A DNA stretch of 64,000 bases from Anaerobacillus sp. CMMVII (GTDB lineage Bacteria; Bacillota; Bacilli; Bacillales; Anaerobacillaceae): assembly GCF_025377685.1 (NCBI RefSeq), contig NZ_JACEHK010000015.1, forward strand, positions 186,001 through 250,000, read 5' to 3'. Under the pieces are notes generated by a model. The model did not search any database and was not told the DNA's origin. It saw nothing but the letters and a program-made list of their open reading frames with translations. This document shows positions 1 through 64,000 of this stretch, piece after piece (position 1 is the stretch's first letter; each line of letters opens with the position of its first letter). A program made the position numbers and the translations under genes.

Positions 1-411
1 AGAAAATGTTCGCAGTACGAGAAATTGAATCGGATATTTCATTTCTACGAAACTATTTAACGAAGGATCTTGTCTTACGTGAAGATATGTACCTCTTCCA
101 AAAGCAAGGGCGAGACTATAAGATCGTTGATAAAGAGTGGCAAGCAGTTAGGGACCAATTGGTAAAAATGCGAGTCAATCAATGGCGACTTTCCTTTTAT
201 CTCAGTAACGGATGGTGACTATCTTAAAAATGGAGAGTTATATTTAACACATTATTATGAAGGTATTGAGCTAGTTGTAAAGTATTTAGAAAAAGTATTA
301 CCCTATATTCAGCAACTATGGGGAAGACCGGTTCATATGGAAACGCAGGTTTCAGATAAACCAATTGTTTTTACCTATGATGGGAAAAAGGTTCATAGAA
401 GGTATTTATAG
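1..411 (+). pseudogene. spoVR: SpoVR family protein, C-terminal part, frameshifted
   Basis: This is the C-terminal end of a SpoVR-type protein, a conserved sporulation protein linked to spore cortex formation in Bacillus. The 5' part lies off the left edge. Positions 6-185 read [17 protein letters not shown] and then [13 protein letters not shown], typical of the family, before the frame breaks into an early stop at 216-218. If the c at about position 181 is dropped, the frame continues as [18 protein letters not shown] and later WGRPVHMET, ending at tag 409-411, which matches the usual SpoVR tail. This is the only break in the window that needs a base removed rather than added. It could be a sequencing insertion or a real mutation; family identity is secure. 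Confidence 0.85.
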
Positions 412-460
412 AAATGGAAAAGTGAGTTAAAATTAAGATAGTGGTAAGCGATTAGAAATA

Positions 461-500
461 AAAAAGGCTTAGAGAATTAAATTTCTCCAAGCCTTTTTTT
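461..500 (+). terminator. Rho-independent terminator after spoVR
   Basis: The arms AAGGCTTAGAGA and TCTCCAAGCCTT form a stem with one mismatch around a short AT loop, followed by a run of T. It lies 50 bases downstream of the spoVR stop and ends that transcript. Confidence 0.85.
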
Positions 501-619
501 ACTTTTGAAATACATAGTGATTTAAAGTTTAACTAATGTTTTGACCTAGTACGTTACTACCGCCTTCACTCTACTAATAAACCAGAAGTAGAAAAATTGA
601 AAATAACATAAGAAGTTTT

Positions 620-649
620 TGGAACGAAACAAAATGTTTTTCAGTCTAA
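620..649 (+). promoter_or_regulatory. Possible ECF-type promoter
   Basis: TGGAAC at 620-625 and CAGTCTA at 642-648, separated by 16 bases, resemble the GGAAC / GTC pattern of extracytoplasmic-function sigma promoters. Such operons are commonly autoregulated, and this site lies about 70 bases upstream of an ECF sigma gene. The -10 match is imperfect, so this is a suggestion only. Confidence 0.3.
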
Positions 650-716
650 TAGGTAGGATCAACAGGCACTACAATATTTATAGTGAAATTTTTAATATAC
701 GAGAGGAGGGATTAGT

Positions 717-1256
717 GTGTCTATCATCAACTCGTTTTTTAAAGGCTCAAAAGCATCCACATTTGAAGAGTTAATTAAACAAGAACAAGGAAAGCTTTAT
801 AAAGTTGCTTATTCATACGTGAAAAATGAACAAGATGCTCTTGATATTGTTCAGGAGGCAATCATCAAAGGCTATGAATCATTTCATAAATTGAAAGATT
901 CTCAATTATTTATGACATGGATGACGCGGATCGTCATTAATTCAGCGATTGATTTTATCCGGAAATCAAAGGATGTGATTGTCCTTGAAACGGACTGGTT
1001 TGACCCCGGCATTAATCAGGAAAACAAATCTGTGATGGAGCTCGATGTAGCGACTGTCTTTGACAAAATGAAGCCAGAACAGAAGACCTTGTTGTTATTA
1101 CGCTTTTATTACGGCTATTCAATCTCAGAAATTGCCGAGATACTTGAGAAGCCCGAGGGAACGATAAAGTCAAAATTACACAGGACACTCAATCAAGTGA
1201 AGGAAAAACTAGGTAAAGGGGGAGAAACCTATGGGGAACTTTCAACGAGATATTAA
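717..1256 (+). CDS. ECF-family RNA polymerase sigma factor
   Basis: A 179-residue sigma-70 family regulator that would direct RNA polymerase to a small stress regulon. Region 2 spans about residues 15-85 (AYSYVKNEQDALDIVQEA is the core-binding helix pattern). Region 4 spans about residues 113-168, with the helix-turn-helix SISEIAEILEKPEGTIKSKL. There is no region 1.1 or 3, as expected for ECF factors. The GTG start at 717 is preceded by GAGAGGAGGG. The last 26 bases overlap the next gene, a membrane anti-sigma factor, so the two are translationally coupled and presumably form a sigma/anti-sigma switch like SigV, SigW or SigX systems. The inducing signal cannot be read from the sequence. Confidence 0.93.
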   Translation: MSIINSFFKGSKASTFEELIKQEQGKLYKVAYSYVKNEQDALDIVQEAIIKGYESFHKLKDSQLFMTWMTRIVINSAIDFIRKSKDVIVLETDWFDPGINQENKSVMELDVATVFDKMKPEQKTLLLLRFYYGYSISEIAEILEKPEGTIKSKLHRTLNQVKEKLGKGGETYGELSTRY

Positions 1257-2541
1257 AAGGATGGTCGAGGAAGTAACTGTACCCACTGACAAGCTTGATG
1301 CTACTGTAAATGCTGCCTTAAAAATCGCGAAAAACAAGGAGTGGTCTGCCGCTTCAAAAAGACAAAACTATCTAGCAGGAGTTGCCTCAATTTTTCTGTT
1401 AGCAATAGGTTCATTATTAATTAGCATGTTTTTACTAGGATCTGCAACTAACCAAGCTAGTGAGTCTATTTTTTACAAACTAGGCGATGCTGGCCTGAAA
1501 CGAATGGTCGAGGAAGGAAGGGTCACTGATCTATCATTAGAAGTCTTCGATCAGGAAATCAAGGTTACCCTTGAAGAAGGCTACCTTGATAATAATCAGC
1601 TAGCAATTTCCTATCACATTGAAATGGAACAGGATCTTGAGAATGTGTTGTTTGAGTTATTTTTTGATGGTAGTTCTGTCCATCATGTCAGTTCGAGGTC
1701 GGGCAGTAGTTCCATGCCTCAAAGTGATATCTTCTATTTTGAGCCAACCAAAAGCTTCCCTGATCATCCTGAACTGAAACTGCAATTTCATCAGATCAAT
1801 CAGGTCCAAGGAGACTGGTCCTTCAGCTTTGATTTAAAGAAGGAAATGGAGCTCTATGAAGTTACTAACTATGCAATCAAGGAAGATCATAATGGACAAT
1901 TATTTTCTGTCGATAATATTATTCAAACACCTTCGATGATGCAGCTATCAACAACAACGAAGCTGCTAGTAGATGAAGTGAGTGATGGCTTTCGTGCCCA
2001 GAGGATCTCTATTGTAGCGGTTGCTGATAATGGCGACTATGTTTTGGCTGATTTCAGTCGTAGTAGTAATACTGAAGATGGGTATGGTTTTAATCATTTC
2101 CCAAATAAATTACGTGAGATGGTTAAGGTTCAAAGAGGGATAGCTTCTAATTCATATAAAATTGTCCCTTACTTCGTGACGTACAAAGGTCAGGAATTCC
2201 GTTCTGATCATTCAACGGGCTACATTTGGGATGAAATAGGAGCCCCATTTAAAAAGGGAGCAGTACTAGAAATGGCTTCACCGATTAAAATCGTCGAGAT
2301 CGAGTCGGACAAAGAACAAACAATTGTCTATTATGAAATGGACGCGACACTACCCGTCTTTCCGGTCATCATTGATCGAGATACTAAGGTGGAATATGGG
2401 GCTATCTCTTATAATCGTCAAGGGACAAAAGTAGCGGTAACGTACCCTAAGGTTCCAGGAAAAAATTCAATAGAGCTGTTTATGTATGATGCTACGTACC
2501 AAGTATTTCCAGACTTGGAAATTGAAATTGAACTAAAGTAA
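1231..2541 (+). CDS. DUF4179-type membrane anti-sigma factor
   Basis: A 436-residue single-pass membrane protein, encoded so that it overlaps the 3' end of the ECF sigma gene. Residues 1-45 are cytosolic and would bind the sigma factor. One membrane segment follows at about residues 47-70 (SIFLLAIGSLLISMFLLG), then a large extracellular domain rich in beta-strand-like sequence. This layout is that of DUF4179/DUF5643 proteins that accompany ECF factors in Bacilli. The ATG at 1231 follows AAAGGGGGAGAAACCT, a good ribosome binding site. The likely role is to hold the sigma factor inactive until an envelope signal arrives. No zinc-binding HxxxCxxC motif is seen, so it is not a ZAS-type anti-sigma. 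Confidence 0.85.
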   Translation: MGNFQRDIKRMVEEVTVPTDKLDATVNAALKIAKNKEWSAASKRQNYLAGVASIFLLAIGSLLISMFLLGSATNQASESIFYKLGDAGLKRMVEEGRVTDLSLEVFDQEIKVTLEEGYLDNNQLAISYHIEMEQDLENVLFELFFDGSSVHHVSSRSGSSSMPQSDIFYFEPTKSFPDHPELKLQFHQINQVQGDWSFSFDLKKEMELYEVTNYAIKEDHNGQLFSVDNIIQTPSMMQLSTTTKLLVDEVSDGFRAQRISIVAVADNGDYVLADFSRSSNTEDGYGFNHFPNKLREMVKVQRGIASNSYKIVPYFVTYKGQEFRSDHSTGYIWDEIGAPFKKGAVLEMASPIKIVEIESDKEQTIVYYEMDATLPVFPVIIDRDTKVEYGAISYNRQGTKVAVTYPKVPGKNSIELFMYDATYQVFPDLEIEIELK

Positions 2542-2612
2542 CTCCAACATCTCCCTTTTACAAAACCTTTTGTACGTATATAGTAGAAGGGGAAAAATGA
2601 GGGAAAGGGTAA

Positions 2613-2704
2613 TATTCAATCTGATATTTCGTTTATATGAAACTATTTACAAAGGATTTAGTGCTACGTGAAGGTAAGTACCTCTTCCAAAAGCAAGGTA
2701 GACG
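2613..2704 (+). pseudogene. Decayed duplicate fragment of spoVR
   Basis: This stretch closely follows positions 22-117 of the spoVR tail at the left edge, for example CTACGTGAAG and CCTCTTCCAAAAGCAAGG. It has small indels and substitutions that destroy the frame. It corresponds to the region encoding [20 protein letters not shown] and a little beyond. No start or ribosome binding site precedes it. It is best read as a relic of a local duplication or recombination that placed the sigma/anti-sigma pair between two spoVR-derived segments. Confidence 0.75.
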
Positions 2705-2784
2705 AAGGTGGTCTATATGGATTGGGGCAAAGTAATTGTCGCGGTAGGTCAAGGCTCTTGAGTAAGAAGACATAATAAGGAAAG

Positions 2785-2820
2785 AAAAACGTTCGAAGCT
2801 CCGTTGCTGCGAGCGTTTTT
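2785..2820 (+). terminator. Rho-independent terminator-like hairpin
   Basis: AAAAACGTTCG pairs with CGAGCGTTTTT (one G-U pair) around a loop, giving a stem followed by T residues. It lies about 245 bases after the anti-sigma gene and just after the spoVR relic, so it may be the relic's original terminator. Confidence 0.6.
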
Positions 2821-2836
2821 ATCTTTGATCAATTCA

Positions 2837-2944
2837 ATCAATCTCATCTTCCAAAATATACATTAAGTACTCCGCATCTCTCTGTTCCTTCACTTCAAGA
2901 CCTTTTAGCTTTTGCTCTAACTGCTGTAATCTCGATGATAAGTA
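2837..2944 (-). other. Short minus-strand coiled-coil coding relic (uncertain)
   Basis: The minus strand reads SSRLQQLEQKLKGLEVKE and then AEYLMYILEDEID before a stop at 2837. This looks like the charged coiled-coil end of a protein. No start codon with a ribosome binding site is present, and I do not recognise the family. It may be the tail of a gene lost from this gap, or chance. Confidence 0.25.
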
Positions 2945-3135
2945 CTAGAACTATATAAAACAGAGGGGTAGATATAAAATTTATTCCTTTTTTGTTCGTC
3001 CAAAATAATGGGTCCTTAGATAACACATACGTATAATGAATCAACAAACTAGATATGAGTATATGTCTTTCAATTAATGGAGCTAATAGAAAACCTTGGA
3101 AATTAAAATTAAAATTATTAGACTAATGTTTTTTG

Positions 3136-3325
3136 AAAGGCTGATTTGTAAACTTTGTTGCTTTTAGGTCGTCTTTTGAGAATAAATAAGCTTTTTGGGA
3201 CAAATTTATTTGTACCAATGGCTTATTTATTCTCAAAAGCTTCACGCAAAGCGTAAAGAACCAAGCATTTGCTTGGTTACGACCTAAAAGCTAATAGCAA
3301 CAATCTATTGGAAAAGAGCCTTTTG
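3136..3325 (+). repeat. Family A palindromic repeat, copy 1
   Basis: About 190 bases with imperfect terminal inverted repeats (AAAGGCT near the left end, GAGCCTTT at the right) and inner ends GTTGCTTTTAGGTCGT / ACGACCTAAAAGC. Inside are three hairpins in order: a long one (GAGAATAAATAAGC / GCTTATTTATTC), a mini-hairpin ACGC-AAA-GCGT, and AACCAAGC / GCTTGGTT. The same architecture recurs at 22881, 51204 and, in part or diverged, at 16424, 23238, 24367 and 36505. It encodes no protein. Confidence 0.85.
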
Positions 3326-3446
3326 AAAACAGACTGTGTAGAAAAAGTATAGACAATACGAATGCTTCCGCCATATGATAAGATACCAAAAGGTCTTCTA
3401 GATAACAATAATCAATAGAAGACCATTTAACTTAAGGGGGATTTGC

Positions 3447-3629
3447 ATGAAGTATTTAAAATATCTATTGTTTACAGTCTTATATGCAGGTGTCACATTT
3501 TTTGGCATAGGTCCTGTCTTATTAGCAGATGGCTCTTTCCAAGAGCGAATGCTCACACTTGGCATAGTTGTACTGATCTATTTTGTTTTGACGTTCTTTT
3601 TTTTGAAATGGAGAAGAAAAATAAATTGA
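3447..3629 (+). CDS. Small two-helix membrane protein, unknown function
   Basis: A 60-residue protein with two membrane segments, about residues 5-25 and 35-53, ending in a basic KWRRKIN tail that would lie in the cytosol. The ATG follows TTAAGGGGGATTTGC, a strong ribosome binding site, and a clear terminator follows the stop, so it is a monocistronic gene. I do not recognise a family. A longer overlapping frame starting at 3443 is not preceded by a ribosome binding site and is ignored. Confidence 0.65.
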   Translation: MKYLKYLLFTVLYAGVTFFGIGPVLLADGSFQERMLTLGIVVLIYFVLTFFFLKWRRKIN

Positions 3630-3642
3630 TCAGTAAAAGAAA

Positions 3643-3683
3643 CGATATTCACAGCTTAAAAAGGCTGCGAATATCGGTTTTTA
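3643..3683 (+). terminator. Terminator after the small membrane protein
   Basis: CGATATTC at 3643 pairs with GAATATCG, with an inner AGC/GCT pairing, followed by GTTTTT. It also lies downstream of the convergent LTA-synthase-type gene. Confidence 0.75.
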
Positions 3684-3710
3684 AGGTACTGCATTTCGAG
3701 AGTTACATGA

Positions 3711-5692
3711 TTAGTCCTTATTAAATACTATTTTGTAATAGTCAGTATCAAGAATTTTGGCCGAGTAGTAAAATTTACTGTTTATAATCGAAGACATCAG
3801 ATTGATATACTCCTCATCAATCTGGCCGCCGTTACTTGGGACAAATTCCTCGGTTAATCCATTATATATGCCTTTGTTAGTAATAAAACTTCGATCAAGA
3901 AATGGAACGATAGGTTCAGAGTTAGAAAAAAGGTCTCTTCCGATCAAAAGTCTCGAATCGTATTCAAGTCCTAGTAAGTTTGAGAGCGTCGGGATAATAT
4001 CTAGGCTAGAACCCAATTTATCTATTTTCGTAGCTTCCATTCCTTTTGTGTAGATAATAAAGTCATTTTTATATAGGTCAAACTGATTTTCAATAACTTG
4101 ACCAGACAGCTCCTCAATTGTTTTTTCCTCAAGCCCATAAGGATAATGGTCAGAACTAATGGCAATAAGTGTCTTATCTGCAAGGTGAGCTTCTTCAAGT
4201 TTTTTTAATAAATACTCAAGTGCCTTATCTAACTCAACCTGAGTGGCTAAGTAGGCTTTAGCCTCGAGTGAGTATGGTAATTCATCAACCATCTGCTGAT
4301 TTTTTCGTGCCATGTTGTTACCATCAAACGTGTACTGCATATGACCACTAACTGTCATGTAATAGGCATGAAAAGGTTCATTGTCTAGATATTCTAGGAT
4401 GCTATTTTCTATCATCTCTAGGTCAGATGCAGGCCATATCTTTCGCACGTTAAGTCCGTTTCCAATTCCTTTGTATTCATACCCAATATTAGGGTGGGTA
4501 ACATCCCTATTGTAATAGGAGTATGTATGATTGTGATATGCGACCGTTTATAACCAAGATTTTTAAGTTGATTTCCCATGACAAAAGGTAAATGGTTGTA
4601 CCCAGATTCTGTGAAACTCCAAACGCCACTTTTCGGAAGTAATCCTGTTAATGCTACATATTCTCCATCAGTTGTACTGACTTCCCAAAGCGGAGTATAG
4701 AAGTTTGTAAAATGATAGCCCTGATTCTTTAGCTTATGTAATGTTGGTGTAACTTCCTCGTTAATCGCATATGGTGCAAAGCTTTCGGCTGTAATTAAGA
4801 TAAGATTATATCCCTCGTATTTTCCAGTATACTCATTTTTTTCGGAAGGCGTAGAATTAGCAAAGTAATGATGCATTTCGATGATTTCTTCATTTTCTTC
4901 TTCTGAAATGAGCTGCTCAAAATCAATTTCCATCTCATTGTACTCAATTACTATTGGTTTATCCTCTTCATTTGATTTCTCGCTATCCTTATTGCTTTCT
5001 TCAATCACTGGTACCAAGTCTGGCTCAGGAATAAAAGGTTGTTCTGCTACTAAACTAGGTGACCACCCCATCACATGTCTTTGCAGGTCAATTCTCATGG
5101 TGGTCAATAATCCAAGACGCTCTGAAGATATCACTGGATTTCGACTATTAAAGTAAAGATCATAAGCAGTATGCTGTCCTTTCCCACCAGCAAGTACAAT
5201 GCCAATCCCAAGTGAATGAAGAAATATTAAGGCTAACGTCAGCCAAACTATAGAAAGTCGTTTTAATTTTTTGTAGGAAAATCTTCTGAAAAATATAAGC
5301 ATAATTATGGCAGGAAGAAAAAAGGGAAAAATCCAAAGGGAATTTTTATGTAAGAGAAACCAAAAATCCCTCCAAAATTCGAGTGCTTGGCCGGAGTTGC
5401 CTGCTGAATACACACCATAAAAAGTCTTGAATGTGTTGAAATAAATATGTTGTGACGCGAAAATAAAGCCTGAACAGAATAGGAACATAGTCGCGAAGAT
5501 ATACACAATTTTCCTTTTAAAATAACAAATAATCAAAAAAAATATAAAAGCGTAAGTAGAGGTAAAGAGTAGTGAGATGGCAAGAGTAAACGAAAAGATC
5601 TTACCTGTGGTTGCTAATCTAAATAATACCTCCATAAGAAACAAGGAACCAATAAAATAGATTAATAGGTAACTCGACTTCAATTGAATCAT
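3711..5692 (-). pseudogene. LTA synthase family sulfatase, frameshifted as sequenced
   Basis: A membrane phosphoglycerol transferase of the LtaS/sulfatase superfamily, which polymerises or modifies lipoteichoic acid outside the cell. The N-terminal half has about five membrane helices. An unusual acidic linker (EESNKDSEKSNEED and more) follows, then the extracellular catalytic domain with the metal-binding ITAESF and the TTDGEY nucleophile region. The frame is lost near 4540-4544: a single missing base after GYKRS moves the rest (YHNHTYSYYNRD, then HPNIGYEYKG) into another frame, which continues to 3711. The ATG at 5692 follows TTAGGGGGGC; an upstream in-frame ATG at 5716 has no ribosome binding site. 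The break is probably a sequencing error. Confidence 0.85.
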
Positions 5693-5914
5693 AAAAAATG
5701 CCCCCCTAATAAACATTTTAAAGTAACCTGAGCTTTATTAATAGTTCTTGAAGGAAAAAACGGGACAATTTTGCGGATTAAGAACTTCTTCAATCCTTTA
5801 GTGTTGGAAAATACAATAATTGGAATTGGATTTATTGAAGTTAGGTACATATTACTATATAGTTAGAATTAAAGATAAGAGAAATTAAAAATAGTTTATA
5901 GGGCGGTGGAAGCT

Positions 5915-7698
5915 ATGAATAGTGATGTTGTCGTTGTTGCGATGATCATTTCTTATTTGTTTTTATTAGTCCTATTTTTGATTCTATTTAATAGAAAAAC
6001 AAAAAGTGAACATAAATACAAGGAATTACTAGGAAGATATCAAATAGTTGTCGAGTCGGTGAAAGAAGTAATCTTTATTATGGATAAAGCGAAATGTTGG
6101 TTGTTTATAAATCAAGGTTGGATAGAACTGACTGGATATAGTAGTAACCAGTCCATAGGGCGTAATTACATAGACTATGTGCATCCTGATGATCACGAAA
6201 CAATAGAAAAACACTTACTTTAATGCTTACTAAGGAAAAAGAGGATTGTCGCCTCGAAGTTCGCTTTAATACGAAAGAAAAAGAGTTTAAATGGGTCGAG
6301 GTAATGGCAAGATTACTAGTAGATGAAAATGGCAATGTAATCGGAATATCCGGTACTTTAACTGATATATCCGAACGAAAGGTAATTGAAAGGAAATTAA
6401 TAGAAAGTGAACAGAAGTATAAATCTCTTTTTGAATATAATACTAGCTTAACTTACACAATAGACAAGGCGGGTCGCTTCATTAATGTTAATAAAGGAGC
6501 AGCAGAAATTACAGGATATTCAATGAAAGAATTAGAAGGTTCTAGATTTCTCCCGCTTATTAGCGAAGGCTATGCGAATTACACGATGGAGCAATTTAAT
6601 AAAGCGTTAAACGGGGAATCGGTAAACTACGAAACCCAAATAGTCCGTAAAGATGGTAAGTTGATCTTTTTAAATGTAAATGTTAATCCAATTGTAATAA
6701 ATGGACAGACAGTTGGAGTCATTGGAATTGCCCACGACATTACTCAGCAAAAAGAAGCAGAAGAAAACTTACTCCAAAGTGAAAAGCGATATCGAAGTTT
6801 AATTGAATTATCACCAGAGGTGATTTTTGTTCATAGTAAATCGAAAATTGAGTACGTTAATGATAAAGCAATTAGCTTTATTGGGGTGAAGGAAAAAGAA
6901 GATATAGTTGGAAAAACAATCCTGGACTTTATTTATCATCAGGATAAAAGTACAGTGGCTACTAGCATGTCTACGCTTTTTACAAAGAGTTCAGAAAGTC
7001 CGGAGTTTTACGAACTGCAGTTCATTAAAAAGGATGGAACGGTAGTTGTTGGGAATGTTGGAATTAAAATCATTGAGTATCAAGGTGTTCCGGCGATCCT
7101 TGGTATTATCCACGATATTACAAAACAGAAAGAGTTAGAATTAAATTTAAGAAAAGCCAATGAAATGCTAATGGAGATATCACATCTTGATGGACTAACA
7201 GGAATCCCTAACCGTCGCTATTATGAGGCAACATTTGCTCGCTATTGGAATGAAGCCATCAGAGAAGAAAAGGCCATCTCCCTGATTATGATTGATATTG
7301 ACTGTTTTAAGTTATATAACGATCGATATGGCCACCAACAGGGGGATGAGTGTTTAAAGCAAGTTGCATTGACTTTAAAGTCGACCATTAATCGTCAGAG
7401 TGATTTTGTTGCTAGGTATGGTGGGGAAGAATTCTCGGTCATATTGTCAGGGACTGATGAAGAAGGTGCAATATTGGTTGCGGAGAGACTAAGGAAAACA
7501 ATCGAACGGCTTACAATTCCTCATCAAGCTTCGACGGTTAGTACCGTAGTAACTATTAGTTTAGGTGTTGCAACGGACATACCGATCAAGGAAACTTGTT
7601 ACCAGGACCTCATCAACAAAGCTGATCAAGCACTTTACTTAGCAAAGGAAAATGGTAGGAATCGTGTTGTGGAATTTAAGAAAAAAGTAACGTTGTAA
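5915..7698 (+). pseudogene. PAS-GGDEF diguanylate cyclase, frameshifted as sequenced
   Basis: It would make cyclic di-GMP from GTP. One N-terminal membrane helix (about residues 5-25) is followed by three PAS domains and a GGDEF domain. The active site is ARYGGEEF, and RQSD lies five residues upstream, the standard RxxD inhibitory site, so feedback inhibition is expected. The first PAS is split: the upstream frame stops at 6221-6223, but the sequence continues in the next frame (KEKEDCRLEVRF) as though one A were missing from the run near 6206-6211. The ATG at 5915 follows GGGCGGTGGA; the GTG at 5906 is too close to it. The gene lies between two LTA-synthase-type genes. Confidence 0.88.
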
Positions 7699-7899
7699 AT
7701 GTGGTAATTCAGGGCTGTTTTTCTAAATAATCACTGAAATTTCCCATAAAATTAGTATTGAATTAGTTTTTTACCTGTTATATAGTAAGTTAGATCTATT
7801 TTTGTGGAAATATGGATTTTTTTTACAATTTAAGTTATAATACTACTATTCTTATTTTGATGTTCGATATTTTAAGAGCTACTTTAATGACAACTAACA

Positions 7900-7934
7900 T
7901 GAGGAGCCTATATTTTGGGTTCCTCTTCCTTTTG
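7900..7934 (+). terminator. Weak terminator-like hairpin after the cyclase
   Basis: GAGGAGCC and GGGTTCCTC form a short imperfect stem followed by a T-rich stretch, about 200 bases after the cyclase stop and just before the next ribosome binding site. It could alternatively be a leader structure of the following gene. Confidence 0.4.
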
Positions 7935-7970
7935 TAACTATTGCATCATTTTTTTGAAAGGGGAATGAAA

Positions 7971-9834
7971 ATGGTTTCTAACAAATTAAAAATTTTATTT
8001 GAGCGATTTCGGTTTATGTGGATTGCTGTTCTTTTTCTGTGGGTAAAAACTTACGTACTTTATAAAGTGGGCTTCAGAATACAGAGTGATAACATCCTTC
8101 AAGAATTCCTGTTATTCATTAACCCGCTTAGTTCTGCAGTCTTAATTTTAGGGTTGTCTATCTTTTTTAGAGAAAAATTAAAGAATTTAATGGTCATCAT
8201 TTTTAGCTTTATTGCGACTATTGTTCTTTATGGTAATCTTATATACTATCGGTTTTTTGCTGACTTCTTAACCTGGCCAGTATTATTTCAAACGAGTAAT
8301 GCAAAAGACTTACAGGGAAGTGCCTTTGAGCTTGCAAGTTTCTTTGACCTATTTTTATTGCTTGATATTTTTATATTAATTGTTTTATTAGTCAAGAATA
8401 GGGTCCCAAGATTAGTGCCGATCCAATGTGAAAAAATAATTATTCTTGCACTAGCGTCACTTATTTTTATAGTTAACTTAGCAATTGCGCAAATCGAGCG
8501 CCCACAATTATTAACACGTGGTTTTGACCGAGAAATGCTGGTTAAAATATCGGAACCTTAAATTACCATATATATGATGCTTATATTCAATCCAAAGCAA
8601 AAAGTCAACGAGTTTTTGCAAGTAGTTCAGATATTTTAGAGGTAAAAACTACACGATGTCTAACTACAAAAAACCAGATGCTGATATGTTCGGAATTGCT
8701 GAGGACAAAAATATTATTTTAATATCGTTAGAATCTTTACAAAGCTTTGTTATTAATAAAAAGGTAGATGGTGAAGAAATTACACCGTTCTTGAACAATT
8801 TAATTAACGATAGCTATTACTTTGAAAATTTTTATCATCAAACATCTCAAGGAAAGACTTCCGATTCTGAGTTTTTAGTTGCAAACTCTTTATATGGGAA
8901 GGATAGTGGTGCTGTCTTTTTTACACACGCTGGGAATGTATACAATGCTCTTCCAGAAATGTTAAAAAGTGAAGGGTACTTTACTTCGGTCATGCACGCA
9001 AATAATAAAAGCTTTTGGAACCGAGATCTAATGTACGATTCACTTGGATATGACTATTTTTTCGATATCGAATCTTATGACGTGAATGAAGAAAATTCAA
9101 TCGGTTGGGGATTAAAGGATGTTGACTTTTTTGAGCAATCAATCGCTCACTTAAAATCACAGCCAGAACCGTTTTATACGAAATTGATTACGTTGACAAA
9201 TCATTTTCCTTTTGAACTTTCAGAGGAAGACCAGTTGATCAATGAATTAGAAACAAATAGCCGTACATTAAATCGATATGTAACGACCGTTCGCTATATG
9301 GATTTGCGCTTGAAATCTTTTTTGAGCATTAAAAGCAGAGGGATTATACGAAATTCAATCTTTATTATCTATGGGGATCATTATGGCATTTCAGAATTGC
9401 ATAATAAGGCTTTAAGTACCTTTCTAGACAAAGAAGAAATAACCCCTTTTGATAATGTTCAATTACAACGGGTCCCGATGTATATTCATATTCCCGGACA
9501 TGAAGAAAGCCAAACCTTACAAACTGTATCTGGTCAAATTGATGTTAAACCTACTATTTTGCACATGTTAGGGATTAAGGCTAGAGACGACATCCAATTT
9601 GGTACGGATCTTTTCTCACCAGATCGTAAATCATTTGTTTTACTAAGAGATGGAAGCTTTGTAACGGATAGTCTTGTTTTTACGAAGGATAAATGCTATC
9701 AGAAAAACACTGGAGAAGAAGTTGAGGTCACATCATGTGAGCCGTATTTTCAGAAAGTGAAATTAGATTTACAGTTTTCTGACAAGATTATTTATGGTGA
9801 TTTGTTACGCTTTGAGACTGAGGAACAAAAATAG
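7971..9834 (+). pseudogene. LTA synthase family protein, two frameshifts as sequenced
   Basis: A second LtaS-type phosphoglycerol transferase. The first part has five membrane helices ending in TRGFDREMLVK. The extracellular domain carries ISLESLQ (metal ligand) and TSDSEF (catalytic Thr region) and ends in a sulfatase fold with GDHYG. Two single-base losses in A runs, at 8544-8547 and 8644-8648, break the frame; the intervening sequence reads LNYHIYDAYIQS in the frame expected for the family. With both restored the protein is about 620 residues, the normal length. The ATG at 7971 follows GAAAGGGGAATG. Unlike the copy at 3.7-5.7 kb, it has no acidic linker. Confidence 0.88.
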
Positions 9835-9836
9835 TC

Positions 9837-11192
9837 TTACAAGAGCAAAAAAAGAGGGAAGCTTTGAGTAACACCCAGCTTCCCTCTTCTTTTATTTTCA
9901 CACTGACCACGCAGCCTTTGAAAATTTTCTTGTTTAAACTTTGGTTCGGTGATTTCGACGATCACTTTTTGGATTCGGCGATTGCGAACATCTTCAATGT
10001 AAATTTGAAGGTTTCCAAAGACCATTGTTTCACCCTTTTTAGGAAGATATCCTATAGTTTCTGAGACCCAGCCACCTAACGTATTAGAGGTAGTTTCAAT
10101 GTCAGTAATATTTAGAGCTTCACAAAATGTTTCAATGGGTGTCCGTCCATTTAAACGAATTTTATTCTCGCTTATCGTTTCAACAAACACTTCGTTCTCA
10201 TCATTTTCATCCCAGATCTCACCGACAATCTCCTCGATAATGTCCTCGATCGAAATAATTCCTGAGGTTCCACCGTATTCATCAAGGACAATAGCTAGAT
10301 GAACCTTACTTTTCTGTAACTCTCTTAATAAATTTGATATTTTAACAGACGAAATAACAAAATACGGCTTCCGCAAAATGACTGATAAGTCAAATGTTTG
10401 ATGATTTACATACTGTTCAAAAAAATCTCTGTGAGAGATAATACCAATGATATTATCAATAGTGCCCTCATAAACTGGCATTCTCGAATATTTCTCTTGG
10501 ATAAAAATATCTTTTATTTCCTCTATCGTCGAATCGACAGCAACAGCGATGACATCAGGTCTTGGTGTTAAAATGTCTTTTACAACGATATCGTCAAATT
10601 CAATTGCATTATGAAGTAATTCTTTTTCTTGAGTAAGAAATGTCCCTTCCTCTTCACCAATTTCAACCATAGCTTTTACGTCTTCGTCAGTAACGGTTGG
10701 TTCTTCGTTATTTGATCCAATCATTTTTGCTACACCAACTCTTAATTTAACGAAAAGCCAAGTAATAGGGTAAAAGATTTTCATGACGATACCTAAAGAA
10801 GCAGATATAGTCAGTAAATACTTTTCAGCAAATTGTTTTGCTAAAGATTTAGGGAGAATTTCCCCAAAGATTAAAACTAAGATCGTTATGACTAACGTTG
10901 TAATAAATAGCGTACTACCATTATTGCCATACATGTCTGTAGCAACCTTCGTAGCAATCGTCGCCATTGCAATGTTTACAATGTTATTTCCAATTAGAAT
11001 AGTAGATAAGCTTTGATCAAAGTTTTCTGTCATCTTTAACGAACGTGTGGCTCTTACGTTATTGCTTTCGGCGTAATTTCGCAACCTCACCTTATTAGCA
11101 CTAGTAATCGCCGTTTCCGATGCTGAAAAATAACCTGATAATATTAATAATGCCCCTAATAGAAATATCGAGTCATAGGGTATACTGTCCAA
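9837..11192 (-). CDS. Hemolysin/CorC family protein (DUF21-CBS-CBS-CorC)
   Basis: A membrane protein of the HlyC/CorC (CNNM-like) family, thought to act in Mg2+ or Co2+ efflux or homeostasis. An N-terminal DUF21 domain has about four helices, with GYFSASETAITSANK. Two CBS domains follow (MPVYEGTIDNIIGIISHRD and later LAIVLDEYGGTSGI), then a CorC_HlyC domain. The open frame begins with a TTG at 11210, but the TTG at 11192 follows GGAGAGTGATG and is preferred. The last dozen residues are translated from the terminator hairpin, which is unusual and may mean a small indel moved the frame past the real stop. Confidence 0.88.
   Translation of the reverse strand: MDSIPYDSIFLLGALLILSGYFSASETAITSANKVRLRNYAESNNVRATRSLKMTENFDQSLSTILIGNNIVNIAMATIATKVATDMYGNNGSTLFITTLVITILVLIFGEILPKSLAKQFAEKYLLTISASLGIVMKIFYPITWLFVKLRVGVAKMIGSNNEEPTVTDEDVKAMVEIGEEEGTFLTQEKELLHNAIEFDDIVVKDILTPRPDVIAVAVDSTIEEIKDIFIQEKYSRMPVYEGTIDNIIGIISHRDFFEQYVNHQTFDLSVILRKPYFVISSVKISNLLRELQKSKVHLAIVLDEYGGTSGIISIEDIIEEIVGEIWDENDENEVFVETISENKIRLNGRTPIETFCEALNITDIETTSNTLGGWVSETIGYLPKKGETMVFGNLQIYIEDVRNRRIQKVIVEITEPKFKQENFQRLRGQCENKRRGKLGVTQSFPLFLLL
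9848..9894. terminator. Bidirectional terminator
   Basis: AAGAGGGAAGCT pairs with AGCTTCCCTCTT, with A/T runs on both sides, so it can end the LTA synthase on the plus strand and the convergent CBS-domain gene on the minus strand. The minus-strand reading frame as given runs through it. Confidence 0.85.
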
Positions 11193-11448
11193 AATTTCAT
11201 CACTCTCCAAAAATGTAGTTATTATAAATATACTCCATAAATTGATGTCATATCAACAAATATAAAAATAATCATATAAAGTGTGAATACTTCATCGGTC
11301 TATAGGATACAATCAAAAAAATTTGTAGACTCTAAGTAAAAATTTTTGAATATTTTCTCTTCAAGGTGTGGTAATATATTTTCAATATAAAATATATTTA
11401 GGTTTACTAAGGAAATGAATTCCAGTGACTGAAAAGCGGGGAAGTACC

Positions 11449-12669
11449 ATGTGGAAAAATAGAAACGTGTGGATATTATTATGTGGTGAATTGATTGCAG
11501 GTATTGGTTTATGGACTGGTATCATAGGAAATCTAGAGTTTTTACAGCAGCATGTCCCTTCTGATTTCCTAAAATCACTGATTTTATTTACGGGATTGTT
11601 AGCAGGGGTGGCTGTTGGTCCACTTGCCGGAAGAATGATAGATTCTTATAGTAAAAAGAAAGTGATGATTTACGCAAGTTTTGGTAGAATGCTAAGCGTT
11701 TTGTTTATGTTTTTAGCAATTGAGTTTGGTTCTGTTTGGTGGATGATTTGTTTTATGATTGCAATCCAATTGTCCGCTGCATTTTATTTCCCAGCATTAC
11801 AAGCATTAATTCCGATAGTTGTGGAGGAAAAAGATCTATTACAAATGAACGGCGCTCATATGAATATGACAACCATCTCTAGAATTATTGGTACAGCATT
11901 AGCGGGAGTAATGCTTGTATTCGTAAGTTTATATTCTTTATATCTAGCATCATTTGTCGCTTATGGTTTCTTACTACTTACGACATTTTTATTATCTGTA
12001 GAAGAGGATAAGCAGCTTACCTCTGCTGAGAAGAAAGATAAGAAAGCAGTTAGCTTTAAAGAAGTGATTCCTGTATTAAGAGGTCTTCCGATTGCGATGA
12101 CAGCATTAATATTGACTATCATCCCAATGCTATTCTTAGGTGGTTTTAACTTAATGGTTATAGCTATCAGTGAATTACAGCAAGATCCAACTATTAAAGG
12201 CTTGATTTACACTGTAGAAGGTACGTTCTTTATGCTTGGAGCATTCTTAGTGAAGCGAATAGCTGATAAAGTCAATCCAACCATATTAATGTTTGTCATA
12301 ACTGGAGTGGTAGCGCTCATTCATCTTTCACTTTACTTTGCAGATATTAAATTACTAGCACTTACTTCATTTGGATTATTTGGTTTAGCTATAGGTTTTT
12401 TCTTTCCAATTACCGCTACCATATTTCAAACAAAGGTTCCAAAGGAATTTCATGGTCGTTTCTTCTCGTTTAGAAGTATGCTTGACCGAGTCATGTTTCA
12501 GGTTGTTTTATTAGCAACTGGTCTTTTTCTTGATACGTTAGGGTTCCGAAATATGGTTTTAGTATTTGGAACTGTTTCACTAGTACTTGTTACGTTTTTT
12601 GCGATCAAACATTATAAAGCTCCGCTTCGAGAAGTAGTTGAACAGGAGCAAAAAGTAAATTCCGTGTGA
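11449..12669 (+). CDS. MFS transporter, 12-helix exporter type
   Basis: A 406-residue major facilitator with about twelve membrane helices and the characteristic loop GRMIDSYSKKKVM between helices 2 and 3. It resembles drug or metabolite efflux MFS proteins of Bacilli; the substrate cannot be told. A GTG at 11425 extends the frame upstream, but the ATG at 11449 follows GCGGGGAAGTACC and is the better start. The gene stands alone: a terminator follows and the upstream gene is divergent. Part of the upstream gap (11220-11420) is very AT-rich and should contain both promoters. Confidence 0.88.
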   Translation: MWKNRNVWILLCGELIAGIGLWTGIIGNLEFLQQHVPSDFLKSLILFTGLLAGVAVGPLAGRMIDSYSKKKVMIYASFGRMLSVLFMFLAIEFGSVWWMICFMIAIQLSAAFYFPALQALIPIVVEEKDLLQMNGAHMNMTTISRIIGTALAGVMLVFVSLYSLYLASFVAYGFLLLTTFLLSVEEDKQLTSAEKKDKKAVSFKEVIPVLRGLPIAMTALILTIIPMLFLGGFNLMVIAISELQQDPTIKGLIYTVEGTFFMLGAFLVKRIADKVNPTILMFVITGVVALIHLSLYFADIKLLALTSFGLFGLAIGFFFPITATIFQTKVPKEFHGRFFSFRSMLDRVMFQVVLLATGLFLDTLGFRNMVLVFGTVSLVLVTFFAIKHYKAPLREVVEQEQKVNSV

Positions 12670-12675
12670 GTTAAA

Positions 12676-12707
12676 AGGTCGTCTCTTAATAGAGACGGCT
12701 TTTTTTA
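12676..12707 (+). terminator. Terminator after the MFS gene
   Basis: GTCGTCTC and GAGACGGC pair around TTAATA and are followed by seven T residues. Family B repeat sequence begins immediately afterwards. Confidence 0.85.
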
Positions 12708-12985
12708 TAAGATAAGAATGTATAAAATTTCAACGTAATAACTGTCTAGCTCCAGAAACATCAATGAAGTTACTTCATTGCAGGTTTTGCGACGAGTAAA
12801 CGTAGTGACGCAGGAGCAGCGCCCAGCCCCTCGAGGTCAAATAACCTTGTTCATTTAATGCTGCCTCTGTGGTCCAGTAGGTCCTCGAGGCAAAGCTTCA
12901 TGTAGTAACTCTAGAAGTAACACACGTTGTGAACGAGGTCAGTAGCTTTTGTCGGGGCTCCCAGGGCGTTTGCGCTTTTCTTGTC
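12707..12985 (+). repeat. Family B mosaic repeat, copy 1
   Basis: It starts with ATAAGATAAGAATG and CTGTCTAGCTCCAG, contains CAGCCCCTCGAGGTCA, and ends with GTCGGGGCT and GGGCGTTTGCGCTTTTC. Related copies lie at 27942, 31836, 32059 and 48299. The internal block (TGGTCCAGTAGGTCC to GAACGAGGTCAGTAGC) is shared almost unchanged with the 48.3-kb copy. Elements with this CCCCTCGAGG core and CTTGCGCTTTTC end are common between genes in Bacillaceae (recalled, not searched). An open frame at 12929-13174 lies partly in it and is not a gene. Confidence 0.8.
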
Positions 12986-13050
12986 TATAAAATTATTTTC
13001 GATAGTTTTTTACCTAACTTTATGATCCTTAACAAAATGCGACTCAGTCT

Positions 13051-13090
13051 AACGAAACTAAACAAAACTAAACAAAACTTAACGAAACTG
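13051..13090 (+). promoter_or_regulatory. Four 10-bp direct repeats (iterons) upstream of the tungstate operon
   Basis: Four adjacent 10-base units fit AACRAAACTN, with the exact spacing of one DNA helical turn; a weaker fifth unit, AACAAAATGC, lies at 13031. The array ends directly at a plausible -35 element. It is probably the operator for the HTH regulator encoded 115 bases downstream, binding cooperatively on one face of the helix. This is inferred from position and periodicity. Confidence 0.55.
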
Positions 13091-13091
13091 A

Positions 13092-13120
13092 TTGTTTTTT
13101 CTTTAGGTTTACGGTATCGT
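13092..13120 (+). promoter_or_regulatory. Candidate promoter of the tungstate operon
   Basis: TTGTTT at 13092-13097 and TATCGT at 13115-13120 are separated by 17 bases, fitting a moderate sigma-A promoter that abuts the iteron array. The leader to the first ATG would be about 78 bases. Confidence 0.4.
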
Positions 13121-13204
13121 AGGATTAGAGTGATTTACCAAGTTTCTAGGGCGCTGCTGGTACTAGTTGAGTAAGTATCGGCCCTAAGAAAAGAGGGATG
13201 GAAG

Positions 13205-14110
13205 ATGTTTGACGACACGTACACACCAGATGAAATTGCAAAGATGTTTAAAATCTCAAAGCATACAGTCTATGAATTAATCAAAAGAGGCGAGTTACAC
13301 GCTTTTAAGATTGGTAACAAGATGAGGATTAATTCTGAAGAAGTTGAACGTTTTAAAAATAGTAGCAGAGACAACGCTGGAGCTTCTCAACCGTCATTAG
13401 GTTCAACAACGATTCGGTTGACAGGTAGTCATGACTTTATCGTTGAGCAATTAACTAAATTTATAAGTAAGGAGTCAAGTCTTCAAATCCACCCTACCTA
13501 TATAGGGAGTCTTGATGGCTTGATGATGATATATCGCGGTCAGGCAGATGTTGCTGCCATTCATCTCTTAGATCCTAACACTAAAGAGTATAATCTTCCG
13601 TTCATTAAACAGCTTTTTGTTCATGAAAAAATTTCCGTTATTCGCTTGGTGTCTAGGGAACAAGGATTTATCGTGGCTAGAGGCAATCCAAAGAATATTA
13701 CGTCTTTTGGTGATTTAACACGTAAAGATGTAACATTTATTAACAGACAAAAAGGTTCGGGAACGAGATTTCTGTTAGACGTGTTTTTGTCAAAGCATGA
13801 GATTGCCCCTAAAACAGTAAGCGGCTATGTAAATGAAGAGTGGAATCATTTAGCTACTGCTTCCCATATTAGTAGAGGTAGTGCAGATGTAGGTTTTGGG
13901 ATTCGATCAGCAGCTGAACACTTAGGATTAGATTTTATTGCCGTGACAGAAGAGAAATTTGACCTTGTATTTCGGTGGACACAGGAAAATGAAGAAGAAC
14001 TCAAGCGCCTGTATGAGATTATTTGTTCAGATCAATTTAAATCTAGCATTTCAAAAATACCTGGATACAATATTAAAGAACTAGGGCAATTAATCTATAA
14101 AAAATTGTAG
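13205..14110 (+). CDS. Excisionase-type HTH regulator with periplasmic-binding-like domain
   Basis: A 301-residue one-component regulator. Residues 1-55 form an excisionase/MerR-type winged helix (YTPDEIAKMFKISKHTVYEL, then GELHAFKIGNKMRI). From about residue 70 onward is a substrate-binding-protein-like domain with the oxyanion-type phrase RQKGSGTRFLL. This layout is known for regulators beside molybdate/tungstate transporters, where the C-terminal domain senses the ligand in the cytosol. No signal peptide is present. The start at 13205 follows AAAAGAGGGATGGAAG. Only nine bases separate it from tupA, so it is the first gene of the operon and presumably regulates it through the iterons upstream. 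Confidence 0.85.
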   Translation: MFDDTYTPDEIAKMFKISKHTVYELIKRGELHAFKIGNKMRINSEEVERFKNSSRDNAGASQPSLGSTTIRLTGSHDFIVEQLTKFISKESSLQIHPTYIGSLDGLMMIYRGQADVAAIHLLDPNTKEYNLPFIKQLFVHEKISVIRLVSREQGFIVARGNPKNITSFGDLTRKDVTFINRQKGSGTRFLLDVFLSKHEIAPKTVSGYVNEEWNHLATASHISRGSADVGFGIRSAAEHLGLDFIAVTEEKFDLVFRWTQENEEELKRLYEIICSDQFKSSISKIPGYNIKELGQLIYKKL

Positions 14111-14119
14111 GGTGATATT

Positions 14120-14959
14120 ATGAAAAAAACATTTAAACTAGGTGTTTATTTCTTATTAATTTATGTTCTAGCCGCTTGTACAAGTAGTAATACTCAAGAA
14201 ATTGAAACGCAATCTACAGAGATTATTTTGGCAACGACGACTAGTACACAAGATAGTGGACTATTAGACGTCCTTATACCAATGTTCGAAAAACAGCACA
14301 ACATCAAAGTAAAGACAATCGCTGTTGGGACAGGCCAGGCTTTAGCGATGGGAGAAAAGGGTGAGGCGGATGTGCTACTGACACATGCACCTTCCTCCGA
14401 GGAAAAATTAGTACAAAATCAAGATGTGATCTATAGGAAAAGGGTAATGTATAATGATTTTATTCTGATTGGACCAGCTGCTGATCCAGCTGGGATTAAT
14501 GGGAGAGATGTAAAGACTGCTTTGACAAAAATATTCGAAACGAGGTCAACCTTCGTATCACGTGGTGATGACTCTGGTACACACAAAATGGAACTTAATC
14601 TTTGGGATGTAGCCGAACTAGAACCAGGAACTCAAAGCTGGTATATAGAAACGGGGCAAGGAATGGGAAGTACGCTCCAGCTTAGTGCTGAAAAAGACGG
14701 TTACCTTCTAACAGACCGAGCTACGTATTTAGCACATGCTAAAAACATGGAGCACATGGCCGTACTTGTTGAAGGTGATCAAAAATTATTAAATATTTAT
14801 CATGTGATGCAAGTCAATCAGGATAAGTATTCTTTTGTAAATGGTGAAGCAGGGAAATTATTTGTAGAGTTTATGGTAAGCGAAGAAGCTCAAACAATTA
14901 TTAAAAATTTCGGTGTCGAACAATATGGACAACCTTTGTTTTTCCAGTTTACAGAATAA
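14120..14959 (+). CDS. tupA: Tungstate ABC transporter substrate-binding lipoprotein
   Basis: The extracellular tungstate receptor. A lipoprotein signal peptide ends in VLAAC with Cys20 as the lipidation site. The mature part begins ILATTTSTQDSGLLD, the hallmark of TupA/WtpA-like proteins; the TTSTQDSG stretch binds the oxyanion. Further family sequence includes VGTGQALAMGEKGEAD and SRGDDSGTHKME. Length (279 residues) is normal. It follows the regulator by nine bases and precedes the permease, giving the order regulator-tupA-tupB-tupC. Tungstate would serve W-containing enzymes such as aldehyde oxidoreductases or formate dehydrogenase. Confidence 0.92.
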   Translation: MKKTFKLGVYFLLIYVLAACTSSNTQEIETQSTEIILATTTSTQDSGLLDVLIPMFEKQHNIKVKTIAVGTGQALAMGEKGEADVLLTHAPSSEEKLVQNQDVIYRKRVMYNDFILIGPAADPAGINGRDVKTALTKIFETRSTFVSRGDDSGTHKMELNLWDVAELEPGTQSWYIETGQGMGSTLQLSAEKDGYLLTDRATYLAHAKNMEHMAVLVEGDQKLLNIYHVMQVNQDKYSFVNGEAGKLFVEFMVSEEAQTIIKNFGVEQYGQPLFFQFTE

Positions 14960-14983
14960 CTAAACGTTAAGTGAGTGGTTTCA

Positions 14984-15681
14984 ATGGATCTTTTTATCGA
15001 AGGAATTATCAAAGCATTCGAAATGATTATCACAGGTGATCGGGAGATCTATGAAATCACCTTTACAACATTAAAGGTATCGTTAACGGCGATTATGGTA
15101 AGTACAGTTGTTGGCATTCCTTTAGGTGTGTTATTAGGTCTGCGAGTTTTCCCTGGGAAGAAAATTGTCCTTGTTTTTGTGAATATCGGTATGGGGTTAC
15201 CACCTGTTGTCGCGGGTCTTTATATTACAATGCTACTTTGGCGGTCTGGGCCATTAGGTCATTTAGGGCTGTTATATACAACACAAGCGATTATTCTAGC
15301 GCAAATTCTAGTTTCCTTACCTATTATTATAGGTTTGACATCTTCGGCCTTTCAGCAGATTGATAGTAAAATGCTTCTGCAAATTAAAGCACTAGGAGCA
15401 ACCAAATTTCAAAGACTTGGACTACTTCTAAGAGAAACAAAGCTAGCAATCTTTGCAGCGATCATGGCTGGTTTAGGACGAGTTCTAGCAGAGGTTGGGC
15501 GGCAATGATGGTCGGTGGTAATATTAAAGGTGATACGAGGATCTTAACCACTTCTATGGTTATGGAAGTGTCAAAAGGGAACTTTGATGTGGCGATTGCT
15601 CTTTCGTTTATTTTGATGACCTTAGCCTTTACGATTACATTCATATTAACGTCACTACAGCAAAGGAAGCATCATGTATGA
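14984..15681 (+). pseudogene. tupB: Tungstate ABC transporter permease, frameshifted as sequenced
   Basis: The membrane channel of the tungstate transporter, with about five helices. The frame is open to LGRVLAEVGRQ and then hits tga at 15506-15508. Adding one G to the run near 15497 restores AEVGAAMMVGGNIKGDTR, the conserved EAA-loop sequence of this permease family, and the frame then runs to tga 15679-15681, overlapping the tupC start. The ATG at 14984 follows AAGTGAGTGG and is favoured over the GTG at 14975. The break is most likely a lost base in a G run, so the gene is probably intact in the cell. Confidence 0.88.
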
Positions 15682-16418
15682 TGGGAAAAATATTACAATT
15701 AAAGAATGTTAAAGTAATAGCGAATAAACAGACATTATTAGATATTGCTGATTTTTCACTAGATCAAGGTGATGTTGTTGGGGTTATTGGGCCAAATGGT
15801 GCTGGAAAAAGTACGTTATTAAAAGTCCTTTCGTACTTACAAGCCCCTACAGAAGGCGAAGTTATGTATAAAGGTGAAGCAAAGCATTCTGATCATCTTG
15901 ATTTAGCGCTACGGAGAAGGTTTGCTGTAGCACTTCAACAATCCCTTCTCTTTGATACTACTGTTTACGATAATGTTGCAATAGGTTTAAAGTTAAGAAA
16001 GGTGAATAAAAAAGTCATTAGTGAGCAGGTAAGTTACTGGTTAGAAAAATTTCAAATCTCCCATCTTGCGAAAAAAAATGCGAAATCATTATCAGGTGGG
16101 GAAGCACAACGTGTTAATCTTGCTAGAGCTTTAATATTGGACCCTGAAGTTTTGTTTCTTGATGAACCTTTTTCAGCCCTTGATTTTCCGACCAAGGCGC
16201 AGCTAATTAAAGACTTTAACGAAATCTTAAAAGACACTAATACAACAACTCTATTTGTTAGTCATGATTTACTAGAGATCAGACACTTGACGAAAAGCTT
16301 AGCTGTTATCATTGATGGCAAATTGCAGCAGTCTGGAAGTACAAAAGCAGTGATTGAGCATCCAAATGAAGCTGCTGCTCCGTTTTTAAATAAATGGAAA
16401 GAACTTTATACTTTTTAG
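15678..16418 (+). CDS. tupC: Tungstate ABC transporter ATP-binding protein
   Basis: The ATPase of the tungstate transporter, 246 residues. Walker A is GPNGAGKST, the signature motif is LSGGEAQR, Walker B is VLFLDEPFSALD, and the switch histidine is in FVSHDLLE. The ATG overlaps the tupB stop (ATGA at 15678-15681); a second ATG follows directly at 15681. The transcript ends at a hairpin six bases after the stop. No C-terminal regulatory domain is present, so control is likely transcriptional through the upstream regulator. Confidence 0.92.
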   Translation: MMGKILQLKNVKVIANKQTLLDIADFSLDQGDVVGVIGPNGAGKSTLLKVLSYLQAPTEGEVMYKGEAKHSDHLDLALRRRFAVALQQSLLFDTTVYDNVAIGLKLRKVNKKVISEQVSYWLEKFQISHLAKKNAKSLSGGEAQRVNLARALILDPEVLFLDEPFSALDFPTKAQLIKDFNEILKDTNTTTLFVSHDLLEIRHLTKSLAVIIDGKLQQSGSTKAVIEHPNEAAAPFLNKWKELYTF

Positions 16419-16423
16419 AAAGT

Positions 16424-16462
16424 AGCCAAGCAGATGCTTGGCTTTTCACGCTTTGCGTAAAA
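16424..16462 (+). terminator. tup operon terminator built from a partial family A repeat
   Basis: AGCCAAGCA pairs perfectly with TGCTTGGCT and is followed by TTTT. The next element is the mini-hairpin ACGC-TTT-GCGT. These are hairpins 3 and 2 of the family A repeat in reverse orientation, so a repeat fragment appears to serve as the terminator. Confidence 0.8.
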
Positions 16463-16464
16463 CT

Positions 16465-16650
16465 TTAGTGCATAAATAGTAAGTTAAAAGTAAATAATGC
16501 TCCAAAAATCCAAGTAAGTATAGCTACCGTACCAATCGCAAAGGATATAATTGCAGTTTTTTTCTTGTTTTTTATGGCACTAAAAAATCCGATTGTGGCA
16601 CAAATAGCAGCAATAGTCCAACAAACTAGTGCAAGAATGACGATAATCAT
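16465..16650 (-). CDS. Small two-helix membrane protein, unknown function
   Basis: A 61-residue hydrophobic protein with two membrane segments (about residues 2-25 and 33-57) separated by the basic loop KNKKK. The ATG follows AAAGGGAGAAAAAC, a good ribosome binding site. The gene sits between convergent tupC and the BCCT transporter and has no obvious partner. I do not recognise a named family; small proteins of this form are common in Bacillaceae. Confidence 0.6.
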   Translation of the reverse strand: MIIVILALVCWTIAAICATIGFFSAIKNKKKTAIISFAIGTVAILTWIFGALFTFNLLFMH

Positions 16651-16730
16651 GTTTTTCTCCCTTTACATGCGTTTTTATTTATCATGGCATATTTCTTTTA
16701 AGAATGCACGTAACTTACACAACTAAGGAA

Positions 16731-16786
16731 AGAGGCTTTCTTTAAAGGAAACAATAAGTCCTTTAATAAGAATAGCCTCTATTTTT
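16731..16786 (-). terminator. Terminator of the BCCT transporter gene
   Basis: AGAGGCT and AGCCTCT form the outer stem, with AAAGGA/TCCTTT nested inside. It lies directly after the minus-strand stop. T-rich sequence is present on both sides, more clearly on the plus-strand side. Confidence 0.6.
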
Positions 16787-18339
16787 TATTGCTGACTTTG
16801 TTTGAGTAGTTCATCTAATTTTTTTCTTCTTCGTTTTTCCTTCTGTTTTTCTTCTCTCACTTCTTCATTCAAAGCTTTAACAATTGAAAATATCATGAAA
16901 ACCATTATAATCGCAAAAGGAAAAGCAGCAACGATTGATGCAGTTTGTAAACCATTTAGCCCGCCACTCCACAAAAGTACGGCAGCAATTGAGGACTGTA
17001 GGACGCCCCAAGTTAACTTAGTAGAGTTAGCTGGATTTAAGACACCTTTTGAAGTGATCATCCCAAGAACAAAGGTAGCCGAATCTGCTGAAGTGACAAA
17101 AAAAGTTATAATTAGGAATGTAGCGAGCAGAGCAAGGACCGTTCCAAGAGGAAAGTGCTCTAGAGTAATAAATAAAGCTGTAGTAACATCCTGACTGACA
17201 GCTTCAGAAATACCGCCACCTTGAAACATATCGATAAAGATCGCTGATCCACCAAAAGCAGCAAACCAGAGGGCACCGAAAATAGACGGTACGAGTAAAA
17301 CGCCAAGTACAAATTCCTTAATTGTTCTACCTCTAGAAACACGAGCGATAAACGTTCCGACAAATGGAGCCCAAGCAATCCACCATGCCCAGTAAAATAG
17401 GGTCCAAGCACCAATCCAAGTACCTTGAGAAAAAGGTGTCATTCGAAAACTCATTGGAATAATATTACCTAGATAGCCACCAATAGTTGTTGTAAAAGCC
17501 TCAAGGATAAAAGAAGAAGGCCCCATAACTAAAACAAAAAGTAGTAATCCGAGTGCAAGTCCTAAATTTAAATTACTTAAATAACGAATGCCCCGATTAA
17601 GTCCTGTGGTAGAAGAAATCATATATAAAACGGTAACAACTAAAATAATGATAATTTGGATCGTGATATTGTTTGGAATTCCAAAGATATAGGACAAGCC
17701 CCCATTAATTTGTAATGTTCCAAGTCCTAAAGAAGTTGCCACACCAGAAACGGTTGCAATAGCAGCTAATGTATCAATCCCTTTTCCAATTGCACCGTCA
17801 ACATGATCACCAATAAGAGGGCGAAAAGTCGAACTGATTAGCCCTGATTCTCCTTTTCGATACTGTGAATAGGCAAGCGCTAAGGCGATAATGGTATAAA
17901 TAGCCCATGGGTGTAGTCCCCAGTGGAAAAATGAATACCTAAGTGCATAACGGGCAGCATCTGGTGACAGTCCCTCAGCAAGACCTAAGGGCGGCGTAAT
18001 ATAATGATAAATAGGTTCAGCCACACCCCAGAACACTAAACCAATTCCCATACCAGCTGAAAATAACATGGCAAACCATGAAAAAAATGAATACTCTGGT
18101 TCTTCATCATCTTCTCCAAGTTTAATTTTTCCGTAAGGCCCAAAGGCTAAATAGAAGGCAAATGCCAGAAAGAAAAACGTCGCCATTAGATAAAACCACC
18201 CAAAGGCATTAGTTGTAAATTCAAGTGCATTAGTAGCTTGGAGTTCTAAGTGTTCCGGAAAGATAAATCCCCATAAAACAAAAAGAGTTGTGATTGTTAC
18301 TGATATGTAAAATACCGATCCTAGATTTCGTTCTTTCAT
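16786..18339 (-). CDS. BCCT family betaine/carnitine/choline transporter
   Basis: A 517-residue sodium- or proton-coupled transporter with about twelve membrane helices, importing glycine betaine or related trimethylammonium compounds as osmoprotectants. The family signature MGIGLVFWGVAEP is present, as are WAPFVGTFIARVSRGRTIKE and the tryptophan-rich YWAWWIAWAPF substrate-binding helix. A positively charged C-terminal tail (EKQKEKRRRKKLDELL) is typical of OpuD/BetP-type osmosensing. A longer frame starts at 18375, but the ATG at 18339 follows AAAGGATGATTTCATC and fits homologues. No osmotic promoter element was identified. Confidence 0.92.
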   Translation of the reverse strand: MKERNLGSVFYISVTITTLFVLWGFIFPEHLELQATNALEFTTNAFGWFYLMATFFFLAFAFYLAFGPYGKIKLGEDDEEPEYSFFSWFAMLFSAGMGIGLVFWGVAEPIYHYITPPLGLAEGLSPDAARYALRYSFFHWGLHPWAIYTIIALALAYSQYRKGESGLISSTFRPLIGDHVDGAIGKGIDTLAAIATVSGVATSLGLGTLQINGGLSYIFGIPNNITIQIIIILVVTVLYMISSTTGLNRGIRYLSNLNLGLALGLLLFVLVMGPSSFILEAFTTTIGGYLGNIIPMSFRMTPFSQGTWIGAWTLFYWAWWIAWAPFVGTFIARVSRGRTIKEFVLGVLLVPSIFGALWFAAFGGSAIFIDMFQGGGISEAVSQDVTTALFITLEHFPLGTVLALLATFLIITFFVTSADSATFVLGMITSKGVLNPANSTKLTWGVLQSSIAAVLLWSGGLNGLQTASIVAAFPFAIIMVFMIFSIVKALNEEVREEKQKEKRRRKKLDELLKQSQQ

Positions 18340-18563
18340 GATGAAATCATCCTTTTTATAAAAAAATAAGTACAATTTTCCTTATTATGATTTAAATCAT
18401 GTATTTCATGCAGGCATTCTTATATTGCTTCCTAGAAAGAAATCAGTCTTTAGATGGAGGTGATTTCCTTCGATTGACTGTTATCTAAATGTGATTATTT
18501 GGATAAAATTGAAGTGAGAAAGGGAACAATAAATTTGTTCCATTACTAAGGAGGTAATTAGTT

Positions 18564-18713
18564 ATGGTATTTCACTTTTTATTTTTTACAATAAAAATTA
18601 CAAAGCGTAACTTTTCAGGGGAACAACTTACTCGTGCCCGAGAAGCTGAATTGTTAGAGCAAAAGTTTGAGGAAACGAAGCAACGCTTTTTATATACGCA
18701 AAGGTTACTATAA
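18564..18713 (+). CDS. YrzI family small protein
   Basis: A 49-residue protein preceded by an excellent ribosome binding site (TAAGGAGGTAATTAGTT). The sequence MVFHFLFFTIKITKRNFSGE followed by a charged helix (REAELLEQKFEETKQR) matches the pattern of YrzI-type small proteins of Bacilli: a short hydrophobic start, ITxKKR-like middle and amphipathic tail. These have been labelled probable sporulation proteins but their role is unknown. A terminator follows the stop by 14 bases, supporting a real transcript. Confidence 0.7.
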   Translation: MVFHFLFFTIKITKRNFSGEQLTRAREAELLEQKFEETKQRFLYTQRLL

Positions 18714-18727
18714 TTTAAGAATATTTT

Positions 18728-18756
18728 GGCTGTCTCATGAAGAGGCAGCCTTATTT
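18728..18756 (+). terminator. Terminator after the yrzI-like gene
   Basis: GGCTGTCTC pairs with GAGGCAGCC (one G-U) around ATGAA and is followed by TTATTT. Confidence 0.8.
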
Positions 18757-18905
18757 CGTTGTAGCAACATTAAATCACTTGGTATGTATTAAAATAATAT
18801 GTGCAACAATGGTACTATTCAATTTCACTATCAGGTTTAAAGAAGTGCACAATCAAAAAGACGTTATCAAAAAATCTTTTAAAGTAAATTCTACTAGGAG
18901 TGACC

Positions 18906-19538
18906 ATGGAACATATCCTACTATTTCTTATAAAACTTTTGAAAAAGCTGTCCTACCTTGGAATTGTTTTGGCATTGTCTTGTGAAGTAGTTCCTGCAGA
19001 AATTGTCTTACCCTTAGCAGGATTTTGGGTTTATGAGGGTGAGATGCTATTCTGGTTAGCTGTTTTAGCTGGAACTCTTGGGGGAACGTTAGGTCCTTTG
19101 TTACTATATCTAATTGGCCGATTTGGTGGGCGACCGTTTTTATTAAGATACGGAAAGTATCTATTTATTAAAAATAAGCAAATTCAAAAAGTTGAAGATT
19201 TTTTTGGGAAATACGGTGGTGGTGTTGCCTTTTTGGAAGGTTCATTCCTGGAGTAAGGACACTGGTACCGGTACCTTGTGGATGGCAAAAATGAATATAG
19301 GACTATTTATTTTCTATACTTTTTTGCAATGCTTCCTATTACATATCTTTATGTTTGGCTAGGAGTTAAATTAGGCCCAAGATGGAAGGATGTTGGTCTG
19401 TTAGTTAACGACTTCCTTGTTGAGATACTGTTAATTTTCTTAATGCTTTTCGCTATTTTCATGGGCATGAAACATTTATATAGGACAGTAATGTTCATGG
19501 TGGCGCGTCTCTACTTCATCAAAAAGGCGAAGAGTTGA
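18906..19538 (+). pseudogene. DedA family membrane protein, three frameshifts as sequenced
   Basis: A DedA/SNARE-associated (VTT domain) membrane protein, a family implicated in lipid scrambling and membrane homeostasis. The first part reads SCEVVPAEIVLPLAGF and GPLLLYLIGRFGGRPF. Restoring one T at 19230-19234, one G at 19284-19285 and one T at 19320-19325 gives GRFIPGVRTLVPVPCGWAKM and YTFFAMLPITYLYVWLG, the conserved core. The ATG at 18906 follows AGGAGTGACC. The last residues after KHLYR are read from sequence belonging to fruR, so the natural C-terminus seems replaced by a deletion junction near 19485. Three adjacent one-base losses suggest poor base calling here. Confidence 0.8.
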
Positions 19539-20091
19539 GTGTTCTTGAAAAGTCTACAAAAAATGTAGCTGCAAAGGAATCAATCGCTAAGTACGCTGCG
19601 TCACTTATTCGTGACAATGATTGTATTTACCTAGATGCTGGAACGACAGCGTTTCTGATGATACCTCATATACAGGCAAAAGATATAAAAGTGGTTACTA
19701 ATGGCCTAACACATCTAGAGGGATTACTTGAACAAAACATAGATACTTATCTGACTGGTGGGAAGATTAAACCGATTACTAGGGCTTTGATTGGCCCAGG
19801 GGCGATTGAAGGACTAGAACAATATCGTTTTGATAAATGTTTCATTGGCGTAAATGGTATTCATAGTCAGTATGGGTTTACAACACCGGACCCTGAAGAA
19901 GCAACTGTAAAAAGCGAGCAATGAATTTGTCACAAGAATGTTTTATTTTAGGCGATCATTCTAAATTTAATGAAGTTACTTTTTCGAAAATATCAGAGCT
20001 AAGGCTAGCAACAATCATTACAGATGAATCTGATCAAGAAATACTAGCCGAGTATGAACAGAAAACAACAATAAAGGTAGTGACAACATGA
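19493..20091 (+). pseudogene. fruR: DeoR family fructose regulator lacking its DNA-binding domain
   Basis: The sensor part of a DeoR/FruR-type repressor that would respond to fructose 1-phosphate. The frame begins mid-protein with VHGGASLLHQKGEELSVLEK, the linker normally reached at about residue 60, and continues with LDAGTTAFLMIP. The N-terminal helix-turn-helix, start codon and promoter are absent: a stop lies just upstream in this frame (19481-19483) and the sequence before it is dedA. A missing G near 19918 breaks the 3' end; restoring it gives KSEAMNLSQECFILGDHSKF to tga 20089-20091, overlapping fruK by four bases. The 5' loss is either a true deletion or a misassembly. Confidence 0.85.
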
Positions 20092-21002
20092 TCTATACTT
20101 GCACATTAAATCCATCTATCGATTATTTAGTTGAAGTTGATGATGTAAAGCTTGGCTCATTAAATCGAGCTTCTAAAACAGCGTATTATCCTGGGGGTAA
20201 AGGGATTAATGTTTCCCGTGTCTTAAAGCGACTTGGAGAAGAGAGTACTGCTTTGGGTTATATTGGGGGCTTTACTGGTGCTTTTATCTGTGATGTTCTA
20301 ACACAAGCGGGCATTTCACATGATTTTATTGAGGTAGATGAGCCAACAAGAATAAATGTCAAATTAAAGTCAGGGGTAGAAACAGAAATTAATGGACTTG
20401 GAACTCTAATTTCAAAAGAGGCTGAGCTTCAACTATTTGAAAAAATTGCGAACCTGAGCAATGAAGATTTCCTGGTTTTAGCGGGGAGCCTCCCGCCAGC
20501 TGTTTCACCTGACTTTTATCGTTCTGTTGCAAAGCTTTGCTTTGAAAAAAATATCCGTTTTATTGCAGATACCTCTGGTGAAGCACTTGAAGGAATATTA
20601 CAATACGAGCCTTTTTTAGTGAAACCAAATGAACATGAACTAGGAGAACTCTTTGAGGTCGAAATTACTAGTATTGAGGATGCTATTTTTTATGGTAAAA
20701 GGTTACTAGAAAAAGGACCGAAAAACGTCATTGTTTCCTTAGGGAGCAAAGGAGCCATCCTACTAAATGATAGAGTTGTAGCTTTTGCAAACGTACCAAA
20801 GGGAGAGCTTAGAAACTCTGTTGGAGCAGGGGATTCTTTGGTTGCAGGATTTGTTGCAGCTTACGAAACACAACGTGATTATCTTGAAGCATTTAAGTAT
20901 GGAATTGCATGTGGTAGCGCTACGGCTTTTTCATTGGATTTGTGCGAAAAGCCTACTGTTCAAAAGCTTTTACCAGAAATAAAAATTGAAATAGTAAGTT
21001 AA
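20088..21002 (+). CDS. fruK: 1-phosphofructokinase
   Basis: A PfkB-family kinase that phosphorylates fructose 1-phosphate to fructose 1,6-bisphosphate after PTS uptake. Family sequence includes TLNPSIDY at the start, YPGGKGINVSRVLKRLG and the C-terminal PfkB signature NSVGAGDSLVAGFVAAY, with the catalytic Asp in GAGD. It is 304 residues long, the usual size. The ATG overlaps the fruR stop (ATGA) and fruA follows after 12 bases, so fruR-fruK-fruA is one operon as in B. subtilis. Confidence 0.95.
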   Translation: MIYTCTLNPSIDYLVEVDDVKLGSLNRASKTAYYPGGKGINVSRVLKRLGEESTALGYIGGFTGAFICDVLTQAGISHDFIEVDEPTRINVKLKSGVETEINGLGTLISKEAELQLFEKIANLSNEDFLVLAGSLPPAVSPDFYRSVAKLCFEKNIRFIADTSGEALEGILQYEPFLVKPNEHELGELFEVEITSIEDAIFYGKRLLEKGPKNVIVSLGSKGAILLNDRVVAFANVPKGELRNSVGAGDSLVAGFVAAYETQRDYLEAFKYGIACGSATAFSLDLCEKPTVQKLLPEIKIEIVS

Positions 21003-21014
21003 GGGGGAAACAAC

Positions 21015-22870
21015 ATGAAAATTACAGATTTGTTAACAAAAGACACGATTGAATTAAACCTTCATGAGACAACTAAGGAAGCGGTTATTGATGAACTAAT
21101 TCGCAAACTAGACTCTTCTGGTAAACTAGTAGATTCAAAGAAGTTTAAAGAAGCAATTTTAGCTCGGGAAGCGCAAAGCACAACTGGAATTGGCGAAGGG
21201 ATTGCTATTCCACATGCAAAGACTAGTGCGGTGAAAACACCGGCGATTGTTTTTGGGCGTTCTAAAGCAGGCGTTAATTATGAAGCACTCGATGGTCAAC
21301 CAAGTCACTTATTCTTTATGATTGCAGCTAGTGAAGGAGCAAACAATGCTCATCTTCAAACTTTATCAAGATTATCTTCATTTTTAATGGATTTAAACTT
21401 TCGTAAAAGACTAGAAACAGCAACATCTATTAATGAAGTGCTAGAGGCAATAAATCAAAAGGAAGCTGAAGTGGTTGAAGAAGAAAAACCAGCTACTAAT
21501 AATGGCTTAATTTTAGCAGTCACAGGATGCCCAACTGGGATTGCTCATACGTTTATGGCGGCTGATGCGTTAAAAAACAAAGCAAAGGAATTGGGTTTCA
21601 CTATAAAGGTAGAAACGAATGGATCTGCTGGAGTAGAAAATCAACTAACAGCTGCTGAAATTAACGAGGCTGTTGCAATCATTGTTGCAGCTGATACAGC
21701 GGTAGAAATGGACCGTTTTGATGGGAAGCATGTTGTTCAGGTGCCAGTTGCCCGGGCAATTAAATCACCTCAAGAGCTGATTGAGAAAGCTAGTAAGCAA
21801 GATGCTCCTCTATACAGCGGAACGGGTCAAAAACAAGAAACCGGTGAAAAGGGAAGAAACGGCTTTTACAAGCACATTATGAATGGTGTATCAAACATGC
21901 TTCCTTTCGTAGTTGGAGGCGGTATTTTAATCGCTATTTCATTTATTTTTGGGATCCAGGCCTTTGATCCGGAACATGAAACTTATCATCCAATTGCTGA
22001 GGCACTAATGACGATCGGTGGCGGAAATGCCTTCGGGTTAATGATCCCAGTATTAGCTGGTTTATTGCGATGAGTATCGCAAATCGCCCAGGTTTTGCTC
22101 CTGGTATGGTCGGTGGTTTATTAGCTGCTAGTGGTGGTGCTGGATTTTTAGGTGGTCTAATTGCTGGTTTCTTAGCTGGTTATTTAGTCTTAGGATTACG
22201 AAAAGTGTTTAGTGGCCTACCAAAATCATTAGAAGGTATTAAACCTGTATTGCTTTATCCAGTGTTTGGTATTTTAATTACAGGACTAATTATGCTCTTT
22301 ATCGTCATTGAACCAGTTGTAGCATTAAATACGGCTCTAGAAAACTGGTTAGGAAATATGGGTACAGGAAACCTTGTTTTACTTGGATTATTACTAGGTG
22401 GAATGATGGCTGTGGATATGGGTGGACCAATTAACAAAGCTGCATTTACATTTGGGATTGCAATGATCGATGCAGGAAATTTAGCGCCTCACGCTGCAGT
22501 TATGGCGGGTGGTATGGTTCCACCACTAGGAATTGCCCTAGCAACAACATTCTTTAAAAAGAAATTTACTAAGGCTGAAAAAGATGCAGGGAAAACAAAT
22601 TATATTATGGGAATGTCGTTTATTACAGAAGGAGCTATTCCGTTTGCAGCAGCAGATCCAGGTCGTGTTATCCCTTCAGTTATCGTAGGTTCTGCGGTTG
22701 CAGGTGCATTGACAATGATGTTCGGAATTGGCTTACCTGCTCCTCACGGTGGATTTTTCGTTATTCCTTTAGTAAATGGTAATCCGTTCATGTATCTTGT
22801 TGCCATATTAGTTGGAGCTGCTATCACAGCATTAATGCTAGGCTTTTGGAAAAAGGATGCAGTAGAATAA
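21015..22870 (+). pseudogene. fruA: PTS fructose transporter EIIABC, frameshifted as sequenced
   Basis: The fructose-specific PTS permease that imports fructose and delivers fructose 1-phosphate to FruK. Domains in order: EIIA (about residues 1-150, phospho-His in GEGIAIPHAK), EIIB (about 165-265, phospho-Cys in CPTGIAHTFMAADAL), then the EIIC membrane domain. The first frame stops at 22071-22073 after VLAGLLR; adding one A near 22064 restores LAGLIAMSIANRPGFAPG and the frame runs to 22870. The start follows AAGGGGGAAACAAC. The gene is followed by a family A repeat and the operon terminator. A single lost base is the simplest explanation. Confidence 0.92.
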
Positions 22871-22880
22871 TAATGATAAT

Positions 22881-23099
<219 letters not shown>

Positions 23100-23101
23100 G
23101 T

Positions 23102-23135
23102 GGCACGCTGTTAACTTAACAGCGTGTCATTTTTT
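23102..23135 (+). terminator. Fructose operon terminator
   Basis: GGCACGCTGTTAA pairs with TTAACAGCGTGTC (one G-U pair) with a one-base loop, followed by ATTTTTT. It is a strong hairpin about 230 bases after the fruA stop. Confidence 0.85.
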
Positions 23136-23237
23136 GTAGGAATTTTCTAAGATTAATAGTTGATGAATTTCTTCATTCATTATTTTCGCTATTAAGTTTG
23201 ATTAAGGTTTGACTCAGTTGTAAACGCAAAAGTTTAT

Positions 23238-23318
23238 TTTAATAATTAGCTTTTAGTTCTTAACCAAGAGAATACTTGGTTAAGAACTAAAAGCAACAAA
23301 GTTTACAAAAACAGCCTT
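23238..23318 (-). repeat. Short family A repeat derivative, copy 3 (reverse)
   Basis: Both ends of family A are kept (TTAGCTTTTAG on the left; CTAAAAGCAACAAAGTTTAC and AACAGCCTT on the right), but hairpins 1 and 2 are absent. Only hairpin 3 remains (TTAACCAAG / CTTGGTTAA), so the whole is one long palindrome. It may have arisen by internal deletion. The rest of the 22.9-23.4 kb gap shows no gene; I looked for a yybP-ykoY-type leader before the antiporter and did not find one. Confidence 0.75.
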
Positions 23319-23410
23319 ATGAGTAAAAAATTTTGAGAAAGAAAAAGCTAAGAATACAAACAAGTGCATAAAGTGAACTATGAAACATAGATGAAGATGG
23401 GGGAAGTAGA

Positions 23411-24364
23411 ATGAGCTACATCTTTTTGCTTGTAGGGTTCGGTCTATTAATCAAAGGCGCAGATTTTTTTGTTACTGGTTCGTCAAACATTGCAAGCTTG
23501 CTTCGGGTTCCACCAATACTGATTGGGTTAACAATTGTTGCCTTTGGAACGAGTTCTCCTGAAGCAACAGTCAGCATCTTAGCTGCTCTAGAGGGAAGTG
23601 GTGGAATTTCATTAGGAAATGTCATCGGTAGTAATATTTTTAATATTACGTTAGTGATTGGTCTGACCGCTTATTTAAATCCGTTAAAAGTCGAGAGTGA
23701 AACAATTAGGAAAGAAATCCCGTTTGCCTTGTTAGCGAGTGTTGTACTCTTAGTTTTAATAAGTGATACCATGCTCCAAACATTAAGTTTAAACTTATTA
23801 ACCCGTGCTGATGGCTTTATCTTTTTATTATTCTTTACTGTTTTTATGTACTATATTTTTGAAGTGGTTCGTACAAGTCGTGATAAACTTATTGCTGAAA
23901 AAACGATCGTGAATGAAAAGTGGGGAAAAAATATTCTACTTACGCTCCTAGGACTTGGAGCTATTATTTTCGGTGGAGATCTTGTTGTTAAAAATAGCAC
24001 GGAAATTGCTTATACATTTGGTATGAGTGAGACATTAGTAGGCTTAACAATCGTTGCAATTGGTACATCTTTGCCTGAATTAGTAACCTCAATAACAGCA
24101 GCGATAAAAAAACAAAGTGAAATTGCACTTGGAAATATCATCGGCAGTAATATTTTCAATATTTTATTTGTGCTCGGAACGTCATCTGTAATCTCGCCAT
24201 TAGCCGTTAGTGAGAACATACACTTTGATGTTATGCTGATGATCATTTTAACAATTGTTTTATTGGTTTTCTCAAGAACGAAGTACAGAGTTGGAAAATT
24301 TGAAGGAGTATTCTTAGCTTTGGCCTACGTTTTATATTTAGCGTACATCATTCTTCGAAATTAA
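23411..24364 (+). CDS. CaCA family calcium/sodium antiporter
   Basis: A 317-residue cation/Ca2+ exchanger of the YrbG type with about ten helices. The two inverted alpha-repeats are clear: FGTSSPEATVS with GNVIGSNIFNI, and IGTSLPELVTS with GNIIGSNIFNI. The conserved acidic residues in these repeats form the ion site. The protein would export Ca2+ (or another divalent cation) in exchange for Na+ or H+. The start follows GATGGGGGAAGTAGA. It is a single gene; no partner is adjacent. Confidence 0.92.
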   Translation: MSYIFLLVGFGLLIKGADFFVTGSSNIASLLRVPPILIGLTIVAFGTSSPEATVSILAALEGSGGISLGNVIGSNIFNITLVIGLTAYLNPLKVESETIRKEIPFALLASVVLLVLISDTMLQTLSLNLLTRADGFIFLLFFTVFMYYIFEVVRTSRDKLIAEKTIVNEKWGKNILLTLLGLGAIIFGGDLVVKNSTEIAYTFGMSETLVGLTIVAIGTSLPELVTSITAAIKKQSEIALGNIIGSNIFNILFVLGTSSVISPLAVSENIHFDVMLMIILTIVLLVFSRTKYRVGKFEGVFLALAYVLYLAYIILRN

Positions 24365-24366
24365 TA

Positions 24367-24510
24367 ATGGCTCTTTACTAAACATTGTAGCTTTTGGACA
24401 GTAATTCATATTTTTGCGTTTAAAAATCTTTCAATGCTAGAAAAGACGCCCGAGCCCTTGAAAAATCTTGTCATTACGAGCAATTTTAAAGCAACAATCT
24501 TCGAGAAATA
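24367..24510 (-). repeat. Degenerate family A repeat
   Basis: The left side (GGCTCTTTACTAAAC, ATTGTAGCTTTTGG) matches the reversed right end of family A, and AAAGCAACAATCTT recurs near the right end. The inner hairpins are largely eroded. It occupies the gap between the antiporter and the phasin-like gene. Confidence 0.5.
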
Positions 24511-24577
24511 TCCTTAATAAATAAGTAAACTTCCCTCTAATTGGGTACGATAAGAAAAAACTAGGGAGGATTTACAG

Positions 24578-24871
24578 ATGAGGAATGTATTAGAAAAAGG
24601 ATTAGCGCTAGGTTTAGGATTAGCGGTGAAAAGTAAGGAACAAATTGAGGCTATTGTTGATGAACTGGTAAAAAAAGGTGACATTAAAAAGGAAGAATCT
24701 AATGAGCTCGTATCAGAGTTGGTTAAAAAAGGTGAACAAGCAAAAAATCAAGTTGACGAAATGATTAAGGAACGTATGAAGATTATCTTCCAAGAGCTAA
24801 ACCTAGTCACAAAAGAAGATCTACAATATTTAGAAAATCGTATTAGAGAATTAGAGCAAAAACAAGTGTAA
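24578..24871 (+). CDS. Phasin-like coiled-coil protein
   Basis: A 97-residue helical protein. The start (LEKGLALGLGLAVKSKEQIE) is a glycine/leucine amphipathic helix, followed by charged heptad-like repeats (DELVKKGDIKKEESNEL, then LENRIRELEQKQ), the pattern of PhaF/PhaI-type phasin-related proteins. In Bacilli such genes commonly precede a UbiB/AarF kinase gene, as here with a ten-base gap; in Pseudomonas relatives bind polyhydroxyalkanoate granules. The ATG follows CTAGGGAGGATTTACAG. A role in stabilising or regulating the kinase is inference from the pairing. Confidence 0.7.
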   Translation: MRNVLEKGLALGLGLAVKSKEQIEAIVDELVKKGDIKKEESNELVSELVKKGEQAKNQVDEMIKERMKIIFQELNLVTKEDLQYLENRIRELEQKQV

Positions 24872-24881
24872 CGGATAGGGT

Positions 24882-26570
24882 GTGGTCTCAATTTTCAGAA
24901 AAAGAATTAGGCATCTACAACGCTATCAAGAGATTGTAGCCGCATTTACCCGTAACGGTTTCGGATTTATTATGAAGGAACTAGGTCTCCTTGAACTATT
25001 AAGCATGCCGAAGCGGCTATTTATTGAAGGGAAAGAGATCAATAGAAAATCTGTTGGCGAACGTTTCAGGAGGTTTTTCGAGGAATTGGGCCCAACCTTT
25101 ATTAAAATTGGCCAAATAGCCAGTACTCGTTCTGACTTAATTCCTGTAGACATCATTTCAGAATTAGAAAAATTGCAAGATAATGTACCACCATTTTCAT
25201 ATCAGGAAGTGCAACAGGTGTTTTTAACTGAATTTGGAGTTGGGGTTGAAGAGATGTTTTCCTTTTTTCAGGAACGTCCGTTAGCCGCAGCATCAATCGG
25301 TCAGGTTCATTTTGCAGTCTTGAAAACAGGTGAGCGCGTTGCCGTGAAAATTCAACGACCAAATATCCGTAAGGTTATTGAAACTGATTTAGAAATTTTA
25401 CAGGACATTGCAATTTTAGCGGAAAGGCGTTTAGATTGGGCTGCCAAATACCAACTTCGGGATGTTGTAGAAGAGTTTGCAAAGTCATTGCGGGCTGAAG
25501 TAGATTATTCTATTGAAGGACGTAATGCTGAGAAAATTGCAAAACAATTTCAAGATGACGATAAGATTTACATTCCTACCGTCTATTGGGAGTATTCAAG
25601 TTCAAAAATTTTGACGATGGAGTTTGTTGAAGGAACTAAACTAAACGATCTATCGAAGCTAGAGGGAAAAGGTTTTAACCGGAAAATAATTGCTGAACGA
25701 ATTGCTCATGCAATGTTTCAGCAAATATTGGTTGATGGATTCTTCCATGGAGACCCCCATCCGGGAAATTTACTTGTGTCCTCTGGAAACAAAGTGATCT
25801 TTATGGACTTTGGAATGGTTGGGCGACTTAGTTCGCTGATGCGAGATCATTTCGCATCCTTCATTATTGCAATGATGCTTCAAAATACAGATGGAGTTGT
25901 AAAATCGGTAATAAAAATGGGACTTATACCAGAAGAAGCAAATCTGACTTTGCTCAGAGCGGACGTTGATCTACTTCGTGAAAAGTATTATGATGTCCCT
26001 TTCAGTCAATTGAGTTTAGGTGAGGCGGTAACTGATTTATTTTCTGTGGCCACAAAACATGGGATACGTATCCCTACGGATTTAACTTTGGTAGGAAAGT
26101 CTTTGTTGACGATGGAGGGAATTGTTGAAAAACTAGATCCCGATTTAAGCATTGTGAAAATAGCTGAGCCATTTGGTCGCCATTTGTTAAAAGAAAGATA
26201 CCAACCCAAAAATGTAGCTGCGAGGCTTTGGGGTAACATGGTTGAATACGGAGAGATAGTTGCTGATTTTCCTAAAAGCATTAAAGAGTTTTCTTCAATT
26301 ATGAAACAAGGCAAAATGCGAGTTGAAATTTCTCTTTCTGACTTTGACCGCTTGCTAACAAGAGTCGAACGGGTCAGTAATCGACTTTCCTTCAGTATTG
26401 TCCTGTTATCTTTTAGTATTATTATGGTTGGATTAATCATTGGCTCATCATTAACCGGACATACAACGACCTTAATTTGGCGCTTGCCAACCGTAGAAAT
26501 TGGCTTCGCAGTCGCCTTGGTAATGTTCATCTGGCTATTTTATGCGATCTTTAAATCAGGTAAATTCTAA
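24882..26570 (+). CDS. AarF/UbiB (ABC1/ADCK) family atypical kinase
   Basis: A 562-residue protein-kinase-like ATPase. Diagnostic motifs are present in order: KIGQIASTR (the KxGQ motif), AASIGQVH (the Ala-rich loop), VAVKIQRP (lysine), FFHGDPHPGNLL (catalytic loop) and FMDFGMVG (metal-binding). Two C-terminal membrane helices (about residues 505-530 and 535-560) anchor it. UbiB relatives support isoprenoid quinone biosynthesis or distribution; in Bacilli that would concern menaquinone. The GTG at 24882 follows ACGGATAGGGT. It forms a pair with the upstream phasin-like gene and a strong terminator follows. Confidence 0.9.
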   Translation: MVSIFRKRIRHLQRYQEIVAAFTRNGFGFIMKELGLLELLSMPKRLFIEGKEINRKSVGERFRRFFEELGPTFIKIGQIASTRSDLIPVDIISELEKLQDNVPPFSYQEVQQVFLTEFGVGVEEMFSFFQERPLAAASIGQVHFAVLKTGERVAVKIQRPNIRKVIETDLEILQDIAILAERRLDWAAKYQLRDVVEEFAKSLRAEVDYSIEGRNAEKIAKQFQDDDKIYIPTVYWEYSSSKILTMEFVEGTKLNDLSKLEGKGFNRKIIAERIAHAMFQQILVDGFFHGDPHPGNLLVSSGNKVIFMDFGMVGRLSSLMRDHFASFIIAMMLQNTDGVVKSVIKMGLIPEEANLTLLRADVDLLREKYYDVPFSQLSLGEAVTDLFSVATKHGIRIPTDLTLVGKSLLTMEGIVEKLDPDLSIVKIAEPFGRHLLKERYQPKNVAARLWGNMVEYGEIVADFPKSIKEFSSIMKQGKMRVEISLSDFDRLLTRVERVSNRLSFSIVLLSFSIIMVGLIIGSSLTGHTTTLIWRLPTVEIGFAVALVMFIWLFYAIFKSGKF

Positions 26571-26576
26571 TAGCCA

Positions 26577-26613
26577 ATAACAGGGTGCCTCTGCGTGAGG
26601 CACCCTGTTATTG
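26577..26613 (+). terminator. Terminator after the UbiB gene
   Basis: TAACAGGGTGCCTC pairs perfectly with GAGGCACCCTGTTA around a short loop. The rest of the gap to 26885 is AT-rich; I see only a small GGTGTCTGACACC palindrome near 26670 and no gene or clear promoter. Confidence 0.8.
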
Positions 26614-26885
26614 TATCTAAACCATTTGTCCGTGTGGTATGGAAAATTTATAGAAATTGTCTTTTTTGGGTGTCTGACACCGCTAACAGTGTAGATACCA
26701 CTAATATTAATTAAACTTTCAGAACTTTGACGGTTTTTTCTATAGCATATCATGTACAATTTATGATAAAGGAACATAAATAATGAATAGGAAGTGTTCC
26801 AATTTAATAGAATGACTACCGTTTGTTGCTGACAGAAAATATATAGATAGGTTTACTAGTATAGAGATTTTTAAGGGGCCTTGCG

Positions 26886-27827
26886 ATGGATAGAGAAGCA
26901 ATTTATCAGAGAAAAATAGCAGAGTTAGAAAAACGTGAGCAAGAGTTATTAGAACAACTTCAAAAGAGAGAAACCTTTTATGAAAAAATTCTTGATGAAA
27001 TACCCATGAATATCTTTGTTGAGGACAAAGAAGGTAGGACTATTTTTGCTAATAAACAAGCGTGTGAGTGTAATGGAAAAACGAGAGCAGAGTTAGTTGG
27101 ACAAACTGTTTTTGATTTCTTTCCAAGGACTATTGCTGAAAACCAACGAAAAGAGGATCTCAAAGTATGGAAAACGAGAAGCCTCTTAACAAAAGAAGTA
27201 ATAGTTCATTTTAAAGGCGAAGAGGTCCATATGTATACTGGGAAGACGATTATTGAACTTGAGGATGGTTTAAAGGAAGAATATTTACTAGGATTTGGCT
27301 TAGATATAAGTGCTAGAAAAATAGCTGAACAGAAAATAGAACATATGGCATATCATGACGCATTAACAGGTTTACCAAATCGCTGGTTTATTCAAAGGTA
27401 TCTAGAAGAGTTCCTCACTGAAAACAAAACTCTTGCCGTATTTATTCTTGACCTTGATCATTTTAAAACTGTGAATGATAGCATGGGACACCAAGCCGGG
27501 GATGAACTACTAAAGGAGGTTTCCAAAAGGTTGAGATCAATGTTCCCTGAAGAATATATTATTGCAAGATGGGGAGGCGATGAATTTATCTTACTAGCTC
27601 CTAATTTAGAAAACGAGAATGAGATTATTACTATAAGTGAAGAAATCATCCATATGATGTCTATACCATTTAGTTATGCTGATCAACAGTTTCTTGTAAC
27701 AACGAGTATTGGCATTAGCCTTTACCCATTCCATGGTCCAGATATTGTTACATTGTTAAAAAATGCCGATCGTGGCTTATATACTTCTAAAAACAATGGG
27801 AGAAATGGTTATGAAATAGTAGTATAA
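26886..27827 (+). CDS. PAS-GGDEF diguanylate cyclase
   Basis: A soluble 313-residue c-di-GMP synthase. An N-terminal coiled coil (ELEKREQELLEQLQKRE) leads into one PAS domain (about residues 30-145) and a GGDEF domain (about 150-313) with active site ARWGGDEF. There is no RxxD five residues upstream (the sequence there is FPEE), so this enzyme should lack product inhibition, unlike the other two cyclases in the window. The ATG follows AAGGGGCCTTGCG. It is a single gene. Its PAS ligand cannot be predicted. Confidence 0.92.
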   Translation: MDREAIYQRKIAELEKREQELLEQLQKRETFYEKILDEIPMNIFVEDKEGRTIFANKQACECNGKTRAELVGQTVFDFFPRTIAENQRKEDLKVWKTRSLLTKEVIVHFKGEEVHMYTGKTIIELEDGLKEEYLLGFGLDISARKIAEQKIEHMAYHDALTGLPNRWFIQRYLEEFLTENKTLAVFILDLDHFKTVNDSMGHQAGDELLKEVSKRLRSMFPEEYIIARWGGDEFILLAPNLENENEIITISEEIIHMMSIPFSYADQQFLVTTSIGISLYPFHGPDIVTLLKNADRGLYTSKNNGRNGYEIVV

Positions 27828-27941
27828 AAGAAACACTACTTCTTATTATGAGTATATTTCAGCATAGTGAAAGCTCTGTCGCTTCGTCGAAAAGTGCCAG
27901 AGTCTTTTTAAAAATAAGGAAGCAAAACCTTTTTTAGTACT

Positions 27942-28180
27942 GATTTCTAGTTCCAGCCAGGCAACGGCTTGAATTCGCTTCTTAGCTGCCTTGCGACGAG
28001 CAAATGTTTTTCATGTGACGAGTAATCGCAGGAGCAAAGGTAGTAGTGGTGCAATAGCAGCTGTTAAGCCCCTCGAGGTTCAACTAACCTTGTTCACTTA
28101 ACGATGCCACTGTGGTCAGTAGCTTTTTTCGGGGCTTAAATGGAAAAAGCACTGCACTTTTTCCTAGGTGCTTGCGCTTT
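27942..28180 (+). repeat. Family B mosaic repeat, copy 2
   Basis: It carries TTGCGACGAGCAAATG, CAGGAGCAAAGG, the core AAGCCCCTCGAGGTT, GTGGTCAGTAGC, and the end GGTGCTTGCGCTTTATAAG. It fills most of the gap between the cyclase and the convergent small gene. The terminal CGGGGCTTAA half pairs with the core TTAAGCCCC, giving a large cruciform-like fold. Confidence 0.75.
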
Positions 28181-28197
28181 ATAAGTTTAATGTCATT

Positions 28198-28539
28198 TTA
28201 CGGAAAAAAGCCATCCTGTTCCTCTATTGAAAAATAATAACGCATTTCTTGAACGGCTTCCTGTAAATGACTAGGAGCAGTGTTGGATTGTGCTAGGCGT
28301 TCTAATTCATCATAGCAAGAATGTAATAAATTTTCAGGCGTTTGAAGGTTAATTGCTAGTTCAGTGGCAGGTCTAGAGACGACCTTATCTGTTAACTGTT
28401 CTACATCTTCTTCCTGTAAGGTTTCTAACTTCTCTTTTGCTTGTAGTAAGTTAGTTTTAACATCTTCTGACATTTGACCTGTATAATTTTCTAGCTGTTC
28501 TATTATATGAAGCATTCTCGCTTTTCTAGAAATTGTCAC
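28198..28539 (-). CDS. Conserved-looking small helical protein, unknown function
   Basis: A 113-residue acidic, mostly helical, soluble protein without membrane segments or cysteine motifs (one Cys). The GTG start at 28539 follows AAAGGGTGAGAAAAC, a proper ribosome binding site, and codon use resembles the neighbours. The sequence (LENYTGQMSEDVKTNLLQA, later LHSCYDELERLAQS) suggests a helical bundle. I do not recognise the family. It stands alone between a family B repeat and the HD-GYP gene, divergent from the latter. Confidence 0.6.
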   Translation of the reverse strand: MTISRKARMLHIIEQLENYTGQMSEDVKTNLLQAKEKLETLQEEDVEQLTDKVVSRPATELAINLQTPENLLHSCYDELERLAQSNTAPSHLQEAVQEMRYYFSIEEQDGFFP

Positions 28540-28756
28540 GTTTTCTCACCCTTTCATAAAAGTGGATAGTCATGGTGTTAGTATTCTACATTGATTGGAA
28601 ATTATGACTAATCTGGAGAAAGAACACTTTCTAGAAGGTTAATTTGAGTATTTTTAATCTTATACAAAAAGTAACTTTAGTAAAAGGTACTACCACTGTA
28701 TACTAATAATTAGCGTAAATCTTTTTAAATGATATTGGGTGGGAGTGGATAACCCT

Positions 28757-29698
28757 ATGGAGGAAATAAGTTTTGACCTTGTTGGGAAAGTATTAGAGGA
28801 AGATATTGTTTCAGACCTTAATATTTTGTTATTAAAAAAAGGTTCGGTATTAACAGAGACCAATATTCTATTGTTAAAGAAACATAACTATAAAAAAGTA
28901 AATGTTTCGGAAGATGTTTCTTTTAGTGGCATCTATTTAAAGTTTGTTCAGCAAATTGAACAGCTCTTTACTGAGATAAACGAATTAAAGGATATTGATA
29001 TTACAGAATGGTTTGAAGAAAATCAGCGTATTATTAGTGAAGTTCAACCAGTAGCAAGCTTTATTGATCAATTGTATCAAATGAAAACGGAACACACGTT
29101 ACCTAGGCATAGCGCAAATGTAGGCTTACTTGCTTTTTACATAGGAAAACTATTGAGATACTCAATGAAAAATAAGATAATTCTTTGGCAAATGGGAGTT
29201 GTCCACGATATTGGTAAAGTGAAAGTACCAAGCAAGATGATAACCCACCCTGAAATTGGTTGGTCAATGTTAAAGGAAGTAAAAGGTGTTAATGCTCAGA
29301 TGCTCAATGCCGCAAGACAGCATCATGAATGTATCGATGGCTCAGGGTACCCTAAGGGTGTTAATATAAAATATTTATCAGTCATGGTACAAATCATCTC
29401 AGTTGCAAATACAATTAATAATTTCCTTGTGAAAAATGAGAACATCTTTTCTTTAATAAACTACCTTATCGATGAAACGAAGAAAAACAAATTAAATCCA
29501 GCCATCATTATCCCTTTTGTCCGGCACATACTTGGAAATTCTGTTGGAAAACATGTGATGTTAAATGACAAAACAGTGGCTGAAATTGTATTTATTCATG
29601 AAAATGAACCATCACAACCATTGGTTCACATAAAAAATACTGATGTTTACGTTGATTTAAGAAAAGATCATCTACTAGAAATCATCGCGTTTGCCTAG
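28757..29698 (+). CDS. HD-GYP domain protein, probable c-di-GMP phosphodiesterase
   Basis: Hydrolyses cyclic di-GMP if active. The N-terminal part (about residues 1-100) is a small domain seen in Bacillus HD-GYP proteins; the HD-GYP domain follows with RHSANVG, VVHDIGK, THPEIG and HHECIDGSGYPKG, so all metal ligands are visible. Between HDIGK and THPEIG only nine residues (VKVPSKMI and one more) separate the motifs where relatives have about 25, an in-frame shortening of a surface helix. The ATG at 28757 follows GGTGGGAGTGG; GTG codons at 28739 and 28745 are alternatives. A decayed relative of its C-terminus lies at 36713-36961. Confidence 0.85.
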   Translation: MEEISFDLVGKVLEEDIVSDLNILLLKKGSVLTETNILLLKKHNYKKVNVSEDVSFSGIYLKFVQQIEQLFTEINELKDIDITEWFEENQRIISEVQPVASFIDQLYQMKTEHTLPRHSANVGLLAFYIGKLLRYSMKNKIILWQMGVVHDIGKVKVPSKMITHPEIGWSMLKEVKGVNAQMLNAARQHHECIDGSGYPKGVNIKYLSVMVQIISVANTINNFLVKNENIFSLINYLIDETKKNKLNPAIIIPFVRHILGNSVGKHVMLNDKTVAEIVFIHENEPSQPLVHIKNTDVYVDLRKDHLLEIIAFA

Positions 29699-29704
29699 GA
29701 AAGT

Positions 29705-29739
29705 AAAAAAGATGAGCATTGTGCCTCATCTTTTTTTTG
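29705..29739. terminator. Bidirectional terminator between HD-GYP and rluF
   Basis: AAAAAAGATGAG pairs with CTCATCTTTTTT, with A and T runs on both sides. The rluF stop codon lies within the right arm on the minus strand. Confidence 0.88.
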
Positions 29740-30442
29740 GTTCATAATTTAGCTCACTAAATAATTCATTAAGTTCGGATTTGGTCAAATCTCGCCACTG
29801 TCCTTTTCCAAGTCCATCTAAATGAATGTTCATAATTCTAATACGTTGCAGCCTACGAACTTGGTAACCTAGAGCAGAGCACATGCGGCGAATTTGTCTA
29901 TTTAACCCTTGGGTTAAAACAATTCGAAAAACCTGATTAGAGATTTTTGTTACTTTGCAAGGGAGTGTCTTAGTATCCAAAATTTCTACGCCTTCAGCCA
30001 TCTTTTTTAGGAATGATGAAGTAATGGGCTTATCGACGGTAACGATATATTCCTTCTCATGCTTATTTTCGACTCGTAAAATCTCGTTTACAATATCGCC
30101 ATCATTTGTTAGAAGAATTAACCCCTCAGATTCCTTATCAAGTCGACCAATATGAAAAATCCGCAATGGATGATTGACAAAATCTACAATATTTCCTTTC
30201 ACATGTCTTTCTGTTGTACTTGTTATGCCAACAGGTTTATTCAGTGCGATATAGACATTCTCTGTCTCCACCTGCACTGGCTTATTATCAACGCGAACAT
30301 CATCACCAGGAGAAACTTTACTTCCTAATTCAGCAACGACTCCGTTAATGGTTACTCGTTTATCTGCAACCCACTTGTCAGCTTCTCTCCTAGAAGTAAT
30401 TCCAGATTCGCTTATATACTTATTTATCCGCAAAGAAAACAC
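29726..30442 (-). CDS. rluF: 23S rRNA pseudouridine synthase RluF type
   Basis: A 238-residue RsuA-family pseudouridine synthase. It has an N-terminal S4 RNA-binding domain (about residues 1-62, [13 protein letters not shown]) and a catalytic domain with [10 protein letters not shown], where Asp102 is the nucleophile. The C-terminal phrase [20 protein letters not shown] and [17 protein letters not shown] are characteristic of RluF, which modifies U2604 of 23S rRNA, rather than RluB or RsuA. It is a single gene with divergent neighbour at 30625 and convergent neighbour upstream of the shared terminator. Confidence 0.88.
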
Positions 30443-30624
30443 ACCTTTAAGTTTATTGTTACTATTTAATTTAACTTAATTAGCTACCTAGATACAAGTG
30501 GCGTTACCATTTTTTCAGGAACAAAAGCCTCAAACTTGATATTTTAGAGGGAATATGGATTTGTATAATGCCAGATTAATGTTTTGGGAAACATAAAAGT
30601 AGAAACTACTGCGGAGGTAATAAA

Positions 30625-31716
30625 ATGAAAGTAGCGATTATGGGCGCAGGTCTATCAGGTTTGACTTGTGCAATAATGTTGGAAAGACATGGTATTAAGC
30701 CAACTATTTTCGAGTCGAGAACCCAAGTAGGTGATCGGTTCATTAATGGTGAGGCGTTTTTATCGTTACTAACGAGACCGATTAACGATTCCTTTCAATA
30801 TTTATCAGATGAATATCAATTGTATCTAAGACCCACTGGTTCCATAAATCAAATTATCATAAACTCTGAAAACGAACAGGCTAGCATTAAAGAACATGTC
30901 GGGTTTGTCAACATCAGAGGGCGTCATAAGCTTTCACTAGAAGCTCAACTTGCAGAACAGGTCAAATCAGACATTCTTTTTAACTCTAAACATTCCTATG
31001 AAGAGCTGTTACAAGAATATAGCCATGTCATTATGGCAACGGGTGATGCCGAGTACGCAATGAAACTTCAAAATTTTCGAGAAGACCTCTCAGTTAGTCT
31101 AAAAGGAGCGACGATAGAAGGGAATTTTGATCGTTTTTCAGTACTAGTTTGGCTTGACAATACAATGGCTCCTAAAGGCTATGGATATTTACTTCCTTTT
31201 TCAGACACTGAGGCTAACATCGTCATTGCCCATCCAGATTTGCAGGAAGGTCAGGAAGAGTTGGTTACTAAATTCTGGGAGCGTTTTTACGATCGAGTTT
31301 GTAGTGAATTAGGTCAAACGTTAAGAATTACAGATCAGTTTCAAATACATAACTATAAACTTGGGATCTGTAAATCAGCAAGAATAGGAAATACATTTTT
31401 TACTGGGAATTGTTTTGGGTCGGCGATGCCGTTTCTAGGTTTCGGTCAATTTGCAGCCATTCTTACTGGAATTTATGCAGCTTACGATCTTTGTGGATAC
31501 GGAAAGTATGAAGACTATACTAAGATCCTTAAGAAAAGCTATGATTATTCATTAACATTACGTCGTGGGATGGAGCACCTGACGAACCAAAATTTTGATT
31601 TTATTGTAAAGCACTTAAACGGTTATGTTGGTGATAAACTATTCCGGCCAAGTAAACATAATCCTTTGAAAACACTAAGTTACTTAGTAAGACCTTTTAT
31701 AAAAAAGGAAAGATAA
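30625..31716 (+). CDS. FAD-dependent oxidoreductase (geranylgeranyl-reductase-like fold)
   Basis: A 363-residue flavoprotein. The N-terminal dinucleotide-binding motif is IMGAGLSGLTCAIMLERHG, and the FAD-contacting IMATGDA occurs near residue 135. A GNCFGSAMPFLGFGQ loop later resembles the third FAD motif of p-hydroxybenzoate hydroxylase and geranylgeranyl reductase families. The ATG follows TGCGGAGGTAATAAA. There are no partner genes, so the substrate is unknown; lipid or isoprenoid reduction is only a guess from the fold. Confidence 0.75.
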   Translation: MKVAIMGAGLSGLTCAIMLERHGIKPTIFESRTQVGDRFINGEAFLSLLTRPINDSFQYLSDEYQLYLRPTGSINQIIINSENEQASIKEHVGFVNIRGRHKLSLEAQLAEQVKSDILFNSKHSYEELLQEYSHVIMATGDAEYAMKLQNFREDLSVSLKGATIEGNFDRFSVLVWLDNTMAPKGYGYLLPFSDTEANIVIAHPDLQEGQEELVTKFWERFYDRVCSELGQTLRITDQFQIHNYKLGICKSARIGNTFFTGNCFGSAMPFLGFGQFAAILTGIYAAYDLCGYGKYEDYTKILKKSYDYSLTLRRGMEHLTNQNFDFIVKHLNGYVGDKLFRPSKHNPLKTLSYLVRPFIKKER

Positions 31717-31767
31717 ATCTATTTCTAGCAAGTAGAATGACTATTGCAAAGCCGTTGATAAATAATA

Positions 31768-31798
31768 AGGCCCACCAAGTAAAATTGGTAGGCTTTTG
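31768..31798 (+). terminator. Terminator after the FAD oxidoreductase
   Basis: GCCCACCAA and TTGGTAGGC pair with one mismatch and are followed by TTTTG. Confidence 0.65.
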
Positions 31799-31835
31799 TT
31801 AAAAGATAAGAAAGCATATGCGTTTTTAGTACTTG

Positions 31836-32058
31836 GTGTCTAGCTTCAGGCGCCATCTGCTCCTGCGGTTACTCGTCGCAAAAAAACATCTGCTCCTGCG
31901 GTTACTCGTCGCAAAGGTGCAGAGAAGGTTGACTCATGGAAGTTCTTGGCTCGAGGTCAAATAACCTGCCAGATATAAAAGTGAAAAGCGCACTTTTAAT
32001 CTGACAGAACATTTGCTTGTCGCCGATAGGCGGGCGCCTTGCGCTTTTGTTATAAGAT
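31836..32058 (+). repeat. Family B mosaic repeat, copy 3, with a 33-bp tandem duplication
   Basis: It begins GGTGTCTAGCTTCAG and ends GGCGCCTTGCGCTTTTG. A module containing TGCTCCTGCGGTTACTCGTC occurs twice in tandem (31854 and 31887) and is inverted relative to the equivalent module in copies 1 and 2. The core is GGCTCGAGGTCAAATAACC. An internal inverted pair, AAAGTG...GCGCACTTTT, is also present. Confidence 0.75.
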
Positions 32059-32214
32059 AAGAATGGATAAAATTTCAACGTATTAACTGTCTAGCTCCAC
32101 CGCCCAGCCCCTCGAGGTCAAATAACCTTCGAGAATAAAAGTGAAAGAGCACACTTTTTTCCTCGAAGAACATTTGCTTGTCGGGGCTAAAATGGGCGCC
32201 TTGCGCTTTTCTTA
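32059..32214 (+). repeat. Family B mosaic repeat, copy 4
   Basis: It follows copy 3 directly. The leader (GATAAGAATGGATAAAATTT), CTGTCTAGCTCC, the core CAGCCCCTCGAGGTCA, and the end GGCGCCTTGCGCTTTTC are all present, but the module between SCTCC and the core is nearly absent. It ends at the stop codon of the next minus-strand gene. No protein-coding gene was seen between 31717 and 32214. Confidence 0.8.
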
Positions 32215-32487
32215 TTATGAACCAGTCGATTGGTCACTATTTGCAAACTTTTTCATGTACTTTGTAAGATTAAATTTCATTTTCTTTTCCGCAAGTGCGT
32301 AATAAAAAAATATTGGTGATAAAAAATTAAAGCCAAATACAATTACAATAATAAGCCAAATCATCCACTCAGTGTTTATCACATTTTGGTAAATCCAAGT
32401 ATTATATAGCCACAATCTTATAACCCCCCACAAGATTATTAAAACAGTTTTCTCAATTGCTTTTAAAATAGTTGGTAAAGACATCAT
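32215..32487 (-). CDS. Small membrane protein, unknown function
   Basis: A 90-residue hydrophobic protein with two or three membrane segments (VLIILWGVIRLWLY and EWMIWLIIVIVFGFNF are clear) and a basic C-terminal tail. The start at 32487 has no strong ribosome binding site. The 3' end abuts a family B repeat, so the original C-terminus may have been replaced. It is divergent from the first germinant-receptor operon. I do not recognise it and it may be a remnant. Confidence 0.45.
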   Translation of the reverse strand: MMSLPTILKAIEKTVLIILWGVIRLWLYNTWIYQNVINTEWMIWLIIVIVFGFNFLSPIFFYYALAEKKMKFNLTKYMKKFANSDQSTGS

Positions 32488-32610
32488 ATATCAAAGTCTC
32501 AGGCATTTTGGCCTCTTACAGCTACATTTCCATCAAAATATTTTACCCATCTATTGGTAATACTAATTGAAATTGGTAATAGTATTTTCTCTTCAGAGGA
32601 GTTTTCATAC

Positions 32611-34143
32611 ATGGACATCAAAGAAAGGCTAGCCCAAGAAGTTTTTTTGCGGCTAAAAAAAAATGTTGAAGAGGTAGAGGTCATATTAGGAAATTCTTCA
32701 GACTTAGTAAAACGAGAATTTTCTACAATGGAACCAATGAATTTAGATTGTTGTCTTCTTTATATTGAAGGATTAATAGATACAAGTATCATCGACCAGA
32801 CTATACTCTCGCCACTATTAAACAACAACCAAAAATACGATGTTTTAGATAAGTTATCAACTGAAGAAAAAGTTAACACGCTTGAGAAAAAGCTGTTACT
32901 CATTTCCTCACTTAGTACTGCGACTAAATTAGAAGAAGTAATTGATAAGTTACTAGCAGGAAATACAATTCTATTTTTAGACCACTCTGAAAAGGCTTTT
33001 GTTCTTCCCACCCAAGGGTGGGAGACTCGAGGAATTGAAGAACCGCAAACAGAAACGGTGATAAGGGGTCCGAGGGACGGTTTCGTAGAGTCAATTCGAA
33101 CAAATATTGCGTTAGTTAGAAGAAGAATAAGAGATCCAATGTTTCGCCTTATCTCCATGCAAATTGGTAAGCGATCAAAGACAGATATTGGAATTCTATA
33201 CATTGAAGGATTAGTAAGAGAAGGATTAGTTGATGAAGTCTTACAACGGTTAAACAAAATTGAGATCGATGCAATACTAGAAAGTAATTATGTTGAAGAA
33301 CTTATTTCAGATACGCCATCTTCGCCATTTCTGACAGCCCAGGGAACTGAAAGACCGGACAAAATTGCGGCAGGTTTGTATGAAGGGAAAGTTGCCATCC
33401 TTGTCGATAATACACCTTTTGCATTACTAGTTCCGACCCATTTTTGGTCGTTTCTCAGTGCTAGTGATGATTACTATACACACTTTTGGATGGCTGCTTT
33501 TTTTCGTTTTATTCGTTATACAGCGTTTATTATTAGTTTAACGCTTCCATCGCTTTTTGTATTGTTAGTCAGCTTTCATCAAGAAATGATTCCTACACCG
33601 TTAGCAATTACGATTGCGGCTGGTCGAGAAATAGTCCCTCTTCCAGTGTTACTTGAAGCAATTATTATGGAATTAGCGTTCGAGTTAATGAGAGAAGCGG
33701 GACTACGAATGCCTAAGCCAATTGGTCAAGCAGTTAGTATTGTCGGCTCATTAATTATCGGTCAAGCTGCGGTGGAAGCGGGGTTAGTCTCACCAATTAT
33801 GGTCATTGTTGTGGCAACAACCGGAATAGCCTCATTTGCCATTCCAAATTATTTTGCTTCTGTTTCAGTTCGTTTAGTTCGTTTTCCAATATTACTTGCA
33901 TCGGGTTTACTTGGTTTATTAGGTTTTGCAACTGTTTTTGTTGTTGTTCTGATCCATGCTCTATCTTTGCGTTCTTTTGGGGAACCGTACTTAGCGCCAA
34001 TCTTTCCATTTAATGCCTCAGATCAAAAAGATACGCTATTTAGAAGTCCACTTTGGACAATGGGTAAAAGACCGAAGGATGTAAAAGAGAATAATGAAAG
34101 ACAGGATAAAAATCAGAAGCCATCTCCAAATGGCGATGGCTAA
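32611..34143 (+). CDS. GerA-family germinant receptor subunit A (operon 1)
   Basis: The A subunit of a spore germinant receptor in the inner spore membrane, 510 residues. The N-terminal soluble domain has two subdomains and the family phrase EPQTETVIRGPRDGFVESI, followed by NIALVRRRIRD. The C-terminal part has about five membrane helices with LLEAIIMELAFELMREAGLR and IGQAVSIVGSLIIGQAAVEAG. The open frame extends to a TTG at 32554, but the ATG at 32611 follows TCAGAGGAGTTTTCATAC and is clearly better. It heads the operon order A-C-B. The nutrient it detects cannot be predicted. Confidence 0.92.
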   Translation: MDIKERLAQEVFLRLKKNVEEVEVILGNSSDLVKREFSTMEPMNLDCCLLYIEGLIDTSIIDQTILSPLLNNNQKYDVLDKLSTEEKVNTLEKKLLLISSLSTATKLEEVIDKLLAGNTILFLDHSEKAFVLPTQGWETRGIEEPQTETVIRGPRDGFVESIRTNIALVRRRIRDPMFRLISMQIGKRSKTDIGILYIEGLVREGLVDEVLQRLNKIEIDAILESNYVEELISDTPSSPFLTAQGTERPDKIAAGLYEGKVAILVDNTPFALLVPTHFWSFLSASDDYYTHFWMAAFFRFIRYTAFIISLTLPSLFVLLVSFHQEMIPTPLAITIAAGREIVPLPVLLEAIIMELAFELMREAGLRMPKPIGQAVSIVGSLIIGQAAVEAGLVSPIMVIVVATTGIASFAIPNYFASVSVRLVRFPILLASGLLGLLGFATVFVVVLIHALSLRSFGEPYLAPIFPFNASDQKDTLFRSPLWTMGKRPKDVKENNERQDKNQKPSPNGDG

Positions 34144-34174
34144 TCGAGAGTTGCATCATCAAAGGGTGAAATTG

Positions 34175-35356
34175 ATGGAGAAAATTAACTTAGTGAGAGT
34201 CCTTATGTTATTGCTATTGCTATCAGGCTGCTTAGGGAAAGAAGAAATAAACGATCTTGCCCTTGTGATGGCGGTAGGGATAGATAAAGGGGAAAATGGT
34301 GATATTTGGATTACCACTCAGGTGGCTAGACCTGCTGATGTAAGAGGAACTACTGGATCTGCAGGTGGGGAACCGATCTGGACAGCTACTGGAGAAGGGA
34401 AAACGATTTTTGAAGCAATTCGAAATTTGGCTAAGTTCTCCTCGAGAAGGATTTATTGGGGGCATAATATGATCATTGTTGTGAGTGAAGAAGTTGCAAG
34501 GGAAGGTATTGTGGATATTATTGACTTTTTTACAAGAAACAATGAGTTACGGATGAGAACGTGGATTGTAGTTACAGAAAAAAAGGCCAATGAAATCGTG
34601 GCAGCAAAAACTGGAATTGAAGTGGTTCCCGGAAATGCCATTGATCGCCTTTTTCGTTTTAGCCCAATAGTTGCGGAAGCACCAAGAAGCAATGTCATGG
34701 CGTTATCGGCTGGTTATGTTGGTGAACATGTTCATCCTTATTTGGCACTAGTACATCTAATCTCAAGGGGAGTGGATGAAGCAAACCCTCAGGAGTTTGG
34801 GAGTATTCCACAAGTAGAGTTGTCGGGAACAGCTATTTTTCGAAAAGATAAGATGGTAGGTAAGTTAAATTCGCGGGAAAGTCGTGGATTTTTGTGGTTT
34901 ACTGAAACCGTTGACGATGCAATTATTCCTCTCACCTGTCCAGATGAGGAAGGTTGGGTAAGTGTTGAATTACGCGATAATTCATTTAAGCTGACTCCCA
35001 TTTATAAGGAGGGGAAAGTAAGCTTTGAAGCAACGATAAAGTCGGTGGCACATTTAGTAGAACTAGGTTGTCCGACACCGCTAGAGCATAGTGAAGTTAC
35101 GGAGAAGCTGGCGGTTCAAGCAGAAAAATATCTTAAGGAAGACATCGAGATGATGCTAGATAAAGTTCAAAAAGAATATAAGGTAGATGCGCTTAGACTC
35201 GGAAGAATGTTTCAAGCGAAATACCCTCAGCATTGGGATAAGATAAAAGAGGACTGGGAGGTAATGTTTCCAGATGTCGTAGTGAGCGTTTCTGTAAGCG
35301 TAGACATTAACAACCCACAGCTTTTAGAAAATCCAACAAGGCCTAGTAAGGATTGA
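34175..35356 (+). CDS. Ger(x)C-family germinant receptor lipoprotein (operon 1)
   Basis: The C subunit of the receptor, a lipoprotein anchored on the outer face of the inner spore membrane. The signal peptide ends LLLLLSGC with Cys19 lipidated. The mature domain contains EINDLALVMAVGIDKGENG and later RIYWGHNMIIVVSEE, both typical of Ger(x)C proteins, and the C-terminal domain ends with a VDALRLGRMFQAKYPQHWDK segment. Length is normal. The ATG at 34175 follows AAAGGGTGAAATTG. It lies between the A and B subunit genes with only 31 and 6 bases to its neighbours. Confidence 0.9.
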   Translation: MEKINLVRVLMLLLLLSGCLGKEEINDLALVMAVGIDKGENGDIWITTQVARPADVRGTTGSAGGEPIWTATGEGKTIFEAIRNLAKFSSRRIYWGHNMIIVVSEEVAREGIVDIIDFFTRNNELRMRTWIVVTEKKANEIVAAKTGIEVVPGNAIDRLFRFSPIVAEAPRSNVMALSAGYVGEHVHPYLALVHLISRGVDEANPQEFGSIPQVELSGTAIFRKDKMVGKLNSRESRGFLWFTETVDDAIIPLTCPDEEGWVSVELRDNSFKLTPIYKEGKVSFEATIKSVAHLVELGCPTPLEHSEVTEKLAVQAEKYLKEDIEMMLDKVQKEYKVDALRLGRMFQAKYPQHWDKIKEDWEVMFPDVVVSVSVSVDINNPQLLENPTRPSKD

Positions 35357-35362
35357 TCAAAA

Positions 35363-36470
35363 GTGAAAACACAAATTTCAAATGCGATGTTACTAGCGAT
35401 TATTATTAATCTTGTATATGCAAAAGCCATTGGTGTAACGCAAGGAATTTTAGCAAGGCAATCAGGCAGTGATATGTGGTTAGTAACCATTTTCTCAACC
35501 ATATTTGGTTTAATAATGATGTGGTTAACGGTGGTGATAGTTAAAAGGACTCCAGAAAAAAATATTTTAGAGCAAACAAAACTACTCATTGGCAAGTGGG
35601 GAGAGAAACTCCTTGCCTTTGTCTTATTTATCTTTTTCTTGGAGCATATGGTGGGGTTATGATTACCGTTGTTTACCATTTAATGGACTACTTTTTACCT
35701 GATATGCCAGCCTTTTTATTTGTAGTTATTACCACTTTTGTCGGGCTTTACGGTTTATTTAAGGGAGTTGAAGTAATTTCAAGGCTGGCGATTTTAGGTG
35801 TGTTTGCTATTATCGTCTTAAATGTTCTTCTTCTGTTAGGCTCTTTAGAGGATTTTCAAACATATCAATTTTACCGGTATTAAGAAATGGTTTTTTGAAC
35901 GCAGTCCAAGTAACGAAACATCATAACGCTGACTGGGCGATGGCAACACTGATGGTCGCTATCATTTTGCCTATGGTAAAACAGCAGGAAAAGTGGCTCA
36001 AATATTCAACAAAAGCAATTCTCTTCGGTGGTTTATTCATTGTAATGTGGCCAATCTTAGAGGTTGGTGTTCTTTCCCCTGAAGTTGCCGGTCAATATAT
36101 GGTAGCATGTATGCAAATGGCCAGGAGCGCAGAGATTGGACTGTTTGTTCACCGCTATGAATTGATTATGATTATTTTCTTTTCACTTTCAGCGTTGGTT
36201 CAAGTAATGATGTGCTTACTTTGTGCTTCCATCTCCGCTAAACATATGACTGGAGTTCAAAATTTAAACAAGTTATTTATTCCTGTTGCAATTATTTTAG
36301 GCTTGTTTGGCTATTGGGTTGTTGCGGATCATATTCGTGCCATGGATTTATTAACCTATTATTGGCCAAAGATTGCGATACCGATAACCTTTGGAGTCCC
36401 AATTGGTGTATTTCTATTAGGGACCATCTTAAAAAAGAAATTATCTACTACAGGTGGGGTAAGTGGATAG
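35363..36470 (+). pseudogene. GerAB-type germination permease (operon 1), two frameshifts
   Basis: The B subunit of the receptor, an amino-acid-permease-like integral membrane protein with about ten helices that probably binds the germinant. It starts at a GTG (MKTQISNAMLLAIIINLVYA). The frame breaks twice: one T is missing in the run at 35633-35637 and one in the run at 35869-35872. With both restored the sequence flows FIFFLGAYGGVMITVVYH and QFLPVLRNGFLNAVQV, as in intact homologues, to tag 36468-36470. The total, about 369 residues, is the usual size. It is probably intact in the cell. Confidence 0.87.
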
Positions 36471-36504
36471 CGGTCGTATATTTTGTTGTTTTATGGGTGC
36501 CTTA

Positions 36505-36597
36505 GAGAAATAATGAGCCGTTTAGACAAAATTTCTTGTCTTAACGGCTCATTTCTCAAAAGCCCTACTCAAAGAGTCAACCATTCGTTGGACTCCC
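36505..36597 (+). repeat. Diverged family A-like triple hairpin after ger operon 1
   Basis: Three hairpins in the same order as family A, with different sequences: GAGAAATAATGAGCCGTT / AACGGCTCATTTCTC, then ACTC-AAA-GAGT (compare ACGC-AAA-GCGT), then GAGTCAAC-CATTC-GTTGGACTC. The base changes relative to family A are largely compensatory. It follows the B-subunit stop by 34 bases and could end the transcript, although a T run is lacking. Confidence 0.6.
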
Positions 36598-36712
36598 CAA
36601 AAAAAACAAAAGAAATACTCTATAAATAATGTATCCTGAGTATTTCGTATTAAATTTGGCAAGAGCTAAAGAGATTTAGCAATCATAATTTTAGACTTCC
36701 AATTTTAATACG

Positions 36713-36961
36713 TTTGACTTAATAAAACGTTTAGTTGAAGACACACATCTAAAAGCTAAATCCAGCAATGTTATCCCATTTGTTCGCCACCTTCTTCGCA
36801 AGCATGTAATAGAACAGGTAGTACAAAGTGTGAAACTAAAGGTGAAATCGTGTTTGTTTTTTGATCATGAACCATCAAAACTAGATTTATTAATTCGCAA
36901 TCAAAACACACCGGTACATATCCATTATGCTTTAATTATTTTCACTTGCTATGGTAGGTAA
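36713..36961 (+). pseudogene. Decayed C-terminal fragment of an HD-GYP-type protein
   Basis: The open stretch reads FDLIKRLVEDTHLKAKSSNV, IPFVRHLLRKHVIEQVV and FFDHEPSKLDLLIRN. It aligns along its length with the C-terminus of the HD-GYP protein at 28757-29698 (SLINYLIDETKKNKLNPAII, IPFVRHILGNSVGKHVM). No start, ribosome binding site or HD-GYP catalytic motifs remain. Its 3' end overlaps the convergent B-subunit gene by 20 bases. It is a relic of a paralogue, not a copy error, since the sequences have diverged. Confidence 0.75.
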
Positions 36962-38051
36962 ATAAATTCTTTCTCCTAATTAAATAGATACTTAATAATA
37001 AAAGCGGAAATAAAAACCCAAAAGTTAAAGTGTATGGAGGAAAAATTTTTTTAAAAAAATCATTAAAATAAACAACGTTCGGAGTAATAAACTGAGTTAG
37101 TATTAACAGTAAGTAGCTTAAACCGAAAATCATCGGACGACTATTCTTATAATTAAATACTTGAGATAACCCCAAATTTACTGCATATAACAAGATTGTT
37201 GTTTTAAAGAATATAGTTATAAACCAAGTTCCTGAAATTAGAACTTCAAGCCGTTCAACAATATCACCGATACTAATTTTTTGCGCCATAAAGTATGGTG
37301 GATAATATTTTATTTCTGACAATATAACGCCAAGTGTAAGAATTGAGTAAAGAATAATTACTATTAGAATAACTCCTCCTAAAAATACTCCTAGAATAAA
37401 GATGTTTTTCGCCTTTTTATTGTCTTCTACAAATGGGAAAATCATTAAGATAACAATTAATTGGAGGTACGGGATCCCTATATTAGAAATTGTCCCTCTC
37501 ATAATTGGATTAAATCCGTTTTCATAAATTGGTTTAATATTATCAATGTCCAACTCAGGGAATAGAAAAAGAAATTGTAATGCTAATAATACTAATAAAG
37601 TTGGTAAAATAACTTCTCCTGATCTTCCTAACGTTTCAATTCCTAAGTAAGCACCTGTTACAATTATGGTTAAAAAGAGAAGGTGGATCGCAAGGCTTGG
37701 TGTTTCAGGCATGATAATCGTCGTCATGAAATCGCCAAATTGCCTAATCATTAGCGAAGCGATTATGAGGAAAAAAAAGATTAGAAAAAGTGAAAAAATC
37801 TTTCCGACAATCTTCCCGAGAATAATTTCACTAAATTGGACAATCGTTTTATTAGGGAACTTACTAGCCAAGTAACAATAAAATAGGACTAAGCAAAGAC
37901 CGAATCCTAATGAAATTGTACTTGAAATCCAGGCATCTTGTTTTGCTTGAGATACAATTAAGGAAGGGGCGTTAATAACGGTATTTCCAATTGTGAAAAA
38001 GAAAACAAGGATAAAAAATTGTAGAGTACTAATTTTTTCGTTTTCGAACAT
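36942..38051 (-). CDS. GerAB-type germination permease (operon 2)
   Basis: The B subunit of a second germinant receptor, about 369 residues with ten membrane helices. The opening MFENEKISTLQFFILVFFFT and the phrases VSQAKQDAWISSTISLGFG and MIFPFVEDNKKAKN are characteristic of the endospore germination permease family. Unlike the B subunits of operons 1 and 3, the frame is intact. The ATG at 38051 follows AAAAAGGGTGGTAATA. It is the last gene of an operon ordered A-C-D-B on the minus strand, 14 bases after the D gene. Confidence 0.92.
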   Translation of the reverse strand: MFENEKISTLQFFILVFFFTIGNTVINAPSLIVSQAKQDAWISSTISLGFGLCLVLFYCYLASKFPNKTIVQFSEIILGKIVGKIFSLFLIFFFLIIASLMIRQFGDFMTTIIMPETPSLAIHLLFLTIIVTGAYLGIETLGRSGEVILPTLLVLLALQFLFLFPELDIDNIKPIYENGFNPIMRGTISNIGIPYLQLIVILMIFPFVEDNKKAKNIFILGVFLGGVILIVIILYSILTLGVILSEIKYYPPYFMAQKISIGDIVERLEVLISGTWFITIFFKTTILLYAVNLGLSQVFNYKNSRPMIFGLSYLLLILTQFITPNVVYFNDFFKKIFPPYTLTFGFLFPLLLLSIYLIRRKNLFTYHSK

Positions 38052-38065
38052 TATTACCACCCTTT

Positions 38066-38296
38066 TTACGAAAATAATGAGTAAAGGAAATTATTAAATG
38101 GTTTATAAACAAATGTGATAAAATCTAATGGTGTCGGTATTGAAACTTCTAATACATGTAATAGGGTGATCGCAACATTAAAAGCCATCAATAAACTGAA
38201 GACAAGTAAAGCTATCTTATCATTATTCCTTTTATATGAACGAAACCCAAAATAGAAGATAATGAAAAGGATCGGGAAATATAAAAGAATATCCAT
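38066..38296 (-). CDS. Germinant receptor D subunit-like small membrane protein (operon 2)
   Basis: A 76-residue protein with two membrane segments (LLYFPILFIIFYFGF and LLVFSLLMAFNVAITLL) joined by a basic loop. Small two-helix proteins encoded inside or next to GerA-type operons are known in Bacillus as D subunits that modulate germination. Position (between C and B genes with short gaps) and topology fit; sequence similarity among D proteins is weak. The ATG at 38296 follows AAGAGGTGTGATAGCA. Confidence 0.6.
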   Translation of the reverse strand: MDILLYFPILFIIFYFGFRSYKRNNDKIALLVFSLLMAFNVAITLLHVLEVSIPTPLDFITFVYKPFNNFLYSLFS

Positions 38297-38310
38297 TGCT
38301 ATCACACCTC

Positions 38311-39500
38311 TTAATTTTCAATAATACTTTGATTCATTGTTCCAGTTAAATCAATAGTTCCTTCTGCTGAATAGGATACTTTTACCGTTGGGAATAACTC
38401 TTCCCATTGATCTTTTAGCTTTTTCCACTGTTTAGGATATGATTTTCGAAATGTATTACCAAATCCCAAAATGTCACTTTTATATTTTTCTTGAGCTGCA
38501 ACGACAGCGCTATTTAATATTTCTTTCTGGCGATCTTCTAAACTCTTCTCCAATTGTTCAATCGTTTTAGGATCTTGAAGGTCAATGTTGCACAAGACTT
38601 CAGCGACATTTACATTACTAGTGATCTTAAGTTCAAATTCAGGTTTACCATCTTTGTAGCTAGGAATAATCTCTGTTTCTGTCCCCATAATTTCAACAAC
38701 TAGCTCACCAGCCGTTGGGCATTTAATTCTACCAACAGTACTTTGGACGTTATTCATAATGTAATTATACCCTTTACTTTCATCTTCGTTTAACCAACCG
38801 ACTAGCTTATCTTCTTTAAAAACGCCAATTCCTTCATACTGTAGTAAACTATTTGGGTCTAGTGTTTCGACATTTTTTTTTGTTTTTCCTTCATTCTTGT
38901 TGCCTCTGAAAGTAATTCCGGTTAACACGCTTTCCATACCTTCAGTTGCAAAATTTCTAAGTAAATCATCTAAGTTAACAGCAACTGTAGGAGCCCAAGC
39001 AGATTGGGATAATTTTAAAGCAGAAAATTTTTCATTTGCAGGAATACGTTCAAACGGTGTCATTGTTTGCAGAACATCTTCAGCACTAGCACCGTCTCTT
39101 GCGACGACGATATAGAAATCAGATCTAAATTCATGATCTCTAAAGAGCATCTCAAGAAGGTCAAGAATTCCATCCCGAGCTAATGTCTCACCAATGACTG
39201 CAATCCGAAAATGCGGTAAATACACTTTTCTAGGAGATATCGTTGTAATTTTTCGAAACGCTTCAAAAACTGTTTCTGCTTCTTCTGAATAAACAGTCAC
39301 AGGTGTAAAATAACTTGGTTCTTTTACTTCTTGTGGCAAAACAATTTGTACTGTTAGGCGAATATTTTTATCATCGACCTTATCTAGTCCTAGTGCCATG
39401 GCGATTCCTAAATCATTTAATTCTCGTTGATTCCAACATCCAGAAGACAAAATAGATAAAATAAGTAAAACTACACTCAATACTACTGGTTTTGTTTCAT
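38311..39500 (-). pseudogene. Ger(x)C-family germinant receptor lipoprotein (operon 2), 5' frameshift
   Basis: The C subunit of receptor 2. The main frame reads VLLILSILSSGCWNQRELND, an evident lipoprotein signal with the lipobox SSGC, followed by LGIAMALGLDKVDDKNIRL. No good start exists in this frame. An ATG at 39500, preceded by GGATGG, begins MKQ and joins the signal peptide if one A is restored in the run at 39490-39493 (giving MKQKPVVLSVV). A TTG at 39480 could start the frame but has no ribosome binding site. The rest is intact and of normal length (about 395 residues). Confidence 0.85.
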
Positions 39501-39521
39501 AGGCATATTTCCATCCTGTAA

Positions 39522-40951
39522 TTAGGTTTTTGATTGATCTTGACCCATCATTTTTTGAGGCAAGCGAATAATTGTATCTCTCTGACTACGTAGTTTAAAT
39601 GGACCAATGTTGTACATATAAGGGACAGTAAAAGATTTTAAATTAGCTAAATGGAGAATTAAAAACATAAGGCCAACGGCTATTCCGAAAAGGCCAAAAG
39701 ACCCTGCTAAAAACATCATTGGAAATCTTAACAGCCGCATTGAAATACCAATACTATAGCCAGGCGCTACAAAGGAAGCGATAGCAGTAATCGCAACAAC
39801 AATGATCATGGCGTTAGAAATAAATCCGGCTTCAACGGCAGCTTGGCCAATGACAAGACCACCGACAATTGACATCGTTTGACCAACCATTCTTGGCATC
39901 CGAAGCCCTGCTTCACGAAGAATTTCGAAAATGATTTCCATAAAAAGTGCCTCAAAAAAAGCTGGGAATGGAACTCCCTCCCGTTGTGCTGCTAGGCTTA
40001 TTAATAAAACGGTTGGGATTGTTTCTTGGTGGAACGTTGTTAAAGCAATATAAAGAGATGGGGCTAGTAATGAAATCCCTAAACAAACTAATCTTAAAAA
40101 ACGAATTAGCCCAAAATCTGATCGATTATAATAGTCTTCAGCAGCCTGAATAAAATGGTTAAAAAGGGCAGGAACTAGTAAGACAAAGGGGGTTCCATCA
40201 ATTAAATGGCAATTCTCCCCTCTAATATTCCGGCAGCAATAACATCGGGACGTTCGGTATTGTAGACGGTTGGGAATGGCGAAAAGGTAGAGTCTTGGAT
40301 AAATTCTTCAATGTATCCACTCTCTAAGATTCCGTTAGTGTCAATTTGATCTAGACGCTTCCGCACTTCATTTAAGATTTGCTCATCAACTGTTCCGTGG
40401 AGGAAGACCAACGATACGGAAGTCTTGGTGACGTGACCAATCTCTCTAGTTTCCAACCAGAGGTTTTGATCCTTTATTCGTCTGCGAATTAAGGCGATGT
40501 TAACGTTGATGTTCTCAACAAAACTATCTTTAGGCCCCCTAATAACCACTTGAGTCGTCGGTTCGGCTACCCCTCGTTCTTCCGATTTTCTCGTACTAGC
40601 TAGAAATGCTTCTTCTTGTCCATCGATGAAAATTGCTGTATCTCCTGACAGTAATGGGGGATACAAGGTTTGAAAATCATTAACATTACTTACTTCAGGA
40701 TTCGCTAGTATTTTTTCTTTTAAGAATTCTAAATGAAAGTTTGTGTTATCGTGGCTTTCTAGTTTCAGCAGTGCTTCAATAATTGAATGTTCAATCATTT
40801 CTTTATCAGCTAGCCCATTAAAATAAACTAACCCAATGCTAATTTTTTCATTGACGTTTAAAAATCGAATAATAAGGTCAGTACTATTTCCTAGGTCACT
40901 TTTTATTTTGCTAATATTTTTTTGTGAACTTTTATCTAATGTAATTGTCAT
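39522..40951 (-). pseudogene. GerA-family germinant receptor subunit A (operon 2), frameshifted
   Basis: The A subunit of receptor 2. The first frame (40951-40202) holds the soluble domain with EPTTQVVIRGPKDSFVENI and ends EGRIAI. Adding one T in the run at 40204-40206 continues as ILIDGTPFVLLVPALF into the membrane domain, with LREAGLRMPRMVGQTMSIVG and VIGQAAVEAG, to the stop at 39522. Restored length is about 477 residues. It heads the operon A-C-D-B. The upstream region to 41157 separates it from a divergent ABC transporter. Confidence 0.87.
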
Positions 40952-41157
40952 TTAATACACCGCTACTATTCACTAATTTTGTTAATGGTATCTTTTCCTC
41001 AAGATAGTAAACTATACCAATTCATTTCTGTGACAAAAGTTTTTTCAAATGATAAATGAAGACAGAGAAAAATATTCTAAATAAAGATCATATTTTTAGA
41101 CTTCCTTAAAGAATATCTATAAAATGACTTATAAAGAAAGTGGTAGGGGTTGATCAT

Positions 41158-42069
41158 ATGGAGATGATTCAAGTTACTGACTTAAAGAAATACTATGGAT
41201 CTCTAAAAGCAGTTGATGGCGTCAACTTGACTGTGTATGAAGGAGAGATCTTTGGTTTACTTGGACCTAATGGTGCAGGCAAGACAACAACGATGGAAAT
41301 GATGGAAGGGCTTCGTGATGCGGATTCTGGAGAGGTTGTGATCAATGGTCTTTCTGTAAGACATGATCGAAAAAAAGTGACTGAACATATTGGTGTGCAG
41401 CTTCAATCGACATCAATGTTTGATCTATTACAAGTAGAAGAAATTTTACGAATGTATGCTAGCTTCTATAAAAGTAGTTTACCGGTCGCAACGATAATGC
41501 ATCAAATGAATCTCCTAGAGAAGCGGAAAGATGCAATTAAAGGGCTATCAGGCGGACAAAAGCAACGTCTAGCGATTGGACTAGCATTAATTCATGACCC
41601 AGAAGTTATTTTCTTAGATGAACCAACAACTGGATTGGATCCCCAGGCAAGAAGATCGCTTTGGGATATCGTACTTAAGTTGAAGGAACAAGGCAAAACC
41701 ATCATATTATCTACTCATTACATGGAAGAAGCATATGTCTTATGCGATCGGTTGGCGATTATGGATCAAGGAAAAATAATGGCTTTAGATACACCCGATA
41801 AATTAATTGCCGCCTTAGAAATGGAATCTGCCATACAATTTAAATGGGAAAAAGAACTAGAGCCACTAAAGTCGTTAGCATGTGTTACAAAAGTTTCAAC
41901 TTTGAAAGACCAAGCGGTACTATACACGACCAATTTACAAGAAAGCTTAATATCTTTAATTAAATATACGGATAATGACCAAATACAACTTGAAGACCTA
42001 CAAACTAGAAGAGCAACCTTAGAAGATGTGTTCTTGCAGTTAACGGGAAGGAGCTTAAGAGAAGAATGA
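41158..42069 (+). CDS. ABC transporter ATP-binding protein (DrrA-like)
   Basis: A 303-residue ABC-2-type export ATPase. Walker A is GPNGAGKTTT, the signature LSGGQKQR, Walker B VIFLDEPTTGLD, and the switch loop STHYMEEA. A C-terminal extension of about 80 residues after the ATPase core is typical of the DrrA/CcmA branch. The ATG at 41158 follows TAGGGGTTGATCAT; the GTG at 41140 lacks a ribosome binding site. Its stop overlaps the permease start by four bases. It could export a drug, lipid or antibiotic-like compound; the substrate is unknown. Confidence 0.9.
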   Translation: MEMIQVTDLKKYYGSLKAVDGVNLTVYEGEIFGLLGPNGAGKTTTMEMMEGLRDADSGEVVINGLSVRHDRKKVTEHIGVQLQSTSMFDLLQVEEILRMYASFYKSSLPVATIMHQMNLLEKRKDAIKGLSGGQKQRLAIGLALIHDPEVIFLDEPTTGLDPQARRSLWDIVLKLKEQGKTIILSTHYMEEAYVLCDRLAIMDQGKIMALDTPDKLIAALEMESAIQFKWEKELEPLKSLACVTKVSTLKDQAVLYTTNLQESLISLIKYTDNDQIQLEDLQTRRATLEDVFLQLTGRSLREE

Positions 42070-43157
42070 AGGCATACTGGCAATTAACGTTAGCTCAATT
42101 GAAGCTTTTTGCTCGAAATAAAGCAGTCATTTTTTGGACTACATTTTTTCCGCTATTCTTAATGATTGTGTTAGGGCTTTTCCTAGGTGGGGGAACTGGG
42201 ACGACAATTAGTGTCGCTTGGGTCGATCACGATAAAAGTAACTACTCTCTAATGATGATGGATACTTTCATAGAAGTTGAAGCTATTGACTTGCATGAAG
42301 CAGACGATGTTGAAGCTGCGAAACTAGAAGTTGAAGAAGGGAATATTTCGTTTGTTATTGAAATTGAGCAAGGCTTTGGACAGATCATTGAAGCTGGAGG
42401 AGGTGTACCGACATTTTCTGTTTTTTATGATGAAACCAATCAAGCAATTGCGCAGCTTGGTTTTGCAATTATTGACCAAGCAGTAGATCAATTAAATAAA
42501 CAGCTAACAGATTTTCAAGAAATTGTATTTGTCGAGAAACAGGGGATAAAATCCTTAGATTTAACCTACTTAGACTTCTTAGTCCCGGGGATTGCAGCAC
42601 TAATGATTTTATCTAGCAATCTAAATGGTGTAGCTGCTCAAATTTCCTCATGGCGTGAGAGAGGAGTCCTTCGTCGAATGAAGTTAACTGGGCTGCCAGC
42701 AAGTACATTTGTAGCAGCACAAATCACCGCTAGAGCTATCTTAAATATCACGCAATCAATTTTAGTGTTAAGTGTCGGGATCTTTTTGTTAGGTGCTCAG
42801 ATGAATGGAAACTGGTTTTTATTACTTTTTTATCTGATTCTAGGAATTCTTGTATTTATGTCTTTGGGCTTCCTAGTTGCTAACTTGGCTAAGACACCAG
42901 AGCATGCTTCTCCAATTGCTGGATTTATCTCGTTTCCAATGTTCTTTTTAGGGGGGATTTTCTTCCCAATTACGAATATGCCTGAATTTTTACAGCCAAT
43001 TATTACGCTGATTCCAATCTCACATCTAGCAGGAGTATTACGAGAAGTTATGAATGTTGGAGCGACGATGGTTGATTTGTTTCTACCAACAACCATTCTA
43101 GTAGCTTGGTTCTTAGTATGTTTTATTACTGCTTCAAGAACATTTAAATGGGAATAA
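42066..43157 (+). CDS. ABC-2 type transporter permease
   Basis: The membrane partner of the preceding ATPase, 363 residues. One N-terminal helix (about residues 20-42), a large extracellular domain (about 45-175) and five C-terminal helices give the usual ABC2_membrane_3 topology. SSNLNGVAAQISSWRERGVLRRMKLTGLP is the family's cytosolic coupling region (shown here only by name of its RERGVLRRMK core). GGIFFPITNMPEFLQP lies between the last helices. Translationally coupled to the ATPase through ATGA. A strong terminator follows 136 bases downstream. Confidence 0.9.
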   Translation: MKAYWQLTLAQLKLFARNKAVIFWTTFFPLFLMIVLGLFLGGGTGTTISVAWVDHDKSNYSLMMMDTFIEVEAIDLHEADDVEAAKLEVEEGNISFVIEIEQGFGQIIEAGGGVPTFSVFYDETNQAIAQLGFAIIDQAVDQLNKQLTDFQEIVFVEKQGIKSLDLTYLDFLVPGIAALMILSSNLNGVAAQISSWRERGVLRRMKLTGLPASTFVAAQITARAILNITQSILVLSVGIFLLGAQMNGNWFLLLFYLILGILVFMSLGFLVANLAKTPEHASPIAGFISFPMFFLGGIFFPITNMPEFLQPIITLIPISHLAGVLREVMNVGATMVDLFLPTTILVAWFLVCFITASRTFKWE

Positions 43158-43293
43158 GCTATTATTAACAGGACTGTAAAAGTTCTGTTCAGGATGTTGA
43201 AACTTTCGCAACAGCCGCTTTTATCCGTGAATTTATTTACGAGGTCAAAATGCAATATATAGTTATCGCATTTAATCAACGATATACACAAAG

Positions 43294-43330
43294 GAACGAG
43301 GTTTAACCGATTTAGGTTAAACCTCGTTTT
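43294..43330 (+). terminator. Terminator after the ABC exporter
   Basis: AACGAGGTTTAACC pairs perfectly with GGTTAAACCTCGTT around GATTTA and is followed by TTTT. It may act in both directions, since the convergent small gene ends 27 bases further on. Confidence 0.88.
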
Positions 43331-43356
43331 ATGAATAGATCTTATAGTCATGCTAT

Positions 43357-43494
43357 TTAAACCCGAGAGGTTTGTTGCTTATATAAATTAGCCAAGACAT
43401 GGGTTTTATAGGTTTCTAATTTTTTGCCATCAAGATAACGAATACCTTGCTTTTTTAATTCATGTACAAACCAGCCTTTGCTACCAAGGTGCAT
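43357..43494 (-). CDS. DUF2639 (YflJ-like) small protein
   Basis: A 45-residue protein on the minus strand that begins MHLGSKGWFVHELKKQGIR and continues LDGKKLETYKTHVLANLY. This matches my memory of the YflJ/DUF2639 family of small Bacillus proteins (GSKGWFVxxLKxxGI, then a KLExYK motif). The ATG follows AAGGAGTTGGTCAT, a strong ribosome binding site. Function is unknown. It lies between the ABC exporter terminator and germinant-receptor operon 3. Confidence 0.75.
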   Translation of the reverse strand: MHLGSKGWFVHELKKQGIRYLDGKKLETYKTHVLANLYKQQTSRV

Positions 43495-43582
43495 ATGACC
43501 AACTCCTTATGATAAAATGACGTCTTTTTTCATCTTATCATTCAGAATTTTGTCCATGGAAGAGGTATTAAATAACTTTATA

Positions 43583-44775
43583 TTATTTAATATCTTTAAA
43601 TACTGGGTTAGTAATTAATCCAGCGCGACGCAATTTTAGAGTCACACCGACATTAATCTCGGCTCTCGCAAACTCCTTGTCCCAGTTGTCTTTTACTTTC
43701 TTAAAATTTTGATAATCTTGTCGCTCCATATGTTCCCCAAACCCAAAAATATCGAGTTGATATTCGTCTTGGAGAACTGATATCGTATTTTCAATTTCCT
43801 TTTCAAACGCTTCTCCAAACTTTTTCTCTAGTTTTAGGTAGGTGTTTATTTTTTGAACATCGGCGGGACATTGGATAAGTTCAATCCGTCCCTCGAGATC
43901 AACACTGATATCAATGTGAGGAGTATCGTCTTTATAATAGGCCTTAACCCGTGTTTTGGAATTAATGATTCTTGCAGTCATTACCTTTTCTTCACTACAA
44001 GGCACGGTGATCGATGTTCTCTTTAAATTGTCTTGAAGCAGCAAATAATTTCTGGCGTGGTTCAAATTTAATTTCCCTTGGTATTCTAACCCCTTAAAAA
44101 TACCAAGACTATCTAAAGTGACCATGGTATGTGGGTCCACTTTTTCCATGTTTTCTATACTATTCCCTTTTTTAATCGGTCCGTCAACATGGATGATTGA
44201 TAGAACAGGCTCCCTTCCAGGGGAAGCAAGAGCTCTAACAAAGTCCTTAAGTCTAATTTGTGGGGTTCCTCCCCACTCCTCGATCATTGTTTCAAGTTGA
44301 TTATGAATTTTTAAAGAAGATACCCGCTGTATCGGGTATGTGACCTTTAAAACATCACCTGCTAGTACGTTATCAGCAATGATAAGATTAAAATCGTTTC
44401 TTATTTCCCGATCAGCTTCAAAGAAATCTATAAATTCAAGCAAACCTTCTTGTACGACTTCTTTACTTAAAATCACAACTCGCATATGGGAAAATATTAG
44501 CTTACGAGTAAAAGCAATATTCATTTTTTTACTAGTTCAGCCAAACTTTCACCCTCATAACTAAAAACAATCGATGCTGTCTGAGTGCCCATTCCTTCGG
44601 TTTCAAGGGCAGGTGGATTTAATACTTCTACAGTTAGTTTATATCTCGTATCCTTACCCTTGTCGATTGCCATTCCTGTTACTAAAGATAATTCATTCAG
44701 TTCATTTTGATCCCAGCAGCCAGTTAAGAAAAAAGCACTTAAGCAACAAAGCAGGCAGAAGACCATTCTATTCAA
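43583..44775 (-). pseudogene. Ger(x)C-family germinant receptor lipoprotein (operon 3), frameshifted
   Basis: The C subunit of receptor 3. It starts at a TTG (44775) preceded by GCGAGGTGACAATCG and overlapping the A-subunit stop. The signal peptide ends FFLTGC (Cys20), followed by WDQNELNELSLVTGMAIDKG. The frame stops at ELVKK because one A is missing from the run at 44524-44530; the next frame starts directly with MNIAFTRKLIFSHMRVVILS and runs to 43583. Restored length is about 397 residues. It is the last gene of the operon D-B-A-C. Confidence 0.86.
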
Positions 44776-46331
44776 CGATTGTCACCTCGCTCGTCGGGTG
44801 GGGTCGGTGACTTGGCATTAGGTTGCTTTATCGGAGACTCCGTTTTTAAGTACGAAGGTCTTTTTTTCAATGCCCAAGCTGGTAAACGAATAAAAATATC
44901 CCCTTGATCCTGCAAACTAAATGGTGCGACAGGTGCTAGATATGGAACGCTAAAAGAGCGTAGACTCGTTAAATGAGCAACTAGCACAATCATGCCTAAA
45001 AACACCCCATATAGTCCAAATAGTGCGCCAATAATGATGTAGAGAAAACGCAACAAACGAGTTGAAATCGCAAAGGAATAGATGGGGGACACAAAGCTTG
45101 CGATAGCCGTTAAGGCTACGATAATGACCATGATGTTGGATACAATTCCGGCTTCAACAGCTGCTTGTCCAATAACTAAACCACCTACAATCGAAATCGT
45201 ACCACCTACGGCACGAGGCATCCGTATCCCCGCTTCTCGTAAGATTTCAAAGGTAATTTCCATGATTAGTGCCTCAATCACGGCTGGAAAAGGAATCCCT
45301 TCACGTTGCGAGATAATGCTAATCAATAGTTGAGTAGGTATCATTTCATGATGGTACGAAATGATTGATACATAAAACGCAGGCAATAAAAGCGCAAGTA
45401 AGAAAGAAAAATATCTAATCCACCGGATGAAAGTTCCCATTAAATATTTTTGGTAATAATCCTCGCTCATTGAAACGAAGTCAGTAAATACTGCTGGAGC
45501 TGTAAGTACAAAAGGAGTTCCGTCAACAAATAACGCAAACTTTCCCGAAAGTAAGTGGGCCGCGATTGTATCTGGTCTCTCTGTGTTATACATCAAAGGA
45601 AATGGAGTTAGAGTTTTGTCCTCTAAAAATTCCTCTAGAACGCCGGAATCTAAAAGCGCATTTGTATCCACATCAGCAAGCCTGGTTTGTATTTCATCTA
45701 AAATTTGTTTATTAATAATGCCATGTATGTAAGCGAGGTATACTTGAGTAGCAGTTTCCTTGCCGATGGTGTAAGAATCAAAACGTAACCCGGGATTTTT
45801 AATTTTTCTACGAATGAGACTGAGGTTGGTTTCGATATTTTCGTTGAAACCTTCTTTAGGTCCTCTAACGATTGTTTGGGTGCTAGGCTCTTCGATGGCG
45901 CGTTGTTCAATCTTTTGTACTTTTATAGATAAAGTTTGATCCATGCTATCAAGAAAAAGAATCGCGTGTCCATTTATTATATCTTCAATCACTTTTTGTT
46001 GAGATTGGCGGAAAGTATGCTGAGATCCCGAAAAAGTCTCAGTGGCAAAGTCTAACCATTTAGATTCTGAAGTAATTTTCTCTCTTCGAGAAGCTGACTC
46101 AGTGATTGGTAATAGTACCTTATTAGTAACGACTTGCCAATCAGTTAGGGTTGTTAAATAACAAAGCAAACCATCTCGCTGTCCAATTTGAATGTCTTCC
46201 AAAACTAAATCGGCTGTTTCCCCAAAAACTTCTTTCAATCTTATTTTATTCGTTTCTGAGTTTCCACTAAATGGTTTCGCATCTTTTATAGGATTAGGGT
46301 ATACATCTTCAATGGAAGAGTTGTTTTTCAC
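44772..46331 (-). CDS. GerA-family germinant receptor subunit A (operon 3)
   Basis: The A subunit of receptor 3, 519 residues and intact. The soluble domain contains EPSTQTIVRGPKEGFNENI and NLSLIRRKIKNPGLRF; the membrane domain contains EALIMEITFEILREAGIR and IGQAAVEAGIVSNIM. The C-terminal tail is proline- and charge-rich (KTESPIKQPNAKSPTPP), as in GerAA proteins. The GTG start at 46331 follows TTCAGGAAGTTTCA. It lies 21 bases after the B gene and overlaps the C gene by four bases. Confidence 0.93.
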   Translation of the reverse strand: MKNNSSIEDVYPNPIKDAKPFSGNSETNKIRLKEVFGETADLVLEDIQIGQRDGLLCYLTTLTDWQVVTNKVLLPITESASRREKITSESKWLDFATETFSGSQHTFRQSQQKVIEDIINGHAILFLDSMDQTLSIKVQKIEQRAIEEPSTQTIVRGPKEGFNENIETNLSLIRRKIKNPGLRFDSYTIGKETATQVYLAYIHGIINKQILDEIQTRLADVDTNALLDSGVLEEFLEDKTLTPFPLMYNTERPDTIAAHLLSGKFALFVDGTPFVLTAPAVFTDFVSMSEDYYQKYLMGTFIRWIRYFSFLLALLLPAFYVSIISYHHEMIPTQLLISIISQREGIPFPAVIEALIMEITFEILREAGIRMPRAVGGTISIVGGLVIGQAAVEAGIVSNIMVIIVALTAIASFVSPIYSFAISTRLLRFLYIIIGALFGLYGVFLGMIVLVAHLTSLRSFSVPYLAPVAPFSLQDQGDIFIRLPAWALKKRPSYLKTESPIKQPNAKSPTPPDERGDNR

Positions 46332-46352
46332 TGAAACTTCCTGAACAACTTT

Positions 46353-47472
46353 TTAAACACTTCTTGCACCTCCTTGTTGTACTCGTTTCTTTTTCCAGAA
46401 GATGATTATTGCAAGAATTCCTGGAATTCCTATTTGAAGTGGCATATGCATATATAAAGGCACAAACTGAATTCCTTCTTCGATATGTTCTGCATAGTTT
46501 GAGGCAATTAAGATTGAAAATATAGAAACAAGCAACCCTATAGGGAGTGAAAAATAGCGATAAGGAACTTTAAAAACATACTCAAGTCCTTTTAGTCCAC
46601 CATAAAAAAATAAACTTACTTTCATAAATATTCCGAGCATCATCACGAAAATAATCACAGCATCAATTCTTTCGATAAATTGGGCAAACGAAATTTCTCT
46701 TGCCGCAGCTATTAGTGGAAAGGCTGATCTTCCAGATATATTGGTTCCCAATACGGATAATTTAAAAATTTTAATTACTGCTAGTAAGATACCGGTACTT
46801 AGGACAGCACCCATACTGACTTTGGAAACATGCTGGAATTTAGCAGTAATTGCCATAATCATCGTCAGTACAATTGCCTCTCCAAATGGAAACCCAATTA
46901 GTCCAGGGAAAATAACTTTAAAGACTGGGCCAAAACCTTCCCCTAAAATAGGTTCTAAATTGCTAAAGTTTAGTTCTCCTCCTGCAAGAAGAAAGATACT
47001 GGTTAATAATAAAAAACTAGAATATAGGGTGCAAAGGTTTCTGCTGTCCTAGCAATAACCTCAGGACCTAAATAAACAACATAAAGAACTACAAGCATAA
47101 ATGATATGCCTAAAACCTCGATAGGAGTAGAAGGAAAAATATACGTAATTAACATTTCTAAGAAATCGCGTAACACACGAGATGCGATGTAAAAGAAATA
47201 AAAAATATAAATTAAAGATAAGAGTATAGCGAGTATTCTTCCAAATATTTGCCCCATAATTTCAAATAAATTCTTACCCACATCATATGACAGAATGAAG
47301 GCATAGGTATAAATGATAAATGCTCCTATCCAACTTGCTATGATGATTGCGATCCAAGCATCTTGCTTTGCGTCTTGAGCAACTCCAACAACTACTGCCG
47401 AACCAATTTGAAAAATAATAATTAAATAAACAATTGGTATAAGTTTATTTTTTCTATTAAATGATATTTCAC
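46353..47472 (-). pseudogene. GerAB-type germination permease (operon 3), two frameshifts
   Basis: The B subunit of receptor 3. A GTG at 47472 follows AGGAGGCAAGAAA and opens MKYHLIEK. One A is missing in the run at 47448-47453; restoring it gives NKLIPIVYLIIIFQIGSAVV and AQDAKQDAWIAIII. A second missing T, at the run 47011-47016, cuts the frame after APYILVF; restoring it gives FLLLTSIFLLAGGELNFS and the rest to 46353. Restored length is about 373 residues with ten helices. It follows the D gene by 25 bases. Confidence 0.86.
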
Positions 47473-47497
47473 TTTCTTGCCTCCTAATGAGAAGCTG

Positions 47498-47713
47498 CTA
47501 TTGGGATTTTCTTAGTCGTAAATCAATAATAAGAGCAGATACCAAGGCGACTACGATAGCAAAAATAAGATATATTACACCGATACTTATATGAACATTA
47601 AACATGATTTGTAGCGCTTTAAGTAAAGAAACCTTATATAATAAACTGTCAATAATAATGATAGTAAGAAACATTGAGATTGCCGTAAACATCGTTGCTA
47701 ATGTGACCACCAT
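47498..47713 (-). CDS. Germinant receptor D subunit-like small membrane protein (operon 3)
   Basis: A 71-residue protein with two membrane segments (about residues 3-24 and 40-63) and a basic end (DLRLRKSQ). The ATG at 47713 follows AATGGAGGATATGAT. It is the first gene of the receptor 3 operon, in contrast to operon 2 where the D-like gene is third. Identification as a D subunit rests on size, topology and position. Confidence 0.55.
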   Translation of the reverse strand: MVVTLATMFTAISMFLTIIIIDSLLYKVSLLKALQIMFNVHISIGVIYLIFAIVVALVSALIIDLRLRKSQ

Positions 47714-48031
47714 ATCATATCCTCCATTAAGAACTGTCTCGATTAGAATATACTGAAATGGAAATTATATGTACTTTGAAATTGGCCATAGTATTAGCTA
47801 TAGAAAACACATGGCTAGTAATCCCATTTTTTTCAAAAATATAAGCAGATTGTAAATTAATAGGTTTCTTTTTTTGAATAGTCATGTTATACTAAGGTTA
47901 ATTATTTTTGATCGTTTACAATTGTTAGATGGATTTCTTATACAAGTTTTCCTCTCAAATGTTTAAAATGAACAAGGATAGTGAATAAAACCGTGTGAAA
48001 AGGAATTTCACACAAATCAGGAGGAAAACAC

Positions 48032-48232
48032 ATGTTACAAGGTACAGTTAAGTGGTTTAATGCAGAAAAAGGTTTCGGATTTATCGAGCGCGAAGACGGA
48101 GACGATGTATTCGTTCACTTCTCAGCTATTCAAGGTGAAGGCTTCAAGTCATTAGAAGAAGGCCAAAAAGTAACTTTTGAAATCGTTGAAGGTAACCGTG
48201 GTGCACAAGCTGCTAACGTTACTAAAGCTTAA
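48032..48232 (+). CDS. CspA-family cold shock protein
   Basis: A 66-residue single-domain nucleic-acid chaperone that melts RNA structure. Both RNA-binding motifs are present: KGFGFIE (RNP1) and VFVHFSAI (RNP2). The ATG follows TCAGGAGGAAAACAC. The upstream region is long and T-rich; a possible -10 (TATACT at 47888-47893) would give a leader of roughly 130 bases, in line with the long structured leaders of cold-shock genes, but I cannot confirm a cold box. A strong terminator follows. Confidence 0.96.
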
Positions 48233-48242
48233 TTAAAATTAT

Positions 48243-48277
48243 AAAAGACATTCCTTTCGGGGAATGTCTTTTTTTAT
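48243..48277 (+). terminator. Terminator of the cold shock gene
   Basis: AAAAGACATTCC pairs with GGAATGTCTTTT around TTTCGG and is followed by more T residues. Confidence 0.92.
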
Positions 48278-48298
48278 TGAAAAATAAGAACTTCTTAG

Positions 48299-48537
48299 TT
48301 GGTGTCTAGCTTCAGATGTCAGCCCCAAAGAAAGTTCACTTTCAAACGATAAATAATGCAAATAAATTGTTGTTTCATTAGATAAAAAAAAGGGAACTTT
48401 CAAAGCAAAATTAAATATAAGATATCACCTCGAGGTCAATTAACTCTGCCTCTGTGGTCCAGTAGGTCCTCGAGGCAAAGCTACATGTAGTAACTCAAGA
48501 AGTAACACATGTATTGAACGAGGTCAGTAGCTTTGCT
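48299..48537 (+). repeat. Family B mosaic repeat, copy 5
   Basis: It begins TTGGTGTCTAGCTTCAG, carries CACCTCGAGGTCAATTAAC and the same internal block as copy 1 (GCCTCTGTGGTCCAGTAGG to GAACGAGGTCAGTAGC). The usual GGGCGC-TTGCGCTTTTC end is missing. The first half also holds an inverted pair, AAAGTTC / GAACTTT. Its last bases encode the C-terminus of the next minus-strand gene. Confidence 0.75.
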
Positions 48538-49387
48538 CTCTAATCAGTGGCATTGTGCAACAGCGATAGGAGCCACCAGATTTGATGATTTCATCAAAAG
48601 GTACCTCAATTACTTCAAATCCACGTTTTCGTAGTTCTTCGTTCACGTGTTTGTTGCTTGGTAAACTAAACAGCTTTTTATTACCAATGGAAAAAACATT
48701 GGTTCCTAATCTAAATTGCTCCTCATGGTTAACATCGATTAGGTCGTAACGTGACGCCAAGAAATCTACATCCTTCTTTTCAAGACCATCGCGATATATC
48801 AAAGCTTCAGTCGGTGAGATGATGTTAAAAACACAATCTAGATGTAAATATTTATTCTTAAAGGGGATCGTTATGATCTCGAAGGTAGAAAGTAAATGTC
48901 TTACATGTTCTATTGCAAATTCATTGGTTCGATCACTTATGCCTATGAAAATGGTCTTGTTATCAATAATAACATCACCACCTTCAATATTTTCACTTAC
49001 GATGTTAAAATATGAAACATCTTCTCCCTTAAGCCAATCTTTTAGTATATCTTCCTCACCTTGGCGAACTTTATTTGCCATATCAGCAACAAAAGTGGTA
49101 AGTCCCAATGTAAATCCGATATCTCGGGTAAATACCTGTTCTGGAAATTTTTTAGCTGGTGGAAGTAGGATAACCTCAACGCCGTGTTCTTCTAATGTTT
49201 TTACGAATTCCTTATGCTGTTTCATTGCAACAGCGATATGGATGCCTTCATTAACAAAATGTTTTTGTGTATCATTTATGACATCACGAATTGTCATATG
49301 TTTAGGTTGACACAAGATTACTTTTTTTAGCTTTCCATATTCATTTATACAGTAGGATTGTTTCATAAGTTTTTCTAATGCAGTCAT
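48524..49387 (-). CDS. Dimethylarginine dimethylaminohydrolase / amidinotransferase family protein
   Basis: A 287-residue member of the guanidine-modifying (DDAH/arginine deiminase) superfamily, like B. subtilis YkgA. The catalytic set is visible: Glu-Gly-Gly-Asp (EGGDVIID near 135), His182 in YLHLDCVFN and Cys276 or Cys277 in GGSYRCCTMPL. It would hydrolyse a guanidino group of methylated arginine or a related compound to citrulline-type product. The ATG follows GAGGAGGAGCCCTCAT. The last few residues (REQSY) are translated from the end of a family B repeat, so the natural C-terminus was probably altered. Confidence 0.85.
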   Translation of the reverse strand: MTALEKLMKQSYCINEYGKLKKVILCQPKHMTIRDVINDTQKHFVNEGIHIAVAMKQHKEFVKTLEEHGVEVILLPPAKKFPEQVFTRDIGFTLGLTTFVADMANKVRQGEEDILKDWLKGEDVSYFNIVSENIEGGDVIIDNKTIFIGISDRTNEFAIEHVRHLLSTFEIITIPFKNKYLHLDCVFNIISPTEALIYRDGLEKKDVDFLASRYDLIDVNHEEQFRLGTNVFSIGNKKLFSLPSNKHVNEELRKRGFEVIEVPFDEIIKSGGSYRCCTMPLIREQSY

Positions 49388-49423
49388 ATGAGGGCTCCTC
49401 CTCTAGTCTTTTTTTCTAGGTTT

Positions 49424-49462
49424 ACCAAAAAAAATAACAATACTCCAAAAAAGTATTGTTAG
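49424..49462 (-). terminator. Terminator of the minus-strand small gene
   Basis: AACAATACT pairs with AGTATTGTT around a short loop, followed on the minus strand by a T run (the A run at 49426-49434). Confidence 0.8.
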
Positions 49463-49479
49463 GGCAGAAGAGAAGTAGG

Positions 49480-49662
49480 TTAAACTCCTTGACGTTTCCG
49501 TTGATTATTAATTTTTTTTGTTTGCTGACTTTTCATCGTTTGTGTTGAATTGCTCCAGCTACCACTAGCTTTATTATTGCCTTGCTTTGATTGTTTATTG
49601 GCAAGTTGTTGTTTAATCGCTTCTTGTAGAGAAATTTTCTTCTTATCAGTTTGCTCAGACAT
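49480..49662 (-). CDS. Small basic, Gln/Lys/Asn-rich protein, unknown function
   Basis: A 60-residue hydrophilic protein (SLQEAIKQQLANKQSKQG and so on) with low sequence complexity and no membrane segment. The ATG follows AAAAAGGAGCAAAATT and a terminator follows, so it is likely real. Composition resembles small spore-coat-associated or acid-soluble-like proteins, but no such family signature is visible; function unknown. Confidence 0.65.
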   Translation of the reverse strand: MSEQTDKKKISLQEAIKQQLANKQSKQGNNKASGSWSNSTQTMKSQQTKKINNQRKRQGV

Positions 49663-49744
49663 AATTTTGCTCCTTTTTCATCCCTTGAATTATTTAATCT
49701 CTAGTGTATCACTTATTGTGGCTTGTTTGTAGTTATTTATTTAT

Positions 49745-51133
49745 CATTTTTGGCCATTCATCCCCCACTTCAAGGAGTTTACGAGTAAGTGGGGGATGAA
49801 TGGCTATTTTTTCATAAAAAACAGAACGTATGATCTTGTTTTGTGGTATAATATGGATAGAGAGTGAGGTGAAAAATATGGTTGTGAAGAAAGCCTATAA
49901 ATTTCGTATCTACCCAACAAAGTCACAACTAGATCTCATCAATAAAACCATTGGATGTGCGCGTTTCGTGTTTAACTTCTTCCTTGCCAAGCAAAAACAG
50001 AAAGATGCCTATTGGTACATCGTGGAAGAAATGAAGCAATCCGGGCAGCTACCTACAAATGCTTGGAAAGGTGAATTCTTTAAAAAATACGACTCGGTAA
50101 AAATGGTTCGTTGGTTAAAGAAACAGTACCCATTTCTAAAAGAAGTTGATAGTATTTCTCTCCAAAAATCCGTAGAAAACTTAAATAATGCGTATACTCG
50201 CTACTACAAAAAACAAGCCAAAGCTCCTCGGTTTAAGTCAAAGAAGAACAAGGTTCAGTCGTACACCACAAAACAGACCAATGGGAACATCATGGTTTTG
50301 GATCGCTACATCAAGTTACCAAAACTCGGACTTGTTCGTTTTGCGAAAAGTCGTGAAGTGAACGGCCGAATTATAAATGCGACGATTCGGCGCAGTCCAA
50401 GCGGTAAATACTTCATTAGTATTTTAGTAGAAACAAAGGTCGAAAAACTGCCTGAAACCGATTCATCTGTCGGTGTCGATGTCGGTCTTAAAGCTTTTGC
50501 GACTCTTTCGGATGGTACTGTCTATCAGAATCCGAGATGGTTTCATTCTCTTGAGCAAAAGTTAGTAAAGGCTCAACAAATCCTTTCCAGACGAAACATC
50601 GGTTCATCCAACTGGTACAAACAACGAAAAAAGGTCGCTCTGATTCATGAAAAGATTACGAACGCTCGTACAGACTTCTTACACAAACTTTCAACCAATC
50701 TTGTCAAAAACCACGACATCATTGGGATGGAAGATCTTTCGGTTCAAAATATGGTAAAAAATAAGAACCTTGCCAAGGCCATTAGTGAAGCTTCATGGTA
50801 TCAATTTCGTCAAATGCTTGAATACAAAGCAAGGTGGTATGGCAAACAAGTAGTAGTAGTCGCTAAAAACTTCCCAAGTAGTCAGCTGTGTTCGTGTTGT
50901 GGCTACAAGAATAAAGACGTGAAACATCTGGCGTTACGTGAATGGGAATGTCCATCATGTAAGAGCTATCACCAAAGAGATGTAAACGCAGGAATGAATC
51001 TTCGTAATGAAGCATTACGATTAACTGTCGGGACGACAGGGATCGCCTAATCAACTAGATACCAATAGGTATCTTTACTTAGGAAGCCCCCACTTCAAAT
51101 TTTCGTTAGAAAATTAAGTGGGGGGTAGTTCAC
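49745..51133 (+). mobile_element. IS200/IS605-group element with tnpB only (IS1341 type)
   Basis: The left end has a subterminal hairpin (TCATCCCCCACTT / AAGTGGGGGATGA) and the right end another (AGCCCCCACTT / AAGTGGGGGGT) followed by TAGTTCAC. No terminal inverted repeats or target duplication are evident, as expected for this group. The only gene is tnpB; there is no tnpA, so mobility would need a transposase in trans. The exact ends are inferred: TTTAT directly before the left end is a plausible target/TAM, and TTCAC closes the right end. Confidence 0.8.
49878..51050 (+). CDS. tnpB: TnpB RNA-guided nuclease of an IS1341-type element
   Basis: A 390-residue TnpB, the ancestor-type relative of Cas12, which uses a transposon-encoded omega RNA to cut DNA at empty donor sites. 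It is intact: the RuvC residues are Asp201 ([10 protein letters not shown]), Glu285 (IGMEDLSV) and Asp368 (QRDVNAGMN). The zinc ribbon is C338-x2-C341 and C358-x2-C361. The N-terminal helix-turn-helix region starts [14 protein letters not shown]. The ATG at 49878 follows GAGAGTGAGGTGAAAAAT; the earlier in-frame ATG at 49830 lacks a ribosome binding site. Confidence 0.93.
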
Positions 51134-51150
51134 AAGTAGGAAATTAAGGA
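51051..51150 (+). ncRNA. Predicted omega RNA at the right end of the tnpB element
   Basis: In this group the guide RNA comprises the 3' end of tnpB plus the right-end hairpin, and the guide is the 16-20 bases just outside the element. Here the hairpin AGCCCCCACTT / AAGTGGGGGGT closes at 51127 and the predicted guide starts at 51134 (AAGTAGGAAATTAAGG). The boundaries are inferred from the family, not observed. Confidence 0.4.
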
Positions 51151-51203
51151 CAAAGTCGAGGCAAAAAAATAATTATAAACTTTAATGATGAAAAATAATT
51201 AAA

Positions 51204-51386
51204 TGCTCTGTCCTAAAAGATTGTTGCAATTAGCTTTTAGGTCCTAACCAAGCGAATGCTTGGTTCTTCACGCTTTGCGTTAAGCTTTTGAGAATAAATA
51301 AGCCATTGTGACAAATAAATTTGTTACAAAAAAGCTTATTTATTCTCAAAAAATGACCTAAAAGCAACGAAGTTTTCGAAAACAAC
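51204..51386 (-). repeat. Family A palindromic repeat, copy 4 (reverse)
   Basis: The reverse complement follows copies 1 and 2 through all three hairpins. The tip of the long hairpin is GTGACAAA / TTTGTTAC, where copy 2 has GGGACAAA / TTTGTCCC: one G-C pair has become T-A and another G-T, so pairing is kept. It lies about 70 bases after the tnpB element. Confidence 0.85.
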
Positions 51387-51487
51387 TAAATCAAAAAACT
51401 TACAGAAACTACTAACATTTGTTCATTAAGTGCATTAGTAGTACCTAAAATGATACGATAAAAGAAAATGTTAAAGGAATGAAAAAC

Positions 51488-51777
51488 TTGTCTTTAATTT
51501 GTAAGCAACCTTTTATCAAAGTACTCAGAGAGATTGTAGGGATTGAGCAAAAGTATATAGAAACAAAATACAATCTTTATTTATATGAAACAAAAATAGT
51601 CACACCAACTCAGACGTTTAGTTTAAATGAAGTGTTAGACGTATCATACCGTGATTCGACAAGCAAGTTTGGCACCCTTTATTTACACACGAACCAAGGG
51701 GTTTTCCCATTTATGTAGGTTCGAATCCTGTAACCTTTATTCGTTCAGTAAAAAAATTAAAACATGATCTAAATTAG
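51488..51777 (+). pseudogene. Small protein of unknown function, frameshifted as sequenced
   Basis: The TTG at 51488 follows AAAGGAATG and opens MSLICKQPFIKVLREIVG. The frame stops at 51718; one extra T in the run 51710-51712 would continue it as PFYVGSNPVTFIRSVKKLKH to tag 51775-51777, about 96 residues. The mix of short strands and the end helix suggest a PH-like or small beta domain, but I do not recognise the family. An ATG at 51479 is too close to the ribosome binding site. Confidence 0.6.
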
Positions 51778-51891
51778 TACCAGCCTATATGGTCAGGTTG
51801 TAAAATGTGGTCTATCTTGGTATTATTATTTTTGTTGTCACTGTACCTATGGTGAAAAACAACTAGTGTATATCAAGAAGGAGACGATAAA

Positions 51892-52938
51892 ATGAAAGAA
51901 CTTAAGACGTTTGGTTGGTATGCTTCAAAAGTTTCCTCGTCTTTACCAAAGGAATCTTTTCAACCAGTTCCAACTCGACTATTAGGTGGACTTGCTTACC
52001 TTGCAGTTGTCATTAGTAGTATTGTGATCTTAGCGGTGTTTCAACTATCACCGCTTATAGTTGTGGCTTTAACTGTAATTTTGGGCTTTAGTTATGCGGC
52101 TATGGGATTTTTAGGACATGAAATTTTACATGGGACGGTAGTAAGAACTCCGTGGTTACGAAACTTTCTTGGGGCAGTTTTCTTTTGGCCACTCTGTACG
52201 GGGCCGCGTCTTTGGCGTAAATGGCATAATATAGAGCACCATATTCATACTCAAGACGAAGCCAAGGATCCGGATGCCTGGCCAACTATCAATCAAGCAA
52301 TGCAAAACTTAGTGGTTCGATGGGTATATAAGTTACCTTTATCAATAAGGGCGTTTTTTGGATTTCTCTTTTTATCCATTCAATTTTCTTTACATTCTTT
52401 GAGTATGTTTAAGCTTTATCTTAAAGAATTCACAGGAAAAAATCGGTCTGCTGTTATATTTCAGTTGCTATTACCATGGCTATCTTGGTTTGCTTTATTA
52501 TTGATAATCGGTCTTCAACAATGGGTTTTTGCGTTTCTATTGCCACTATTAATTGCCAATTTAATTGTCATGAGCTATATCTCAACAAATCATCGTTTAA
52601 ATCCACTTGTAGACGTTAACGATCCCTTAGCTAATTCTTTAACAGTAACGGTCCCAAAATGGTTAGATATTCTGCATTTTAATTTTTCTTATCATACGGA
52701 GCATCATTTGTTTCCAGCAATGAATCCAAAATTTTATCCACTTGTTAAAGAACAAATTTTAGCGAGATGGCCTGAACGTTATCATCAAATGTCATTGGCA
52801 AGAGCATTAATTACACTTTGGAAAACGCCACGAGTTTACCATGAGAAAAGGAATTTAATTGATCCACATGGCAATACCCTTTATGAAACGTTAGGAAATG
52901 GATTAAATCCTAAGGATATACAGTCCAGGAAACTATAA
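51892..52938 (+). CDS. Membrane fatty acid desaturase
   Basis: A 348-residue di-iron membrane desaturase that introduces double bonds into lipid acyl chains. All three histidine boxes are present: GHEILH (His76, His80), HNIEHH (His112, His116, His117) and HTEHH followed by LFPAMN near residue 265. About five membrane segments lie between them. The ATG follows AGAAGGAGACGATAAA. It stands alone, without a DesKR two-component pair nearby; regulation by temperature is therefore not evident. It needs oxygen, so the organism is not restricted to anaerobic life if this gene is used. Confidence 0.92.
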   Translation: MKELKTFGWYASKVSSSLPKESFQPVPTRLLGGLAYLAVVISSIVILAVFQLSPLIVVALTVILGFSYAAMGFLGHEILHGTVVRTPWLRNFLGAVFFWPLCTGPRLWRKWHNIEHHIHTQDEAKDPDAWPTINQAMQNLVVRWVYKLPLSIRAFFGFLFLSIQFSLHSLSMFKLYLKEFTGKNRSAVIFQLLLPWLSWFALLLIIGLQQWVFAFLLPLLIANLIVMSYISTNHRLNPLVDVNDPLANSLTVTVPKWLDILHFNFSYHTEHHLFPAMNPKFYPLVKEQILARWPERYHQMSLARALITLWKTPRVYHEKRNLIDPHGNTLYETLGNGLNPKDIQSRKL

Positions 52939-52947
52939 TTTAAAACT

Positions 52948-52993
52948 AAAACCCCCATAAATCAGTATTAAAACTGAATTTATGGGGGTTTTA
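52948..52993. terminator. Bidirectional terminator between desaturase and degV-like gene
   Basis: AAAACCCCCATAAAT pairs with ATTTATGGGGGTTTT, with an inner CAGT/ACTG extension. The convergent gene on the minus strand ends 12 bases beyond. Confidence 0.9.
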
Positions 52994-53004
52994 AATTGGT
53001 GGGA

Positions 53005-53859
53005 CTATTTTGACTCATTGTGCCAAATTAAGGCTACAGTACCTTCACCAGCATGTACCGCGATTGTAGAACTGATCTCCCCGATAACAACTCTTATTGT
53101 TGGAAACTGGGCTTCTATTTTCTTTTGAACTTCTAAAGCCTTATCTAGGACATTTCCATGCATAATTTGGACTTCAGGAATATGATGTTTTTCATAGGAG
53201 GCAGCTAATAGCTCAACTAAACGGTTAACGGCTTTTTTCTCAGAACGAACCTTTTGAAATAAGTCAAACTCACCTGAAGTTTTAATTGTAATAATGGGCT
53301 TAATCTGCAGCAAATTACCTAACAAAAACTGAGTTTTAGACATTCTTCCGCCTTTATGGAATTGATCTAAACTGCCAAGTAAAATATATTTTTCAGAGTT
53401 CAATGCCTCTTCACGTAATTTATTAGCAATCTCTTTGTGATTATCAAGACTTTTTGCTAACTCCATACCCTTATAAATTAACGTCGTAATCGTATATGAC
53501 ATTGACTGTGAATCAACAATCTCTCCGTCAAGCTCAGCCATTTCCATACCTGCTCTAGAACTTTCTACTGTTCCACTTAATTTCCCAGAGACATGTACTG
53601 CAATAACATGATCATATTCAGCTTTAAGCTTTTCATAGAGCTCGGCAAATCTTCCAACTGAAGGTTGAGATGTTTTTGGAACTTCCTTGGCACTATTAAT
53701 CCTTGAATAAAGTTCTTTTGTTGTTAAATCAACGCCATCTTCAAACGTACGGTCAGGAAAAATAATTGCGAGTGGCATAACGTAAACGTCTGGATTTTCC
53801 TGTAATTCTTTCGTAATATATGCGGTGCTATCGGTAACCCAAGCTATTTTTTTACTCAT
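53005..53859 (-). CDS. DegV family fatty-acid-binding protein
   Basis: A 284-residue DegV protein. It binds fatty acids, and the FakB members of this family present them to the FakA kinase for phosphorylation and membrane lipid synthesis. Typical phrases are WVTDSTAYI at the start, KTSQPSVGRF, VHVSGKLSGTVESSRAG and DSQSMSYT. No fakA is adjacent, which is common. The ATG follows AAAAAAGGGTATGAGCG. Its closeness to the desaturase gene may reflect a shared lipid theme, but they are convergent. Confidence 0.9.
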   Translation of the reverse strand: MSKKIAWVTDSTAYITKELQENPDVYVMPLAIIFPDRTFEDGVDLTTKELYSRINSAKEVPKTSQPSVGRFAELYEKLKAEYDHVIAVHVSGKLSGTVESSRAGMEMAELDGEIVDSQSMSYTITTLIYKGMELAKSLDNHKEIANKLREEALNSEKYILLGSLDQFHKGGRMSKTQFLLGNLLQIKPIITIKTSGEFDLFQKVRSEKKAVNRLVELLAASYEKHHIPEVQIMHGNVLDKALEVQKKIEAQFPTIRVVIGEISSTIAVHAGEGTVALIWHNESK

Positions 53860-54170
53860 CGCTCATACCCTTTTTTCTTTAGATTTTTGCAACACAGAAT
53901 ACAAATATACACTGGTTAAATTTGTTATTACTTGGTAATGTAACCAAGTAGTAAACTTATGAGATACTCCTTTATTGTACCGAACAGGATAGCGTTTGCA
54001 TACATGATAGATGTCATATATTGTTCAAATTTGTAGCTAGGAAAATGAACATTTATGTAGAATTTGAGTAAGAAGGAAAGATAGATGTTTCGATTTTTTT
54101 AATTAAGGTTATCTTAATAAATAGGGATAGATGCATTTTATTCTAATTATCACATGAGAATATTTATCAT

Positions 54171-54199
54171 TTGATAATCATTAAAATGTTTGTTATCAT
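54171..54199 (+). promoter_or_regulatory. dps promoter with Fur/PerR-like box
   Basis: TTGATA (54171-54176), 17 bases, TATCAT (54194-54199) form a good sigma-A promoter. TGATAATCATTAAAA at 54172-54186 matches the 7-1-7 Fur/PerR pattern TGATAATNATTATCA at 12 of 14 fixed positions and overlaps the -35. Repression of dps by PerR or Fur would fit. The rest of the 53860-54170 gap shows no gene. Confidence 0.55.
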
Positions 54200-54231
54200 G
54201 AACATATCATAGATGTTAAGGAGTGTTTTAC

Positions 54232-54672
54232 ATGGAAAATACAAAATTAGTGAGCTCACTGAATACGCAATTAGCAAATTGGAACGTTTTATTTACGAAG
54301 TTACACAACTACCATTGGTACGTTACAGGACCAGAGTTTTTTACGTTACACACGAAGTTTGAGGAATATTACACTGAGGCTGCAACATATATTGACACAA
54401 TTGCAGAACGTATTCTAACAATTGAAGGGAAGCCACTTGCTACTTTAAAAGAGTATTTAGCAGCTTCGTCAATTGAAGAAGCATCAAGTAAAGAAGATGC
54501 AAAAGAAATGGTAGCAATTTTAGCTGCAGATTTTACAAAGATTATCGCTGAGTCTAATGAGACGATTGCTCTTGCTGAAGAAGCTGGAGACGAGTCTACA
54601 GCTGATATGTTTATCGGCATTAAGACGTCGTTAGAGCAACATGTTTGGATGTTAAAAGCATATCTAGGGTAA
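54232..54672 (+). CDS. dps: Dps family DNA-protecting ferritin-like protein
   Basis: A 146-residue miniferritin that oxidises and stores iron and shields DNA from peroxide. The ferroxidase ligands are visible in [26 protein letters not shown] and TYIDTIAER. Length and sequence fit the MrgA/Dps branch of Bacilli. The ATG at 54232 follows TTAAGGAGTGTTTTAC; the in-frame codon at 54223 lies inside the ribosome binding region. Preceded by a promoter with a Fur/PerR-like box and followed by a terminator, so monocistronic. Confidence 0.93.
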
Positions 54673-54684
54673 TAAATTATGTGT

Positions 54685-54717
54685 AAAGCTGGTACTCTTT
54701 TGAGTTCCAGCTTTTTC
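54685..54717 (+). terminator. dps terminator
   Basis: AAAGCTGGTACTC and GAGTTCCAGCTTT pair with one mismatch and are followed by TTCT. Confidence 0.85.
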
Positions 54718-54779
54718 TATGTTTTTCACTGTTAATATATTACAATGTAGAAAAGAGGTAATGGAAAGCGGGAGACGAG

Positions 54780-55757
54780 ATGAAAAAGTGGGTTGTTTTT
54801 ATCATTAGTAGTATTACTGTACTGATATTGCTATTATGGTGGCACAATGAAGCACCAGTGAGCGGCGGGATTTATCCTGAAAAACATACTGGATTAGAAA
54901 TGGTTGTTGTAGACGATGGAGATATCATGGTTCCGATTACTTTACCGGTGAGATGGATCAAGTCATATCCATGGGAAAAGGTTCCGACTATTTACGAAGT
55001 TCAGTTAATTGATGAAGGTAATGATATTTTTGCATCCCTTACTGGGGAATATAAGCTACAAATTCCTTATCCAGAGGAGAGTAAGTGGTATGATCGAAAT
55101 ATTCTTGGTGAGATTGAGCTTCATTTAAACGGGGCAATGGTAGCAGAGGAATGGGGTATAACTACTAATGCTATTGAGAGTACATTGGAGAGAGAGTTTT
55201 TACTAAATCGGATTACGTTGAATTCAAAAAATAAACGTTTGGATTTTCTAATTGAAAATAACTATCGCTATGAATTAATCACTCAGGATACTGAAGTGGA
55301 ATCACAGTGGCAAATGGAAGGACTTCAGTATTTATTCGTAGAGGATGATTATTACGTTGCCACAGGGTTTATCGTTAGACTTTCAGGAAGTAAAGGCCAC
55401 CAATTAGAAAAGATCGGATTTTGGTTACCTGGAATGTCTAATGAATATTATGACGGGAGTGTACTTTATAGTTATAATCCTAATACTGATCAATACAATA
55501 ATTCAACTTCTGAGTTTAAGGGAGAAGTTTTAAAATTACCTCATAAAATTGATGCAAACTCATTACTTATCTACTTTCCGTTTACTAAAGAAATTATGAC
55601 TGCTTCAGGTGATAGTTTAGTAAGACTAAAGCCATATTTTCAGTTTACAGATGTTCATGGGGCAAGTTATTATGCTGGCGGTGTGCAAGGTTCAGGAGGA
55701 CCATTAAATCGAAGCGTACCATGGAATGAACATATGTATCTACCAAACCGTGATTGA
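54780..55757 (+). CDS. Membrane-anchored extracytoplasmic protein, unknown function
   Basis: A 325-residue protein with an N-terminal signal anchor (VVFIISSITVLILLLWW) and a large outside domain rich in Tyr and Trp with beta-strand-like spacing (LIDEGNDIFASLTGEYKLQI and YYVATGFIVRLSG). No cysteine lipobox and no catalytic motif are visible. The ATG follows AAAGCGGGAGACGAG. It is monocistronic, ended by a strong shared hairpin. I do not recognise the family. Confidence 0.75.
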   Translation: MKKWVVFIISSITVLILLLWWHNEAPVSGGIYPEKHTGLEMVVVDDGDIMVPITLPVRWIKSYPWEKVPTIYEVQLIDEGNDIFASLTGEYKLQIPYPEESKWYDRNILGEIELHLNGAMVAEEWGITTNAIESTLEREFLLNRITLNSKNKRLDFLIENNYRYELITQDTEVESQWQMEGLQYLFVEDDYYVATGFIVRLSGSKGHQLEKIGFWLPGMSNEYYDGSVLYSYNPNTDQYNNSTSEFKGEVLKLPHKIDANSLLIYFPFTKEIMTASGDSLVRLKPYFQFTDVHGASYYAGGVQGSGGPLNRSVPWNEHMYLPNRD

Positions 55758-55800
55758 AAAACAGGGTGTCCCAAGTGAGAATGGGGCACCCTGTTATTTT
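55757..55800. terminator. Bidirectional terminator
   Basis: AAAACAGGGTGTCCC pairs with GGGGCACCCTGTT and has A and T runs on either side. It overlaps the 3' end of the minus-strand gene that stops at 55794. Confidence 0.88.
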
Positions 55801-56294
55801 ATGATGTTATATCGACCGACTTGGATTTTTCGGAAGACTTCTTTAATGATAGTCTCTTGTGTTTTCGATTGGATGATTTTGCATGTACTAATTTTTCGGT
55901 AAGTCTCTGAATCAATTCTTCCTTCTTTAAGAAGTTTATCGAGAAGAGGACTACGGTAATTATCAATTGTTAAATAAGCCAACGTCACTTTATCTTTATC
56001 AACTATTAAATTTACACTGATCCCCTTTAAGTTCGGAAACATATAAGAGGTATGATCATAATTTATTTCGATTTGTTCGATATTTACATTTTTAAATAAT
56101 GGTGAATTACTAGGTAACTTAACGAGATAGACCATATGTTCAAAAGAAAAACTCATTTTTTCAATAGAAAACCCAAATTTTTTCTCGAAATGCTTTGCTG
56201 TATGTTTCATCGCTACGTAGTAAAAGTGTCGGTTTGATATGACAATTGTAGCTAAAAACAAGACAATGCTAGAAATAAATACTAATTCAATCAT
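55794..56294 (-). CDS. Membrane-anchored protein of unknown function, coupled to a cyclase gene
   Basis: A 166-residue protein with one N-terminal membrane helix (LVFISSIVLFLATIVIS) and a basic cytosolic or outside domain. The start overlaps the stop of the upstream diguanylate cyclase by four bases (ATGA) and has its own AAGGAGAGGGCT, so the two are translationally coupled. No family is recognised. A role linked to c-di-GMP signalling is suggested only by the coupling. Confidence 0.7.
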   Translation of the reverse strand: MIELVFISSIVLFLATIVISNRHFYYVAMKHTAKHFEKKFGFSIEKMSFSFEHMVYLVKLPSNSPLFKNVNIEQIEINYDHTSYMFPNLKGISVNLIVDKDKVTLAYLTIDNYRSPLLDKLLKEGRIDSETYRKISTCKIIQSKTQETIIKEVFRKIQVGRYNIIK

Positions 56295-57832
56295 AGTTTA
56301 GCCCTCTCCTTATACAGCGTGACATTATTCTTACCAGCTTCTTTCGCTACATAAAGAGCTTTATCCGCAGCTTCTATTAAATCGCCAATCGTTTCAAAGC
56401 TAGTTGTTTCAGTAGAAGCAACACCAACACTGACTGTTAATGTTCCTTTTGGCTGTTTTTCTTCATTAGGGAAAACAGCTTGCTCGATGTTTTCTCGAAC
56501 TCTTTCACCTACAATAACAGCTTTTTTCTCACCTGTATTAGGTAATAGGATTATAAATTCTTCTCCGCCAAAGCGAAACGCTAAATCATCGCCTCTAACA
56601 GAAGATTCTAATATTGAGGAAAGTTGAATTAAAACCTCATTTCCTAATAAATGTCCATTTGTGTCATTAAAATGCTTAAACGAATCGATATCTAAAATGA
56701 TGATTGAAAGTGGTTCCTGTTTTGTTTTTGCAGTTGTGAAATGGTTATTTGAGTAAGTTTCAAATGACCGTTGATTAAATAATCCTGTCAGCCCATCGCG
56801 TAAAGCCATATTTTCAATTTGTTGGTAAAGATTCGCATGTTCTATGGCAATAGCAGCTTGGTTAGCTAAAGGAATGACACTATCAATATCGTCTTCCGTA
56901 ATTGGTTGGTTATTAACAATATTGTCGATGATTAAAACACCAATTTGATTTCCTTGATTAAGTAGTGGAATAGCAGCAAACGCTTGCATTTGAAAATGCT
57001 CTAGGAATAGCTTTTGCGAGTGATCATTTACGTCGATGGTTTTAACATTGTAGGGAACACCTTTACGTAACGCTTTTTCTAGAACGTTAGGATCATTTAA
57101 GTCTATCGAAATCGACTTAATTAAAGCATTTAGTTGTGGGTCAATCGCATCTTTATCGTAATTTTCTTTAATTAGGTCAAGTAGTTTTAAGTTACTTTCT
57201 GCAAGCCGCACCCAAGTAACAAAACCTTCATTTGCGTTCATAGGTCCAATCCCCATAATTCCATTTAACTGATTTTTTTCAGGAGATTTTAGAAAGATCA
57301 TTGCTCGATTAAATCCAAGACCATGCCCCGCGGTTACAGAAATCAAGATAATTTGCAAGAGCTTATCAAGCTTGAGTGTTTGCTGCATCACTAAGCTAAT
57401 TTCTCGAAATACATCTAGTTGTTTTGACTGCTTCATTAAGGTTGCCAACCAGCGCTGTTGCTCTCTTGCCTTTTTTAAGTGAAATTCCGCAACTACACCA
57501 ATAAAAAGTGCAAAAATGAGATAGCTAATTAGCAATACTGGCTCAAAGCCAATATGGAGTACAACGATCACCCAACTAACGCAAGCGGTGATCATCGCAC
57601 CTTTAAGGTGAAAAGAATAGGCAGCTATTAAGATAACAAAGAAGACCGTCCAACTTACACTAGTAAAAGTAAACATCATGCTATAAATAATGACAAGTGC
57701 CAATGTTAAGGCTATGAGGATTAGTTTATTAACCTTTTCACTAAAGAGAAATCGAATAGAGTTAGCAATAATTCCAAATGAGATTGAAATCAAGAGAAGT
57801 GCAAGATATGGAGCCATCGTATCACCTACCAT
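56291..57832 (-). CDS. Membrane GAF-GGDEF diguanylate cyclase
   Basis: A 513-residue c-di-GMP synthase. Five or six membrane helices in the first 120 residues form an input domain, followed by a coiled coil, a GAF domain (about residues 145-335) and a GGDEF domain (about 345-510). The active site is FRFGGEEF, with RGDD five residues before it as the RxxD inhibitory site. The ATG at 57832 is preceded by weak AAGAAG; the ATG at 57817 follows AGGTGATACG and is a fair alternative. It is the first gene of a two-gene operon. Confidence 0.92.
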   Translation of the reverse strand: MVGDTMAPYLALLLISISFGIIANSIRFLFSEKVNKLILIALTLALVIIYSMMFTFTSVSWTVFFVILIAAYSFHLKGAMITACVSWVIVVLHIGFEPVLLISYLIFALFIGVVAEFHLKKAREQQRWLATLMKQSKQLDVFREISLVMQQTLKLDKLLQIILISVTAGHGLGFNRAMIFLKSPEKNQLNGIMGIGPMNANEGFVTWVRLAESNLKLLDLIKENYDKDAIDPQLNALIKSISIDLNDPNVLEKALRKGVPYNVKTIDVNDHSQKLFLEHFQMQAFAAIPLLNQGNQIGVLIIDNIVNNQPITEDDIDSVIPLANQAAIAIEHANLYQQIENMALRDGLTGLFNQRSFETYSNNHFTTAKTKQEPLSIIILDIDSFKHFNDTNGHLLGNEVLIQLSSILESSVRGDDLAFRFGGEEFIILLPNTGEKKAVIVGERVRENIEQAVFPNEEKQPKGTLTVSVGVASTETTSFETIGDLIEAADKALYVAKEAGKNNVTLYKERAKL

Positions 57833-57932
57833 CTTCTTGTAATAGACTTAAGTAGTAGAACTATAAACCTATTTTAACCTATAAGTTTATAATAGGATAG
57901 CGTTATGGTAGCAAATAAGTTGGGGGAATTAG

Positions 57933-57966
57933 TAAAAAAAAGGACAACCCATTAGAGGGTCATCCA
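57933..57966 (-). terminator. Terminator of the short-chain dehydrogenase gene
   Basis: On the minus strand GGATGACCC pairs with GGGTTGTCC (one G-U) around TCTAAT and is followed by eight T residues. The stop codon lies in the first arm. Confidence 0.88.
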
Positions 57967-58823
57967 TTAATAATCTCACCACCATTAATATGAATCATTT
58001 GTCCAGAAACGTACGAAGAATCACTTGAAGCGAGATAGACATAAGCAGGTGCTAATTCGAACGGTTGACCAGCTCGTTTCATTGGTGTGTTACTGCCGAA
58101 ACTAGCAACCTGACTTGCAGGGAATGATGCAGGTATGAGAGGGGTCCAGATTGGCCCAGGTGCTACTCCATTCACGCGAATTCCTTGTCCAACTAATTGC
58201 ATTGATAAAGATCTTGTAAAGGTGACCATCGCTCCTTTTGTAGCGGAATAGTCAACCAATTGTTCATGACCATGGTAGGCAGTAATTGAGGCTGTATTAA
58301 TAATTGAGCTCCCTTGTTTAAGGTGTGGCAATGCTGCTTTAACAAAATGGAAGCAAGAAAAGATATTGATCTGAAAGGTACGTTCTAATTGTTCAGTCGT
58401 AATGTTTTTAAGATTGTTTTGAACAACTTGGTATGCTGCGTTATTAACAAGAATATCTAACTGCCCAAAATGATTTATCGTATCTTCAATCATCTTTATA
58501 CATGTTGACTCTTGTGCAATATCTCCACGAAAAAGTACACATTGAACCCCTTTAGCTTCAACTAATTGCTTCGTTTCTTCAGCATCCTCAGTCTCGTCAT
58601 AATAGGCAATGGCAACATTTGCTCCTTCTTTGGCAAAGGCAATAGCCACAGCCCGTCCAATTCCACTATCTCCACCAGTAATAAAAGCTACCTTTCCTTT
58701 TAATTTGCCATTTCCTTTGTAGTCTGGGTCATCGAAAATTGGACGTGGATTCATCTGCGCTTCAATCCCGGGTTGTTTTGGTTGGTGCTGGGGAGGAAAG
58801 GCAGAAGGTAAACTTTTGTTCAT
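57960..58823 (-). CDS. SDR family NAD(P)-dependent oxidoreductase (YhdF/YhxC-like)
   Basis: A 287-residue classical short-chain dehydrogenase with the N-terminal extension (PPQHQPKQPGIEAQMNPRP) typical of the YhdF/YhxC general-stress subgroup. The cofactor loop is TGGDSGIGRA; the catalytic Ser lies in NTASITAY and Tyr/Lys in YSATKGA; the structural motif NNAAYQ follows family form. The true substrate is unknown; members are often induced in general stress. The ATG at 58823 follows TAAGGAGGTTTTTACAT; an upstream frame from 58856 has no ribosome binding site. Confidence 0.9.
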   Translation of the reverse strand: MNKSLPSAFPPQHQPKQPGIEAQMNPRPIFDDPDYKGNGKLKGKVAFITGGDSGIGRAVAIAFAKEGANVAIAYYDETEDAEETKQLVEAKGVQCVLFRGDIAQESTCIKMIEDTINHFGQLDILVNNAAYQVVQNNLKNITTEQLERTFQINIFSCFHFVKAALPHLKQGSSIINTASITAYHGHEQLVDYSATKGAMVTFTRSLSMQLVGQGIRVNGVAPGPIWTPLIPASFPASQVASFGSNTPMKRAGQPFELAPAYVYLASSDSSYVSGQMIHINGGEIING

Positions 58824-59133
58824 ATGTAAAAACCTCCTTACAATTTTGGCTAACATCAGTAAAATGTGCCTAATAAAGGAAGTTTATACTAAGGTTTGTG
58901 TGAATGACTCAATCTAAGTTCTGAAGCAGAGATGTTTTAAGATCCGATTTATTTTAGTTATGAATCACCGGTATTTCAAGGACTAGTGAATTACTTTTTT
59001 TGTAAAATATCCTTCACTCGGCATAATTTTTAATCACTTCAGCCCAAATGTAAATTGTACACGTTTCACAGAAATGCAAGATATTTTATTTATTGGAAAT
59101 AACTAAAATGTAAATATACAAGGGAGTAAACAT

Positions 59134-59670
59134 ATGCATATTTTAATCGGATTAATGACAGTGCTAGCTGTTTGGATTCGTCGTGATTATCGCAATTGGA
59201 AAGAGTATCATACTACCATGCTTTATATTGCAATTGGAAACCTTATGTATAATTTTTTATGTGCAAACTATTTACTATGGAAATTTAACCCGGACATTTT
59301 ATCTAACCATACTTTAACAGAAGTTGTTTATACTCTTATTGTTTTTCCAGGAACAGTATTAATGTTTTTAGCGAAGTATCCCAGTACACCAAAACGGATC
59401 TTTTTACATTATGTGACTTGGATAAGCGTTTACGTTGGATTTGAAGTTGTGTTTTTAGTTCTTGATAAAATATATTACCAGCATGGTTGGCATTTAGGTT
59501 GGTCAGCCCTTTTTGATTGTATTATGTTCCCAATGTTAAGATTATTTTATAAAAAGCCATTAGTGGCGTACGTATTGTCAATCCCTATAGCAGTATTTTT
59601 TATTTATTACTTTGACGTACCGGTGCATATCCCGATGGAAGAGAGATTAAATTATATTGCTAATAAATGA
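59134..59670 (+). CDS. CBO0543-like polytopic membrane protein
   Basis: A 178-residue membrane protein with about five helices and the phrases WKEYHTTMLYIAIGNLMYNF and LCANYLLWKFNPD, which match my memory of the CBO0543 family common in sporulating Firmicutes. Function unknown. The ATG follows CAAGGGAGTAAACAT. The gap upstream (58857-59133) holds only AT-rich promoter-like sequence. The gene lies 69 bases ahead of the peroxiredoxin-like gene, with no terminator seen between them, so they may be cotranscribed. Confidence 0.65.
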   Translation: MHILIGLMTVLAVWIRRDYRNWKEYHTTMLYIAIGNLMYNFLCANYLLWKFNPDILSNHTLTEVVYTLIVFPGTVLMFLAKYPSTPKRIFLHYVTWISVYVGFEVVFLVLDKIYYQHGWHLGWSALFDCIMFPMLRLFYKKPLVAYVLSIPIAVFFIYYFDVPVHIPMEERLNYIANK

Positions 59671-59739
59671 CTTTCACTCCCCAATTAAGGTAAATTAATG
59701 ATGGTAAGTTTAAAATATAGAAAAGTGGAGGGGAATGTA

Positions 59740-60240
59740 ATGCCTAAGGCAGATAAGGGACTAAAACCTGGAGCGAAAATTCCGACGTTTACACTTGAGG
59801 GTGTTGATGGGAAAACATATAATTCCAAGCACTTGGAAGGGGAACCGTTTTTACTGTATTTTTTAAGGGGGACGTTTTGACCCAATTGTCGCAAGCAGTT
59901 AGTTCAACTGCGTGAAAATGTAGCTAAATATAAGGAGTTAGGGGTAAATATATTTGTAATTGCTGGTCAAAATAAAAGTTCTGCAGCAAAGTGGTTAGAG
60001 AAAAATCCAATGCCTTTTCCTTTTTTAATTGATGCTGATCGGTCTGTGATTAAACAATTTGATGTGTACAATCCAATTAGTTTTGATGCTTTCCGCCTCG
60101 CCCATCCAAGTTTATTTTTAGTTGATAGCGATGGGAAGATCGTGTATAGCTACGTTAGCTCCAACCAATTTGATCGACCAACAGAAAATGCGACATATGA
60201 AAAGGTTCATGATTTGTTAGCAAAATCTATAGATGCCTAA
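59740..60240 (+). CDS. Peroxiredoxin-like selenoprotein (in-frame UGA as Sec47)
   Basis: A 166-residue AhpC/TSA-type thiol peroxidase-like protein. The start MPKADKGLKPGAKIPTF follows GTGGAGGGGAATGTA. The frame meets tga at 59878-59880 and then continues in the same frame, fully open, to 60240. Around it the protein reads LLYFLRGTF-(TGA)-PNCRKQL; relatives have Cys at this position in a CPNC redox motif, so the product is predicted to carry UPNC with selenocysteine 47 and resolving Cys50. A SECIS-like hairpin begins 11 bases after the tga. The rest (VIAGQNKSSAAKWLEKN, FPFLIDADRSVIKQF) is ordinary for the family. An ordinary nonsense mutation is the alternative. The sel genes are not in this window. 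Confidence 0.8.
59892..59914 (+). other. Bacterial SECIS-like stem-loop
   Basis: GCAGTT at 59895-59900 and AACTGC at 59906-59911 pair perfectly around the five-base loop AGTTC, with two further pairs (CA/TG) outside one mismatch. The apical loop lies 20 bases after the tga, and has G at its second position; both agree with the bacterial SECIS rule (16-37 bases, a G among the first two loop bases). The structure overlaps codons for CRKQLVQL. Confidence 0.65.
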
Positions 60241-60252
60241 TACTAATACCTA

Positions 60253-60291
60253 CAAACACGAGTATCTCTTAGGAAGATGCTCGTGTTTTTC
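60253..60291 (+). terminator. Terminator after the selenoprotein gene
   Basis: AAACACGAG pairs with CTCGTGTTT, with an inner ATCTCTT / AGATG part, followed by TTTCT. Its presence supports translation of the gene up to 60240 as one transcription unit. Confidence 0.85.
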
Positions 60292-60438
60292 TATCGTGAA
60301 ATTATATTTTTGAGTTTTGTTACAGGTGAATGTTATTTTCCTTCATATATAAATGTGAAGTACTTATGAAGAAACATTCACAAATTAGCCAAAAATTTGA
60401 CCCCTATTTCGCCTTAATCACTATTACAATTGTATTAA

Positions 60439-60454
60439 AGTGATAAATATCACA
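60439..60454 (+). promoter_or_regulatory. Fnr/CRP-like box upstream of cydABD
   Basis: AGTGATAAATATCACA matches the TGTGA-N6-TCACA pattern of Fnr sites in 9 of 10 positions. A -10-like TATTAT at 60472-60477 would put the box centre near -38 to -40, close to a class II activator position. Fnr activation of a high-affinity oxidase when oxygen falls is plausible but inferred. Confidence 0.45.
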
Positions 60455-60567
60455 CTTAGGGTATAAGTGAATATTATTTTTGAATAGAAATATGATCAGA
60501 AGTGAGCATGGGTACTGGATGTTAATGTTTGTGTAATACTGAACAAGTTAGTTGATTTAGTGTTAAA

Positions 60568-60583
60568 TGTTCATTACTGAACA
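60568..60583 (+). promoter_or_regulatory. Perfect palindrome TGTTCA-N4-TGAACA before cydA
   Basis: A 6-4-6 palindrome 47 bases upstream of the cydA start. The half-site with flank TACTGAACAA recurs at 60537-60546. It resembles redox-repressor Rex operators (TTGTGAA or TTGTTAA arms) and cyd is a classic Rex target, but the arm sequence differs, so the protein is uncertain. Confidence 0.45.
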
Positions 60584-60630
60584 AAGTGTTGAGTAAGTAG
60601 AAAAGAATAGGTAGGTGGAGGGGAATAGGT

Positions 60631-62004
60631 ATGTTTGAAATGCTCGATGTTTTAATGTTATCAAGGTTACAGTTTATGTTTACAGTGATCGTTCACTATT
60701 TTTTCGTCCCTTTAACGATAGGCTTGGCAGTCTTCATTGCTTTCATGGAGTTCCGGTATTGGAGAACAGGTAATCCCCTATACGATAAAATGGCCCGTTT
60801 CTGGACGAAGCTGTTTCTCGTCAATTTTGGTGTAGGGCTTGCTACAGGGATTACGATGGAATTTCAATTTGGAATGAATTGGGCAGGTTACTCCCGATTT
60901 GTAGGTGATATCTTTGGTGCGCCACTTGCTGCTGAGGGGGTATTTGCCTTCTTCCTAGAGTCGACGTTTATTGGTTTACTAGTTTTTGGCCGTGATAAGA
61001 TTTCTAAGGGGATGCGTTTTTTTGCGGCACTAATGATTTCGCTCGGAACAACGATGTCATCATTTTGGATTATTGCCGCCAATTCATGGCAGCACACACC
61101 GGCAGGATTTATTATTAACGAGGAAATGAACCGTGCAGAAATGGTCAACTTTGCTGAAGCTATTTTTAATCCGTCAACAATGGTGAGATTTTTCCACGTT
61201 CTCCAAGGTGCTTACATTTTATCTGCCTTTTTTGTAATCGCGATTAGCGCTTACTATTTGTTAAGAAAGAAGAATATTCCTCTTGCAAAAAAATCAATGA
61301 AATATGCGGTGATTTTTGGATTAGTCTTTTCTGTGACTCAGGCTTTTTCAGGACATTCTCACTCAGTATTAGTAGCTGAGACACAGCCAGCAAAGCTTGC
61401 AGCTTATGAAGCCCATTGGGAAACAGAGAGTAATGCACACTTATTACTGTTTGCCATTCCAGACTATGAAAACGAAACGAATAAATTTGAAATAGGCATC
61501 CCAGGACTACTAAGCTATCTGACTCACGGAGACCGAAATGAGCCAGTATTAGGTTTAAAAGAGTTTCCCGCAGATGAACGTCCATCAATTTTAGGTAACT
61601 TTATAGCATTTCGAGTCATGATTGGTTTAGGAATGATCTTTATTTTCTGGACGATCTATCTAGCTTTCCAAATGCGAAGAGGAACACTTTATGATAATCA
61701 CTTCGCCCTAAAAACATCATTGCTACTATTGCCAACACCATATCTTGCTAACACAGCAGGCTGGATTGTAGCTGAATGGGGCAGGCAGCCTTGGATTGTT
61801 TATGGTGTTTTAAGAACAGCTGATGGTGTTTCCCAATTAAGTACCATGGAGTTAGTATTGTCACTAGGTTTTTTCATTGGGATATACACGTTCCTTTTAT
61901 ACCTGATGATTTATCTGATGGTAAAAGAAGTGAAGAAATTTGATATGGAAAAAGCATTTAGTACTGATAAGGGTCACGAATCAGGAAGGGAGGAAACTGC
62001 ATAA
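60631..62004 (+). CDS. cydA: Cytochrome bd ubiquinol/menaquinol oxidase subunit I
   Basis: The haem-bearing subunit of the high-affinity bd oxidase, 457 residues with about nine membrane helices. Haem ligands are His22 (IVHYFFVPLTIG) and His189 (FFHVLQGAYI), with Met in the central helix region. The quinol-binding Q loop is of the short type found in Bacillus. The phrases AEWGRQPWIVYGVLRTADG and EFQFGMNWAGYSRFVGDIFG are characteristic. The ATG follows TAGGTGGAGGGGAATAGGT. It heads cydA-cydB-cydD, with overlap of one base to cydB. The 390-base gap upstream holds an Fnr-like box and palindromes. Confidence 0.95.
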   Translation: MFEMLDVLMLSRLQFMFTVIVHYFFVPLTIGLAVFIAFMEFRYWRTGNPLYDKMARFWTKLFLVNFGVGLATGITMEFQFGMNWAGYSRFVGDIFGAPLAAEGVFAFFLESTFIGLLVFGRDKISKGMRFFAALMISLGTTMSSFWIIAANSWQHTPAGFIINEEMNRAEMVNFAEAIFNPSTMVRFFHVLQGAYILSAFFVIAISAYYLLRKKNIPLAKKSMKYAVIFGLVFSVTQAFSGHSHSVLVAETQPAKLAAYEAHWETESNAHLLLFAIPDYENETNKFEIGIPGLLSYLTHGDRNEPVLGLKEFPADERPSILGNFIAFRVMIGLGMIFIFWTIYLAFQMRRGTLYDNHFALKTSLLLLPTPYLANTAGWIVAEWGRQPWIVYGVLRTADGVSQLSTMELVLSLGFFIGIYTFLLYLMIYLMVKEVKKFDMEKAFSTDKGHESGREETA

Positions 62005-63022
62005 TGGATCTCAATATTATTTGGTTTATCCTGTTAGGTGTTTTAATAATTGGTTATGCCGTTTTAGATGGTTTTGACTTAGGGATAGGGACGCTATTTT
62101 TTACGCTTGGAAAAACAAAAGAAGAGAAAAAGACGCTTATAAATTCCATCGGTCCTGTTTGGGACGGGAACGAAGTTTGGTTATTAACTGCAGGTGGTGC
62201 TCTTTTCGCAGCCTTTCCTTTCGTTTATGCTACAGTCTTTAGTGGCTTTTACTTAGCGATGTTACTCGTATTGTTTGGGTTGATTTTCAGAGCTATTGCA
62301 GTTGAATATTATTTTAAAACTGAAGATGATCCGCATCTGCAAAACTGATGGGCAGGCTATTTTTCATTGGCAGTCTTCTCCCAGGGTTCCTTTTTGGGGT
62401 AGCTATGGGAAACATTGTTGTAGGTATTCCAATGGACTCTATGCAAAACTATTCAGGTACTTTCTTTAATCTATTAAATCCATATTCGCTACTTTTAGGA
62501 ATTGTAGGTTTAGTTGGCTTTTTACTCCAAGGGACAACGTACACAATTATTAAAACGGAAGGTGCTATCCAACAAAGAGCGATTCGGTTAACGAAACTAT
62601 TTAGCGTCTTAATAATTGTAGCTTGGGTGTTAGGTACATTAACAGCGCAAATTTATGCGCCACATATGTATACGAATTACTTTAACTATCCTATCTTGTT
62701 TATTATTCCATTAACAACAGTGGCCGGTCTACTAGCCATTCCAATGCTTCTTTCGATTGGTCATTATGGAAAGTTATTTATCGCAAGTTCTGTAGTTATT
62801 GCAACGAAAATTGCTACGCTTGCTGCTGGGATGTTCCCTAACCTAGTATTTTCTACAAACTCAGCGACTAGTTTGACAATTTATAATGCATCATCAACAG
62901 ATTTAACATTGCGAGTGATGCTGATCGTTGCGCTTATTGGTATGCCTTTAGTCATTACGTATACAATTTACGTCTATTATGTATTTCGTGGTAAGGCAAC
63001 TTCAGAGCGCCATGGCTATTAG
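62004..63022 (+). pseudogene. cydB: Cytochrome bd oxidase subunit II, frameshifted as sequenced
   Basis: Partner of CydA. The first frame reads GYAVLDGFDLGIGTLFFTLG and PVWDGNEVWLLTAGGALFAA and ends at DDPHLQN. Adding one A to the run at 62341-62344 gives HLQKLMGRLFFIGSLLPG and the frame continues to tag 63020-63022. Restored length is about 339 residues, normal for CydB, with eight helices. The ATG follows GGAAGGGAGGAAACTGCATA. The break looks like a sequencing loss in a homopolymer. Confidence 0.92.
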
Positions 63023-63025
63023 AAA

Positions 63026-64000
63026 ATGATGAATAAGAGATTGAATGAATTGGCAAAAATCAAAGGGAAGATTTTCGCCTTCTTCACTTCATTTGCAATC
63101 ATTTCTGGTGTACTAGCAATTACTCAAGCCTATCTTATTGCTAGTATTGTAGATGCAGTATTTTTGAAAGGTAAGGGGCTAACAGATGTATGGCCCCTAT
63201 TTTTATTTCTTCTAGTAGTTTTTAGTAGTAGGGCTGCTGTATCCTTTATTAATACGAGTTATGGAGTAAAACTAGCAAGCTTTGTAAAAATCAATTTGAG
63301 AACTAAATTAGTCGATAAGCTATCCAAGTCGAATACTGGTGAGCTCTATGAGGAGAAAACAGGAAAACATGTGAGTGTTCTTACAGATGTAGTAGATCAA
63401 CTTGATGCTTATTACACAAGCTTTTTACCACAGTTAATGCAAGCTGGGGTTATTCCATTAATGATTGTCATTGTCGTTTTCACACAGAACATCTACTCCG
63501 GTTTGATTATGCTTGTGACAGCGCCGTTAATTCCCGTTTTTATGATCATTATTGGAAGCATGACGGAAAAGAAATCACAAGAACAGATGGATAGTATGAT
63601 CAAGTTTTCGGGGCATTTTCTAGATGTTCTTCAAGGGCTAACCACCCTGAAAATATTTGGACGAAGCAAAACGCAACGTTCGGAAATTGTCAGGATGAGC
63701 GATCAATTTCGTGATACGACAATGGCTGTCTTGAAAATTGCTTTCCTTTCAGCGTTAATGCTTGAAATTTTAGCAACGCTTGCGACTGCGATGATTGCAG
63801 TTGAAGTTGGTTTGCGACTTGTTTATGCACACCTAACGTTTCACACTGCATTTTTTGTTCTGCTGTTAGCTCCGGAACTCTATTTGCCTTTGAAAAACCT
63901 AGGAGCTAGTTTCCATTCTGGTAAAAATAGTATTGCCGCAGCAGAAACAATTTGGGAAGTCTTAGACAAGAAAGAAACTAACCAGATTTGGGGAGATAAA
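63026..64000 (+). CDS. cydD: Thiol reductant ABC exporter subunit CydD-like, 5' part
   Basis: The N-terminal 325 residues of an ABC transporter half, needed with its partner to assemble cytochrome bd by exporting glutathione or cysteine. The visible part is the six-helix membrane domain: LAITQAYLIASIVDAVFLKG, then PLIPVFMIIIGSMTEKKSQE and the ABC-coupling FLDVLQGLTTLKIFGRSKTQ. The ATPase domain lies beyond the right edge. The start at 63026 or the next ATG (63029) is four bases after the cydB stop and has no strong ribosome binding site, suggesting coupling. In Bacillus this gene is called cydC or cydD; the assignment between them is not certain. Confidence 0.88.
   Translation, partial: MMNKRLNELAKIKGKIFAFFTSFAIISGVLAITQAYLIASIVDAVFLKGKGLTDVWPLFLFLLVVFSSRAAVSFINTSYGVKLASFVKINLRTKLVDKLSKSNTGELYEEKTGKHVSVLTDVVDQLDAYYTSFLPQLMQAGVIPLMIVIVVFTQNIYSGLIMLVTAPLIPVFMIIIGSMTEKKSQEQMDSMIKFSGHFLDVLQGLTTLKIFGRSKTQRSEIVRMSDQFRDTTMAVLKIAFLSALMLEILATLATAMIAVEVGLRLVYAHLTFHTAFFVLLLAPELYLPLKNLGASFHSGKNSIAAAETIWEVLDKKETNQIWGDK

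Follow-up and report, generated by a model that had tools for sequence, protein, structure and literature searches.

A probable UxxC selenoprotein of the AhpC/TSA family in Anaerobacillus sp. CMMVII and its MCP-fused relatives

Peroxiredoxin-like (Prx-like) thiol:disulfide oxidoreductases of family PF00578 with a UxxC or UxxU motif are listed in Table 1 of PMC13188914 as a high-confidence predicted selenoprotein family that is not experimentally verified, and the accessible part of PMC1088965 describes Prx-like proteins with UXXC in place of TXXU. The motif of selenocysteine (Sec) peroxiredoxins is given as TxxU in the accessible text of PMC13188914. An earlier note on the locus studied here had stated that UxxC redox proteins are common among bacterial selenoproteins, which agrees with the same Table 1 (PMC13188914).

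The locus lies in a 64,000-nucleotide stretch of the Anaerobacillus sp. CMMVII genome (hereafter the window; the assembly has 4.87 Mb in 21 contigs) and encodes a protein whose frame contains an in-frame TGA. We consider it almost certain that, with the help of a hairpin further 3', this codon is decoded as selenocysteine 47 and that the residue then cycles with Cys50 through a selenylsulfide. Judged from its sequence, the gene is a new member of the already known UxxC Prx-like selenoproteins, with which it shares PF00578, the UxxC motif, Cys-containing homologues at the same position and a SECIS-like hairpin after the UGA, as far as the accessible descriptions of that family go. It differs from them in belonging to a clade with the motif RGT[FW]UPNC and in having some relatives fused to an MCP-like region, the comparison having been made with the family's description and not with its representative WP_010940744.1.

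The read-through frame and its surroundings

Between the ATG at 59740 and the TAA at 60238-60240 we found exactly one internal stop, the TGA, located in LRGTF-TGA-PNCRKQL (Table 1). The read-through protein matches PF00578 with 99.2 bits (gathering score 26, E 2e-28, residues 10-136), so the frame 3' of the TGA is not open by chance; the profile scan also returned the Redoxin family. Translation and the PF00578 match thus confirm the earlier observation that the frame is open on both sides of the tga. The resulting UPNC, residues 47-50, is a UxxC motif at the active site. Against three congeners, dN/dS 3' of the TGA was about 0.05-0.09 and in each comparison equal to or lower than the upstream value, these being rough values from 46 codons upstream and 111 downstream with all dS above 1. 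Purifying selection therefore appears to persist 3' of the TGA, and the segment behaves like translated sequence.

Table 1. Features of the selenoprotein gene, in window positions
Feature	Position	Strand	Description or basis
Shine-Dalgarno-like GGAGGGG 5' of ATG	59727..59733	+	read directly from sequence
AhpC/TSA-family (UxxC) Sec protein, predicted, 166 aa + stop TAA	59740..60240	+	frame read-through, PF00578 match
TGA, codon 47, position 1 of UPNC, predicted to be decoded as selenocysteine	59878..59880	+	homologues 18/25 TGA, 7/25 Cys
TGT, Cys50, second UxxC residue, sole Cys in protein	59887..59889	+	
bSECIS-like hairpin	59895..59911	+	stem GCAGTT 59895-59900 / AACTGC 59906-59911, loop AGTTC 59901-59905
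Inverted repeat then T run, possible intrinsic terminator	60254..60288	+	consensus scan negative

Both flanking signals named in the earlier note were revisited. The ribosome binding site at the start was found, its GGAGG separated from the ATG by 8 nt. The terminator after the end is plausible at most: an inverted repeat with 14-nt arms (60254-60267 and 60275-60288, 93% complementary) runs into TTTTT 3' of the stop, but a consensus terminator scan returned 0 sites.

A standard-code listing of open reading frames splits the gene in two (59698-59880 and 60010-60240), so that annotation can easily cut short both this gene and its relatives. Cys/Sec pairs, co-occurrence with selA and a codon-controlled hairpin test, all reported below, together correct such annotation.

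In the window the gene is situated upstream of cydA, encoding a bd oxidase (59740-62004 for both). The same arrangement was seen in 2 of the 18 homologue loci tested (L035 and L036), both from congeners; a third congener (L034) has no cydA inside the 1.5 kb flanks. Further 3', after cydA, a cydB-like gene (62004-63022) seems to be interrupted by a change of frame at about 62330-62348.

Proposed redox chemistry of the UPNC motif

Cys50 is the only internal partner available to Sec47 because it is the sole Cys of the protein. The highest 19-residue hydropathy is 0.62, and since no segment is strongly hydrophobic the protein is presumably cytoplasmic. Taken together, the single Cys and the lack of a strongly hydrophobic segment make Sec47 and Cys50 a likely redox pair, which would alternate between a selenolate/thiol form and a selenylsulfide bond.

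On the chemistry that this pair performs we lean slightly toward thiol:disulfide oxidoreduction of the ResA/TlpA type, which the alignments appear to favor somewhat over a peroxidase. The competing proposal, nested within the selenocysteine reading and in line with the more reactive peroxidase suggested in the earlier note, is a true peroxidase in which Sec47 attacks H2O2 or organic peroxides and Cys50 resolves the product; we hold it to be a serious contender of somewhat lower probability. Several observations speak for it. PF00578 and Redoxin are both matched, Bcp is the best single-sequence match among solved structures, and the location upstream of cydA is compatible with oxygen-linked stress. 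An AlphaFold model built from a 14-row alignment (mean pLDDT 85.3, pTM 0.83, weak at residues 115-119) has a predicted fold that is peroxiredoxin/thioredoxin-like; the best 50 rows by Z in VIA-align (Z 19.9-21.0, rmsd 1.7-2.6) all belong to peroxiredoxins or Bcp, and the first rank in Foldseek is Bcp4. Against this, ResA-type structures occupy Foldseek ranks 2-4, and the profile scores of ResA and Bcp are alike. No ResA is found among the 50 VIA-align rows listed, whereas the Foldseek list has it.

The aligned active-site residues speak against a peroxidase. Classical peroxiredoxins carry a T/SxxC motif, with Thr or Ser three residues before the peroxidatic Cys, together with a conserved active-site Arg. 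Alignment to 2cx3 puts Sec47 at the Ser position of this motif; in the SxxC of the Aeropyrum Bcp/thiol peroxidase it is the Cys that aligns to Cys50 and the Ser to Sec47. The Arg of the Bcp stretch KRAVFIV aligns, in a profile sequence alignment, to Pro123, which like the following Ser124 is invariant in 14/14 homologue rows; this position for the classical Arg is the one given by the sequence alignment. Pro123 stands at what we take to be the cis-Pro place of thioredoxin-like reductases. A profile alignment sets Sec47 on the first Cys of the ResA CxxC.

Comparison with named families places the protein near several of them. PrxU (NF040737), the TxxU Sec peroxiredoxin, is of the same superfamily, and a second gene of this genome with a TPGU motif (L003, see below) has that motif type; the Sec of the window protein occupies the T position (UxxC) rather than the peroxidatic one, and the PrxU model gives 21.9 against a cut-off of 270 bits. 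With ResA/TlpA-type proteins the fold is similar and GTWCPHC of a ResA variant aligns to GTFUPNC, the difference being that the window protein has no strongly hydrophobic segment; the ResA model NF002854 scores 60.1 against a cut-off of 170 bits. The model for SelL-related redox proteins (NF040769) matches in part, its best stretch covering residues 13-109, with 62.5 against 120 bits. Overall, the 16 NCBIfam models listed for the window protein all score below their cut-offs.

Probable reading of the UGA as selenocysteine

The earlier note had asked for a genome search for selA, selB, selD and a selenocysteine tRNA, and all four are present. They lie on one contig (C6) within about 11 kb: selA at 17813-19192 (556 bits, cut-off 268), selB at 10489-12360 (349 bits, cut-off 242), selD (401 bits, cut-off 125) and, with 58.6 bits against a gathering score of 47, tRNA-Sec, the last being the only one of 23 matches above that score and called SeC with anticodon tca by ARAGORN. 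Judged by gene content, the organism makes selenocysteine. The selD gene itself (L026 15625-16677, minus strand) contains one in-frame TGA, read GGUGCK, and selenocysteine synthesis in this organism thus seems to depend on a selenoprotein.

Including the window gene, at least six genes with an in-frame TGA were noticed in the genome. Three are formate-dehydrogenase-like, with TGA before a His (L061, L062 and L064; RIUHS, RIUHS and RTUHA); two of these score above the family cut-off and one below. SelD and formate dehydrogenase are both known selenoprotein families (PMC13188914, Table 1). Another is the separate TPGU gene of peroxiredoxin type (L003 1501-1941; G000:C4:33891-34331), and 3' of its TGA we observed the hairpin CCTCTTGGAAAGAGG.

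Homologues were collected from samples of genomes at three taxonomic levels. In the order sample, 16 of 397 genomes contained one (E <= 1e-25). A 14-row profile at E <= 1e-40 added the class sample with 12 of 398, of which three were already in the order set, giving 25 distinct genomes; at the same threshold the phylum sample yielded 2 of 398, both known already. We excluded one locus (L009) from these numbers because its printed protein is identical to that of L053. At the position of codon 47 there is a TGA in 18 of the 25 and a Cys codon in 7 (that of L059 being taken from its translation), and nothing else. This is the outcome of the alignment at residue 47 that the earlier note had suggested, and it upholds the view that the tga replaces the first Cys of a CPNC motif. 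A TGA flagged in the homologue of G529 was rejected, as it lies off the active site and the motif of that gene has Cys.

The distribution of selA follows the same division. It is present in 18/18 TGA genomes and in 1/7 Cys genomes (G506), against 181/397 in the order sample (Fisher test for selA versus TGA/Cys 4e-5, uncorrected for relatedness). In a midpoint-rooted tree of 25 rows both main clades contain Sec and Cys proteins (10 + 1 and 8 + 6), and the association with selA is therefore not the product of one single split. Sec and Cys forms can thus be compared naturally within this clade. Among six congeners, three have selA and no match to the gene at E <= 1e-30. In the samples searched, all genomes in which the RGT[FW]UPNC clade was found belong to the same class as the window. 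Searches extended to other collections: 31 stretches of viral contigs matched a pattern and none encodes a relative; 169 plasmid records had a match, all below 60% identity, and the named records among the 20 plasmid matches listed are mostly bcp or peroxiredoxin-like; and 53 stretches of genome contigs contained one relative, a Cys-type fusion of Tumebacillus permanentifrigoris.

Downstream of the UGA, the mRNA can form the hairpin GCAGUU-AGUUC-AACUGC, whose loop begins 20 nt past the UGA and has G at its second position followed by U. The accessible text of PMC13188914 defines bSECIS elements by a loop of 3-9 nt, a stem of 4-16 bp, a spacing of 16-37 nt, a G within the first two loop positions and a minimum free energy of -7.5 or lower. 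With a 5-nt loop, a 6-bp stem, the G, a spacing of 20 nt and -7.5 kcal/mol, the window hairpin lies within all of these bounds, its energy exactly at the published limit. At gathering scores Rfam returned 0 matches in the window, and a 61-nt fold was no better than shuffles (z -0.57).

The hairpin sits within the codons for KQLVQLR, and we therefore tested it by resampling codons while preserving the amino acids. In the 18 Sec genes 104 of 108 stem pairs form, against 72.7 expected (sd 3.8; the highest of 2000 synonymous resamplings gave 86); the window gene, from which the hairpin had been delineated, is itself among the 18, and the resampling takes related genes as independent. In six of the seven Cys genes (L059 was left out, its codon not being placed) 16 of 36 pairs form, against 20.1 expected under the same resampling. 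The separation of Sec from Cys genes by the hairpin is not absolute: one Cys gene (L054) is still capable of 5 of the 6 pairs, and 5 of the 6 Cys genes likewise have a G at loop position 1 or 2. In the 27-nt stretch, five Sec genes out of 18 (L034, L035, L036, L037 and L048) fold more weakly than -7.5. Three of the six stem pairs are invariant and three are changed on both sides. When the partner is shifted by 1-3 bases, pairing falls from 96% to 15-45%. Cells with double changes number 12 against 4.2 and the covariation score is 0.309 against 0.134, neither being reached in any of 500 shuffles; the percentage of paired cells is likewise above all 500. Two other measures were not unusual, namely the number of pairs changed on both sides (3; 61/500 shuffles as high) and of further pair types (5; 247/500).

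The insertion of selenocysteine at this TGA, as the earlier note had proposed, is thus supported by the sel genes, the tRNA-Sec, the 18 TGA and 7 Cys homologues and the SECIS-like hairpin. Strong indirect evidence points to a mechanism in which SelB with Sec-tRNA(Sec) would recognize the hairpin and the UGA would be read as Sec47.

A frame that becomes open once the code is changed does not in itself prove selenocysteine, and the UGA could in principle be recoded as Trp or passed by near-cognate readthrough. We regard such a reading as highly improbable given that selA occurs in all 18 TGA genomes, that the other 7 homologues have Cys at the aligned residue, that the hairpin is enriched among the TGA genes and that SelD and formate dehydrogenase of this genome have in-frame TGA at their known Sec sites. 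Least probable of all, with a likelihood near zero, is that the TGA is a nonsense mutation, a sequencing error for a real TGT or TGC, or part of a decaying pseudogene: the frame break in the nearby cydB-like gene does suggest that the assembly may hold errors or decay, but TGA stands at the same site across 18 genomes, dN/dS is low on both sides of it in three congener comparisons, and the TGA genes, unlike the 6 Cys genes, favor the hairpin more than codon choice would explain. Sequencing error in particular appears very unlikely because of the PF00578 match of the read-through protein, the TGA in 17 other genomes and the low dN/dS.

Relatives fused to an MCP-like region

After the redox domain, 8 of the 18 Sec homologues (L041, L043-L048 and L056) and 2 of the 7 Cys homologues (L053 and L054) continue into a region resembling methyl-accepting chemotaxis proteins (MCP). 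Three of these ten fusions were scanned with Pfam (L041, L048 and, for L053, its identical L009) and all three contain PF00015 at 96-102 bits; the others were judged from their translations. Hydropathy, a crude test, revealed no membrane segment in the fusions (highest value 1.37).

We propose that the Sec-MCP fusions of this sister clade probably act as cytoplasmic chemoreceptors: peroxide or some other oxidant would oxidize the U-C pair, and this would be signaled to the chemotaxis kinase. In a literature search outside of which most subscription papers lay, we found no description of a Sec-containing chemoreceptor, and the chemoreceptor and MCPsignal literature searched included none with AhpC-TSA. 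Similarly, the word 'chemotaxis' is absent from the accessible portions of the selenoproteome papers PMC13188914, PMC1794560, PMC9312934 and PMC12013277. The architecture of a Sec domain joined to an MCP may thus be new to the literature, and these sisters suggest that selenocysteine may serve sensing besides catalysis.

In the tree, the fusions together with four standalone Cys proteins are set apart from the clade of the window protein. As an example of the fused architecture, L041 encodes a UPNC Sec domain and an MCP signaling domain at its positions 1501-2829.
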